DNA of 44,077 nucleotides from Terriglobia bacterium (GTDB lineage: Bacteria; Acidobacteriota; Vicinamibacteria; Vicinamibacterales; CAVVIG01): NCBI GenBank assembly GCA_020073005.1, contig JAIQFX010000064.1, positions 1 through 44,077 of the forward strand. Reading direction: 5' to 3'. Shown here piece by piece: positions 1 to 44,077 of the stretch. Made by a program: the position numbers and the translations under genes. Every line of letters begins with the position of its first letter. The first letter of the stretch is position 1. The notes beneath the pieces are model-generated. The model was not told the origin of the DNA. It made no database searches and saw only the letters and a program-made list of their open reading frames with translations.

Positions 1-1151
1 TCTTCGCCCTTCGGCACGCTCTGCATGCCCTTGTACATGAAGCGCTGCAGACGACGGCCGTCGTAGGTTTCCGTCGTGTAGATGTTGCCCTTCGAATCGG
101 TCGCGATGCTGTGGACGGCGTAGAACTGGCCGGGCTGCTTGCCGCCGTCGCCGAAGCTCGTCAGGATCTCGAGCGACTGACGATCGAGGATCCAGATCTT
201 CTCGTCGTGGCCGTCGACCAGATAGATGTACTTCTGCTGCGGATCGTTCGAGAACGCGATGTCCCACGTCGAGCCGTCGCCGAGCGTGCGCTTGCTGACC
301 CACGCTTCCTTGACGAACTTGCCCTCGGGCGTGAACACCTGGATGCGATCGTTGACGCGGTCGCACACGTAGACGAAGCGGTCCTTCGACAGCTCGGCGC
401 AGTGCACCGGCGTGCGGAACTGCTGCGCGACCGGGGCGTCGGGATTGTAGCGGCCGATGTTGGTGTCGTCCGGCTTGTTGCCGTACGCGCCCCAGTACCG
501 CTTGAAGGCGCCCGTGTCGGCGTCGAGCACGGCGACGCGCTTGTTGCCGTAGCCGTCGGCGATGTACGCCTCGTTCGCCTTCGGGTCGACGAAGATCTTC
601 GCGACCTGGCCGAAGTGCTCGGTGCTGTTGCTGTCGACGGGGACGCCCTTCTTGCCGTACTGCGCGAGGAACTTGCCGTCCTGCGTGAACTTCAGGATCA
701 GGCCGTCGCCGCCGCCGTTGCCGCCGATCCACACGTTGCCCTTGTAGTCGACGGTGATGCCGTGATTCGACGCCGGCCACTGATAGCCGTCGCCGTCGCT
801 GCCGCCCCAGTGGCGCAGCAGGTTGCCCTGCTGATCGAACTCGAGGATGGGCGGCGCCTTCGCGCAGCACGCGCCCGTCTTCGAATCCTCAGCCGCCTCG
901 TTCGCGTTCACCGAATCCGGCCGGTGCACGATCCAGATGTGATCGTTGGCGTCGACCGACACGCCGATCGACATCCCCTGATACCAGTGGTTCGGCATCG
1001 GCTTGGGGAACGTCGGATCGACTTCGAACCGGGGCACCTGCACCTTCGTGCCCGCCTGCGCGTTGGCCGTGCGCTGCAGCGCCGACTGACCCACGCCGAG
1101 CACGACGAGCAGCGCGACCAGCGTTGAACCGATATACAGATTTCGTTTCAT
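1..1151 (-). CDS. NHL-type beta-propeller secreted protein, paralog 1 (3' end cut by window)
   Basis: The first 383 residues of an exported six-bladed propeller protein; by comparison with its neighbours about 15-25 C-terminal residues lie outside the window. ATG at 1151 is preceded by AGGAGGGG, 12 bp after the stop of the upstream paralog. The N-terminus (MKRNLYIGSTLVALLVVLG...ANAQ) is a Sec signal peptide. Family landmarks are FEVDP.FPKP.PNHW, the vicinal pair CC before the first propeller strand (GACCAKAPPILEFD), NHGI, the blade motif ADGYGN.RV, VHCAE...VYVCDRVNDRIQVF and TWDIAFS. Such proteins are often labelled NHL-repeat or peptidyl-alpha-hydroxyglycine alpha-amidating-lyase-like; the reaction here is unknown. 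It belongs to subtype A, with a short blade loop and no Gly/Ala/Arg-rich insert. Last gene of a five-gene minus-strand run. Confidence 0.85.
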   Translation of the reverse strand, partial: MKRNLYIGSTLVALLVVLGVGQSALQRTANAQAGTKVQVPRFEVDPTFPKPMPNHWYQGMSIGVSVDANDHIWIVHRPDSVNANEAAEDSKTGACCAKAPPILEFDQQGNLLRHWGGSDGDGYQWPASNHGITVDYKGNVWIGGNGGGDGLILKFTQDGKFLAQYGKKGVPVDSNSTEHFGQVAKIFVDPKANEAYIADGYGNKRVAVLDADTGAFKRYWGAYGNKPDDTNIGRYNPDAPVAQQFRTPVHCAELSKDRFVYVCDRVNDRIQVFTPEGKFVKEAWVSKRTLGDGSTWDIAFSNDPQQKYIYLVDGHDEKIWILDRQSLEILTSFGDGGKQPGQFYAVHSIATDSKGNIYTTETYDGRRLQRFMYKGMQSVPKGE

Positions 1152-1163
1152 AGGATTCCCCTC

Positions 1164-2432
1164 CTACTTCTTCACGAACTTCTGGACGCGTTTGCCCTCG
1201 TAGGTCTCGCCCGTGTAGACGTTGCCCTTCGAATCGAGGGCGACGCTGCCGACGCCGTAGAAATGGCCCGGCAGCCGCCCGCCGTCGCCGAAGCTGCCGA
1301 CGGTCTCGAGCGTGCTGCGGTTGACGACCCAGATCTTCTTGTCGTGGCCGTCGGCCACATACAGCTGCGACTGCTGGCCGTCGCGCGAGAACGCGATGTC
1401 CCACACGGAGCCGTCGCCGGTCGTCGTCTTGGAGACGAAGCCTTCCTTGACGAACTTGCCGTCCTTCTGGAAGACCTGGATGCGATCGTTCTGCCGGTCG
1501 CAGACGTAGACCATGCCGTCTCTCGACAGGTGGACGCAGCTCACGGTGTGGAACTGGCGCGCCGGCGCGGCGTTCGGATCGTAGGGCGGCAGCTCGGCGT
1601 CGGCCGGCTTCTCGCCGTACGCGCCCCAGCTGCGCTTGTAGGCGCCGGTCGTCGCGTCGAACACGACGATGCGGTGATTGCCGAAGCCGTCGGCGACGTA
1701 GAGCTCGTTGGCCGCGTTGTCGACCTCGACGCCCGCGGGCCGGTTCAGGCCCGTCTGACTGTCGCTGCCTTCCTGCTTGCCGGCGTGGCCGATCTGCAGC
1801 ACGAACTGTCCGGTCTTCGAGAACTTGATGACTTGCGCGTCAGCGGGCGGGGGAGGACCGGCCGCGCCGCGTCCGCGTCCCGCGGGCGCTTGTCCGGCCC
1901 CAGCCGCCGGCGCGCCTCCACGCGCGCCCGCGCCGCCGCGTGCCGCGCCTGCGGCGGGTGCGCCGCGCGCCGCGCCGCGTCCGGCCGGCGCGACCGCCGG
2001 CGTCGGCAGTCCGCCCGCAATCCAGACGTTGCCCTTCGAATCAACGGCGATGCCGGCGGGATCGTGCGGCCAGTCGAATCCCTGGCCGGGTCCGCCCCAG
2101 TGGCCGACGAGATTGCCCGTCACGTCCCACTCGAGCACCTGCGGCGCGGCGAAGCAGCACTGGCTCGCCCACGGCTCGAGCGTCGGGCCCTTCTCGTTGT
2201 TCTGCAGCGAGTCGACGCCGCGATGCACGGCCCAGATGTGATCCTGCGCGTCGACGGTGACGCCGGTCACGGATCCGAGAATCCAGTGGTTCCCGAGCGG
2301 CTTCGGCCACAGCGGATCGACTTCGAACCGCGGCATGCCTGCGCCGCGCCCTTGCGCGAGCATGGGCTGACCGACACCCGCACCGATCGCCAGCGCGAGC
2401 AGGCTCCCGGCAATACAAAAAGTACGCGTCAT
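1164..2432 (-). CDS. NHL-type beta-propeller secreted protein, paralog 2 (subtype B, low-complexity insert)
   Basis: A 422-residue exported propeller. ATG at 2432 is chosen because it follows AGAGGGGGA and opens a signal peptide (MTRTFCIAGSLLALAIGAGVG...AQG); the longer frame adds only an unlikely leader. It carries FEVDPLWPKPLGNHW, the CC pair (SQCCFAAPQVLEWD), HTVSCVH...VYVCDRQNDRIQVF and SVWDIAFS. Between two propeller strands (about residues 145-195, encoded near 1845-2005) sits a Gly/Ala/Arg/Pro-rich insert built of GRGAARG- and PAAGAG-like units, absent from subtype A. The C-terminus ends at EGKRVQKFVKK without the subtype A extension. Located 104 bp downstream of paralog 3, with a perfect hairpin and a TATACT box in that gap, so it may also be transcribed separately. 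Substrate unknown. Confidence 0.85.
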   Translation of the reverse strand: MTRTFCIAGSLLALAIGAGVGQPMLAQGRGAGMPRFEVDPLWPKPLGNHWILGSVTGVTVDAQDHIWAVHRGVDSLQNNEKGPTLEPWASQCCFAAPQVLEWDVTGNLVGHWGGPGQGFDWPHDPAGIAVDSKGNVWIAGGLPTPAVAPAGRGAARGAPAAGAARGGAGARGGAPAAGAGQAPAGRGRGAAGPPPPADAQVIKFSKTGQFVLQIGHAGKQEGSDSQTGLNRPAGVEVDNAANELYVADGFGNHRIVVFDATTGAYKRSWGAYGEKPADAELPPYDPNAAPARQFHTVSCVHLSRDGMVYVCDRQNDRIQVFQKDGKFVKEGFVSKTTTGDGSVWDIAFSRDGQQSQLYVADGHDKKIWVVNRSTLETVGSFGDGGRLPGHFYGVGSVALDSKGNVYTGETYEGKRVQKFVKK

Positions 2433-2482
2433 GCGCCGTCCCCCTCTGAAGAAAAGCAGGAACATTCGTGTAGGAGGGCGCC

Positions 2483-2488
2483 AGTATA
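2483..2488 (-). promoter_or_regulatory. possible -10 box upstream of NHL paralog 2
   Basis: TATACT on the minus strand, 50 bp before the paralog 2 ATG. The same TATACTG(G/C) context appears at 6356-6361, 19558-19563 and 35974-35979. No convincing -35 is visible, so this is a weak call from position and recurrence. Confidence 0.3.
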
Positions 2489-2497
2489 CAGCGAAGA

Positions 2498-2526
2498 AGT
2501 GGCTGGTGGCTTAGCCACCAGCCACT
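2498..2526. repeat. perfect 13-bp-stem palindrome of the TGGCTGG family
   Basis: AGTGGCTGGTGGC, loop TTA, then its exact reverse complement, in the 104-bp gap between NHL paralogs 3 and 2. No U-tract follows on either strand, so it is not a typical intrinsic terminator; it could attenuate or stabilise the polycistronic RNA. The same TGGCTGG unit recurs in and around thiL, upstream of rpmI and in the EnvC-like gene. Confidence 0.85.
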
Positions 2527-2536
2527 ACGAGGCGGG

Positions 2537-3727
2537 TTAGCGAGTCGTCGGCCAGACCGTGCCCTGGTTGGGCTTGGTCACCGGCGCGAGACCTTTGTAC
2601 ACAAATTTCTGCAGGCGCTGACCGCGGTACGTCTCGGTCGTGTAGATGTTGCCCTTCGAGTCCGTCGCGATGCTGTGGACCGCGTAGAACTGGCCGGGCT
2701 GGCGGCCGCCGTCGCCGAAGCTCGTGAGCTCGGTGAGCGACTGGCGGTCGAAGACGTGAATCTTCTCGTTGGCGCCGTCGGCGAGGTAGAAGTACTTCTG
2801 CGCCGCGTCCTTCGAGAACGCGATGTCCCACACCGATCCGTCGCCGAGCGTCGTCTGGTTCACGCGGACTTCCTTCACGAACTTGCCGGCTTTCGTGAAC
2901 ACCTGGATGCGGTCGTTCACGCGGTCGCAGACGTAGACATTCCCGTCGTTGGACGGCTCGGCGCAGTGCACCGGATTGCGGAACTGCTGCGCGATCGGCG
3001 CCTCCGGGTTGTAGCGGCCGAGGTTCGTGTCGTCCGGCTTGTTGCCGTACGCGCCCCAGTACCGCTTGATCTTGCCGGTGTCCATGTCGATGACGGCCAC
3101 GCGATGGTTGCCGTAGCCGTCGGCGACGTACGCCTCGTTGGCGGCTTCGTCGAGCGAGATCTTGGCGACCTTGTTGAAGGCGAACATGTCGTTGCTGCCG
3201 GCGTTCGCGTACGCGAAGCCGAACTGCTTGACGAACTTGCCTTCACGCGTGAACTTCAGGATGTGGCCGTCGTCGCCGCCGTTGCCGCCGATGAAGAGGT
3301 TGCCCTTGCTGTCCGGCGTGATGCCGTGGTTCGACTCCGGCCATTCGAAGCCGGCGCCGGGTCCGCCCCAGGCCTTGACGAGATTGCCGGCCGGATCGAA
3401 TTCCAGGACCGGCGGCGCGGGGACGCAGCACTCGGAGGACGGCGGGGTCGTCGTCGCGTAGATTTCCTTCGGCTCGAGCGAGCCGGCGCCGCGGTGAATG
3501 ATGTACACGTGGTCGTTCTTGTCGACGCCGACGCCGATGATGTTGCCGAAGACCCAGTGGTTCGGCACCGGCTTGGGCCACATCGGATCGACTTCGAATC
3601 GCGGCGCCTGCACGGCGCCCTTCGACTGCGCCGCCGCAGTCCGCTGCAGCACGCTCTGGCCGATCGCGAGACCGAGCAGCAGCGTGAGCAGTGAGCTTCC
3701 CACAACAACGTTCCGCGTCCGTTTCAT
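2537..3727 (-). CDS. NHL-type beta-propeller secreted protein, paralog 3
   Basis: A 396-residue exported propeller of subtype A. ATG at 3727 (MKRTRNVVVGSSLLTLLLG...AAAQ) is chosen because GGAGG lies 9 bases upstream; an in-frame ATG at 3736 abuts the same GGAGG and is less likely. It contains FEVDPMWPKPVPNHW, the CC pair (SECCVPAPPVLEFD), SNHGITPD, ADGYGNHRV, VHCAEPSND..VYVCDRVNDRIQVF, SVWDIAFSKD and the subtype A tail YKGLAPVTKPNQGTVWP. The four regularly placed cysteines suggest disulfides after export (inference). Starts 20 bp after the end of paralog 4, consistent with one transcript. Function not established; possibly binding or hydrolysis of an extracellular ligand. Confidence 0.85.
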   Translation of the reverse strand: MKRTRNVVVGSSLLTLLLGLAIGQSVLQRTAAAQSKGAVQAPRFEVDPMWPKPVPNHWVFGNIIGVGVDKNDHVYIIHRGAGSLEPKEIYATTTPPSSECCVPAPPVLEFDPAGNLVKAWGGPGAGFEWPESNHGITPDSKGNLFIGGNGGDDGHILKFTREGKFVKQFGFAYANAGSNDMFAFNKVAKISLDEAANEAYVADGYGNHRVAVIDMDTGKIKRYWGAYGNKPDDTNLGRYNPEAPIAQQFRNPVHCAEPSNDGNVYVCDRVNDRIQVFTKAGKFVKEVRVNQTTLGDGSVWDIAFSKDAAQKYFYLADGANEKIHVFDRQSLTELTSFGDGGRQPGQFYAVHSIATDSKGNIYTTETYRGQRLQKFVYKGLAPVTKPNQGTVWPTTR

Positions 3728-3747
3728 TGGGCTCATCCTCCGTAGAA

Positions 3748-4947
3748 TCACCGGCCGCTCGTCGGCCACACCGTGCCTTGCTCCTTCTTCGCCACCGGCG
3801 CCAGGCCTTTATACACGAATTTCTGCACCCGGCGGCCCTGATATGTCTCGGTCGTGTAGAGGTTGCCCTTCGAGTCCGTCGCGATGCTGTGCATCGAGTA
3901 GAACTGGCCGGGGTAGTGCCCGCCCTCGCCGAAGTTGGTCAGCTCGGTCAGCGACTGCCGGTCGTAGATGTGCAGCTTCTGATTGCGGCCGTCCGCGAGG
4001 TACATGTACTTCTGCTGCGCGTCCTTCGAGAACGCGACGTCCCACGTCGATCCGTCGCCGAGCGAATCCGGCATGACGAAGATTTCTTTGACGAACTTGC
4101 CCTGCGGCGTGAAGACCTGCAGGCGGTCGTTGGTGCGATCGCAGACGTAGATCAGGCCGTCGTTGGACGGCTCGGCGCAGTGCACGGGGCCGCGGAACTG
4201 CTGCTGCGCGCCCTGCCCCGGCGTGTAACGGCCCATCGCCGCCGCGGCCGCATCGTCGGGCTTGTTGCCGTACGCGCCCCAGAAGCGCTTGAACTTGCCC
4301 GTGTCCATGTCGATCACGACCACGCGGCGGTTGCCGTAGCCGTCGGCGACGTAGGCCTCGTTGTTCTTGTTGTCGAGCGAGACCTTGGCGACGAGATAGA
4401 AGCGGTCCTGCGACAGGCTGTCCGGGCCCAGGCCGGCCTTCTTGATGCCGATCTGCATGAGGAACTTGCCGTCCTGCGTGAACTTCAGGACGTGGCCGTC
4501 GTTGCCGGCGCCGTTGCCGCCGATCCAGATGTTGCCCTTCGCGTCGATCTGCAAGCCGTGGTTCGACGCGGGCCACTGATAGCCGGGGCCGTCGCTGCCG
4601 CCCCAGTGCCGCAGCAGGTTGCCCGCCTGATCGAATTCGAGAATCGGCGGCGTCCGATGGCAGCACGTGCCGGTGCCTTCGTCGGCGGCCGATTCCGACG
4701 CGTCGAGCGAATCCGATCGATGGATGATCCAGACGTGATCGTTCGCGTCGACGCCGACGCCGATCGTCTGGCCGAGGTACCAGCCGTTGGGCAGCGGCTT
4801 GGGCCACATCGGATCGACTTCGAATCGCGGCGCCATCACCGCGCCGCCGGCCGCCGCGGATGCCGTGCGTTGCAGCAGGCTCGCGGCCGCGCCCAGCGTC
4901 GCAAGGAGCGCGAGGAGCGAGGAGCCGACGTACAGATTGCGCTTCAT
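3748..4947 (-). CDS. NHL-type beta-propeller secreted protein, paralog 4
   Basis: A 399-residue exported propeller, subtype A, closest by eye to paralog 1 (both open MKRNLY.GS and share WPASNHG and GGSDG.GYQW). ATG at 4947 overlaps the stop of paralog 5 as ATGA, and GGGAGGC lies 7 bases upstream, indicating translational coupling. Landmarks: FEVDPMWPKPLPNGW, the CC pair (GTCCHRTPPILEFD), ADGYGNRRV, VHCAEPSNDGLIYVCDRTNDRLQVF, STWDVAFSKD and the tail YKGLAPVAKKEQGTVWP. It has a small extra loop with AAAAAMGRY before the conserved QQFRGPVHC. No catalytic function can be assigned from sequence alone. Confidence 0.85.
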   Translation of the reverse strand: MKRNLYVGSSLLALLATLGAAASLLQRTASAAAGGAVMAPRFEVDPMWPKPLPNGWYLGQTIGVGVDANDHVWIIHRSDSLDASESAADEGTGTCCHRTPPILEFDQAGNLLRHWGGSDGPGYQWPASNHGLQIDAKGNIWIGGNGAGNDGHVLKFTQDGKFLMQIGIKKAGLGPDSLSQDRFYLVAKVSLDNKNNEAYVADGYGNRRVVVIDMDTGKFKRFWGAYGNKPDDAAAAAMGRYTPGQGAQQQFRGPVHCAEPSNDGLIYVCDRTNDRLQVFTPQGKFVKEIFVMPDSLGDGSTWDVAFSKDAQQKYMYLADGRNQKLHIYDRQSLTELTNFGEGGHYPGQFYSMHSIATDSKGNLYTTETYQGRRVQKFVYKGLAPVAKKEQGTVWPTSGR

Positions 4948-6299
4948 CGCGTGCCTCCCGCCGGCTGAGCCGCCGGCACCCATTTCTGAACGCGCTTGCC
5001 GTGATGCTGCTCGCCCGTGTAGACGTTGCCGTGCGAGTCCGTCGCGATGCTGCCGACGGCGAGGAAGCGGCCGGGCTGGCGCCCGCCGTCACCAAAGCTG
5101 CCGACCTGCGCGAGCGTGTCGCGTTGGACGATGCGCACGACCTTGTTGTGTCCATCCGCGACGAAAAGGAAGCGCTGTTGCGCGTCGCTCGAGAACGCGA
5201 GGTCCCACACCGACCCGTGCGACGAGACGACGCCGAACTGGCCCGTGACGGTCACGCCGGTCGTGTTCTTCGCGAGAATTCCTTCTTTCACGAACGTGCC
5301 GTTCTTCTGAAAGACTTGAATGCGATCGCTCGTGCGATCGCACACGTAGACCATGCCGTCCTTCGAGATGTCGACGCACGTCACGTCGCGGAACTGGCGC
5401 GACGGCGCGGCGTTCGGGTCGTACGCGCCGCCGCCGGCGGCCGTCGGCTTCTCGCCGTACGCGCCCCAGTGCCGCTTGTAGGCGCCGGTCTCCGAGTCGA
5501 ACACGACGATGCGGTGGTTGCCGCTGTCGGCGACGTAGACCTCATTCGCCACGCTGTCGACCGCGACGGCGGCCGGACGATTGAGCGTCGTCTGACTGTC
5601 AGGGCCGTCCATCGTGCCGGGCGTGCCGATCTGCAGCAGGAACTTGCCGTCCTTCGAGAACTTGATCACGTGCGCGTCGGCGGGACCGGCGGGCGCCGCC
5701 GCACCGCCACGGCCTCGACCCGCAGCGGGAGCGGCGCCGCGCGCCGGTGCGGCACCCGCGGCTCCGCGACCGCGCGCCGGCGCGGGCGCATCAGGATCGA
5801 CGTTCGCGGTGTTGGCGCGCCCGCGCGCCGCGCCGGGCGCCGGCGGAGGCTCCAGTCCAGCCGCGGTGACCCACACGCTGCCTTTCGCATCGACTGCGAG
5901 GCTGCCGGGCGACTGCGGCCACTGGTAGCCCTGGCCCGGACCGCCGAAGGTCGACAGGATCTTGCCGGCCGTGTCGAACTCGATCACGAACGGCGCCGCG
6001 ACGCAGCAGACCGACGAGGTCGTCGGCGTCGCCATCATCCCTTTCTCGTTGCCCTCGAGGGAATCGGCGCCGCGATGGGTGACCCAGATGTGATCCTGCG
6101 CGTCGACGGCGACGCCGGTGATCGAGCCGAACACCCAGTGGTTCGGCAGCGGCCGCGGCCAGAGCGGATTGACCCGCAACGAGGGCGCGGCGCCGCCGCG
6201 TCCCTGCGCGTGCGCGCCGCGCGCGGCGACACCTGCGGCGACCGCCAGCACCGCCGCGAGAAGGATCCCACGACTGCCGACCGCGCGCATTCGCTTCAT
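4944..6299 (-). CDS. NHL-type beta-propeller secreted protein, paralog 5 (first gene of the run, subtype B)
   Basis: A 451-residue exported propeller. ATG at 6299 follows CGGGAGGACGGC and opens a signal peptide (MKRMRAVGSRGILLAAVLAVAAG...AHAQ). It is subtype B, like paralog 2: a long Ala/Gly/Arg/Pro-rich insert (about residues 155-215, encoded near 5680-5855) interrupts a blade between AAGLEPPPAP and DAHVIKFSKDGKF, and the C-terminus ends GKRVQKWVPAAQPAGG. It also has an extra stretch KNTTGVTVTGQFGVVSSHGS before VWDLAFS. The CC pair (SVCCVAAPFVIEFD) and the VTCVDIS..VYVCDRTSDRIQVF pair are kept. Its stop overlaps the start of paralog 4, so the minus-strand run is probably a single operon starting upstream of this gene. 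Confidence 0.85.
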   Translation of the reverse strand: MKRMRAVGSRGILLAAVLAVAAGVAARGAHAQGRGGAAPSLRVNPLWPRPLPNHWVFGSITGVAVDAQDHIWVTHRGADSLEGNEKGMMATPTTSSVCCVAAPFVIEFDTAGKILSTFGGPGQGYQWPQSPGSLAVDAKGSVWVTAAGLEPPPAPGAARGRANTANVDPDAPAPARGRGAAGAAPARGAAPAAGRGRGGAAAPAGPADAHVIKFSKDGKFLLQIGTPGTMDGPDSQTTLNRPAAVAVDSVANEVYVADSGNHRIVVFDSETGAYKRHWGAYGEKPTAAGGGAYDPNAAPSRQFRDVTCVDISKDGMVYVCDRTSDRIQVFQKNGTFVKEGILAKNTTGVTVTGQFGVVSSHGSVWDLAFSSDAQQRFLFVADGHNKVVRIVQRDTLAQVGSFGDGGRQPGRFLAVGSIATDSHGNVYTGEQHHGKRVQKWVPAAQPAGGTR

Positions 6300-6355
6300 G
6301 CCGTCCTCCCGTGTCGAACTGATGGAGTGCCCGCAAGAACGTCCCAGGCGGGGGC

Positions 6356-6361
6356 AGTATA
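6356..6361 (-). promoter_or_regulatory. possible -10 box of the NHL operon
   Basis: TATACT on the minus strand, 57 bp before the first NHL gene, within GTATACTGCCCC. A good -35 is not visible at the usual spacing. Supported mainly by position and by similar boxes at three other minus-strand gene starts in this window. Confidence 0.35.
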
Positions 6362-6399
6362 CAATTTCCGGCGTGCCGCAGGATGCCTTAACTGAGGAC

Positions 6400-6494
6400 G
6401 TGAAACCACGGAGGACACTGAGGACACGGAGGGAAAAGCCCCAACAGAATCGGGTTCTTTCCTCCGTGTCCTCAGTGTCCTCCGTGGTTTTCTT
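6400..6494. repeat. inverted CCACGGAGGACAC repeat (long hairpin)
   Basis: The left arm, starting about 6403, reads AAACCACGGAGGACACTGAG then GACACGGAGG. The right arm, ending about 6491, is its near-perfect reverse complement, with a roughly 25-base centre between. Single-arm copies occur at about 16481-16510 and 20748-20767. It lies in the divergent gap between the NHL operon and the HupE-like gene and can be read through in frame into the latter. Confidence 0.85.
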
Positions 6495-6501
6495 CGTTGG
6501 G

Positions 6502-7797
6502 ATGGCGCTGATGTTTGCGGGCGCCGCGATCCTCCGGGCCCACGACATCCCCAACGAAGTCAGCATCCACGCCTTCATCAAGCCCGACGGCCAGCGGCTG
6601 CGCCTGGTCGTCCGCGTCCCGCTGATCGCCATGCGGGACATGGACTATCCCAAGCGGGGCAGCATCAACTCCGGCCTGCTGGACCTCTCTCGCGCCGAGC
6701 GCACGCTGCGCGACGCCGCGACGCTGTGGGTCGCCGACGACATCGAGATGTACGAGGAGGACACGCGCCTCGCGTATCCTGTCGTCGCGCAGGTCCGCGC
6801 GGCGCTCCCGGCCGATCGATCGTTCGAGTCCTACGACGCGGCGGTCGCGCACCTGACCGGGGCGCCGCTGCCCGACGATACCGAGTTCCTATGGACGCAG
6901 GGCATGCTCGACATCCTGTTCGAGTATCCGATCCACTCCGATCAGTCGCGGTTCTCGATCCGCCCGAAGCTCGCGCGGCTCGGCCTCCGCACGAATACGG
7001 CGCTGCGCTTTCTGCCTTCGGATGGTTCGACGCGCGCGTTCGACTTCGCGGGCGATCCCGGGCTCGTGCGCCTCGATCCGCGCTGGACGCAGGCGGTCTC
7101 GCAGTTCGTCTCGCGCGGGTTCTCGCACGCGCTCGACAGCCTCGATCCGCTGCTGTTCCTCTTCTGCCTGGTGATCCCGTTTCGCCGCCTCGACGCGGTC
7201 GTTGCCATCGCGGCGTCGTTCGCGGTCGGCCATTCGATCACGCTGATCGCGTCCGCGTACGGCTACGCGCCCGATCAGTTGTGGTTCCCGTCGCTCATCG
7301 GGACGCTGACGGCGCTCTCGATTTTCTATACCGCCGTCGAGAATATCGTCAACATCGGGGCGCCCAAGCTCGAGCGCCGGTGGCTGTTCACGTTCGGCTT
7401 CGGGTTGATTCAGGGCTTCGGCTTCTCGCTCGGCCTGCGGCAGGTGCTGCAGTTCGCCGGCTCGCACGCGCTGACGGCCGTGTTTTCGTTCAACGCGGGC
7501 ATCGCGCTGGGACTGCTGCTCGTGCTGATGCTGCTGATCCCCGCGCTCGACGCCGTGTTCCGCTTCGTCGTCGCGGAGCGGCTGGGCGCGATCATCCTCT
7601 CGGCGCTGGCGGCGCACACGGCGTGGCACTGGATGATCGATCGGGGAGACGTGCTCCGGCAGTACCGGTTCGAATGGCCGGCCCTCGATCTCGTCTTCTG
7701 GATTGCCGCGATGCGGTGGGCGATGCTGGCGGTAATCGCGGCCGGACTGTACTGGTTGATCTTCAGCGTGCTGCGGCCAAGGGAACTGAGAACGTAG
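6502..7797 (+). CDS. HupE/UreJ-family membrane protein with N-terminal extracytoplasmic domain
   Basis: About 431 residues from ATG 6502. The first 210 residues after a short signal-like segment (ending near LRAHD) form a soluble domain likely outside the membrane. Residues about 210-425 hold 6-7 hydrophobic helices with the HupE/UreJ_2 pattern FSHALDSLDPLLFL, FAVGHSITL, ENI and HTAWHWMIDRG. Family members are proposed nickel/cobalt transporters, but these longer two-domain forms are uncharacterised. The start is uncertain: no good Shine-Dalgarno precedes ATG 6502, while in-frame GTGs at 6484 and 6400 would give stronger signal peptides. The 6400 start would place the whole inverted repeat inside the coding region as the basic n-region. 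The final residues (RPRELRT) run into a GAAGT/CAGAAC repeat. Confidence 0.75.
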   Translation: MALMFAGAAILRAHDIPNEVSIHAFIKPDGQRLRLVVRVPLIAMRDMDYPKRGSINSGLLDLSRAERTLRDAATLWVADDIEMYEEDTRLAYPVVAQVRAALPADRSFESYDAAVAHLTGAPLPDDTEFLWTQGMLDILFEYPIHSDQSRFSIRPKLARLGLRTNTALRFLPSDGSTRAFDFAGDPGLVRLDPRWTQAVSQFVSRGFSHALDSLDPLLFLFCLVIPFRRLDAVVAIAASFAVGHSITLIASAYGYAPDQLWFPSLIGTLTALSIFYTAVENIVNIGAPKLERRWLFTFGFGLIQGFGFSLGLRQVLQFAGSHALTAVFSFNAGIALGLLLVLMLLIPALDAVFRFVVAERLGAIILSALAAHTAWHWMIDRGDVLRQYRFEWPALDLVFWIAAMRWAMLAVIAAGLYWLIFSVLRPRELRT

Positions 7798-7855
7798 AAG
7801 TCAGAACTGAGAACCCACTTCCTCACATCCTTACATCCTCAAATTCTCACTGCAT
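7793..7855. repeat. GAAGTCAGAACTGAGAAC-type junction repeat
   Basis: Degenerate short units (AGAAGTCAGAACTGAGAAC, then CACTTCCTCACATCC and TTACATCCTCAAATTCTCAC) join the 3' ends of two convergent genes. The two halves are partly complementary. Related units occur at about 21459-21511 and 24522-24557. Confidence 0.6.
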
Positions 7856-8182
7856 TTCGATCTTCGACACGGTCAGCGAATCGCCCTTCAGCTCGCCCGT
7901 CATCTTCACCTTGTGCCCGGCGTGCGTCTTCAGCGCGGCCAGATCCTGGTTCGCGATCTGGTAGATCTTGTCGTCCGTCACCAGCACGAACTTCGATCCG
8001 CCGCGCACGCAGTCCAGCGTGCAGTCGGCGTCGGGCGGCGTCGGGACGTTCTCGGCGCCCGACTCGTGCTTCCGGTTGCAGGCGCTGTCGCTGATCTGTC
8101 CGGCGATCGTTTGTTCAGCGGAGTAGGAGAGCCCGGCGAATCCGAGGACGATGACGGCGGCGAGCGTGACGGCTGATTTCAT
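7847..8182 (-). CDS. small exported cysteine-containing protein (DUF5818-like)
   Basis: A 111-residue protein from ATG 8182 with signal peptide MKSAVTLAAVIVLGFAGLSYSA. The mature part has ISDSACNRKH, then CTLDCVRGGSKFVLVTDDKIYQI, then HAGHKVKMTGEL.GDSLTVSKIEM, i.e. three cysteines followed by an OB-like small beta-rich fold. The pattern resembles acidobacterial DUF5818-type proteins (from memory, not searched); role unknown. No clear Shine-Dalgarno precedes ATG 8182; upstream in-frame ATGs (8194, 8200) lie in the terminator tail of the gene before it. Convergent with the HupE-like gene. Confidence 0.7.
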   Translation of the reverse strand: MKSAVTLAAVIVLGFAGLSYSAEQTIAGQISDSACNRKHESGAENVPTPPDADCTLDCVRGGSKFVLVTDDKIYQIANQDLAALKTHAGHKVKMTGELKGDSLTVSKIEMQ

Positions 8183-8192
8183 AGCGCCCATC

Positions 8193-8233
8193 ATAAACAA
8201 AAAAGGCCGGGCAGGTCATCAACCCGCCCGGCC
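8193..8233 (-). terminator. Rho-independent terminator after the TonB receptor gene
   Basis: On the minus strand GGCCGGGC, a short interior GGGTTGATGACCT, and GCCCGGCC are followed directly by TTTTTTG. The stem is GC-rich with a proper U-run. It lies 127 bp beyond the receptor stop codon, past the heptamer array, and immediately before the small exported protein start, separating the two transcripts. Confidence 0.85.
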
Positions 8234-8240
8234 CCAGTGA

Positions 8241-8359
8241 CTAACGACTAACGACTAACGACTAACGACTAACGACTAACGACTAACGACCAACGACCAA
8301 CGACCAACGACCAACGACCAACGACCAACGACCAACGACCAACGACCAACGACCAACGA
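8241..8359. repeat. 17-copy perfect heptamer array
   Basis: Seven tandem CTAACGA units (8241-8289) followed without interruption by ten CCAACGA units (8290-8359), all exact, ending one base before the receptor stop triplet. Unlike the related copies at 28963-29050 and 32459-32538, it has no inverted arm. Homogeneous blocks with one switch point suggest recent slippage expansion. Confidence 0.97.
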
Positions 8360-11300
8360 CTAGAACTGGAATCTCAGCGTGAACTGCACCATGCGCATGT
8401 TGTTCGCCTGGGTGTTGATCTGGCCGAACGACGAGTTGCCGAACGACGAGCTCGCCGGCGCCGCCCACTGGACGATGTTGAACATGTTCAGCACTTCGAG
8501 GCGGATGGCCGCCGACGTCGAGCCGCCCGTGTGGACGTTCTTGCTGACGCCGAGGTCGATGTTGTTGCGCCACGGCGACAGCACGCCGGGCAGGATGCGC
8601 GGCGCGTTGCCGAACTGATTCAGCGGCGAGTTCGCGAACGCCGCTTTGTTGTAGTAGACGTTGTCGCTCACGCTCGCGTTGATGCGATCCGTGATGTTGC
8701 CCGGCACCAGGAAGTCCTGGCCGCTGACGAGGTTGGGCCGCTGCGTGCCGCCGTAGAGGAACGCCGTGCCCGTCACGTTCTGCGTGATGCCCATCGGGAA
8801 GCCGCTCTGCAGCGTGACGACCGGCGTGATCGACCAGCCGCCGAGGAGCGCGTCACCGAGCGTGCTGTTGCCGACCTTCTTCCCGAGCCCGAAGGGCAGC
8901 ATGAGGGTCGGCGCGACGACGATCTTGTGCGGCGAGTCGAGCAGGCTCCGGCCGTACTCCGCGTCCGGGTTGTAGTACGGCGATCCGGGAATGACTTCGT
9001 AGTTGTTCTGCAGCCCGGGCGCGCTCGTGTAGTAGTTGCTCGCGCCGAACTGGTTGTCGGTCAGCCGGCTGTACGTGTAGCTGACCTGGCCGCCCCAGAG
9101 CCCGGTCACGCGCTTGCGCAGCTGGAAGATCGCCGCGTGGTACTGCGAGCGCGCGCCGGTCGACTGCGACATGTTGACGTTGGTGAACTGCGGGAACGGC
9201 CGCAGGAGCTGGCCGATCTCGATCGTGCTGCGCGTCGAGAGCGTGCTGCCCGCCGCCGCGATGCCGAAGAACGGATTCGGCACCAGCGTCGACGTCACCG
9301 CCAGCTGGCTCTGGTACTTGGGATCGATCTGGTTGATGTTGATCGATGAGCCCCAGTCCATGTTCGTGCCGGTCAGGCCGGTGTAGCCGATGCCGACGCT
9401 GACGCCGCCCGGCAGCTCGCGCTGCAGGTCGACGGAGTACTGCTGCACGCGCGGCGCGCCCTTGTTCGGATCGATGAAGGTGATGTCGCTGCCCGTGCCG
9501 GTCAGCAGGCCCAGGCTGTTGCCGGTCGGCTTGGTGAGCCCGCTCGGGAACGGGTTGCTCATCGTCACCGTCGGGATGCCGCTCGGCTGCGGGATGTTGG
9601 TCGTGGCCGAATAGCCGATCTGGCCCCAGCTCGTCGTGCCCGCCGCCGGGTAGTTCCACGGCGAGTAGTAGAGGCCCCAGCCGCCGCGCAGCACGGTCTT
9701 GTCGTTGAAGCTGTAGACCGCGCCGGCGCGCGGCGCCGGTTTGATCGCGGGCTGGTTGCCCTGCACCGTCGGCGCGCCGTTGACGCCCGCGAACACCAGG
9801 CCGCCCATCAGCTGCCGCGGCTGCTTGGTGATCGGATCCGTGAACGTCATCATGCTGTTGAGCGGGCTCACGGCCGTCTGATCGAAGTTGACCGAGATCT
9901 GGTCGTTCCGCTCCTGCAGCCCCGTCTCGCGCTCGAGGCGGATGCCGTAGTTGATCGTCAGCTTGTTGTTCACGCGCCAGTCGTCCTGCGCGTAGCCGGA
10001 GAAGTACTTCACGTAGCCGTCGAGATCCTGGTTCAGCGGGACGTTGCCGCTCTGCGGATAGCCCATCAGAAGATCCGCGAGCGCGTTGCCCGTGTAGGTG
10101 CCGGTGAAGCTGAACGTGCCCGTCGACGCGCCGTAGTTGGCCGCCTGCACGCCGATGATGCGGTAGTCGCCGCCGGCCTTCAGGTTGTGCGTGCCGGTCA
10201 GCTTGCTCAGCGTGCCGTTGGCGCCGTACTGGTAGTAGCCGTTGGCCTGCCGCGTCGTCCAGCCCGTGCCCTTGTAGCCGGTGATCGTCATCGACGGGAA
10301 GCGCTGCGTGTCCGACATCTGGCCGAGCAGCGAGCTCGGCCAGCCGAGCGCCGACACGTTGAAGTTCAGCGGGTTGCCGTTGCGGTCGTTCAGGTTGTAG
10401 TTGTCGTCGAACTTGTTGTAGCCGCCGCGCAGCGTGAGCACGGTGGAGGAGTTCAGCACGTAGGTGTTGTTGACGACGAAGGTCTTGATCACGCGGTCGA
10501 GCTGATAACTGCCGCCGACGAAATCGTTCACCGGGTTGTAGTTGGTGCTGGCTTCGTGCGTCACCTGCCGCAGGAAGAAGCCGCTCACCGCCGCCGACGC
10601 GTTGAAGTGGTGATCGATCTTCGTCGTGAACTGATTCGCCTTGTTCGGCAGCAGGTCGGTCATGCCGAAGTTCGACTGCCCGTTGTCGACTTGCGTGTCG
10701 GCCGGCGGGAGATAGCTGGCCAGCTTCACGCCGACCGGATTCAGCCGGTTGGCCGGAATCTGGTTGCCGGGGAACGGGAGGCCCGTCAGCGGGTCCTTAA
10801 TCGTGACCTGCGCGCCGCTGCGCGTGACGCCCTGGAAGTTGCCGGCCAGCTCGGCGTTGGTCGGCACCAGAACCGTGGTCGCCTGCGGCTGATTGTCGAC
10901 GTACTTTTCGCCCGCGAACCAGAAGAACGTGTGGTTCTTGACGATCGGTCCGCCGCCGCCGCCGCCGCCGTCACGCCAGTACTCGGGCACGTTGGCCTGG
11001 CCCTGCAGCTTCGGGATCAGCAGCTCGCTGACCAGCGACTCCGGGCGGAACACCGTGTAGCCCGACCCGTGGAAATCGTTCGCGCCCGACTTCGCGGACA
11101 TGTTCATGACGCCGCCGCCCGTGCGGCCCATTTCCGCGTCGTAGGTGTGGACCTGGACTTTCATGTCCTGAATCGCTTCGATCGTCGGGTTCGTCGACGC
11201 GCGATTCTGCAGGTCCGTCACCGGGAAGCCGTCGACGAGGTAGTTGTTCGCGCGGACCGCGCCGCCGCCCATCGACATGGCGGAGTTGCCGACCTGATCC

Positions 11301-11845
11301 TGCATGCGGTTCCAGTGCGCGTTGCCGCTGGTCTGCACGGTCGGCTGCAGGTTCGCCATCAGGAAGACGCTCCGGCCTGCGGTGGGAATCGACTCGAGCG
11401 TCTTGGTGTCGAGCACGTCGCCGGTCGACGCGTTGCTCGTCTCGATGAGCGGCGCGTCCGCGGTGACGGTGATCGTTTCCTCGATCGCGCCCAGTTCGAG
11501 CGAGATGTCGAGCGCGATTTGCTGCTGCGTGCCGATGCGCACGCCCTTGCGCTCGAACGTCTTGTACCCCTGCACCGCGGCTTTGATACTGTAGACGGAC
11601 GGATCGACGGCCGGGAACGAGAACTCGCCCACGCCGTTGCTGAGCGTTTCACGAGTCGTGTTCGTGCCTTCGTTGATCAACGTGACCGTGGCGCCCGGAA
11701 TGACGCCCTGTGGATCCTTCACCACGCCGCGGAGCGCGCCCTGCGACGATTGGGCGAACAGGCTCGTGGCCGTCACGCAGACAAGCGCCGCCACCATCAG
11801 ACCGCGCGCGACGAGTCTTGAGACCAGGGTACGGAGCGTTCGCAT
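8360..11845 (-). CDS. TonB-dependent receptor, Oar-like, with carboxypeptidase-regulatory domain
   Basis: An outer-membrane protein of about 1161 residues. The start is the second of two adjacent ATGs (11845), 6 bases after AGAGGGGG. Signal peptide (MRTLRTLVSRLVARG...SLFAQ), then a carboxypeptidase regulatory-like beta sandwich (about 33-115: GALRGVVKDPQGVIPGATV, VGEFSFPAVDPSVYSI), a plug domain (about 120-250: VTADAPLIETSNAS, RANNYLVDGFPV) and a large barrel ending in FTLRFQF, the usual aromatic C-terminal residue for BAM insertion. A Gly run (DGGGGGGGP) precedes PIVKNHTFFW. Acidobacteria carry many such receptors, often for polysaccharide or siderophore uptake; the ligand is not identifiable here. 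Divergent from an MFS gene. Confidence 0.92.
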   Translation of the reverse strand: MRTLRTLVSRLVARGLMVAALVCVTATSLFAQSSQGALRGVVKDPQGVIPGATVTLINEGTNTTRETLSNGVGEFSFPAVDPSVYSIKAAVQGYKTFERKGVRIGTQQQIALDISLELGAIEETITVTADAPLIETSNASTGDVLDTKTLESIPTAGRSVFLMANLQPTVQTSGNAHWNRMQDQVGNSAMSMGGGAVRANNYLVDGFPVTDLQNRASTNPTIEAIQDMKVQVHTYDAEMGRTGGGVMNMSAKSGANDFHGSGYTVFRPESLVSELLIPKLQGQANVPEYWRDGGGGGGGPIVKNHTFFWFAGEKYVDNQPQATTVLVPTNAELAGNFQGVTRSGAQVTIKDPLTGLPFPGNQIPANRLNPVGVKLASYLPPADTQVDNGQSNFGMTDLLPNKANQFTTKIDHHFNASAAVSGFFLRQVTHEASTNYNPVNDFVGGSYQLDRVIKTFVVNNTYVLNSSTVLTLRGGYNKFDDNYNLNDRNGNPLNFNVSALGWPSSLLGQMSDTQRFPSMTITGYKGTGWTTRQANGYYQYGANGTLSKLTGTHNLKAGGDYRIIGVQAANYGASTGTFSFTGTYTGNALADLLMGYPQSGNVPLNQDLDGYVKYFSGYAQDDWRVNNKLTINYGIRLERETGLQERNDQISVNFDQTAVSPLNSMMTFTDPITKQPRQLMGGLVFAGVNGAPTVQGNQPAIKPAPRAGAVYSFNDKTVLRGGWGLYYSPWNYPAAGTTSWGQIGYSATTNIPQPSGIPTVTMSNPFPSGLTKPTGNSLGLLTGTGSDITFIDPNKGAPRVQQYSVDLQRELPGGVSVGIGYTGLTGTNMDWGSSININQIDPKYQSQLAVTSTLVPNPFFGIAAAGSTLSTRSTIEIGQLLRPFPQFTNVNMSQSTGARSQYHAAIFQLRKRVTGLWGGQVSYTYSRLTDNQFGASNYYTSAPGLQNNYEVIPGSPYYNPDAEYGRSLLDSPHKIVVAPTLMLPFGLGKKVGNSTLGDALLGGWSITPVVTLQSGFPMGITQNVTGTAFLYGGTQRPNLVSGQDFLVPGNITDRINASVSDNVYYNKAAFANSPLNQFGNAPRILPGVLSPWRNNIDLGVSKNVHTGGSTSAAIRLEVLNMFNIVQWAAPASSSFGNSSFGQINTQANNMRMVQFTLRFQF

Positions 11846-11848
11846 CAT

Positions 11849-12046
11849 CCACCCCCTCTGCAGTTGTCGAGGAACCCTCAGGCTGGAAACTTGCGCTCTG
11901 TTTATCACTTTCTTGCTGACCCGTGTGGAAATATGTTGCCAATCTGTCATGCAGAGGACCTCGCGCCCGTGCGGAATCCAAGGACCCGGATTGGCGGCGA
12001 CGTCTGCGATACATTGGTGACCTTCTGTTACTATTCGACTTTCCTT
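11849..12046. promoter_or_regulatory. divergent intergenic region between TonB receptor and MFS genes
   Basis: 198 bp that must hold both promoters. On the plus side TACTAT (12029-12034) would place the start of transcription a few bases before ATG 12047, giving an almost leaderless message, but its -35 is poor. On the minus side TGATAA near 11897-11902 is a weak -10 candidate. No repeat array is present here, unlike most other gaps. Confidence 0.3.
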
Positions 12047-13267
12047 ATGGTCCCAGCAGTCACTCAAGCGTCCGTGTCCGCGCCTCTCCGCCGATGGCCC
12101 GCGCTCGTCGGCGGCGGCCTGCTGAACGTCGCCCTCGGCACGTACTACGCTTGGAGCGTCTTCATACCGGCGCTCGAGCATGAGTTCCACTGGACGCGGA
12201 CCCAGACGTCGCTGGTTGCCACGATCGACATGGTGATGCTCGCCTCGATGTTCATGGTGGCGGGCTTCATCCAGAATCGGGTCGGCCCGCGGGCCGTGGC
12301 GACCGTCGGCGGGCTGCTGTTCAGCGGCGGCCTCTTTCTGGCCAGCTTCATCCACACGCTGCCGATGCTTTACCTGACCTGGGGCGTGATGCTCGGCGCC
12401 GGCCTGGGCTTCGGCTACCTCGCGCCCATCACGGTCGGATCGAAGTGGTTTCCGAACCAGCGCGGCCTCGTGAACGGTCTGGCGATCGGCATCTTCGCCG
12501 CTGGCTCTGGCATCTTCGGGCCGGTTGCGGGCTGGGCGATCCCATTGATCGGCTGGCGTGCGACGTTCCAGGCGCTCGCCGGGCTGTTCTTCGTGTTCAC
12601 GATGGTGGGCGCCGCGCTGATGAAGGACCCGCCGGACAGCTACCAGGTGGTCCCGTCGTCCAAGGCCGCGGCCAAGCCCAGGCCGCTCAACGTGGACGTC
12701 CCGACGTCACACGTGCTCCAGACGCCGAGCTTCTACCTGCTGTGGATCGCGTACGCGCTCGGCACGACCGCGGGCACGATGGTGATCAGCCAGCTCGGGC
12801 CGTTTGCGCAATCGGCGGGGTACACCACGTTCGCGTTCACCGTTGGCGCGATCGGCAGCGCGTCCGGACGGTTCCTCTCCGGCTGGCTCTCGGATCATTT
12901 CGGCCGTCTGTTCACGCTCCGCGGCGTGATCGTGATCTCCATGATCGCGACGCCGTCGTTGTATCTGTGGCGCGAGGACCCAGCGCTCTTCTATGTGCTG
13001 CTGTTCCTGGTCTTCTACTGCTACGGGACGCAGCTCTCGGTCTACACCGCGCTCGCCGGCGACTTCTACGGCACGAAGTACCTCGCGACCAACTACGGGC
13101 TGCTGCTGCTCGCCTGGGGATTTGCCGGGGTGATGGGACCGGTGATCGGCGCGCGCGTCTTCATGGGGACGGGAACCTACCAGTACGCGTTCTTCGGATC
13201 GGCGCTGCTGGCGCTGGCGGCGCTCGCGAACTTGACGATCGTGCGAGCGCCGAGCGCGAGTCGATAG
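12047..13267 (+). CDS. MFS transporter, OFA (oxalate/formate antiporter-like) family
   Basis: A 406-residue, 12-helix transporter. ATG 12047 begins MVPAVTQASVSAPLRRW just before helix 1; no Shine-Dalgarno is present, in line with a short or absent leader. OFA features: LGTYYAWSVFIPALEHEFHWTRTQTS after helix 1, GLGFGYLAPITVGSKWFPNQRGLVNGL in helices 4-5 and loop, and in the second half SASGRFLSGWLSDHFGR, the MFS motif A counterpart. The central cytoplasmic loop (about residues 200-230) contains DPPDSYQVVPSSKAAAKP. The family moves small organic acids; the substrate cannot be told from sequence. The stop is followed at once by a TAGTCGG/CGACTC repeat. Confidence 0.88.
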   Translation: MVPAVTQASVSAPLRRWPALVGGGLLNVALGTYYAWSVFIPALEHEFHWTRTQTSLVATIDMVMLASMFMVAGFIQNRVGPRAVATVGGLLFSGGLFLASFIHTLPMLYLTWGVMLGAGLGFGYLAPITVGSKWFPNQRGLVNGLAIGIFAAGSGIFGPVAGWAIPLIGWRATFQALAGLFFVFTMVGAALMKDPPDSYQVVPSSKAAAKPRPLNVDVPTSHVLQTPSFYLLWIAYALGTTAGTMVISQLGPFAQSAGYTTFAFTVGAIGSASGRFLSGWLSDHFGRLFTLRGVIVISMIATPSLYLWREDPALFYVLLFLVFYCYGTQLSVYTALAGDFYGTKYLATNYGLLLLAWGFAGVMGPVIGARVFMGTGTYQYAFFGSALLALAALANLTIVRAPSASR

Positions 13268-13324
13268 TCGGTACTCAGTACTCGGTAGTCGCTGCGGACT
13301 CTCGACTCCCGACTCTCGACTATG
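13264..13324. repeat. ACTC/GAGTC junction repeat with inverted arms
   Basis: GATAGTCGGTACTCAGTACTC with GGTAGTC forms one arm, and GACTCTCGACTCCCGACTCT with CGACTATG the other; ATAGTCG pairs with CGACTAT across a short GC centre. It directly follows the MFS stop codon. Confidence 0.7.
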
Positions 13325-13359
13325 AAGCGTCCGCGATCTCCATCGTCAGTCGCGGTACT

Positions 13360-13747
13360 CGCCCTCTCACGACGCCAGGCCGGTCACCCACGCGTACTTC
13401 AGCTTGCCCGAATTGATCACGAGCGTCGTCGCGACCGCGAGCGCGACGACGACACGGCGCCGCCGGGCCGCGCCTGCACGATCTCGCCGACCTGGCTCTG
13501 CAGGTCCGGCAGATTCACGAGCACCGGGCCGATGAGCGGGCCCGAGCCGGCGATCGCGGCGAAGTGGCGGCCGAAAAGCACCCAGCGGCTCGTGGGGTAG
13601 TAGTTCGCGCCGTCGTACTTGCCGTGCGCCGGCGTGACGCGCGTGTCGTCGAGGACCCAGATGTTCTTTTCGATGAAAGACACTGTAGTAGCGGTACGCG
13701 ATCGCGAGAATCGCGAGCGCGGGAACGATCGGATAGAGGGCCTGCAT
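13360..13747 (-). pseudogene. cstA: relic of carbon starvation protein CstA (ends kept, middle lost)
   Basis: Reading from ATG 13747, MQALYPIVPALAILAIAYRY continues YSVF and then, after a frame change near 13675, IEKNIWVLDDTRVTPAHGKY, DGANYYPTSRWVLFG and RHFAAIAGSGPLIGPVL. This matches the CstA N-terminus (conserved YRYY, LDD.R.TPAH, DGANY.PT, HFAAIAGAGPL.GPVL). It then runs into unrelated DLQSQVGEIVQARPGG and, after a second frame change, ends in LAVATTLVINSGKLKYAWVT, which resembles the CstA C-terminus. Full CstA is about 600-700 residues; around 100 remain. Two frame changes and the large internal loss make it non-functional. It borders the first ABC exporter half. Confidence 0.75.
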
Positions 13748-13769
13748 CGGCCGGATTATACTCGGCGGA

Positions 13770-15617
13770 GTGTCGCCCTACCGTCGTCTGCTGGCCTACG
13801 TTCTCAAGTACCGCACCGCCTTCCTGCTCGGCCTCGCGTGCGTCGTCATCACGCGCGCCGTCGCGCTCGCGGCGCCGATCGTGCTCGGCCGCGCCATCGA
13901 CGATCTGACGGCCGGCGTCACGCCGCGGAAGCTCGCCGCGTACGGCGCGCTGCTGCTCGCGATCGGTGTCGTCGGCGGCGTGTTCCAGTTCCTGCAGCGC
14001 CGCATCCTGATCGGCGCGTCGCGCGACATCGAGTACGACATGCGGAACGATTTCTTCGCGCACCTGCAGACGCTGCCGCTCGGCTACTTTCAGGCGAACC
14101 GCACGGGCGATCTGATGTCGCGCGCGACAAATGACTTGAACGCCGTGCGGATGATGATCGGCCCGGCGATCATGTATTCCGCGAACACGCTGCTGGCGTT
14201 CGTCGCCGTGCTGACAGTGATGGTGTCCATCGACGCGCGGCTGACGCTGTGGTCGCTCGTGCCGCTGCCGTTCGTGTCGATCTCGGTCAAGGTGTTCGGC
14301 AGCGCGATTCACCGGCGGTTCGAGCGCATTCAGGCGCAGCTGTCCGAGCTGAGCGCGGTCGCGCAGGAGGCGCTGGCGGGCGTGCGCGTCGTGCGCGCGT
14401 ACCGGCAGGAGGCGGCGGAGCTGGATCGTTTCCGGCGCGCGAACGAAGAGTACCTGCGGCGCAATCGCCGGCTGATCGTGCTGCAAGGCATGTTCTTCCC
14501 GAGCATGGGATTCTTCCTCGGCCTCGGCGCGCTGCTCGTCCTGTGGCTCGGCAGCCGCGACGTCATCAGCGGCCGCCTGACGGTCGGGCAGTTCGTCGCG
14601 TTCAACGCCTACCTGACGATGCTGAGCTGGCCGATGATCGCGTTCGGCTGGGTCACCAACATGCTGCAGCGCGGCATGGCGTCGTGGAAGCGCATGCTCG
14701 AAGTGCTCGAGACGCGTCCTGCGATTGCCGACACGGTCCGCCTGAAGGCGGACACCACGCGGCCAGTGCCAGCCGAGCACGTGGCGTCCGGCTTCAGCCG
14801 GACTTCGCCCATCCGCGGCTCGATCGAATTCCGTGACCTTGTGTTCAGCTACAACGGGACGCGCGTGCTGGATCACGTCTCCGCCAGAATCGAAGCCGGC
14901 CAAACAGTGGCGTTGGTTGGGGTCACGGGCTCGGGCAAGTCCACGTTGATTGCGCTGCTCGCGCGGCTGCACGATCCGCCGCCGGGCACGGTCTTCATCG
15001 ACGGCGTGGACGTGCGCGAGATGCCGCTGGCGACGCTGCGCGCGGCCATCGGCTTCGTGCCCCAGGAGCCGTTCCTGTTCTCGGACACGCTGGCCGACAA
15101 CGTCGCGTTTGGGTTGGATGCGACGGGGGCGGGAGGGGCGGGTCAGGCGGGTGGGGAAGAACGTAGCGCGAGGCTTTCAGCCGAGCGAGACAAAAGGATC
15201 AGGGACGCTGCCGCCGTCGCTCGGCTCGACAAGGACGTCGCCGATTTTCCGAAGGGCTACGAGACGATGGTCGGCGAGCGGGGCATCACGCTCTCAGGCG
15301 GCCAGAAGCAGCGGACCGCGCTCGCGCGCGCGATTGCGGTCGACCCGCGCATCCTGATCCTCGACGATGCGCTGTCGGCGGTGGACACGTACACCGAAGA
15401 AGAAATTCTTTCGCGCCTGCGCGGCGTCATGCGCAAGCGCACGTCGATCATCGTGTCCCACCGCATTTCCACGGTCCGCGACGCCGACGTCATCTTCGTC
15501 CTCGACGCCGGCCGCATCGTCGAGCGCGGCACGCACGACGAGCTGGTCCGCGCCAATGGGCTCTACGCCGAGCTGCACAAGAAACAGCTGCTCGAAGAGG
15601 AGCTGGCGGCGTCCTAG
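13770..15617 (+). CDS. half-ABC exporter, degenerate-site subunit of a likely heterodimer (BmrC/YheI-like)
   Basis: 615 residues from GTG 13770; TTATACT at 13756-13762 suggests a near-leaderless message. The six-helix ABC transmembrane domain covers about 5-315, the ATPase domain about 350-600. Walker A GVTGSGKST (about 384-392), signature LSGGQ (about 508) and H-loop SHRIS are normal, but Walker B reads ILILDDALSAVD, with Asp replacing the catalytic Glu. This is the hallmark of the non-hydrolysing site in heterodimeric exporters such as YheI/BmrD-type subunits. Two foreign-looking insertions are present: the REPIN-like palindromic pair encoding VRLKADTT...GFSRTSP in the linker (about 322-345), and a Gly-rich then charged stretch (TGAGGAGQAGGEERSAR, about 450-475) between Q-loop and signature. 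The presumed partner lies 4 kb downstream. Substrate unknown. Confidence 0.88.
   Translation: MSPYRRLLAYVLKYRTAFLLGLACVVITRAVALAAPIVLGRAIDDLTAGVTPRKLAAYGALLLAIGVVGGVFQFLQRRILIGASRDIEYDMRNDFFAHLQTLPLGYFQANRTGDLMSRATNDLNAVRMMIGPAIMYSANTLLAFVAVLTVMVSIDARLTLWSLVPLPFVSISVKVFGSAIHRRFERIQAQLSELSAVAQEALAGVRVVRAYRQEAAELDRFRRANEEYLRRNRRLIVLQGMFFPSMGFFLGLGALLVLWLGSRDVISGRLTVGQFVAFNAYLTMLSWPMIAFGWVTNMLQRGMASWKRMLEVLETRPAIADTVRLKADTTRPVPAEHVASGFSRTSPIRGSIEFRDLVFSYNGTRVLDHVSARIEAGQTVALVGVTGSGKSTLIALLARLHDPPPGTVFIDGVDVREMPLATLRAAIGFVPQEPFLFSDTLADNVAFGLDATGAGGAGQAGGEERSARLSAERDKRIRDAAAVARLDKDVADFPKGYETMVGERGITLSGGQKQRTALARAIAVDPRILILDDALSAVDTYTEEEILSRLRGVMRKRTSIIVSHRISTVRDADVIFVLDAGRIVERGTHDELVRANGLYAELHKKQLLEEELAAS
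14736..14803. repeat. REPIN-like inverted pair of palindromes inside a coding sequence
   Basis: GTCCGCCT-GA-AGGCGGAC (14736-14753) is followed by ACCAC. A head GTGGC (14781-14785) precedes GTCCGGCT-TC-AGCCGGAC (14786-14803). The GTGG heads face each other on opposite strands, the arrangement of a REPIN. A single copy with the same ACCAC flank is at 32923-32945. The 68-bp unit is read in frame. Confidence 0.85.
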
Positions 15618-16426
15618 TACTTGTCGTATCCCTCGGTGAGTTCGATGTAGACGCCCGACGGATCGGTGATGTACGCGATCTTCAGCCCGATCGCCGGCAC
15701 CTCGCGGTACGGGATGTCGAACTTCACGCCGCGCGCTTCCAGCTTCTTGCAGAACGCTTCCAGGTTCGTGACCTCGAACCCGATGTGATCGATCGTCCGG
15801 CCCTTCGTGCCGATCGTCGGTGTGCGCGACGTCTGAAACGACAGGTTCATTCCCGGCGCATCCGCGGTAATAGGAATCGTTCCGCGCGGCTTCGCGACGA
15901 GCGAGAACGTGTCCACGTACCAGTCGCGCAGCTTCGCGAGGTCGCTGGCGATGATGAAGTGAATGTGGTAGCCCGACACTTTCACCGGTAGCGTCTTGTC
16001 TTCCTGCAGCTCGATCTTGAGCTGATCGGGTCCAATCAAATACGCGTTGGGGAAGCCTTCGGCGCCGGTGAACTCGCGCGTCACCTGGTATCCGGCCGCG
16101 CGCCACGCCTTCAGGATCTCGCCGATGTCGCGGACCTTGAAGCCGAAGTGATCCATCGCCGTGCCTTCCGAGCCGCCCGTCGGCTCGGCCTGGCGAAACG
16201 CGATGAGCATGTTGGGGAGCGTGATTGCCGCCAGCGGTCCCTTCTGGACGAAGACGCCGCCGAAGATGTCCACCCACAGCTTCTTCTGCACCTCGATGTC
16301 CTTCACGTTGAGGTGCACGTGCCCGTAGGTGATGCCGGCCGCGTTCGGCGGCGCGAGCTGGGCGTGAGCGGAAGACGCGAGTGAAAGGCCCGACAGCACC
16401 AACGCGAGCGTGAGAACACGTCTCAT
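15614..16426 (-). CDS. exported two-domain VOC (glyoxalase-fold) protein
   Basis: 270 residues from ATG 16426, with GGAGA 6 bases upstream. Signal peptide MRRVLTLALVLSGLSLASSAHA. Two vicinal-oxygen-chelate modules: residues about 30-140 (GHVHLNVKDIEVQKKLWVD, MDHFGFKVRDIGE, LKIEL) and 150-268 (YHIHFIIASDLAKLRDWYVD, IDHIGFEVTNLEAFCKKLE, VYIELTEGYD). The His and Glu residues at the usual metal-ligand positions are present in both, so metal binding is plausible; glyoxalase, dioxygenase or binding function cannot be distinguished. Secretion is unusual for the superfamily but recurrent in Acidobacteria. Its stop overlaps the convergent exporter stop as CTAG. Confidence 0.82.
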   Translation of the reverse strand: MRRVLTLALVLSGLSLASSAHAQLAPPNAAGITYGHVHLNVKDIEVQKKLWVDIFGGVFVQKGPLAAITLPNMLIAFRQAEPTGGSEGTAMDHFGFKVRDIGEILKAWRAAGYQVTREFTGAEGFPNAYLIGPDQLKIELQEDKTLPVKVSGYHIHFIIASDLAKLRDWYVDTFSLVAKPRGTIPITADAPGMNLSFQTSRTPTIGTKGRTIDHIGFEVTNLEAFCKKLEARGVKFDIPYREVPAIGLKIAYITDPSGVYIELTEGYDKY

Positions 16427-16480
16427 GGCGATTCTCCGGCCACAAGATACTTCGGTTCCTTCTTCTGGCCCAGGATTTCT

Positions 16481-16510
16481 TCTCCGTGTCCTCCGTGTCC
16501 TCTGTGGTTA
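16481..16510. repeat. CCACGGAGGACAC family, single arm
   Basis: On the minus strand AACCACAGAGGACACGGAGG followed by ACACGGAGAAG, just beyond the ADOP stop codon. The same repeat is an inverted pair at 6400-6494 and is coding at 20748-20767. Confidence 0.85.
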
Positions 16511-16517
16511 ATTCTTC

Positions 16518-19172
16518 TTACTCGTCGCGTAGCGCAACCAGCGGATCGACCCGCGTCGCGCGCAGCGCGGGCACGGCGCAGGCGATGATCGCGATGGTCC
16601 CCAGCAGCGCCAGCGCGATCGCGTACGTCGGCGGATCCAGCGCCTGGACGCCGAACAACAGCGACTGCATCACGCTCGTGAGGGCCAGCGCCCCGATGAG
16701 CCCGATGATCGCGCCGGCGAGAACGGGACGGATGCCCTGGCCGATGACGAGCGCGAAAAGGGCGGACCGCTTCGCGCCGAGCGCGAGGCGGATGCCGAGT
16801 TCGCGCGAGCGCTGCGACACGAAGTACGACAGCACGCCGTAGATGCCGAGCGCGGCGAGGAACAGCGCGATGCCGGCGAACGCCGACAGCAGCGTCGTGC
16901 GGAATCGATGATCGCCCATCGACTCGTCGACGACCGCCTGCATCGTCGTCACGTCCGTCAGCGCCAGGTCCTTGTCCACCGCGCCCACCTGCTGGCGGGC
17001 GAGCGCAATCGCGCTGTCGGTCGGAATCGACGCCCGCATCACGAACGTCAGCGGATTCGACATCTGCTGCGCGATCGACGCGTACGCCGCCGGCTGCGCC
17101 GGCTTGTCCAGACCGTCCTGCTTCTCGTCCGCGATGACGCCGACGATCGTGATCCACGGATTCTTGTCCGTCGGCCGGCCGTACGTGATCCGCTTGCCGA
17201 GCGCGTCCGCGCCGCGGAAATACTTCTTCGCCAGCGCTTCGTTGACGATCGCCGTCGGCGGCTGATCGATCCGATCGCGATCGTCGAACCAGCGTCCCTC
17301 GAGCAGGCGGATGCCCATCGTCTTGAAATAGTCGGGCGTCACGGACTGATGGCGCAGCTCGCGCTCGTAGTCGGTCGGCGCGCGTCCTTCGACGGTCGAG
17401 TCGCCGGTCCACGTGAACCCGCGCAGCGCGAGCGTGCTCGTCGCGCCGACGGACTGCACGCCCGTCTGCTCGCGCAGACGGCGTTCGATCTCGCGATATG
17501 CGAGCAATCGCGCCTGGGCGTTTGGATAGCGCGCGCCCGGAAGCGTCAGCGTGAACGCCACGACACGGTCGGGGTTGAAGCCGGGGTCGACGTCCTGGAG
17601 CCGAAGGAGACTGCGCACCAGCAGCATCGAGCCGACCACGAGGACGATCGACAGCGCCACTTCCACGGCGACGAGCACACTGCGGAGCATTCCGGTCGAC
17701 CGCGACGACGTGGCGCCGCGATCGCTCAGGCGCTCCGGCGTCGAGGAAGCCAGCGCGGGCAGCACGCCGAACACGAGCGGCGCGACGAGCGACAGCGCGA
17801 TGGCGCACAGCACCACCGATCGATCGACGCGCACGTCGGCGAACAGCGGCACGGCCGCCGCCGCGAATCGCGACAGCACGGTGCCCGCCCCGGCGGCCAG
17901 CGCGAGACCGAGCGCGCCGCCCACAACCGAGATCACGAGCGACTCGGTCAGCAGCTGTCTCACGAGTCGGCCGCGTCCCGCGCCGAGCGCCCGCCGGATC
18001 GCGAGCTCTCTCGCGCGCGTCACCGCGCGGCCGAGCTGCAGGTTGGCGATGTTCGCGCACACGATGAGGAACAGGACGCCGACCGCGCCGGACAACATCA
18101 AGAGCGCGGGGCGGGGCTCGAACGCGAGGCTGTCGTGGAAGTTCTCGAGCCGCACGCCCATCTGCGTGTTCGTGTCTGGGTACTGGCGCTCGAGGCCGCG
18201 GGCGATGCTCGTCATCTCGTCCTGCGCCTGCGGCAGCGAGACGCCCGGACGCCGCCGCGCGACGACGCCGAGCCAGTGCGGCCGTCGTGAATTGACGAAG
18301 AGGCTCGGCTGGTAGGCCACGGGCAGCCAGATCTGAACGTCGCGACCGGGGAAGAAGAAGCCCCGCGGCATGACACCGACGACGTCGTACGTCCGCCCGC
18401 TCAGCGTGATCGTCCGCCCGATGATCGCGGGATCGCCGGCGAACGCGCTCTGCCAGAGTCCGTAGCCGAGCACGACGACCCGCGCCTTGCCCTCGAACGT
18501 CTCATCGTCGGTGAACGTGCGGCCCATCAGCGGCGCGGTGCCGAGCACGTTCAGGAGATTGCCGGTGACGCCCAGCGCCTTGAGCCCCTGCGGTTCGCCG
18601 ACGCCGGTCAGGAAGACATCACCGGCGCCGCTGCCGTTCGAGCTGAACTGCTCGTAGGCCGCGACGTCGGTGAAAACGGTGTTCTGTGTCTTCCAGTCCG
18701 CGTAATTGGCCGGCGACGCGATGTTCCGCGTCCAGCCCTTCAGCGGATTGGTCTCGAAGACGCGCACGAGCCGATCGGGATCCCGGTACGGCAGCGGACG
18801 CAACAGCACGGCGCTCGCGATGCCGAAGACCGCGGTGCCGGCGCCGATGCCGATCGCAAGCGTCGCGATCGCGACGATCGAGGAGGCGCGATACTTCACG
18901 ATCGATCGCAGCGCGTACCGGACGTCCTGCAGCGTCGTCTCGATGAACGGCAGGCCGCGGTCGTCGTGCTGCTGTTCCTTGATCTGCATCGGTCCTCCGA
19001 ATCGCACGATGGCGGCGCGTCTCGCCTCGTCCGGCGTCATGCCGTGACGGATGTTGTCGGCGGTCAGCATGTCGACGTGCGCCGCGACCTCGCGGCTGAA
19101 GTCGTCGTCGAGCCGCCGCGCCCCGAAGACGCCGCGGATTCGCGACAGCATGGTCCAGAGGAACGCGCGCAC
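16518..19172 (-). CDS. ADOP-type (acidobacterial duplicated orphan) ABC permease
   Basis: 884 residues from GTG 19172, two bases after the PadR stop, so almost certainly co-translated. The N-terminal cytoplasmic part (about 1-90: LDDDFSREVAAHVDMLTADN, GMTPDEARRAAIVRFGG) is the ADOP signature. It is followed by two MacB-like periplasmic domains and two FtsX permease domains: TM near 92-117; FtsX cores around 355-430 (CANIANLQLGRAVTRARELA, IRRALGAGRGRLVRQLLTES) and around 760-880 (SQRSRELGIRLALGAKRSA). No ATPase partner is adjacent, which defines the orphan class. Members are thought to be MacB-like efflux or mechanotransmission proteins; substrate unknown. PadR linkage is typical and suggests ligand-responsive control. 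Confidence 0.92.
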   Translation of the reverse strand: MRAFLWTMLSRIRGVFGARRLDDDFSREVAAHVDMLTADNIRHGMTPDEARRAAIVRFGGPMQIKEQQHDDRGLPFIETTLQDVRYALRSIVKYRASSIVAIATLAIGIGAGTAVFGIASAVLLRPLPYRDPDRLVRVFETNPLKGWTRNIASPANYADWKTQNTVFTDVAAYEQFSSNGSGAGDVFLTGVGEPQGLKALGVTGNLLNVLGTAPLMGRTFTDDETFEGKARVVVLGYGLWQSAFAGDPAIIGRTITLSGRTYDVVGVMPRGFFFPGRDVQIWLPVAYQPSLFVNSRRPHWLGVVARRRPGVSLPQAQDEMTSIARGLERQYPDTNTQMGVRLENFHDSLAFEPRPALLMLSGAVGVLFLIVCANIANLQLGRAVTRARELAIRRALGAGRGRLVRQLLTESLVISVVGGALGLALAAGAGTVLSRFAAAAVPLFADVRVDRSVVLCAIALSLVAPLVFGVLPALASSTPERLSDRGATSSRSTGMLRSVLVAVEVALSIVLVVGSMLLVRSLLRLQDVDPGFNPDRVVAFTLTLPGARYPNAQARLLAYREIERRLREQTGVQSVGATSTLALRGFTWTGDSTVEGRAPTDYERELRHQSVTPDYFKTMGIRLLEGRWFDDRDRIDQPPTAIVNEALAKKYFRGADALGKRITYGRPTDKNPWITIVGVIADEKQDGLDKPAQPAAYASIAQQMSNPLTFVMRASIPTDSAIALARQQVGAVDKDLALTDVTTMQAVVDESMGDHRFRTTLLSAFAGIALFLAALGIYGVLSYFVSQRSRELGIRLALGAKRSALFALVIGQGIRPVLAGAIIGLIGALALTSVMQSLLFGVQALDPPTYAIALALLGTIAIIACAVPALRATRVDPLVALRDE

Positions 19173-19174
19173 AG

Positions 19175-19516
19175 TTACCGTTCGGACAGGCGGAGCAGCC
19201 GCCCGATCACGCCGGCGATGCGGCTCCAGTTCGCCGTCTCTTCGGCGAGCTGCCGGCGGCCGGCGCGCGTGATCGCGTAGAACTTCGCCTTGCGGTTGTT
19301 GTCCGACGTGCCCCAGCTCGCCGAGATCCAGCGGCGCTGCTGGAGGCGGAGCAGGGCGGCGTAGATCGTGCCCTGATTGAGCTGGAGGGCGTCCTCGCTC
19401 ACCTGCTCGATGCGCCGCGCGATCCCATAGCCGTGCAGCGGCCCCATCGCCTCGAGCGTCTGCAGGACCATCAGGTCCAGCGTGCCTTGAAGGATTTCCG
19501 ACCTGGCATCACCCAT
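19175..19516 (-). CDS. PadR-family transcriptional regulator
   Basis: 113 residues from ATG 19516, preceded by CAGGAGAACGCG. Winged-helix PadR hallmarks: ILQGTLDLMVLQTLEAMGPL, HGYGIARRIEQVS, LNQGTIYAALLRLQQRRWIS, WGTSDNNRKAKFYAITRAGR and a short C-terminal helix EETANWSRIAGVIGRLL. This short acidobacterial type typically sits directly upstream of ADOP permeases, as here, and probably represses that operon and itself until a ligand binds. A longer frame extends upstream through the GGGTAATC repeat and is rejected because the Shine-Dalgarno and family length fit 19516. Confidence 0.93.
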   Translation of the reverse strand: MGDARSEILQGTLDLMVLQTLEAMGPLHGYGIARRIEQVSEDALQLNQGTIYAALLRLQQRRWISASWGTSDNNRKAKFYAITRAGRRQLAEETANWSRIAGVIGRLLRLSER

Positions 19517-19557
19517 CGCGTTCTCCTGTTGGACGACCACAGGGAGAGAATGGTTGC

Positions 19558-19563
19558 AGTATA
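19558..19563 (-). promoter_or_regulatory. probable -10 box of the padR-ADOP operon
   Basis: TTATACTGCAACC on the minus strand: TATACT 42 bp before the PadR ATG. The expected -35 position falls in the GATTACCC repeat (TTACCC at 17-bp spacing), a poor match. Confidence comes from position and from the recurring TATACTG motif. Confidence 0.45.
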
Positions 19564-19565
19564 AG

Positions 19566-19652
19566 GTGAATCGGGTAATCGGGTAATCTGGGAATTGGGT
19601 AATCGCTCGACGCTCCATTACCCACTTACCCAACTACTCAACTACCCAATTC
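19566..19652. repeat. GGGTAATC junction repeat with inverted arms
   Basis: The left arm repeats GGGTAATC (AATCGGGTAATCGGGTAATC, then TTGGGTAATCG). The right arm repeats TTACCCA/CTACCCAA (CCATTACCCACTTACCCAAC, then TACTCAACTACCCAATTC). The arms are broadly complementary around CTCGACGC. It ends one base before the ATG of the second ABC exporter, so no Shine-Dalgarno is left for that gene. Confidence 0.8.
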
Positions 19653-19653
19653 G

Positions 19654-21492
19654 ATGTCCCTCCAGGACGATGACATTGTCGGCAAAGCCTACGACGCCCG
19701 CCTCATGCGGCGGCTGCTGCAGTACCTCCGCCCGTACTGGCGCCAGGTCGCCGTCGCCTTCTGTGCCATCGTCGCCGGCGCGGCGGCGTCGCTGATCCAG
19801 CCGTACCTGATCAAAGTCGCCATCGATCGCTATATCGCGGCGAAGCAGCTGGCCGGCCTCGATCGCCTCGCCGGCCTTTTCCTGTCCGTGCTCGTCGTCG
19901 CCTTCGCGGCCGAGTACGTCCAGACGTGGACACTGCAGCTGACGGGGCAGCGGATCATGTTCGACCTGCGGATGGCGATCTACGGCCACCTGCAGCGGCT
20001 GGACCTCCGCTACTACGACCGCAATCCGGTGGGCCGGCTGATGACGCGCGTCACGTCGGACGTCGACGTGCTGAACGATCTCTTCACGTCCGGCGTCGTG
20101 ACGGTCTTCGGCGACGTGTTCCTGTTGCTCGGCATCATGGGCATGATGCTGTGGATGAACTGGCCGCTCGCGCTCGTCGCGTTCGCGGTGCTGCCGCTCA
20201 TCGCGCTCGTCACGCAGTGGTTCCGGCGCAACGTCCGCGACTCGTACCGCGTGGTGCGCGGCTGGATCGCGCGCATCAACGCGTTCCTGCAGGAAAACAT
20301 CACCGGCATGGCGACCGTGCAGCTGTTCCGCCGCGAGGCGCTAAACTTCGCGCGCTTCGACGACATCGACCGCAGGCACCGCGACGCCAACGTCGAGTCG
20401 ATCTTCTACTACGCCGTCTTCTACCCCGCGATCGAGGCCGTCGCCACGCTCGCCTCCGCGCTCATCATCTGGTATGGCGGCGGCCGCGTCGTCCGCGGGA
20501 CGCTGACGCTGGGCGCGCTGGTTGCGTTCCTGCAGTACTCGCAGCGCTTCTTCCGGCCGATCAGCGACATGTCGGAGAAGTTCAACGTCCTGCAGTCGGC
20601 GATGGCGTCGTCCGAGCGCATCTTCAAGCTGCTCGACGAGCCCGTCGCCGTGGACTCGCCGTCGCGGCCGCGCACGCGTCCCGCGCCTGCGCCCGGGCAC
20701 ATCGTGTTCGACCACGTCTGGTTCGCGTACAACGAAGAACGCGTAACCACGGAGGACACGGAGGAAAGGAGGACGCAACCCGAGTGGGTGCTCAGGGACG
20801 TGACGTTTGAAGTGCGGCCGGGCGAGCGCGTGGGGATCGTGGGCGCGACGGGTTCGGGCAAGACGACGCTCATCAATCTGCTGCTGCGCTTCTACGACGT
20901 GAAACGCGGGCGCATCACGATCGACGGCGTCGATATTCGCGAACTCGATCTCGCAGACGTGCGCGGCCTGTTCAGTCTCGTGCTGCAGGACGTCCATCTG
21001 TTTTCCGGCACGGTCGCGGACAACATCCGCCTGGGCGATCAATCGATCGACGGCGTCCGGCTGCGGCGCGCGGCCGAAGCCGTGCACGCGGATCCGTTCA
21101 TCGCCCGCCTGCCGGACGGCTACGCGAGCGCCGTCGCCGAGCGGGGCTCGACGCTGTCGGTGGGGCAGAAGCAGCTGCTGTCGTTCGCGCGCGCGCTGGC
21201 GTTCGATCCGCGCGTGCTGATCCTCGACGAAGCGACGTCGAGCGTCGACACCGAAACCGAGCTCGTCATCCGCGACGCGCTCCACGTCCTGATGGCGGGC
21301 CGCACGACGATCGCGATCGCGCACCGCCTGTCGACGATTCAGGACATGGACAAGATCCTGGTGCTGCACAAGGGCCAATTGCGCGAGTCGGGCACGCACC
21401 AGGAGCTTCTGGCGCAGCGCGGGATTTACTTCAGGCTCTTCGAGCTGCAGTACCAGAAAAGTGAAAACTTAGAAGTGAAAAATCAGAACTGA
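19654..21492 (+). CDS. half-ABC exporter, hydrolytic-site subunit of a likely heterodimer (YheH/BmrC-like)
   Basis: 612 residues from ATG 19654 (MSLQDDDIVGKAYDARLMRR). Transmembrane domain about 25-330 with RPIS.MSEKFNVLQSAMAS at its end; ATPase domain about 345-600. Walker A GATGSGKTT (about 397-405), Walker B ILILDEATSSVDTETE with the catalytic Glu, H-loop AHRLST, but signature LSVGQ in place of LSGGQ. That combination is the counterpart of a degenerate-Walker-B partner, pointing to the exporter half at 13770-15617. Between the first ATPase strand and the next (FDHVWFAYNEE...WVLRDVTFEV) the repeat-derived TTEDTEERRTQPE is inserted in frame. The last residues (ENLEVKNQN) are also repeat-encoded. 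No ribosome binding site is visible. Confidence 0.88.
   Translation: MSLQDDDIVGKAYDARLMRRLLQYLRPYWRQVAVAFCAIVAGAAASLIQPYLIKVAIDRYIAAKQLAGLDRLAGLFLSVLVVAFAAEYVQTWTLQLTGQRIMFDLRMAIYGHLQRLDLRYYDRNPVGRLMTRVTSDVDVLNDLFTSGVVTVFGDVFLLLGIMGMMLWMNWPLALVAFAVLPLIALVTQWFRRNVRDSYRVVRGWIARINAFLQENITGMATVQLFRREALNFARFDDIDRRHRDANVESIFYYAVFYPAIEAVATLASALIIWYGGGRVVRGTLTLGALVAFLQYSQRFFRPISDMSEKFNVLQSAMASSERIFKLLDEPVAVDSPSRPRTRPAPAPGHIVFDHVWFAYNEERVTTEDTEERRTQPEWVLRDVTFEVRPGERVGIVGATGSGKTTLINLLLRFYDVKRGRITIDGVDIRELDLADVRGLFSLVLQDVHLFSGTVADNIRLGDQSIDGVRLRRAAEAVHADPFIARLPDGYASAVAERGSTLSVGQKQLLSFARALAFDPRVLILDEATSSVDTETELVIRDALHVLMAGRTTIAIAHRLSTIQDMDKILVLHKGQLRESGTHQELLAQRGIYFRLFELQYQKSENLEVKNQN
20748..20767. repeat. 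CCACGGAGGACAC repeat read in frame within an ABC exporter
   Basis: ACCACGGAGGACACGGAGGA lies inside the ATPase domain coding sequence and encodes TTEDTEE. It replaces or extends a surface beta-hairpin ahead of Walker A. Identical in core to the non-coding copies at 6400-6494 and 16481-16510. Confidence 0.9.
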
Positions 21493-21806
21493 GACCCGAA
21501 GAACGAAAACTCCGGGTAGTAGGCGCACTCCGACCCGTTAGCTCCGGTTGCATCAAAACCTTCCTCAAACAGCGCGACGAGAAGGGCGTCGAAAACGGCG
21601 CGACCGGTCGAGCTTTGAGCGTAGACTCAACGTGATCCTCGACAACCCAGATCAGAGAAAGGGCCTGAGGCGGAGTTTCGCACCGCGGCGATGTGATCGC
21701 CGACGAGACCGCCGAAGCGCTGAACGTGTCGCCTGACACGATGTTGCGCGACTGGAAGCTGGCGAAAAGCTGGCCGGCGCGCGAGCTGAAAAGGGGAATG
21801 CCATGA
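21493..21806 (+). pseudogene. relic of an ECF sigma factor upstream of the kinase
   Basis: The only recognisable part is the C-terminal 37 residues (21693-21803 plus TGA). They read DVIADETAEALNVSPDTMLR then DWKLAKSWPARELKRG, matching the region 4 helix-turn-helix of the acidobacterial ECF family usually paired with Ser/Thr kinases (typical IEETA..LG.SP.TV.RDW..A.AWL..EL). Its stop overlaps the kinase start as ATGA, the coupling expected of an intact pair. Upstream the frame meets a stop at 21666-21668, and 21493-21660 shows no sigma region 2 in any frame, only a GAAGTG/CAGAAC repeat at the start. The gene has therefore lost its core-binding half; the surviving tail may persist only as a leader for the kinase. 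Confidence 0.7.
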
Positions 21807-24517
21807 TCGGCCGCCAGATCGGTTCCTATCAGATCGTGTCCGTGCTCGGCGCCGGCGGGATGGGCGAAGTGTATCGCGCGCACGACACGACGCTCGGGCG
21901 CGACGTGGCCCTCAAGGTGTTGCCGCCGCTCTTCAGCGCCGATCCGGATCGGTTGGCGCGGTTCGAGCGTGAAGCGCGGGTGCTGGCGACGTTGAATCAT
22001 CCGCACATCGGCGCGATCTACGGCGTGGAACCGGTCGACGGCGGGCGCGCGCTGGTGCTGGAGCTGGTCGAAGGCCAGACGCTTGCCGATCGGATCGCGC
22101 ACGCGCCGATCCCCGTTGCCGAGGCGCTCGCGATCGCGCAGCAGGTCGCCGACGCGCTCGAGGCGGCGCACGAGAAGGGGATCGTCCACCGGGACCTGAA
22201 GCCGGCCAACATCAAGATCACGCCCGACGGCGTGGTGAAGGTGCTCGACTTCGGCCTCGCGAAAGCCGCCGTCGGCGCCGGCGCAAGCCCGGACCTGTCG
22301 CAGTCGCCGACCGTGACGGGAGGCGGCACGCGTGAGGGGATCATTCTCGGCACCGCGGCGTACATGAGCCCCGAGCAGGCGCGAGGCAAGCCGGTGGATA
22401 AGCGCGCCGACGTGTGGGCGTTCGGCTGCGTGCTCTTCGAAATGCTCGCGGGCCGGAAGACGTTTTCCGGCGACACGACCTCGGACATGATCGCGGCGAT
22501 CCTCGAACGGCAGCCGGTCTGGGACGGGCTGCCGGACGCCGCTCCGCCCGCGGTGCGTCGTCTGCTGCGGCGCTGCCTCGAGAAGGATCCCAAACGCCGG
22601 CTGCGCGACATCGGCGACGCGCGGCTTGAACTCGACGACGCGCTGGCAGGGCCGGCCTTGGACGATCCCGCGCGCGCGGCGAAGGTCAGCATGACTCGAC
22701 GCACGGCGATCGGCGCCATGGCCGGCGCCATCGTCGGGGCCGCGTCAACCGGCTTCGTGGCCATCAGCCGGTCCCGCGGCGCCGTGCCGCGCCGCAGCCT
22801 CACGCAGTTCGCGATCACGTTGTCCGAAGGCGACATCTTCAACGCGAGCTGGAACAAGCGGGTCGCGATTTCGCCCGATGGTGCGCAGGTCGCCTGCAAT
22901 GCCCTCCAGCGGACTGGGGGGCAGCTCCTCGTTCGATCGCTGCGCGACCTGGAATTGAAGGCACCCGAGGGCGTTGGCAACGGTATCCCGTTCTTCTCTC
23001 CGGACGCACGGTGGCTCGGGTATATGTCAGGCGACGGCAAAGGCAACCGAACGATACGAAAAGTCGCCCTGACCGGCGGCGCGCCGACAACCATATCGAG
23101 TCTGGACCCTGGATTTTCGGGTGCCACATGGGCGGACACTGACGCGATCTACTTCGTCCCGGACACTCCCGCCGGAATCGCGCGCGTTGCCGCAGCGGGT
23201 GGCGAATCCACGGAAGTCGCCAGGATCGAGTTCGACAAAGGCGAGCGCGCTCACAAGTTCCCACACGCGCTGCCGCGAGGGACAGCCGTCCTGTTCACCG
23301 TCGCGACAGCGGACTCGGAGTCCTACGATGACGCCCGCATTTCAGTGTTCTCGACCGCGACCGGACAGAGAAAAGTTCTGGTGGAGGGGGGCACGTGCGC
23401 CTGCTATTCCCCGTCAGGTCATCTGGTGTACGCGCGCAATGGCAGTCTCCTGGCCGTTCGTTTCGATTCCGAGCGGCTCGCGGTAACCGGCCGCCCCTTC
23501 ACTGTCCTCGATGGCGTGCTGATGAGCCGAAACACCGGCGTGGCGAACTTCGACATCTCGAGGACAGGGGATCTCGTCTACGTTCCGGGGAAGGCAGACG
23601 AGGGAGCCAGAACGCTCTTTCTCGTCGATCGAAACGGCCGAGCCGAGAAGCTTCCGCTGCCCTCCCGATCGTATCTTCATCCGCGGATCTCGCCCGATGG
23701 TCACAAACTGGCCATCGAGATCGAAGGATCGAGTCACGATGTCTACATCTACGATTTCGCGAGCGGTGTCCTCTCGAACATCACTACCGATGGCGTGAGT
23801 CACTGGCCGGTCTGGTCGCCGGACGGCAAACAGATTGGCTATCGCTCGGGACAGATGGGTCGCTTCCGCCTCTGGCAGGTCCCCGCCGACAGGAGCGGCC
23901 CGGCGAAACAGGTGCCGGCGACAGGATTTTCACAGAACGCGGAATCGTATTCGCCGGACGGCCATGCGATCGCGTACACAGTCATGGATCCCGGTGTCCC
24001 TTCCAGAATCGCGGTCGTGCCGTTAGGCGGCGGCCAGACGCCGCAGCCTCTCGAGAATTCCAAGTACGCGCAGGGCTCACCCAAGTTCTCGCCCGATGGC
24101 CGCTGGCTCGCTTACTGTTCGAACGAATCCGGAAGGGCGCAAGTGTACGTGCAGGCGTTTCCGGGGCCGGGCGCTAAGGTCCAGGTATCGAACGATGGCG
24201 GGACGGACCCGGTGTGGAGGCGAGCGGGTGGCGAGTTGTTTTTCCGCAATGGCGACAGCATGCTGGCCGTCGCGGTGTCGACGGCTTCCGGATTTTCAGC
24301 CGGCCGCCCACAAGAGATCTGGAAAGGTCACTATTCGCACGGGATGAGCAGCTCGTGCGGTGCGCCCGGGTTGACGTCGTCGAACTACGACGTGACGGCA
24401 GACGGTAACCGGTTCCTGATGATCAAGGACGAAGATCAGGATCTGGCGACGTCCACGCGGATCGTGGTCGTGCAGGGCTGGGCCGATGAATTGACGCGCC
24501 TCGCGGTCAAGAGCTGA
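21803..24517 (+). CDS. membrane Ser/Thr protein kinase with extracytoplasmic TolB/WD40-like propeller
   Basis: 904 residues from ATG 21803. The Hanks-type kinase domain covers about 9-275: GAGGMGEVY (16-24), Lys38 in VALKV, HRDLKPANIK (about 128-137), DFGLAKA (about 150), GTAAYMSPEQARG and DVWAFGCVLFEML. All catalytic residues are present. A single membrane segment follows at about 297-320 (MTRRTAIGAMAGAIVGAAST). The remainder is a six- to seven-bladed TolB/PD40-like propeller with repeats such as FSPDARWLGYMS, ISPDGHKLAIEI, WSPDGKQIGYRS, YSPDGHAIAYTV and FSPDGRWLAYCS. This is the standard acidobacterial sensor-kinase architecture, presumably sensing an envelope ligand. Such kinases are normally co-expressed with an ECF sigma factor; only a relic of that is found here. 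Confidence 0.93.
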   Translation: MIGRQIGSYQIVSVLGAGGMGEVYRAHDTTLGRDVALKVLPPLFSADPDRLARFEREARVLATLNHPHIGAIYGVEPVDGGRALVLELVEGQTLADRIAHAPIPVAEALAIAQQVADALEAAHEKGIVHRDLKPANIKITPDGVVKVLDFGLAKAAVGAGASPDLSQSPTVTGGGTREGIILGTAAYMSPEQARGKPVDKRADVWAFGCVLFEMLAGRKTFSGDTTSDMIAAILERQPVWDGLPDAAPPAVRRLLRRCLEKDPKRRLRDIGDARLELDDALAGPALDDPARAAKVSMTRRTAIGAMAGAIVGAASTGFVAISRSRGAVPRRSLTQFAITLSEGDIFNASWNKRVAISPDGAQVACNALQRTGGQLLVRSLRDLELKAPEGVGNGIPFFSPDARWLGYMSGDGKGNRTIRKVALTGGAPTTISSLDPGFSGATWADTDAIYFVPDTPAGIARVAAAGGESTEVARIEFDKGERAHKFPHALPRGTAVLFTVATADSESYDDARISVFSTATGQRKVLVEGGTCACYSPSGHLVYARNGSLLAVRFDSERLAVTGRPFTVLDGVLMSRNTGVANFDISRTGDLVYVPGKADEGARTLFLVDRNGRAEKLPLPSRSYLHPRISPDGHKLAIEIEGSSHDVYIYDFASGVLSNITTDGVSHWPVWSPDGKQIGYRSGQMGRFRLWQVPADRSGPAKQVPATGFSQNAESYSPDGHAIAYTVMDPGVPSRIAVVPLGGGQTPQPLENSKYAQGSPKFSPDGRWLAYCSNESGRAQVYVQAFPGPGAKVQVSNDGGTDPVWRRAGGELFFRNGDSMLAVAVSTASGFSAGRPQEIWKGHYSHGMSSSCGAPGLTSSNYDVTADGNRFLMIKDEDQDLATSTRIVVVQGWADELTRLAVKS

Positions 24518-24521
24518 ATCT

Positions 24522-24557
24522 TCGAAGAGTTCTTACTTCTTACTTCTGACTTCCCCC
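24522..24557. repeat. TTACTTC/CTGACTTC junction repeat
   Basis: GAGTTCTTACTTCTTACTTC then TGACTTCCCC between two convergent genes; the minus-strand reading supplies the last residues (GGSQK) of the 3D-domain protein. Same family as 7793-7855 and 21459-21511. Confidence 0.6.
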
Positions 24558-25082
24558 TACCTGCGGCAGGGGTCTCGACGGCAGGGCGGATGGCTCGGGA
24601 CGTTTGAAGAGGCGGTCCATCAGCCCCTGCGACGTGGCGCGCGGATTCCACCCGAGGCGCAACACGGTCAACCGAATCGGCTTACGTCCGAACTCCAGCG
24701 CCTCGTAGCAGCTCCACATGTACACGTCCACGAGCCGGCCCTGCACGCTCGGGCCGGTGTCGAGGATGGTGTAGATGCCGTTGTACTTCGGCGGCAGTTC
24801 GTCGATCTGGACGATCGATCCCACCGGCAGCAGCTCAGGATCGGCGGCGGCGATGCCCGTTTGCACCGCGACGCCCGACGTCGTCACCATCCCCTTGCAG
24901 TACGCCGTGGCGCTGAACGCGAGGCGCGCGCCCGGCGTGGGCAGCGCCGAGGACTCACGCAGCGTGGCGAACCGCGCCGCGTACTTCGAGTCGAGAATCG
25001 TCGCCTCGAAGAACCACGTGAAGGCCACGGCGGCGACGACGGTCACGAACGTCTTCCGCCAGAAGGAGCCGGAAATGATCAT
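24540..25082 (-). CDS. 3D-domain (MltA C-terminal-like) envelope protein
   Basis: 180 residues from ATG 25082 (MIISGSFWRKTFVTVVAAVA). Residues about 9-28 form one N-terminal membrane anchor or uncleaved signal. The 3D domain (about 55-140) reads FSATAYCKGMVTTSGVAVQTG, AADPELLPVGS, GIYTILDTGPSVQGRLVDVY and YEALEFGRKPIRLTVLR, with the three conserved Asp residues in ADP, LDTG and LVDVY. Such domains are double-psi barrels found in lytic transglycosylases and spore/cell-wall enzymes; murein binding or cleavage is likely but unproven. A longer reading frame begins upstream in a GGATGGCA repeat and is rejected. Last gene of the rny-thiL-DUF2062 run. Confidence 0.82.
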   Translation of the reverse strand: MIISGSFWRKTFVTVVAAVAFTWFFEATILDSKYAARFATLRESSALPTPGARLAFSATAYCKGMVTTSGVAVQTGIAAADPELLPVGSIVQIDELPPKYNGIYTILDTGPSVQGRLVDVYMWSCYEALEFGRKPIRLTVLRLGWNPRATSQGLMDRLFKRPEPSALPSRPLPQVGGSQK

Positions 25083-25182
25083 CTGATGGCAGGATGGCAG
25101 GATGGCGGGAAGGAAGGAAGGGATTTGTTGATTGCAATTCTGCAATCGATTTGCCCCCTACATGACCGCCGTCCTGCAATTG
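25083..25182. repeat. GGATGGCA repeat plus hairpin between DUF2062 and 3D-domain genes
   Basis: GATGGCAGGATGGCAGGATG then GCGGGAAGGAAGGAAGGG (25086-25122) is a degenerate tandem repeat with 9-mer GCAGGATGG units. GATTGCA-ATTC-TGCAATC (25130-25147) is a 7-bp stem without a U-tract. No gene is seen in this stretch. Confidence 0.65.
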
Positions 25183-25686
25183 TCAGTGTTTGTGAATGAT
25201 GATGTCGTGGATCTTCCGCCGGCTCTTCACGAAGGCCAACGCGAGTTGATAGGCCGCCGCGGCGAGCAGCAGCGCGCCGAAGGTGGAACCCACGACGTAG
25301 GGCACGGCCAGCGGCTTCAGCACCACGACAAGGCGATGCCAGAACTCGCCTTCGAACATCGACAGATCGAAGAGCGCGGCGAGCTGCGCGCGGAACCCCC
25401 GCGGGATCCGCTGCCGCGTGATCTGCGCGCCGACCATCGTCGCCACCGCGTAGTAGGGCGCGATGATCCAGGGCAGGTTGGAGTACACGCCGAGGAGCGC
25501 CGCGACGCGATTCAGGTTCAGCAGAAACGCGAACGTGATCCCGAGGAGCGTATGGAACCCGAGAAACGGCGAAAATCCGAAGAAGACGCCGAGCGCGAAC
25601 GCCGCGGCCGTGCGCTCGGGCGTGTCGTCGATGTGCAGCAGCTGATCCAGCCACCGGCGCACGAGGGCTTTGGTGAGATGAATCAT
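25183..25686 (-). CDS. DUF2062 membrane protein
   Basis: 167 residues from ATG 25686, which overlaps the thiL stop as ATGA. The DUF2062 core is clear: DDTPERTAAAFALGVFFGFS, PFLGFHTLLGITFAFLLNLN, RVAALLGVYSNLPWIIAPYY, with two hydrophobic helices there and another near residues 125-147 (KPLAVPYVVGSTFGALLLAA). The basic C-terminal tail (KSRRKIHDIIIHKH) would be cytoplasmic. Function of the family is unknown; in other bacteria it is often fused to or beside glycosyltransferases or located in envelope operons. A longer frame reaching 25929 is only out-of-frame thiL sequence. Confidence 0.85.
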   Translation of the reverse strand: MIHLTKALVRRWLDQLLHIDDTPERTAAAFALGVFFGFSPFLGFHTLLGITFAFLLNLNRVAALLGVYSNLPWIIAPYYAVATMVGAQITRQRIPRGFRAQLAALFDLSMFEGEFWHRLVVVLKPLAVPYVVGSTFGALLLAAAAYQLALAFVKSRRKIHDIIIHKH

Positions 25687-26732
25687 CGGAAGTGGGCGTA
25701 CGCCTGGCGCGTCAGCGCGGCGTCGACGGGCGCGCCGGCGCTCGCGCGGCGCAGGAGCACGGCCCGGTCCTCCGTGCAGGTGCCGATGCAGGTGAGCGGC
25801 ACGCCCGCGCGCTCGGCGAGCGCCGTCGCGCGACGCCGCGCGCGCGGCCTGACGGCGACGAGCAGCTCGTAGTCGTCGCCGGCCGTCAACGCCTCGGTCA
25901 TGGCGTCGGCGTGTCGCGACTCGTTCCACGCCTTCGCGCCGGGATCGATGGGCAACGCGTCCGCGTCAATCGTCATTCCCACGCCGCTCGCCTCGGCCAT
26001 GTGGTACGCGGCGTCGGCCAGCCCGTCGCTGAGGTCCATGCAGGCGGATGCGGCACGATTGCGGCCGAGGAGGAGACCGAGCTTCACGCGTGGCTCGGGT
26101 CGCAGGTATCGATCGACACACGCGGCAGCAGCAGAGGTGGCTGGTGGCTGGTGGCTGGTGGCTGCGCGCAGCATCTGCAGTCCCGCCCCGGCCGCGCCAA
26201 GCGTCCCGCTCAGATAAAGCGCGTCGCCGGCGCGCGCGCCGGCGCGCGTGAGCGCCTGGCGCCGCTTGACCGTACCCATCACCGTCACGTCGATCATCAG
26301 CGGCCCCGGCGATCGCGTCAGATTTCCGCCGACGACGTGGAGGCGATGGCGCGCGGCGAGCGCCGTGAAGCCGCCGATGATCGCGTCGAAGTCGTCGAGG
26401 CCGAGCGCGAGCGGCAGCGCCATCGAGAGCAGCGCGAGGCGCGGCGCGGCGCCCATTGCCGCGAGATCGCTCAGGTTGACGGCGAGCGCGCGATGGCCGA
26501 TCGCGTCCGGCGGCACGAACGCGCGGTCGAAGTGCACGCCCTCGATCAGCGCGTCGACGCTGAGCACTTCGGCCCGGCTCCGCTCCGGCTCGACGACGGC
26601 GGCATCGTCGCCGATGCCGACGAGCACCCACGGCGGCGGGGACGGCAGGCGTTCCTGGATGCGGGCGATGAGCTCCGTCTCGGAACGATCAGCGACGGTG
26701 GCTGGTGGCTGGTGGCTAGTGGGTGAGGACAC
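25683..26732 (-). CDS. thiL: thiamine-monophosphate kinase with repeat-encoded N-terminus and loop
   Basis: 349 residues from GTG 26732, five bases after the rny stop. ThiL phosphorylates thiamine monophosphate to thiamine diphosphate. Motifs: LVGIGDDAAVVEP (ATP/Mg site), LSVDALIEGVHFDRAF, LAVNLSDLAAMGAAP, VVGGNLTRSPG, CMDLSDGLADAAYHMA and ALTAGDDYELLVAV. No ATG exists before the conserved part. The GTG places SSPTSHQPPATVA, encoded by GTGGCTG heptamers, at the N-terminus. The same repeat is inserted in the middle (about residues 191-199, SHQPPATSA; four exact GTGGCTG copies at 26137-26164) in the loop after GAAGAGLQMLRAA. All catalytic residues remain, so it may be active. Coupled to DUF2062 by ATGA. 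Confidence 0.9.
   Translation of the reverse strand: MSSPTSHQPPATVADRSETELIARIQERLPSPPPWVLVGIGDDAAVVEPERSRAEVLSVDALIEGVHFDRAFVPPDAIGHRALAVNLSDLAAMGAAPRLALLSMALPLALGLDDFDAIIGGFTALAARHRLHVVGGNLTRSPGPLMIDVTVMGTVKRRQALTRAGARAGDALYLSGTLGAAGAGLQMLRAATSHQPPATSAAAACVDRYLRPEPRVKLGLLLGRNRAASACMDLSDGLADAAYHMAEASGVGMTIDADALPIDPGAKAWNESRHADAMTEALTAGDDYELLVAVRPRARRRATALAERAGVPLTCIGTCTEDRAVLLRRASAGAPVDAALTRQAYAHFR
26137..26164. repeat. four exact GTGGCTG heptamers inside thiL
   Basis: GTGGCTG x4 in tandem, read on the minus strand as SHQPPAT. A second cluster at about 26698-26720 covers the thiL start region. Same family as 2498-2526, 32956-32983 and 38253-38328. Confidence 0.95.
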
Positions 26733-26737
26733 GCCAC

Positions 26738-28315
26738 CTACTTCGCATAGTCGACCGCGCGCGTTTCACGGATGACCGTGACTTTGATCTGGCCCGGATA
26801 CTCGAGCTCGTTCTCGATGCGGCGCGCGATGTCCTTCGACAGCCAGATCGCTTCTTCGTCGGAGATCTTCTCGCTCTCGACCATGATGCGGACTTCGCGG
26901 CCGGCCTGGAGCGCGAACGACTTGGAGACGCCCTTGAACGAGTCGGCGATGCCTTCGAGCTTCTCGAGGCGCTTGACGTAGGACTCGAGGATGTCGCGGC
27001 GCGCGCCGGGACGCGCGGCGGAAATCGCGTCGGCGGCCTGCACGATCATCGCTTCGAGCGACGGCCAGTCGATGTCCATGTGGTGCGCGGCCATCGCCAT
27101 CACCACCGGCTCGCTCTCGCCGTGCTTGCGGAGGAAGTCGATCCCGATCTGCAGGTGCGTGCCTTCCATCTCGCGATCGATCGCCTTGCCGATGTCGTGC
27201 ACGAAGGCGGCGCGGACCGCGACGTGCGCGTCGAGTCCGACTTCACGCGCCATGATGCCCGCCAGCCGCGCGACTTCGGCGGAGTGGGCGAGCACGTTCT
27301 GGCCGTAGCTCGTGCGGAACTTCAGCCGTCCCATCAGCCGCAGGATCTCGGGGTGCAGGTCGTGGAGCCCGAGGTCGAACGCGACCGCCGCGCCTTCCTT
27401 GCGGACTTCCTCGTCGGTCTCGTCCTTCACCTTCTGCACGATCTCTTCGATGCGCGCCGGGTGGATGCGGCCGTCGGCGATCAACCGCTCGATGGACTTT
27501 TTGGCGATCTCGCGGCGGTACGGATCGAAGCCCGACAGGATGATCGCGCCCGGCGTGTCGTCGACGATGAGATCCACGCCGGTCGCCTGCTCGAGCGCGC
27601 GGATGTTGCGGCCTTCACGGCCGATGATGCGGCCCTTCAGATCGTCGCTCGGCAGATCGACGACCGACACCGTCGTCTCGATCGCGTGCTCGGCGCCGCA
27701 GCGCTGGATGGCTTCGGTGATGTACTGCTTGGCGCGATCGACGGCGACCTCGCGCGCTTCGGCGTCGAGCCGCTTCAGGAGGTTCGCGGAATCGTGGCGC
27801 GCCTCGCCCTCAATCTGCTTGATGAGGATGTCCTTCGCTTCATCGGCGGTGAGGCCGGCGACCCGCTCCAGCTCGTGCTTCTGCTGGGCGACGAGCTGCT
27901 CGTACTTCACGGCCGCGGCCCCGGCGGCCTTCTCGCGCTCGGCCAGCGCCCGGTCGCGCGTATTCAGCTCCTTCTCCATCCGCTCGATGAGGGCGGCCCG
28001 CTCGGCGATCGCGGCATCGCGCTTGTTGAGCGCCTGTTCGAGGGTGGAGGCCTGCTGGCGCTCCTGGCGCGCCTGCCGCTCGGCTTCCATCAGGAGCTCG
28101 TGGGCGCGCTCCTTGGCTTCGAGCAGCGCCTCTTTCTTGCGCGTCTCGGCGTCGCGCTCGGCGTCCTTCGTGATGCGAAGCGCCTGCTCTTCGGCGCGGC
28201 CGACGGTCTCGGCCGCGAGGCGCTTGCGGTTGGCGACCCAGATCCCGAAGACCGTGGCCGCGACGATCGCGGTCACGATGGCGGGCACGATGAGGCTGAC
28301 GAATATCGCTTCCAC
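26738..28315 (-). CDS. rny: ribonuclease Y
   Basis: 525 residues from GTG 28315, with AAAGGA 8 bases upstream; family members are about 515-520. RNase Y is a membrane-anchored endoribonuclease that starts mRNA decay. N-terminal helix about 5-25 (FVSLIVPAIVTAIVAATVFG), a long coiled coil rich in EAL/ERA heptads (about 30-190), a KH domain (about 210-275: GRIIGREGRNIRALEQATGV) and an HD domain (about 330-430: NVLAHSAEVARLAGIMA, FVHDIGKAID, MAAHHMDIDW) holding the metal-binding His/Asp. The C-terminal part (FALQAGREVRIMVESEKISD, YPGQIKVTVIRETRAVDYAK) is typical. A longer frame to 28492 overlaps the 6S RNA and is rejected. Confidence 0.96.
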   Translation of the reverse strand: MEAIFVSLIVPAIVTAIVAATVFGIWVANRKRLAAETVGRAEEQALRITKDAERDAETRKKEALLEAKERAHELLMEAERQARQERQQASTLEQALNKRDAAIAERAALIERMEKELNTRDRALAEREKAAGAAAVKYEQLVAQQKHELERVAGLTADEAKDILIKQIEGEARHDSANLLKRLDAEAREVAVDRAKQYITEAIQRCGAEHAIETTVSVVDLPSDDLKGRIIGREGRNIRALEQATGVDLIVDDTPGAIILSGFDPYRREIAKKSIERLIADGRIHPARIEEIVQKVKDETDEEVRKEGAAVAFDLGLHDLHPEILRLMGRLKFRTSYGQNVLAHSAEVARLAGIMAREVGLDAHVAVRAAFVHDIGKAIDREMEGTHLQIGIDFLRKHGESEPVVMAMAAHHMDIDWPSLEAMIVQAADAISAARPGARRDILESYVKRLEKLEGIADSFKGVSKSFALQAGREVRIMVESEKISDEEAIWLSKDIARRIENELEYPGQIKVTVIRETRAVDYAK

Positions 28316-28354
28316 GCGTGAATCCTTTCCCGTTGTCGGGCCAGACACGCGGTT

Positions 28355-28386
28355 GATAAAAGGCAAGGGCGGACCGTAGTCCGCCC
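28355..28386 (-). terminator. intrinsic terminator of 6S RNA
   Basis: On the minus strand GGGCGGAC-TACG-GTCCGCCC style hairpin (28386-28367) followed by TTGCCTTTTATC. It lies just downstream of the 6S closing stem and 40 bp ahead of the rny GTG, so rny needs readthrough or its own start. Confidence 0.75.
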
Positions 28387-28580
28387 GAAAAACGCCCCGC
28401 TTTGCCGTGTGGGGAGGTCGATGAACCTGCGTAAGCAGGTGGAACCGCTCGAAAAGCCGCGCTTCAGGCTTCCTCGTTACAGAGGCATGCACACCACGCG
28501 GCGTCGCGACTCACTTTGATGAAACGTTGGCTCAAACGAGCCTACCGCCATCACGCGCAAAGCAGGGAACCCAAACGCTG
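28367..28580 (-). ncRNA. ssrS: 6S RNA
   Basis: A 354-bp gap between zapA and rny holds a structured RNA on the minus strand. The closing stem is CCCTGCTTTGC (28567-28557) with GCAAAGCGGGG (28405-28395), extended by GCGTG/CACAC-type pairs. Internal landmarks resemble bacterial 6S RNA: GTGCATGCCTC, GAGGAAGCCTGAAGC, and TTCCACCTGC...GCAGGTTCA, the last like the E. coli 3' apical hairpin TTCACCTTGAACC. A long, mostly helical rod with a central bubble is expected; it would bind housekeeping RNA polymerase holoenzyme. Its own promoter and a terminator flank it, and 6S beside zapA is a known arrangement. Ends are inferred from the promoter and terminator. Confidence 0.82.
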
Positions 28581-28586
28581 TAAGGA

Positions 28587-28615
28587 ATCTTAGTCGGAAG
28601 GGAGGATGGGTTCAA
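28587..28615 (-). promoter_or_regulatory. sigma70-type promoter of 6S RNA
   Basis: TTGAAC (28615-28610), 17-bp spacer, TAAGAT (28592-28587), giving a start near 28580. This is the best-matching promoter in the window. The -35 falls in the first unit of the adjoining GGTTC repeat. Confidence 0.75.
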
Positions 28616-28674
28616 GGTTCAGGGTACAGGGTTCCTGGTTCGCGGTTGCGGGTTCCCGGCTCGAGGTTCTTAAC
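28611..28674. repeat. GGTTC(A/G) degenerate tandem repeat
   Basis: TTCAAGGTTCAGGGTACAGG, GTTCCTGGTTCGCGGTTGCG and GGTTCCCGGCTCGAGGTTC between zapA and the 6S RNA promoter. Units of 7-8 bases centred on GGTTC. It touches the zapA stop codon. Confidence 0.75.
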
Positions 28675-28963
28675 TGGCCATCAACACGCGGTCGAGCAGA
28701 CGCTCGAGCTCGCCCGCGCGCTCGGCCAGCTCGCCGTCGCGCAGACGGTTGACGTCGCGGCTCCGGAAGAGCTCGTCGGCGATGTTCAGCGCGGCGAGGA
28801 CGGCGAGGCGCAGCGAATCGCCGGTCGGCGTGGACTCGGCGGCCGCGCGCATCTTGCCGTCGACGTACGCCGCCAGCTGCGCGACGTACTCGGGCTCGAG
28901 CGTGCTGCGGATGGGATACCGCTGCCCGTTGATCTCGACGGAGATGACTCGTCCTTCGGACAT
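28670..28963 (-). CDS. zapA: cell division protein ZapA
   Basis: 97 residues from ATG 28963. ZapA binds and bundles FtsZ at the division ring. The N-terminal beta-rich head (VISVEINGQRYPIRSTLEPE, YVAQLAAYVDGKMR) and a C-terminal coiled coil (about 50-95, ADELFRSRDVNRLRDGELAE) match family architecture and length. Upstream the TCGTTAG repeat arms replace a clear Shine-Dalgarno. It is the last protein gene before the 6S RNA, in the usual pheT-zapB-zapA order. Confidence 0.9.
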   Translation of the reverse strand: MSEGRVISVEINGQRYPIRSTLEPEYVAQLAAYVDGKMRAAAESTPTGDSLRLAVLAALNIADELFRSRDVNRLRDGELAERAGELERLLDRVLMAS

Positions 28964-29050
28964 GGTCGTTAGTCGTTAGTCATTGGTCGTTAGGCGGCGG
29001 TCATCGGTCGACGAATGACCAACGACCAACGACTAATGACCAACGACTAT
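28963..29050. repeat. TCGTTAG/TCGTTGG heptamer repeat with inverted arms
   Basis: The left arm is TGGTCGTTAGTCGTTAGTCA then TTGGTCGTTAG. The right arm is GAATGACCAACGACCAACGA then CTAATGACCAACGACTA. Heptamers of the same family as the 8241-8359 array, arranged as an inverted pair around a GC centre, filling the whole zapB-zapA gap. Confidence 0.88.
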
Positions 29051-29322
29051 AAGTTCAGCGCTTCAATCTGCTCCAGCATCTCGGTCACGCGCGTCCGGAT
29101 CACATCGCGCTCTTCCTTCAGCGTCGTCAGCTCCGAGGAGACGCCGTCGCTGGCCGACAGCCGCGCGCGGAGCGACTCGACTTCGCGCGTGAGACGCTGA
29201 TGCTCGTCGGCGGCGCGCGCCTGTTCGGCCTTCATCCGCTCGACGAGGCTCACGAGCAGCTTGACCTTCTCCTCGAGGCGGTCGATCGGTTCCAGCTCCA
29301 CACTCCGCGTTGTTTTCGCCAT
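29047..29322 (-). CDS. zapB: ZapB-like coiled-coil cell division protein
   Basis: 91 residues from ATG 29322, five bases after the pheT stop and behind GGTGAGC. Almost wholly coiled coil: IDRLEEKVKLLVSLVERMKA, LTREVESLRARLSA, ELTTLKEERDVIRTRVTEML, EQIEALNL. Length, composition and position next to zapA suggest a ZapB-like partner that links ZapA to the nucleoid-terminus machinery; coiled coils are weakly diagnostic, so the name is provisional. A GTG at 29331 is possible but lies inside the pheT stop region without a Shine-Dalgarno. Confidence 0.72.
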   Translation of the reverse strand: MAKTTRSVELEPIDRLEEKVKLLVSLVERMKAEQARAADEHQRLTREVESLRARLSASDGVSSELTTLKEERDVIRTRVTEMLEQIEALNL

Positions 29323-29327
29323 CGTGC

Positions 29328-31421
29328 TCACCGTTGTCTTGCGCCGTGCTCGCGCACGAGCGCCGCAAGAATCGTGTCCACGCTCTGCTGAATCTCGGCG
29401 TCGGTCAGCGTGCGATCCGGCGCCTGGAACGTCAGGCGCACCGAGAGGCTCACCGACTCGTCCGGCACGCCTTTTCCCTTGTACCGATCGAAGAAGCTTG
29501 TCGCCGTCAGCGGCGCCGCGGTCTGCCGTCCGGCCGCGTGAATGGTGCCACGAATGATTTCCGCAGGCAAGGAATCAGACACGACGACCGACAGATCGCG
29601 AATCACGAACGGATGCCGCGGTAGCGGACGCGTCGCGTCGCTCGCGTCGACGCGCGCGCGCTCGAGCCGATCGAGATTCAGCTCGGCGACGAACACGCGA
29701 TCCTGACGGGGCAGCCCCCGCGCATCGGCGGCCGCCGGCGCCAGCAGCCCGGCAAGCCCGATCGTCGCGCCGCGCTCGGGTCCGTCCGAGACGATGATTG
29801 ACGCCGCCTGGCCCGCGACGAGAAACGGCTCGCGGAGCGGCTCGAAGCGAACCGGAACGCCGAGGACGCCGCACAGTTGTTCGGCCGCGCCTTTCGCGTC
29901 GAAGAAGTCGACCTCGCGTGTCGCGGCCGACCAGTGCTCGGCCGGGCCGCCGCCGGTCCACGCGATCGCGACGCCGCGCGTCTCGCCGTCGGGCGCGAAC
30001 CGCGCGCCGAGTTCGAAGAGCCGCACGTCGCGCCGGCCGTGACGCCGGTTGTGCGCGACGGCGTCGACGAGGCCGGGCAACAGCGACGGCCGCAGCGTGT
30101 CGAACTTGCCGGACAGCGGATTCGCCACCGCGACGAACGGCACCGGCGTCGTCGTCGTGAACAGCTCCGCCGCCTTCGCTTCGATGAAGCCGAACGTCAC
30201 CGCTTCCGACAGACCGGCGGCCGTGAGCACGCGGCGGACCGCCTGATCGCGCGGGATGCGTGGATCTGGCGCGGGCGCCGGCTGCGTCATGACGGGGAAC
30301 GTCGTCGTCAGCTTGTCGAAGCCGTAGTGCCGGCCGGCTTCCTCGATCAGATCCACTTCGCGCAACAGATCCACGCGGAACGTCGGCGCGACCGCGTCCC
30401 AGCCGTCGGTCGCGCGCGTCACTTCCAGGCCGAGGTTTCGAAGGATTCGCTCGACGTCGGCGTCCGGCACGGAGACGCCCAGCAGGCGGGCGAGCCGCTC
30501 GCGTCGCAGGTGCAGACGCGCCGGCGCCGCCTGACGCGCCGCGCAATCGACGATGGGGCCGAGCGGCCGGCCGGCATTGATCTGTTCCATCAGCGCGATC
30601 GCGCGCTGAATGGCGACGGCCTGCGCGCCGGGATCCGCACCGCGCTCGAAGCGCGACGAGGCTTCCGTCTTCATCCCGAGGCGCTTGCTCGTGCGGCGAA
30701 CCGACGCGGGCTTGAAGTAGGCGCTTTCGAACGCGACGAGCGTCGTGGCCGCCGAGACTTCCGATGCCGCGCCGCCCATCACGCCGGCGATCGCCTGCGC
30801 GCGATCGCGATCGGCGATGACGAGCATATCGGGCTCGAGTTTTCGGCTGATGCCGTCCAGGGTCGTGATCGTCTCGCCGGGCTTCGCGCGGCGCACACGG
30901 ATCTCCGCGCCGGCGAGCCTCGCGAGATCGAAGGCGTGCATCGGCTGGCCGATCTCGAGGTTCACGTAGTTGGTGACGTCGACGATCGTGCTGATGGGAC
31001 GCACGCCGGCGGCCAGCAGACGCGCGGTCATCCATGCCGGCGACGGACCTATCTTCACTTCGGCGATCGCCGCCGCGTACCGCGGACAGAGTTCTTCGTC
31101 CTCGATCGTGACCTTCAGTCGATCCGAGGTGCCGGTGGGCAGCGCCGCGAGCCGGTGCTTCGCGCCGGCGGCCGCCGACGGCAGCGTGAGAGGGAGGTCG
31201 TACGCCGTCGCGACTTCGCGCGCGAGGCCCAGGATGCTCAGGCAGTCGGGCCGGTTCGCGGTGATCTCGACGTCGATCACGGCGTCGCCGTCCCCGTTGT
31301 GATTGATGTCCGGTTCGATCGACGCCACCTCGAACCCGCGCAGCCCGAGCGTCGCGGCGATATCGTCCGCCGAAGCCTTCACGTCCACGAATTCACGTAA
31401 CCACGAAGTGACTAGACGCAT
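29328..31421 (-). CDS. pheT: phenylalanine-tRNA ligase beta subunit, lacking the tRNA-binding B2 domain
   Basis: 697 residues from ATG 31421. With PheS it charges tRNA-Phe. The N-terminus MRLVTSWLREFVDVKASADD leads through GFEVASIEP straight into VIDVEITANRPDCLSILGLA, so the OB-fold B2 (EMAP/Trbp111-type) domain that normally occupies about 110 residues here is absent; usual length is near 800. The B3/B4 editing domain (KIGPSPAWMTARLLAAGVRP, STIVDVTNYVNLEIGQPMHA FD), B5 (RLARLLGVSVPDADVERILR, DLLREVDLIEEAGRHYGFDK), catalytic-like core and FDX/B8 anticodon domain (RHPFVIRDLSVVVSDSLPA) are intact. Upstream is an ATTGGGTCATTGG repeat and a broken pheS. Confidence 0.93.
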   Translation of the reverse strand: MRLVTSWLREFVDVKASADDIAATLGLRGFEVASIEPDINHNGDGDAVIDVEITANRPDCLSILGLAREVATAYDLPLTLPSAAAGAKHRLAALPTGTSDRLKVTIEDEELCPRYAAAIAEVKIGPSPAWMTARLLAAGVRPISTIVDVTNYVNLEIGQPMHAFDLARLAGAEIRVRRAKPGETITTLDGISRKLEPDMLVIADRDRAQAIAGVMGGAASEVSAATTLVAFESAYFKPASVRRTSKRLGMKTEASSRFERGADPGAQAVAIQRAIALMEQINAGRPLGPIVDCAARQAAPARLHLRRERLARLLGVSVPDADVERILRNLGLEVTRATDGWDAVAPTFRVDLLREVDLIEEAGRHYGFDKLTTTFPVMTQPAPAPDPRIPRDQAVRRVLTAAGLSEAVTFGFIEAKAAELFTTTTPVPFVAVANPLSGKFDTLRPSLLPGLVDAVAHNRRHGRRDVRLFELGARFAPDGETRGVAIAWTGGGPAEHWSAATREVDFFDAKGAAEQLCGVLGVPVRFEPLREPFLVAGQAASIIVSDGPERGATIGLAGLLAPAAADARGLPRQDRVFVAELNLDRLERARVDASDATRPLPRHPFVIRDLSVVVSDSLPAEIIRGTIHAAGRQTAAPLTATSFFDRYKGKGVPDESVSLSVRLTFQAPDRTLTDAEIQQSVDTILAALVREHGARQR

Positions 31422-31439
31422 GGCAATTTGTTCATCGAG

Positions 31440-31549
31440 TCATCTGGTTATTGGGTCATTGGATTGGGTCATTGGATTGGGTCATTGGATTGGGTCATTG
31501 GAGGGGCGCTCTCAAATGACCAGATAACCAAATGACTCAATGCCCAAAT

Positions 31550-31552
<3 letters not shown>
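31440..31552. repeat. four exact 13-mers plus inverted arm between pheS and pheT
   Basis: ATTGGGTCATTGG repeated exactly four times (31450-31501). After GGGGCGCTCTC comes the roughly complementary arm AAATGACCAGATAACCAAAT then GACTCAATGCCCAAATTC. The repeat reaches the pheS stop codon. Confidence 0.92.
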
Positions 31553-32458
<906 letters not shown>

Positions 32459-32463
<5 letters not shown>

Positions 32464-32538
32464 GTTGGTCGTCAGTCGTTGGTCGTTAGTCTAGCCGGGA
32501 CCAACGACTAATGACTAACGACCAATGACCAACGACTA
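32459..32538. repeat. TCGTTGG/TCGTTAG heptamer repeat with inverted arms between rplT and pheS
   Basis: ATGGTCGTTGGTCGTCAGTC then GTTGGTCGTTAGTC, centre TAGCCGGG, then ACCAACGACTAATGACTAAC and GACCAATGACCAACGAC. Same heptamer family as 8241-8359 and 28963-29050. It fills the gap and seems to have replaced the pheS start. Confidence 0.9.
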
Positions 32539-32907
32539 TTACGCGCGCGCGCTCTTGGCCACGCCCTTGGCTTGCGCCGCGAGCTTGGCAAACGCGGCGG
32601 GGCTCGCAATCGCGAGCTCGGACAGGCTCTTGCGGTCCAGCGTCACGCCGGCGTTCTTCAGGCCGCTGATGAGCCGGCCGTAGGTGAGGCCGTTCTCGCG
32701 CGCGGCGGCGTTGATGCGGATGACCCACAGCCGGCGGAAGTCGCGCTTCTTGCGGCGGCGGCCGACGAACGCGTACTTCAGCGCGGTGTCGACCGACTCT
32801 TTCGCGGCGCGGTACAGCTTGCTCTTGTTGGCGTAATACCCTTTCGCCAGGCCGAGCAGCTTCTTGCGCTTGGCCCGACGGACTGTTCCTCGTTTTACAC
32901 GCGGCAT
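32539..32907 (-). CDS. rplT: 50S ribosomal protein L20
   Basis: 122 residues from ATG 32907. Classic L20: MPRVKRGTVRRAKRKKLLGL, AKGYYANKSKLYRAAKESVD, ALKYAFVGRRRKKRDFRRLW, VIRINAAARENGLTYGRLIS and LDRKSLSELA. L20 is needed for early 50S assembly and in many bacteria represses the infC-rpmI-rplT mRNA. It follows rpmI after 76 bp that carry a REP-like palindrome and TGGCTGG units. Confidence 0.97.
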   Translation of the reverse strand: MPRVKRGTVRRAKRKKLLGLAKGYYANKSKLYRAAKESVDTALKYAFVGRRRKKRDFRRLWVIRINAAARENGLTYGRLISGLKNAGVTLDRKSLSELAIASPAAFAKLAAQAKGVAKSARA

Positions 32908-32922
32908 CGTTCCACTCCAAAG

Positions 32923-32945
32923 GTCCGGCTAAAGCCGGACACCAC
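32923..32945 (-). repeat. single REP-like palindrome between rpmI and rplT
   Basis: GTCCGGCT-AA-AGCCGGAC then ACCAC; on the minus strand this is a GTGGT head followed by the palindrome. Same core and flank as the inverted pair at 14736-14803. Stem of 8 bp with a 2-base centre; extragenic here. Confidence 0.85.
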
Positions 32946-32955
32946 TAATCTTCGT

Positions 32956-32983
32956 TACCAGCCACCAGCCACCAGCCACCGAC
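32956..32983. repeat. AGCCACC repeat upstream of rplT
   Basis: TACCAGCCACCAGCCACCAG followed by CCACC, three to four AGCCACC units directly behind the rpmI stop codon. Member of the TGGCTGG family. Confidence 0.85.
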
Positions 32984-33187
32984 TTACCGATACGGCAGCA
33001 TCCGGGCGATCTTCGGCGTGTCGACGGCCGCGACCGTGGACGTGCCCCGGAGCCCGCGCTTCCGCTTCGTGGTCTTGCTGCTCAGGATGTGCTGCTTGAA
33101 CGCCTTGCCCCGCAGAAACTTCCCGTTCTTGGTCCGCTTGAAGCGCTTGGCGGCGCCGCGGTGTGACTTGAGCTTCAACTTCGGCAT
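32984..33187 (-). CDS. rpmI: 50S ribosomal protein L35
   Basis: 67 residues from ATG 33187: [67 protein letters not shown]. Length and basic composition match L35. The gene lies between infC and rplT in the universal order and is probably co-transcribed. Confidence 0.96.
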
Positions 33188-33208
33188 GATGTCGTGTCCT
33201 TCGTCTCT

Positions 33209-33790
33209 CTATCGCGCGGCGCTCGTCGCCGCCGTTTTGGCTTTCCCGCCGCCGCTCTGCGGCTTCCGCGTCAGGATGGTGTGCATCTGGTTGCCTTCCA
33301 TCCTCGGCGTCGTCTCGGCCATGGCGACGTCGCGGAGCTCGTCGATCAGGCGCTCGAGAATCCGGCGGCCGATGTCGGGGTGCGCCATCTCGCGGCCCCG
33401 GAAGAAGATCGTCGCCTTCACCTTGTCGCCGTCCTCGAGGAAGCGCTCGATGTGCTTCTTCTTGAACTGGTAATCGTGCTCGTCGACCTTCGGCCGGAAC
33501 TTGATCTCTTTGACCTCGATGACCTTCTGGTGTTTGCGCGCCTCGCGCGCGCGCTTCTGTTCCTGATACTGGTACTTCCCGAAATCCATGATGCGGCAGA
33601 CCGGCGGCACGGCCGTCGGCGAGATCTCGACCAGGTCGAGCCCCTTCTGCTTCGCAATCGCCAGCGCCTGCGGCGGCGGCATGATGCCGAGCTGCGCGCC
33701 CGTGTCGTCTATCACGCGGATTTCGCGGACCCGGATGCGTTCGTTGACCCGCGTACGGTCGTCACGCCGGGGACTTCTGTCGAAAGCGAT
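33209..33790 (-). CDS. infC: translation initiation factor IF-3 (ATC start)
   Basis: 193 residues if started at ATC 33790. IF-3 prevents subunit joining and proofreads the start codon. A GTG at 33715 would give only 168 residues and cut off the conserved N-terminal segment [14 protein letters not shown], which continues in frame upstream as [15 protein letters not shown] stands 5 bases after a perfect AAGGAGG (33802-33796), and no ATG/GTG/TTG is in frame there. Non-AUG starts (AUU, AUC) on infC are known and make the gene self-limiting, because IF-3 discriminates against them. Domains: IF3-N ([39 protein letters not shown]), linker, IF3-C ([32 protein letters not shown]). The Lys/Ala-rich tail is ordinary. 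The thrS stop overlaps its Shine-Dalgarno. Confidence 0.93.
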
Positions 33791-33795
33791 AAAGG

Positions 33796-33802
33796 CCTCC
33801 TT
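33796..33802 (-). promoter_or_regulatory. ribosome binding site that fixes the infC start
   Basis: AAGGAGG, 5 bases before ATC 33790 and overlapping the thrS stop TAA (33803-33801). It is the strongest Shine-Dalgarno in this cluster and has no AUG-type codon at proper spacing. Confidence 0.85.
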
Positions 33803-35768
33803 AACGTTCCTGCGCTACTGAGAGCTGAGAGCTGTCGGCCGAGAGCGTACCCTTCCGCGAAATCTCTTCGCGCGCGGACGCGATGAATCCGTCGATCGGG
33901 CTCGCGCCCTGATCGCCGCCGGTGCGCGTCCGCACCGACACGGTGCCCTCGGCCGTTTCGCGGTCGCCGACCACGAGCATGTAGGGCACCTTCTGCAGCT
34001 GCGCCTCCCGGATCTTATATCCGATCTTTTCCTGCCGGTCGTCGACGTCGACCCGCAGGCCGTTCTCGTGCAGCCGGGCCCGGACCGACCGCGCGTAGTC
34101 GAGGTGGCGATCCGCGATGGGCAGCACGACCGCCTGCACCGGCGCCAGCCAGAGCGGGAACGCGCCGGCGTAGTGCTCGATCAGCAGCGCGACGAACCGC
34201 TCGAAGCTGCCGAAGATTGCGCGGTGGATCACCACCGGCCGGTGCTCGGTGTTATCCGCGCCGATGTACTTCAGCTCGAAGCGCTCCGGCGCGTTGTAGT
34301 CGAGCTGGATGGTCGCGCACTGCCACTTGCGCCCGATCGCGTCGGTGATGTCGAAGTCGATCTTCGGGCCGTAGAACGCGCCGTCGCCCTCGTTGATCGT
34401 GTAGGCCTGCGCCGCGCGTTCGAGCGCCGTCTTCAGCTGCGCCTCGGCGGAGTCCCACGTCGCGATCTCGCCCATGAACTCGGCGGGGCGCGTCGACAGC
34501 TTCGCGGTGTACTCGAGACCGAAGTCGCCGTACACGCGCCGCACGAGCCCCAGCATCCGCTCGACTTCGTCGCCGATCTGGTCCTGCGTGACGAAGCAAT
34601 GGCCGTCGTCCTGCGAGAACTGGCGGACGCGCGTGAGTCCCGACAGCACGCCCGACGCTTCGTTGCGATGCAGCGGCGTCTGCTCGTGATACCGGAGCGG
34701 CAGCTCGCGATAGCTGTGCACCTGGCTGGAGTAGAGCAGGTAGTGGCCCGGGCAGTTCATCGCCTTCATGCCCATCTGCTCGTTCTCGGACTCGACGAGG
34801 AACATGTTCTGGCGATAGTGCGCCCAGTGCCCGGACGTCTCCCACAACGCCTTGTTGTAGACGAGCGGCGTCTTGACCTCGACGTAGCCGTTCGGAATCA
34901 GCACGCCGCGCATGTAGTCGGCGAGCGTGTTGTAGAGCGTGGTGCCCTTGTCCTGCCAGAACGTCGCGCCGGGCGCCCACTGATGGAAGGTGAACAGCCC
35001 GAGGTCGCGGCCCAGCTTGCGATGGTCGCGCTTCTTCGCTTCCTCGATCTGCGTGAGGTGCGCCTTCAGTTCCTTCTCGGACAGGAACGCGGTGCCGTAC
35101 ACGCGCTGCATCGGCTGGTTGCGCGCGTCGCCCTTCCAGTACGCGTTCGAGGTCGTCAGCAGCTTGAACGCCTTCAGCTTCGCGGTCGACGGCACGTGCG
35201 GCCCGACGCAGAAATCGATGAAGGTCTGGGGATCCTTGATCGTGTAGCAGGAGACTTCGGCCTGGCCTTCGGTCTTCTCGTCGATGAGCTGCACCTTGAG
35301 CGGCTCGCCGCGCTTCGCGAAGAACTCCTTCGCTTTCTCGCGCGGCCACATCTGGCGCTCGTAGATCAGATCCTGCGCGGCGAGATCGCGCATCTTCTGT
35401 TCGATCGCTTCGAGATCCTCGGGCACGAACGGGCGCGGGACGACGAAATCGTAGAAGAAGCCTTCGTCGGTCGCCGGACCGATGCCGCACTGCACGCCGG
35501 GAAACATCTGCGTGACCGCGGCCGCGAGCAGGTGAGCGGTGCTGTGGCGATAGAGCGCGAGCGCTTCGGGGCTCCGGTCGGTGACGATCCGGACCGACGC
35601 ATCCTGCTTCAGCGGATAGGCGAGGTCGACCAGCTTCCCGTCGACGACGCCCGCCAGCGCCGCCTGCGCCAGGCGCGGAGAGATACTCTCGGCGACGTCG
35701 CGGACCGGTGCCCCCACAGGCAAGCTGCGGCTCGATCCATCCGGAAGGGTGATCGTGATCTGACTCAT
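33801..35768 (-). CDS. thrS: threonine-tRNA ligase
   Basis: 655 residues from ATG 35768 ([20 protein letters not shown]). Domains: TGS (1-62), second N-terminal editing/SAD-type domain ([32 protein letters not shown]), class II core (about 245-540: [60 protein letters not shown], and [10 protein letters not shown]) with the zinc Cys/His set, and an anticodon-binding domain ([20 protein letters not shown]). A longer frame from TTG 35825 is repeat sequence (AGCCGACAGC units) and is rejected, although the Shine-Dalgarno for ATG 35768 is poor. The C-terminal tail [14 protein letters not shown] is encoded by the same AGCTGTCGGC repeat that lies upstream. Confidence 0.96.
33815..33847. repeat. GAGAGCTGTCGG repeat forming the thrS tail
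   Basis: CTGAGAGCTGAGAGCTGTCG then GCCGAG, decanucleotide-like units within the thrS 3' end. Related units flank the other end of thrS at 35790-35860. Confidence 0.7.
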
Positions 35769-35789
35769 TCGGGAATGAAAGAAGCCGTC

Positions 35790-35860
35790 GGCTTTCAGCT
35801 GTCGGCTGTCGGCGAAATTCCTCAAGCTGTGAACTGAGAGCTGTTAGCTGATAGCTGTTT
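35790..35860. repeat. AGCTGTCGGC/AGCTGT repeat between tRNA-Val and thrS
   Basis: GGCTTTCAGCTGTCGGCTGT, CGGCGAAATTCC, then GTGAACTGAGAGCTGTTAGC and TGATAGCTGTTT. AGCTGT is itself a near-palindromic core, so the stretch can fold on either strand. It adjoins the tRNA 3' CCA. Confidence 0.75.
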
Positions 35861-35936
35861 TGGTAGGCACGGGTGGACTCGAACCACCGACCTCCTGCGT
35901 GTCAAGCAGGCGCTCTAACCTCTGAGCTACGCGCCT
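35861..35936 (-). tRNA. tRNA-Val (anticodon GAC)
   Basis: 76 nt with encoded CCA. Acceptor AGGCGCG pairs with CGTGCCT (one G-T), discriminator A. D-arm GCTC...GAGC, anticodon stem CCTGC/GCAGG with loop TTGACAC (anticodon GAC, reads GUC/GUU), T-arm GGTGG-TTCGAGT-CCACC. The 5' flank between it and the S41-like gene has TATACT (35979-35974), a possible -10. Confidence 0.96.
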
Positions 35937-35985
35937 ACATCTCCTGCAAAATACAGGCGTTAGACGAACGACCAGTATAGCAGAA

Positions 35986-37155
35986 TCAGGCGGCTTTCTT
36001 CGCGCTGAGGTGCGCCAGGGCCTTGTCCAGAACCGGATCGGCCGCGGGCGCGGGCTGGCCGAACTCGACGTCCGGTTCGTCAACGGCCACCGTGGGTTCC
36101 AGGCCCTTCTCGTGCAGCGGCGTGCCGGACGGCGTGAGGTAGCGGGTCGTCGACAGCCACAGCGCGGCGCCGTCGGGCAGCTTCACCAGCTGCTGCAGGG
36201 CCGCGCGACCGATGGTGCGCTCGCCGACAAGGTCCGCGCGCTGGTTGCCGGCCACCGCCGAGGCGAAGAGCTCCGACGCGCCCGACGTGCCCGTGTCGAT
36301 CAGCACGACCATCGGCAGCGCGATCGACCCGTCACCGGCTCCCGCCGCGATAATTTCGCGCGGGCCGCTTCTCGTCTCGCGCATCGCGAGCGTGCCTTTG
36401 CCCACGAACAGCCGCGCGAGCGCCAAGCCGTCATCGAGCGAGCCGCCGACCGCTCGTCGCACGTCGACGACGAGTTTCGTCGCGCCGCCTTTCGTGAGAT
36501 CGGCGATCTGAGACGTCACCTGCGCCGCGGACGTCGGGCCGACCACGGCGACGCGGACGTAGCCCACGCCGGCGCCCGCCATCCGGCCGCTGACCATCGA
36601 CGCCGGCTCCGCCTCGCGCGTCATCTCGACGACGTGCGGATCGGCCGCGTTGCCGCGGATGATCGTCACCGACACCTTGGTGCCCGGCGCGCCGCGCAGC
36701 GCGCGGCTGCCTTCCCAGACCGACATCTCGCGCGTCGGCGTGCCGTTGATCGCGCGAATGTAGTCGCCGGTCCGCAGTCCGGCTTTGGCGGCCGGTGAGT
36801 TGTCGCGCGCGGCGATGACGCGCAGGTAGTACTGCCGCGTGATCTCGAGGCCCACGCCGCCGGCGGGCAGCGCCGCGCCGCTCTCGACCAGCTTCGCCTG
36901 GTCGGGCGTGAGGTACGCGCTGTCGGGATCGAGGCTGTCCACGAGTCCGTGCATCGCGCCGCTCATCACTCTGTCGACGTTCACGTCTTCCACGTACGCG
37001 CTCGTGATCAGCCCGACGACATCGTCGAAGATTGCGAGGTGCGGATAGGCCCGTGCCTGGCCCGCCATCACTTTGCCGAGGAAGCCGCCGACGATCGCGA
37101 ACGCGATGACCGGCGCCGAGATCGTCATGACGATGAGCCGGGTTCGTGAAGACAT
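35986..37155 (-). CDS. S41 (CtpA/Prc-like) peptidase homolog lacking both catalytic residues
   Basis: 389 residues from ATG 37155, preceded by AAGGGTG. Order: N-terminal anchor (MSSRTRLIVMTISAPVIAFA), helical region with SAYVEDVNVDRVMSGAMHGL VDSLDPDSAYL, PDZ domain (about 95-175: GGVGLEIT, KAGLRTGDYIRAINGTPTRE), then the S41 core with GYVRVAVV, LVVDVRRAVGGSLDDGL and GTSGASELFASAVAGNQRAD LVGERTIGRA. In Prc and CtpA the nucleophile is the first Ser of SASE and the base is Lys 25 residues later in GKG. Here these positions are Gly292 (GASE) and Arg317 (GRA), at exactly the right spacing, and NPGG is AVGG. Predicted to be a non-proteolytic binding or regulatory protein. It follows the EnvC-like gene, a common CtpA context. 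Confidence 0.87.
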   Translation of the reverse strand: MSSRTRLIVMTISAPVIAFAIVGGFLGKVMAGQARAYPHLAIFDDVVGLITSAYVEDVNVDRVMSGAMHGLVDSLDPDSAYLTPDQAKLVESGAALPAGGVGLEITRQYYLRVIAARDNSPAAKAGLRTGDYIRAINGTPTREMSVWEGSRALRGAPGTKVSVTIIRGNAADPHVVEMTREAEPASMVSGRMAGAGVGYVRVAVVGPTSAAQVTSQIADLTKGGATKLVVDVRRAVGGSLDDGLALARLFVGKGTLAMRETRSGPREIIAAGAGDGSIALPMVVLIDTGTSGASELFASAVAGNQRADLVGERTIGRAALQQLVKLPDGAALWLSTTRYLTPSGTPLHEKGLEPTVAVDEPDVEFGQPAPAADPVLDKALAHLSAKKAA

Positions 37156-37174
37156 AGGCACCCTTACCGTGACG

Positions 37175-38350
37175 TTATCGTTTCCGAAGCCATTGTAGCG
37201 GGTCGACGGGTTGACCGTCGATGCGCAATTCGAAATACAGGCCGGTCGTGCCCGACGGCGTGGGACCGGCGGTCCCGACGACCTGCTCGCGCTCGACACG
37301 GTCTCCCTTTTTGACGTCCACTTCGAGCAGATCGCCGTAAAGGCTGTAGGTCTGCGGGCTGTGCTCGAGGATCACCAGATTTCCGTAGCCGGCGAAGGCA
37401 CCGGCAAAGGCGACCACGCCGCCGTGCACGGCGCGCGCCTCGGCGCCGTCGGCGGTCGCGATCTCAAGGCCGCGGGCCTCCGATCCTCTATTGAAGCGGC
37501 GCTGCACGCTGCCCGCCACCGGCCATTCGAGGTCGCCGCGGAACGGCCGCAGCGGCAGACTGGCCGGATCCGCGATCGGCACGCCGTTGGCGAGATCACG
37601 CAGCTCGAGCTGCAGCTTCTGCTGCGCCGCCTGCAGCTCGCCGGCGAGCTGCGCGTTCAAATCGCGCTGGCGATCGATGTCGCGCACGAGGTTGGCGCGC
37701 GCCTGCGCCGCGCGATCGAGGGCGGCTGCGGCCTTCTGCGCCGCGGCGCGAATGGCGACGAGCCGCTTCTCGCGGTCCTCGAGCGCCGCGCGGCTCGTCT
37801 TCAACGCGGCGAGAGTGCGCTGATAGTTCGCGACGCGATCGCGATCGAGCTTCGCGAGGACCGCGACGGTGCGCGACGCCTGGCCGATCCGCGCCAGGTC
37901 GGGCGTGGACAGCAGCAGGCGCAGGTAGCGCGCCTGGCCGAGCTTGTACATCTCGACGAACCGCCCGCGCACCTCGGGCCGTTCGGCCTGTTCCGACTGC
38001 TCGAGGGCGGTCATCTGGCGCGTGGCCTCGGCCAGATCGGCCTGCACGCTCGTGACCTCGCCGTCCACGCGCGCGAATTCCTCCGCTTTGATCTGGCGAT
38101 CGATCTCGAGCTTGCGGAGATCGCCAAGCAGCGTGCGCTCTTCGGACGCGAGGCGGTCGGCTTCGCGCTGCAGGGCCTGCAGCCGATCGGTGGCGCGGCG
38201 CGCGAGCGCCTCGGTGCGCGCGCGGTCGGGTTGCTGCGCGAACGTGGCCGGCGTCAGCCACCAGCCGCCAGCCACCAGCCACAATGCGGCAGCCAGCCAC
38301 CAGCCACCAGCCATCAGCCACCAAGGTCTCCTAGAACAGCGGCTTGCCAT
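37175..38350 (-). CDS. EnvC-like murein hydrolase activator (coiled coil plus M23/LytM domain)
   Basis: 391 residues from ATG 38350, which has CAGGAG 4 bases upstream and overlaps the preceding gene by 20 bp; ATG 38314 is an alternative. The signal peptide MASRCSRRPWWLMAGGWWLA then AALWLVAGGWWLTPATFAQ is encoded by TGGCTGGTGGCTGG repeats. A long coiled coil (about 45-265) precedes a LytM domain (about 280-390): LEWPVAGSVQRRFNRGSEA, LEIATADGAEARAVHGGVVA, FAGYGNLVILEHSPQTYSLY and TGLYFELRIDGQPVDPLQW. The zinc ligands of active M23 enzymes (HxxxD, HxH) are not conserved (for example LEIAT, FELR), as in EnvC, which activates amidases. It likely acts in septal peptidoglycan splitting. Confidence 0.88.
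   Translation of the reverse strand: MASRCSRRPWWLMAGGWWLAAALWLVAGGWWLTPATFAQQPDRARTEALARRATDRLQALQREADRLASEERTLLGDLRKLEIDRQIKAEEFARVDGEVTSVQADLAEATRQMTALEQSEQAERPEVRGRFVEMYKLGQARYLRLLLSTPDLARIGQASRTVAVLAKLDRDRVANYQRTLAALKTSRAALEDREKRLVAIRAAAQKAAAALDRAAQARANLVRDIDRQRDLNAQLAGELQAAQQKLQLELRDLANGVPIADPASLPLRPFRGDLEWPVAGSVQRRFNRGSEARGLEIATADGAEARAVHGGVVAFAGAFAGYGNLVILEHSPQTYSLYGDLLEVDVKKGDRVEREQVVGTAGPTPSGTTGLYFELRIDGQPVDPLQWLRKR
38253..38328. repeat. AGCCACC/TGGCTGG repeat encoding a signal peptide
   Basis: GTCAGCCACCAGCCGCCAGC, CACCAGCCACAATGCGGCAG and CCAGCCACCAGCCACCAGCC, then ATCAGCCACC. About nine AGCCACC-like units, read on the minus strand as WWLMAGGWWLAAALWLVAGG WWL. Confidence 0.92.
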
Positions 38351-40379
38351 CGATCTCCTGCGGTATCGGCAGACCGAAGTATTTCAGGACCGTCGGCGCC
38401 AGATCCATCACCGACGCGGCCAGGCCCGCGGGCAGCGGGCGGCTCGAAATGAGCGTGCCCGGCGTCGTCTTGTAGTCGAACGATCCGTGATCGCCCGACC
38501 ACTTCTTCATGTTCGGGTACACGATGCCCGGCGGCGAGCCGCCGAGCGTCGATTGCCAGGACACGCGGTATCCGTCAGCCAGGCCGACCTGCAGTTCGGC
38601 GGCGTTGCCGAGAAACGCGCCGGTGTAAATCTCGTCGCGCTTGTAGACCGCGTCCACCATCCGCGTGCCGTTTGCAGGATCCGTCATCGTCAGCAGGCGC
38701 GCCGCGAGGTCGTCCTGCACGGCTTTTGAGTCCGCGCCCGGCGCGACGATGCCGTGGCCTTCCCGGCCTTTGAGGTTGATGTAGATCTGACCGAGGCCCA
38801 TCGCGTACGCCTTCGTCCGCGACCAGTCGACGTTTTCCCAGAACGTGCCGCCGCCGAACAGATCCTGCAGTTTCTTCTCGCCCGGCGCCTGGCCCTGCAG
38901 CGTCATGAACCCCTGCTGCACGAGCCACGTGTTCAGGTTCACGGACTGCCGGAACGAATGAAAGCCGTGGTCCGACACGATCAGCACGGGCGTGCCGGGC
39001 TCGAGGCGCGACACGACTTCGCCGACGAAGTCGTCGCAGCGCCGGTAGACGCGCTCGATGGCGTCGCCGAATTTCGCGGCCAGCGCCTTGTCGTACATCG
39101 GATGCGTCGGATCGATCAGCCGCCACATCATGTGCTGGACGCGGTCCGTCGATTCGATGACGCCGACCAGCAGGTCCCATTGTTTCGTGTCGAGCCGCTG
39201 GAGGATGACCTGCGCGCGGTCGTCGAACGCGCGGTACAGATCGTCCATGAACGTCTTCTCGTCGATCCGATCCTCGTTGAGCGGCCACGTGGCCTCGGCC
39301 CAGCCCAGCGTCCGGTACGGACCCAGCCGCTCGTAGAGATCCGCCGAGAACGACGCGGGCGAGGACATCGGCGCCGGCGGATTGTCCGGCTTCCAGTTCA
39401 CCGGCGAGATATAGAGCTGCAGCTCCGGTCCGGCGCCGACCAGATAGAGTTGCGCCATACCGTGCACGCGAACCAAGAAGTTGATGCTGAAGTCCAGGTT
39501 GATCCACTTGCTCCATTCGTGCTCGGAGAGATGGATCGAGCTGTCGCCGAGATCGATCGTCGCGGACTTGCCGGCGCGGTTCCAGTGGATCGACATCGGC
39601 AGGCGGATGTCCTCGCGCGCCTCGAGCTCGGCGATCTTCATAACGTCCGGCGTCTTCGCGCTCCGCGCTTCGCGCAGTTGCTGGCGCACGATCGGATTGG
39701 GCGGCCCGACGAGCTCGGTGCGGGCGGTGTCGCCCTCGAACACCAGCCGCTTCAGGAGGCCGCCCATCTCGGTGCTACCTTCTTCGTAGCGGCTGAGATC
39801 GGTGCCGAAGTAGTTGAACGTCCCCATCGTGCCGCGGATGTCGGGCAGCGGGAGACCGGCGAGCATCTCGCCGTTCGGGACGTCCTCGGGCGGGAACGTG
39901 ACGGGCACCGTGAGCACGCTCGATCGGACGCCCGCGCGGCCGGCCGTGACCCAGAACGACGTGCCGCCGCGGATCGACGTCAGCTGCGGCTTCGCGATCG
40001 GAATGAAATTGAAGAGAAACCGGGGCGGCTCGCGGTGCACCATGCCGAGATCCGGCAGGTACGTCGAGGTGTCGCGGATCAGGAAGTCGTAGATGTTGTG
40101 CTTGCCGGCGTTGACGCCGGTCGCGAACGACGCCCACGCTGTCGGCGATTCGGGCGAATGCGTCGTCATGAGCGAGTGCACGCCGCCGCCGGCGCTCGCC
40201 AGCTTCTTCAGGTTGGGCAGCTTGCCGTCGTCCATCCATTTCCGGACGAGCCGGGGATCGAGGCCGTCAAACCCGAGGATGACGAGCTTCTGGTGAAACT
40301 TTTCAGGCGGCCGGCGCGTGCCGCAAGCGGCCGCCGCGCCAAGACAAACGACGAGCAGGACGAGACAGCAACGTTTCAC
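38331..40379 (-). CDS. alkaline-phosphatase-superfamily phosphodiesterase lipoprotein
   Basis: 682 residues from GTG 40379 (VKRCCLVLLVVCLGAAAACG), with a lipobox-like AAAC|G, so probably membrane-anchored after lipidation. Type I phosphodiesterase/nucleotide pyrophosphatase fold: KLVILGFDGLDPRLVRKWMD with the first metal Asp, then HSPESPTAWASFATGVNAGK HNIYDF with Thr/Ser nucleophile region; later LLVGVIESTDRVQHMMWRLI DP, LIVSDHGFHSFRQSVNLNTW (metal Asp-His) and KKWSGDHGSFD. The set is typical of AlkP-like enzymes acting on phospho-esters; substrate unknown. A start at ATG 40424 would put the TATAAT box inside the gene and is rejected. Overlaps the EnvC-like start by 20 bp. Confidence 0.87.
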   Translation of the reverse strand: MKRCCLVLLVVCLGAAAACGTRRPPEKFHQKLVILGFDGLDPRLVRKWMDDGKLPNLKKLASAGGGVHSLMTTHSPESPTAWASFATGVNAGKHNIYDFLIRDTSTYLPDLGMVHREPPRFLFNFIPIAKPQLTSIRGGTSFWVTAGRAGVRSSVLTVPVTFPPEDVPNGEMLAGLPLPDIRGTMGTFNYFGTDLSRYEEGSTEMGGLLKRLVFEGDTARTELVGPPNPIVRQQLREARSAKTPDVMKIAELEAREDIRLPMSIHWNRAGKSATIDLGDSSIHLSEHEWSKWINLDFSINFLVRVHGMAQLYLVGAGPELQLYISPVNWKPDNPPAPMSSPASFSADLYERLGPYRTLGWAEATWPLNEDRIDEKTFMDDLYRAFDDRAQVILQRLDTKQWDLLVGVIESTDRVQHMMWRLIDPTHPMYDKALAAKFGDAIERVYRRCDDFVGEVVSRLEPGTPVLIVSDHGFHSFRQSVNLNTWLVQQGFMTLQGQAPGEKKLQDLFGGGTFWENVDWSRTKAYAMGLGQIYINLKGREGHGIVAPGADSKAVQDDLAARLLTMTDPANGTRMVDAVYKRDEIYTGAFLGNAAELQVGLADGYRVSWQSTLGGSPPGIVYPNMKKWSGDHGSFDYKTTPGTLISSRPLPAGLAASVMDLAPTVLKYFGLPIPQEIDGKPLF

Positions 40380-40398
40380 GGTGTGATGGGGAGAAGAA

Positions 40399-40404
40399 AT
40401 TATA
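40399..40404 (-). promoter_or_regulatory. -10 box of the phosphodiesterase gene in a divergent promoter region
   Basis: TATAAT on the minus strand in AT-rich GATGTTATAATTTC, 20 bp before GTG 40379, implying a leader of about 12 bases. The -35 is poor (ACCATG at 17 bp). The same AT-rich island (40397-40408) probably also serves ruvX on the plus strand. Confidence 0.5.
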
Positions 40405-40432
40405 ACATCTGCAGACGGAGACATGGTGTGAC

Positions 40433-40882
40433 GTGGTGAACGGCGTGACCGGACGGGTGCTGGCGATCGATTTCGGGACACGGCGCGTCGGCCTCGCGAT
40501 CAGCGATGCGTCGCGGACGCTCGCGCGTCCGCTCGAGGCGATCGCCGTGCGCGGCGGCGACGATGCGGTCGATCGCGTCGCGCGGCGGATCGATCAGCTC
40601 GCGGCCGAAGACGATGGGCTCGCGATGATTGTCGTGGGACTGCCGACGCGGCTCGATGGCACGCCGAGCGACGAGACGGCGCGCGTGACGGCGTTCATCG
40701 ATGCGCTCAGGCGCCGCACGTCGCTGACTATCGTGACGGAAGACGAGCGGCTGAGCAGTCGCGAAGCCGAGAGCCGGCTCTCGGTCGGCGAGCGTGATTG
40801 GCGCCGCCGGAAGATGCGCCTCGACGCCGCGGCGGCGGCCGTCGTGCTGCAGGACTACCTGGATCGGAGGCCGTCCAGGTGA
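40433..40882 (+). CDS. ruvX: RuvX/YqgF-family pre-16S rRNA nuclease or resolvase
   Basis: 149 residues from GTG 40433; nearby in-frame GTGs at 40436 and 40445 cannot be excluded. RNase H-like fold: VLAIDFGTRRVGLAISD (first catalytic Asp), LAMIVVGLPTRLDGTPSDET, TIVTEDERLSSREAESRL (second acid) and RKMRLDAAAAAVVLQDYLD (third acid). In E. coli YqgF matures the 16S rRNA 5' end. Its stop overlaps the mltG start as GTGA, so the two are translationally coupled, a frequent ruvX-mltG pairing. Confidence 0.92.
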   Translation: MVNGVTGRVLAIDFGTRRVGLAISDASRTLARPLEAIAVRGGDDAVDRVARRIDQLAAEDDGLAMIVVGLPTRLDGTPSDETARVTAFIDALRRRTSLTIVTEDERLSSREAESRLSVGERDWRRRKMRLDAAAAAVVLQDYLDRRPSR

Positions 40883-41973
40883 AGGTGGCACGACGCCTGC
40901 GTGCGCTCGCCGTTTTCATTCTGATCGTCATGGCCGCGGCCGGCGGCGCTGGCGCGCTGATGTACGAGCGCATCCGCGCGCCGTACCGGGGCTACGAGGG
41001 ATCGGAGCGGTTCGTCGATCTTCCGACCGGAGCGGGCAGTCGCACGATTGGCGAGCGCCTCGTCGACGCCGGCATCGTCAGCGACCACTTGACCTTCCGG
41101 CTCGCGCTCTGGCAATCGGGACAGGGCCGTCATCTCAAGGCCGGCGAGTACCGGTTCGATCGGGCGATGACGCCGTTCGAGGTCATCGACAAGCTGGTCC
41201 GCGGCGACGTGTACGTCATCAACGTCACGTTTCCCGAAGGGCTGACGATCGCGGAGATGGCGGCGATCTTCGAGGCGCACGGGTTCGGGCCCCGCGCGTC
41301 GTTCATCGCGGCCGCGCAGGACCCGTCGCCCATTCAGCACGTCGACGCGGCGGCCACGAACCTCGAAGGCTATCTCTTCCCCGAGACCTATCCGTTGTCG
41401 CGTCACACCGACGCCGCGACTCTTGTGCGCCTGATGGTCGCGCGCTTCGAGCACGTGCTCACGCCCGAGTGGCGGCAGGCCGCCGAGGCCCGCCACGTGT
41501 CGATGCATCAGCTGGTGACGCTCGCGTCGATCGTCGAAAAGGAAACCGCGCGGCCCGACGAGCGGCCGATCGTGGCGGCGGTCTACGACAACCGGCTGCG
41601 GATCGGGATGCCGCTGCAGTGCGACCCGACGGTGATCTTCGCGCTGCAGCGCGCCGGGCGCTACGACGGCAACTTGCGGCACGACGATCTCGCGTTCGAC
41701 TCGCCGTACAACACGTACCGCTACGCGGGCCTGCCGCCCGGACCGATTGCCTCGCCCGGCCGCGCGTCGATCGAGGCGGCGCTCCATCCCGCCGCCGCCG
41801 ACTTTCTGTATTTCGTGAGCCGGAACGACGGGTCGCACGAGTTCGCGAAGTCGCTCGCCGACCACAACAAGAACGTGCAGAAGTATCAGGTGCAGTACTT
41901 CAAGGATCGCAAGGCAGGCAGGGCGGGTGAGGCAGGCAGGTCGGGTGAGACGGGTAGGTCAGGTAGGCGGTGA
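40879..41973 (+). CDS. mltG: endolytic murein transglycosylase MltG
   Basis: 364 residues from GTG 40879, with GGAGG 9 bases upstream. One N-terminal membrane helix (about 8-28: LAVFILIVMAAAGGAGALMY), a LysM-like segment (about 40-120: TIGERLVDAGIVSDHLTFRL, HLKAGEYRFDRAMTPFEVID), then the YceG core: TFPEGLTIAEMAAIFE, LEGYLFPETYPLS, ASIVEKETARPDERPIVAAV YDNRL (catalytic Glu in VEKE), DPTVIFAL, SPYNTYRYAGLPPGPIASPG and YFVSRNDGSHEFAKSLADHN. It cleaves nascent glycan chains and sets their length. The C-terminal tail AGRAGEAGRSGETGRSGRR is not part of the fold and is encoded by a GGCAGG/GGGTGA repeat. Confidence 0.95.
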   Translation: MKVARRLRALAVFILIVMAAAGGAGALMYERIRAPYRGYEGSERFVDLPTGAGSRTIGERLVDAGIVSDHLTFRLALWQSGQGRHLKAGEYRFDRAMTPFEVIDKLVRGDVYVINVTFPEGLTIAEMAAIFEAHGFGPRASFIAAAQDPSPIQHVDAAATNLEGYLFPETYPLSRHTDAATLVRLMVARFEHVLTPEWRQAAEARHVSMHQLVTLASIVEKETARPDERPIVAAVYDNRLRIGMPLQCDPTVIFALQRAGRYDGNLRHDDLAFDSPYNTYRYAGLPPGPIASPGRASIEAALHPAAADFLYFVSRNDGSHEFAKSLADHNKNVQKYQVQYFKDRKAGRAGEAGRSGETGRSGRR

Positions 41974-42018
41974 TCAGCTACCCCACCAGCCCTCCCCGGC
42001 CCACCTGCCCTATCTTTC
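41908..42018. repeat. GGCAGG/CACCTGCC junction repeat with inverted arms
   Basis: Left arm GCAGGCAGGGCGGGTGAGGC, AGGCAGGTCGGGTGAGACGG and GTAGGTCAGGTAGGCGG, partly coding for the MltG tail. Right arm TACCCCACCAGCCCTCCCCG then GCCCACCTGCCC. Purine- and pyrimidine-rich halves can pair around GTGATCAGC, between convergent mltG and nadK; it might serve as a bidirectional terminator. Confidence 0.75.
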
Positions 42019-42900
42019 CCCCCATTTGAGTTTCTCGCGCAGGACCTCGAAGTAGCTGCGCGTCGTCGGGCGGATCAGGCGCAGGGTCCGGTCGGCCCGG
42101 CTGATGCGGATTTCGTCGCCGGCCTTCAGCTCGAATCCGGCCTGGCCGTCGAAGGTGACGTACACCTCGTCGCGTTCCTCGATGAGCGGCTGCACGCGGA
42201 CCGGCGTCGCGGCGGGGATCACAATCGGCCGGTTCGTCAGCATGTGCGGGGCGATCGGCGTCAGCAGCAGCGCGTCGAGCGTCGGCTGCACGATCGGGCC
42301 GCCGGCGGCGAGGTTGTACGCGGTCGAGCCGGTGGGCGTCGCGACGATGAGGCCGTCCGCCTTGATCCGGGTCACGAACTCCTCGCCTACCCAGACCGAC
42401 AGCTCGATCATCCGCGCGTGCGCCGCCTTCGTGACGACGACGTCATTCAGCGCAATGTGCTCGGCCAGTCCATCGCCGGCTCGCACGGTCGCCGCGCGGA
42501 GCATCATGCGATCTTCGATCGGGGCGCGGCCCTCGAGGGCGGCCTCGAGCGAGGCGTACAGCTCAGGGAGCGTGACTTCGGTGAGAAATCCGAGGCTGCC
42601 GAAGTTGACGCCGAGAATCGGCACGTTCACGCCGGCCGCCCCGATGCAGTCCGCCATCGATATGAGCGTGCCGTCGCCGCCGAGCACGATCACGAGGTCG
42701 ACCTGCGTCGCCAGTGCCGGCTTGTCGAGGGTCCGCCGCGCGCGCCCCGCGGCGGACGCGGGCAGAAGCGCGGCCGTCGCCGTTTCGAAGATCGCCTCCG
42801 CGCCGCGGGCCTCCAGCCACGAGGCGATGTCCGCCAGATGCGGCGTCGCCGCGCGCAGATGCGATTTGGCGACGATGCCGACGCGAGCGATCGAAGTCAC
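42010..42900 (-). CDS. nadK: NAD kinase
   Basis: 296 residues from ATG 42900. Makes NADP from NAD. Motifs: VDLVIVLGGDGTLISMADCI (GGDG at 74-77), ILGVNFGSLGFLTEVTLPEL, NDVVVTKAAHARMIELSVWV, KADGLIVATPTGSTAYNLAA GGPIV, and PLIEERDEVYVTFDGQAGFE. Length matches the family. It follows tlyA by 33 bp in the common tlyA-nadK order. The gap is a CAAGTC/GAAGTC repeat. Confidence 0.96.
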   Translation of the reverse strand: MTSIARVGIVAKSHLRAATPHLADIASWLEARGAEAIFETATAALLPASAAGRARRTLDKPALATQVDLVIVLGGDGTLISMADCIGAAGVNVPILGVNFGSLGFLTEVTLPELYASLEAALEGRAPIEDRMMLRAATVRAGDGLAEHIALNDVVVTKAAHARMIELSVWVGEEFVTRIKADGLIVATPTGSTAYNLAAGGPIVQPTLDALLLTPIAPHMLTNRPIVIPAATPVRVQPLIEERDEVYVTFDGQAGFELKAGDEIRISRADRTLRLIRPTTRSYFEVLREKLKWGER

Positions 42901-42965
42901 AAGTCTGAAGTCTCAAGGCTCAAGTCGAAGGTGTCAAGCGAGGTCGCCTTCAGACTTCAAGTGGA
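42898..42965. repeat. AAGTCTGAAGTCTCAAGG repeat with inverted arms between tlyA and nadK
   Basis: CACAAGTCTGAAGTCTCAAG then GCTCAAGTCGAAGG on one side; CGCCTTCAGACTTCAAGTGG on the other, which overlaps the tlyA 3' end and encodes HLKSEGDLA. AAGTCTGAAG pairs with CTTCAGACTT. Confidence 0.85.
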
Positions 42966-43692
42966 GAAAGAACTCCTGGTTGCCCGTCGCGCCGGTGATC
43001 GCGGACGGCGTCATCGCCACGCGGTGCAGCTTCAGCGCCTCGGCCGCCGCTGTCACGCGCGCCAGAACCGCTTCGTGCACCGCGGGATCCAGCACGAGCC
43101 CTCGCGCGCCGACTTCCTCGCGTCCGGCTTCGAACTGCGGTTTGACCAGCGCCACGATGTCGGCGCCCCGGGGACCACGGTCGAGAAATGGCGGCAGCGC
43201 CGGCAGGATCAGCCGCAGCGAGATGAACGCGACGTCGATTGTGACCAGGCTGACCGTGTGCGGAACGTCCTCGGCCGTCAGCGCGCGGGCGTTGACGCCC
43301 TCGCGCACGAGGACGCGCGGGTCGTTGCGAAGCCGCCAGTCGAGCTGCCCCTTCCCCACGTCGAGCGCGATCACGCTCGCCGCGCCGCGCTGCAACAGCA
43401 CATCGGTGAAGCCGCCAGTCGACGCGCCGATATCAAGCGCCTGACGTCCCGCGGGGTCGATGGCGAAGGTGTCCAGCGCGTGCGCGAGCTTCACGCCGCC
43501 ACGCCCGACATACGGATGGTCCGGTGTGGTGAGGGCGAGTGCCGCGTCCGCCTTCACGGCGGCGCCGGCCTTTGAGACGATCCGACCGTCGACGGTGACC
43601 TGACCGGCGAGAATCAACGCGCGCGCGCGTTCCCGCGACGCGACGAGGCCTCGGTCGACCAAAGCGGCGTCGAGACGCGTTCCCTTAGCCAT
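42934..43692 (-). CDS. tlyA: TlyA-family S4/RrmJ-like rRNA methyltransferase
   Basis: 252 residues from ATG 43692. S4 RNA-binding domain (about 5-62: RLDAALVDRGLVASRERARA, LILAGQVTVDGRIV) followed by a Rossmann methyltransferase: YVGRGGVKLAHALDTF, ALDIGASTGGFTDVLLQRGA (SAM motif I), LVTIDVAFISLRLILPAL, IVALVKPQFEAGREEV and TGATGNQEFFLHL. The Lys-Asp-Lys-Glu set of 2'-O-ribose methyltransferases is present. In mycobacteria TlyA methylates 16S and 23S rRNA and confers capreomycin sensitivity. The last residues (HLKSEGDLA) come from a junction repeat. Confidence 0.95.
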   Translation of the reverse strand: MAKGTRLDAALVDRGLVASRERARALILAGQVTVDGRIVSKAGAAVKADAALALTTPDHPYVGRGGVKLAHALDTFAIDPAGRQALDIGASTGGFTDVLLQRGAASVIALDVGKGQLDWRLRNDPRVLVREGVNARALTAEDVPHTVSLVTIDVAFISLRLILPALPPFLDRGPRGADIVALVKPQFEAGREEVGARGLVLDPAVHEAVLARVTAAAEALKLHRVAMTPSAITGATGNQEFFLHLKSEGDLA

Positions 43693-43743
43693 CGATCGAG
43701 CCGGAGGATTTCACGTCGCCGGGTGCCGCAGCAATCAATTTAT

Positions 43744-43771
43744 TTGTATGTATCATACGACTAATTATAAA
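43744..43771 (+). promoter_or_regulatory. promoter and possible operator of the TetR-like gene
   Basis: TTGTAT (43744-43749), 16-bp spacer, TATAAA (43766-43771); a start near 43779 would leave about 4 bases before ATG 43783. GTATG-TAT-CATAC (43746-43758) is an inverted repeat overlapping the -35, fitting autorepression by a TetR protein. This is the most AT-rich patch in the window. Confidence 0.55.
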
Positions 43772-43782
43772 CTACTGATTCT

Positions 43783-44077
43783 ATGAGCCCACGTCCGTAT
43801 GCGACCGGCCGTCGCCGGGCGTCGGCCGACGCGACCAAACGTCGTGTGCTGGCCGCCGGACGCGATCTCCTCGTCGCCCACGGCGGCAAGGGGTTGACGG
43901 TCTATGCCGTTGCCGCGCGCGCGGGCGTCGCGCGAATCCTGCGCGCCGCCGACGAGCACCGCCTCGACGCCGTGCGCCACATCGTGCGGCGCCTCACCGA
44001 ACAGCACGGGCGCCCCTCCCCCGCAACGGCCGACGATGTCGCACTGGTGCTGTTCAGCTTGACGAGTTTCGAGAGCT
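43783..44077 (+). CDS. TetR-like regulator with internal deletion (3' end cut by window)
   Basis: 98 residues visible. The N-terminus is a TetR DNA-binding domain: RRASADATKRRVLAAGRDLL VAHGGKGLTVYAVAARAGVA. Where the recognition helix and its usual TVY..FG motif should follow, the reading jumps to RILRAADEHRLDAVRHIVRR LTEQHGRPSPATADDVALVL FSLTSFES, which resembles the distal ligand-domain end of TetR proteins (..A.DVLFALTSFETYDAL). About 60-70 residues are therefore missing in frame, including part of the helix-turn-helix. It is probably inactive as a repressor. The frame stays open to the window edge. An alternative is a genuinely unusual small regulator. Confidence 0.6.
   Translation, partial: MSPRPYATGRRRASADATKRRVLAAGRDLLVAHGGKGLTVYAVAARAGVARILRAADEHRLDAVRHIVRRLTEQHGRPSPATADDVALVLFSLTSFES

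Follow-up and report, generated by a model that had tools for sequence, protein, structure and literature searches.

A conserved and very probably catalytically dead CtpA relative in Vicinamibacterales, retained with and without EnvC

The window, by which we mean the whole 44,077-nucleotide stretch of DNA analysed here, encodes a relative of the carboxyl-terminal processing proteases (CtpA, MEROPS S41) that we regard with high confidence, judging from sequence, as a conserved pseudoprotease, a catalytically dead member of the CtpA group. The domains and the fold of that group are present, while the catalytic serine and lysine are not, and a protease fold that lacks its catalytic residues and is retained under selection is what is meant by a pseudoprotease. 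Because the residues needed for cutting have been lost and yet the protein has been kept, pseudo-CtpA probably works by binding proteins rather than by cutting them. At a probability of roughly 0.6, we read it as a membrane-anchored periplasmic PDZ scaffold that would bind the C-termini of envelope proteins and leave them uncut, a role suggested by the retained PDZ domain and fold. Cell wall hydrolases are under the control of CtpA-type proteases, whose rules for choosing partners are an active question.

Gene, domains and predicted structure

The longest open reading frame of the gene covers 35986-37299 on the minus strand (437 aa) and begins with a GTG at 37299. The true start is likely the ATG at 37155 (Met49 of the longer frame), because it lies 19 bp past the stop codon of the preceding EnvC-like gene and because the matches of relatives either start near this ATG or cross stop codons ahead of it. 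The features of the gene are as follows.

35986..37155, minus strand: pseudo-CtpA gene, S41 family, 389 aa, starting at ATG 37155
37054..37149, minus strand: N-terminal hydrophobic helix, residues 3-34 (AlphaFold helix; hydrophobicity judged by eye)
36601..36873, minus strand: PDZ domain, about residues 95-185 (PDZ_6 match, PDZ-only PDB matches over 95-185, and conservation)
36082..36567, minus strand: Peptidase_S41 domain, residues 197-358 (Pfam match)
36280..36282, minus strand: codon of Gly292, at the catalytic Ser position (HMMER alignment with CtpA and orthologs)
36205..36207, minus strand: codon of Arg317, at the catalytic Lys position (HMMER alignment with CtpA and orthologs)
36193..36195, minus strand: codon of Gln321, counterpart of the triad Gln331 (Gln in 70/70 full order rows)
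35992..36036, minus strand: C-terminal helix, residues 374-388 (conserved; the structure alignment continues through the corresponding end of CtpA)

Both Pfam domains score above their cut-offs, Peptidase_S41 with 117 bits (cut-off 24) and PDZ_6 with 47 bits (cut-off 27). Among the NCBIfam models the protein falls near the C-terminal processing peptidases and below every cut-off, reaching 200.7 bits for TIGR00225 against 218.6 and 178.7 bits for the CtpA model against 625. Orthologs share a conserved PDZ block, RQYYLRV..ARDGSPAA, which reads RQYYLRVIAARDNSPAA in the window protein.

The AlphaFold model (pLDDT 87.4, pTM 0.80, residues 26-39 poor) begins with the helix of residues 3-34, likely a membrane anchor, and is CtpA-like for the remainder. 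Its best fold match is Helicobacter pylori CtpA (Z 36.9), followed closely by Pseudomonas aeruginosa CtpA (Z 36.2), and the initial annotation was right that PDZ and fold are retained. The interphotoreceptor retinoid-binding protein (IRBP, or RBP3), a non-proteolytic retinoid carrier, is also among the matches (7jti, Z 18.6), together with a weak sequence match (9frx, E 1.3e-4). These matches would suit an S41 cleft that now serves as a binding site for a ligand other than a protein, a reading that we consider improbable given the far better match to CtpA (Z 36-37) and the presence of a PDZ domain.

Catalytic positions

In an HMMER alignment to P. aeruginosa CtpA, Gly292 is matched to the position that distinguishes chain 7rpq from chain 7rqh, the latter being the S302A mutant according to its entry title, and is hence aligned with the catalytic Ser302. 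Arg317 is aligned with the lysine of the FGKG motif. The triad of P. aeruginosa CtpA is described as Ser302-Lys327-Gln331 (PMC8764530), and the corresponding positions of the window protein are Gly292, Arg317 and Gln321, with spacings of 25 and 4 residues that equal those of P. aeruginosa CtpA. The initial annotation had placed glycine and arginine at these positions between 36282 and 36205, with the 25-residue spacing preserved and NPGG replaced by AVGG. Each of these points holds, and both ends of the interval are exact.

Could the protein still cut by means of other residues? A certain amount of evidence leans this way: Ser291 is a serine in 49/70 orthologs, Gln321 is invariant in the 70 full rows, and a serine stands at the nucleophile position itself in 3/73 rows of the order. 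A search for a replacement Lys, Ser or Cys over 71 orthologs, however, found no lysine above 51/71, a value reached by K378 of the C-terminal helix, the best-conserved lysine of the whole protein; Ser294 is a serine in just 7/70. Relocated catalytic residues were rejected on this basis. A working dyad of Ser291 or Ser294 with a lysine, which the initial annotation had named as the finding that would speak against a pseudoprotease, is accordingly judged unlikely, and we give very little credence to a protease that operates through other residues.

Distribution of the changed site

Orthologs of pseudo-CtpA are present in 59 of 60 relatives, the single miss being a genome that is 66% complete, and those inspected are 43-87% identical over most of their length. 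The alignment for the order Vicinamibacterales (class Vicinamibacteria, phylum Acidobacteriota), whose sample took in 14 of 33 further order genomes, consists of 74 rows from 73 genomes (in one genome the gene lies in two pieces on separate contigs), of which 73 rows have letters at the site. Gly+Arg is found in 55 of these, Gln+Arg in 4, Ser+Arg in 3, Ala+Arg in 2, and Ser+Lys in none; the lysine position is occupied by Arg in 66 rows, Leu in 5, Ile in 1 and His in 1. Since Gly+Arg occurs in 55/73 rows and Ser+Lys in 0/73, the change is neither chance nor a sequencing slip. The sharing of the changed site by orthologs, proposed at the outset as a check, is thus confirmed, and the absence of Ser+Lys from every row speaks for the pseudoprotease first suggested. 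The PDZ domain is likewise conserved in the order, with G102 in 70/70 rows, Y110 in 68/70, S120 in 69/70 and A122 in 69/70.

The same site is altered in the related groups f17-f19 (order-level groups of the class), where 18 loci from 17 of 21 genomes (G065, G073, G077 and G086 were left out) show Gly in 18/18, Arg in 15, Leu in 2 and Ser in 1 at the lysine position, and Ser+Lys in 0/18. Judged from these alignments, the loss of serine and lysine is common to the order and to groups f17-f19, and it is old. A further group, f16, sampled in 8 of 10 genomes (loci L092-L099), has Cys+Arg in 8/8 loci and a proline at the third triad position; all eight are without EnvC upstream. These cysteines at the nucleophile position, like the three Ser+Arg rows of the order, count against the dead-site reading.

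Outside the class, 40 short S41 loci were chosen by hand, each genome contributing its shorter S41 ORF; this non-random sample left out at least four genomes with a short S41 match (G151, G156, G169 and G170). Three of the 40 have Ser+Lys, namely L123, L133 and L137, the last with a standard NPGG site. L123 and L133, both of family f41, are EnvC-adjacent S41 proteins in which the ancestral form may have survived in an active state. Of the 40 phylum loci, 17 have a LytM gene directly upstream, and 15 of these 17 lack Ser+Lys, as read from an alignment that is less sure at 24-36% identity. In a tree of 105 rows, the order rows fall on one side of a branch with support 99, groups f17-f19 have support 91 and the long active paralogs 100. 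The tree leaves 37 of 102 inner branches open and carries a warning that long branches meet; it leaves open the date of the Ser+Lys loss, and L123 and L133 can be placed neither as survivors nor as regains.

Selection on the gene was assessed by dN/dS (NG86) for 14 gene pairs, four of which gave values (0.156, 0.140, 0.081 and 0.172). Because the ten other pairs ended in mathematical errors, these values cover the closer pairs only. A pseudogene or a sequencing error was rejected, because orthologs have the change in common, reading frames are uninterrupted and the four measured pairs show low dN/dS. Pseudo-CtpA evolves faster than the active long CtpA paralog, with a mean identity of 0.56 vs 0.69 across 11 genomes and a lower identity in 54 of 55 genome pairs; this, too, speaks against the preferred reading.

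Genomic neighborhood

The genes that surround pseudo-CtpA are listed here.

38331..40481, minus strand: type I phosphodiesterase (AlkP superfamily) gene, upstream of the EnvC-like gene, with a lipobox-like N-terminus by eye
37175..38350, minus strand: EnvC-like gene, its LytM (M23) domain degenerate, ending 19 bp before the ATG of pseudo-CtpA
35861..35936, minus strand: tRNA-Val(GAC), downstream of pseudo-CtpA
33801..35825, minus strand: thrS, downstream of tRNA-Val and followed by infC and rplT

The zinc-ligand motifs of LytM domains are changed in the EnvC-like protein, as read by eye from an alignment, from HxGxD to ARGLE and from HLH to GLY. By these motifs its LytM domain is degenerate and non-catalytic, as in the amidase activators. 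The position of pseudo-CtpA directly after this gene was correctly called in the initial annotation, as was the notion that an active CtpA can adjoin envC: P. aeruginosa is described as having an operon envC-ctpA-PA5135 (PMC12569750).

Within the order, thrS is found no more than 2.5 kb downstream in 64/67 loci with enough sequence and tRNA-Val within 600 nt in 49/67. Since thrS has this position in only 2/38 phylum loci, it is a marker of the locus rather than a partner. The phosphodiesterase is upstream in 31/58 order loci with enough sequence, 8/13 loci of groups f17-f19 and 7/40 phylum loci, and it directly precedes pseudo-CtpA in four EnvC-less loci (L113, L055, L057 and L107).

Two other kinds of element were observed in the window. 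A 6S RNA (82.7 bits) is encoded on the minus strand at 28390-28571. Tandem arrays with 7-base units, differing in sequence and mostly intergenic, occur at 8239-8360 (GACCAAC x17.4), 26136-26164 (GGTGGCT), 26697-26722 (TGGTCGT), 32459-32538 (GACTAAC), 32957-32980 (ACCAGCC), 35787-35813 (GTCGGCT) and 38255-38323 (CAGCCAC), the last of which encodes the unusual N-terminus, rich in W, L, A and G, of the EnvC-like protein.

Joint absence of EnvC and FtsX

The neighborhood raises a reading in which pseudo-CtpA is dedicated to EnvC, binding it or its amidases and regulating peptidoglycan splitting through FtsEX-EnvC. EnvC (the LytM gene) is directly upstream in 57/72 order loci with enough sequence and in 12/15 loci of groups f17-f19; the window's genome also encodes FtsX and two Amidase_3 proteins; and P. 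aeruginosa CtpA, encoded in the envC operon, is described as degrading cell wall hydrolases (PMC12569750, PMC8764530). EnvC as the sole partner was the initial expectation, and it was weakened by the 15 of 72 order loci that lack EnvC and keep pseudo-CtpA.

A profile search of the 15 whole genomes without an upstream EnvC found no full-length EnvC. The best matches were about 103 bits or less and mostly consisted of the M23 domain alone, where full-length EnvC scores 427-520 bits with the same profile in four EnvC-bearing genomes. The match in G010, the longest of the partial ones at profile positions 197-409 (100 bits), may be a diverged EnvC relative. The FtsX_ECD domain is matched in 57/73 order genomes and in none of the 15 EnvC-less ones, in a search that a diverged FtsX could escape, some accepted matches being weak (E about 1e-6). 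The states of EnvC and FtsX agree in 71/72 genomes: 56 have both, the window's genome (G000) among them, 15 have neither (G055, G044, G045, G054, G035, G057, G090, G105, G109, G116, G121, G103, G119, G115 and G010), and one, 81% complete, has EnvC and no FtsX match (G011). In six independent lineage pairs (starred branches), FtsX and EnvC are missing together (sign test, p 0.031), the tree behind these pairs having been built from pseudo-CtpA itself rather than from species markers. Taken together, the 15 joint absences suggest that the FtsEX-EnvC division module has been lost naturally.

In all 15 of these genomes pseudo-CtpA is open, at 382-401 aa, and none has Ser+Lys; six of them, all of family f10, have Leu or Ile instead of Arg. 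The PDZ residues G102, Y110, S120 and A122 are kept in 15/15. EnvC-bearing rows have 88 conserved positions; 62 of them remain at 90% or more in EnvC-less rows, and when an EnvC contact patch was sought among the 88, only F19 of the membrane helix fell below half. With just this one position affected, no EnvC contact patch emerges. The sole EnvC-less pair measured (L055/L057) has a dN/dS of 0.08. A scan for a replacement gene, covering seven upstream ORFs of six EnvC-less loci and one phosphodiesterase ORF, found no shared partner: five ORFs had no Pfam family, one matched Cons_hypoth698 and one was an NAD kinase, in a setting where spurious ORFs are common at this GC.

An EnvC-dedicated regulator would be expected to occur only with EnvC, and 15 genomes in which neither EnvC nor FtsX was found show otherwise. 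Because pseudo-CtpA is open in all of them, it is taken to have some role independent of FtsEX-EnvC, as indicated by profile searches of draft genomes. The link to EnvC that had been suggested for the window therefore stands in part: the adjacency is real and frequent, while the genomes without EnvC and FtsX keep the protein. The further suggestion, that regulating murein hydrolases by way of EnvC is what the protein is for, finds no support in that form, the gene being open and conserved in 15/15 EnvC-less genomes. Dedication to EnvC is thus an unlikely account of pseudo-CtpA.

Active CtpA in the same genomes

The presence of a second, intact CtpA in the genome had been proposed as a check, and one was found. 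Of three S41 matches in the window's genome, one is the window gene and another is a CtpA on contig C56 (L001) with intact Ser and Lys, away from the pseudo-CtpA locus. The third, on contig C36 (L003, 1-1981), is a weak, partial match in an open frame of 178 aa where the contig ends; it apparently belongs to another S41 branch. In relatives the long CtpA is 540-600 aa in length and about 30% identical to pseudo-CtpA, and all 23 distinct paralogs examined (11 plus 14, with two genomes shared) have the Ser...Lys pair. From these sequences, the active proteolytic job is presumably done elsewhere, by the long CtpA.

Might pseudo-CtpA then be a regulatory subunit of the long form, a permanently resting partner that co-assembles with it into dimers or hexamers, tuning or targeting the protease? 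An active long CtpA accompanies it in the window's genome and in 14/15 EnvC-less genomes, each with Ser and Lys 25 residues apart, and the conserved C-terminal helix aligns with that of CtpA. In H. pylori CtpA, only one subunit per N-terminal dimer is described as active (PMC12749690), and an always-resting partner would fit such an arrangement. Set against this are the identity of just about 30%, the greater length of the long form, and one genome (G054) that keeps the pseudo form with no long CtpA found. That genome is 90% complete, and EnvC and FtsX were not found in it either. We regard the subunit as a doubtful explanation, ahead of dedication to EnvC.

Proposed role

The scaffold reading remains the one that we prefer. 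The N-terminal helix would anchor pseudo-CtpA to the inner membrane and place its PDZ and S41 domains on the periplasmic side. The conserved PDZ domain makes C-terminus binding, as first suggested for the window protein, plausible; the PDZ domain and perhaps also the old substrate cleft would bind the C-terminal tails of envelope proteins. With these tails held uncut, pseudo-CtpA could act as a scaffold, an adaptor or a decoy. Where EnvC exists, the two proteins are probably made together, and EnvC would not be an essential partner.

A broader proposal is offered with low confidence. A dead CtpA kept by the whole phylum could form a second, non-cutting arm of envelope proteostasis, membrane-anchored and capturing C-terminal tails, in which the old active site has been rebuilt as a binding pocket (the glycine opening it and Arg317 holding the carboxylate) and which either competes with the active long CtpA or feeds it. 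It would have originated in the envC operon and later become independent of FtsEX-EnvC, a module that several lineages discarded whole.

Retention of a natural dead CtpA by an entire order, and by almost all of the phylum sample, would mean that the PDZ-S41 body serves a purpose other than cutting, in a large group of mostly uncultured bacteria. Annotation pipelines would probably label such a protein a protease. Since EnvC and FtsX are repeatedly absent together, natural knock-outs are at hand in which the EnvC-independent role of pseudo-CtpA may be approached.

Comparison with known systems

In the openly licensed PMC papers searched, no earlier description of a conserved bacterial CtpA with a dead site was found. 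The closest described counterpart in gene context is P. aeruginosa CtpA, which works with the adaptor LbcA and resembles the window protein in fold, PDZ domain, triad spacing and an envC-adjacent gene (PMC12569750), at about 29% identity in the structural alignment. It differs in that it cuts cell wall hydrolases by means of Ser302-Lys327-Gln331 (PMC8764530), where the window protein has Gly-Arg-Gln. The best structural match, H. pylori CtpA (Z 36.9), is likewise active, unlike the window protein; its lab-made form S300A/K325A/Q329A (PMC12749690) is comparable to the window protein in two of these three substitutions. The long CtpA of the same genome shares the S41 and PDZ domains and differs in its intact Ser and Lys, its identity of about 30% and its separate locus. 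Lastly, IRBP/RBP3 provides a precedent for an S41 fold without protease function, in an animal protein that has no envC context.
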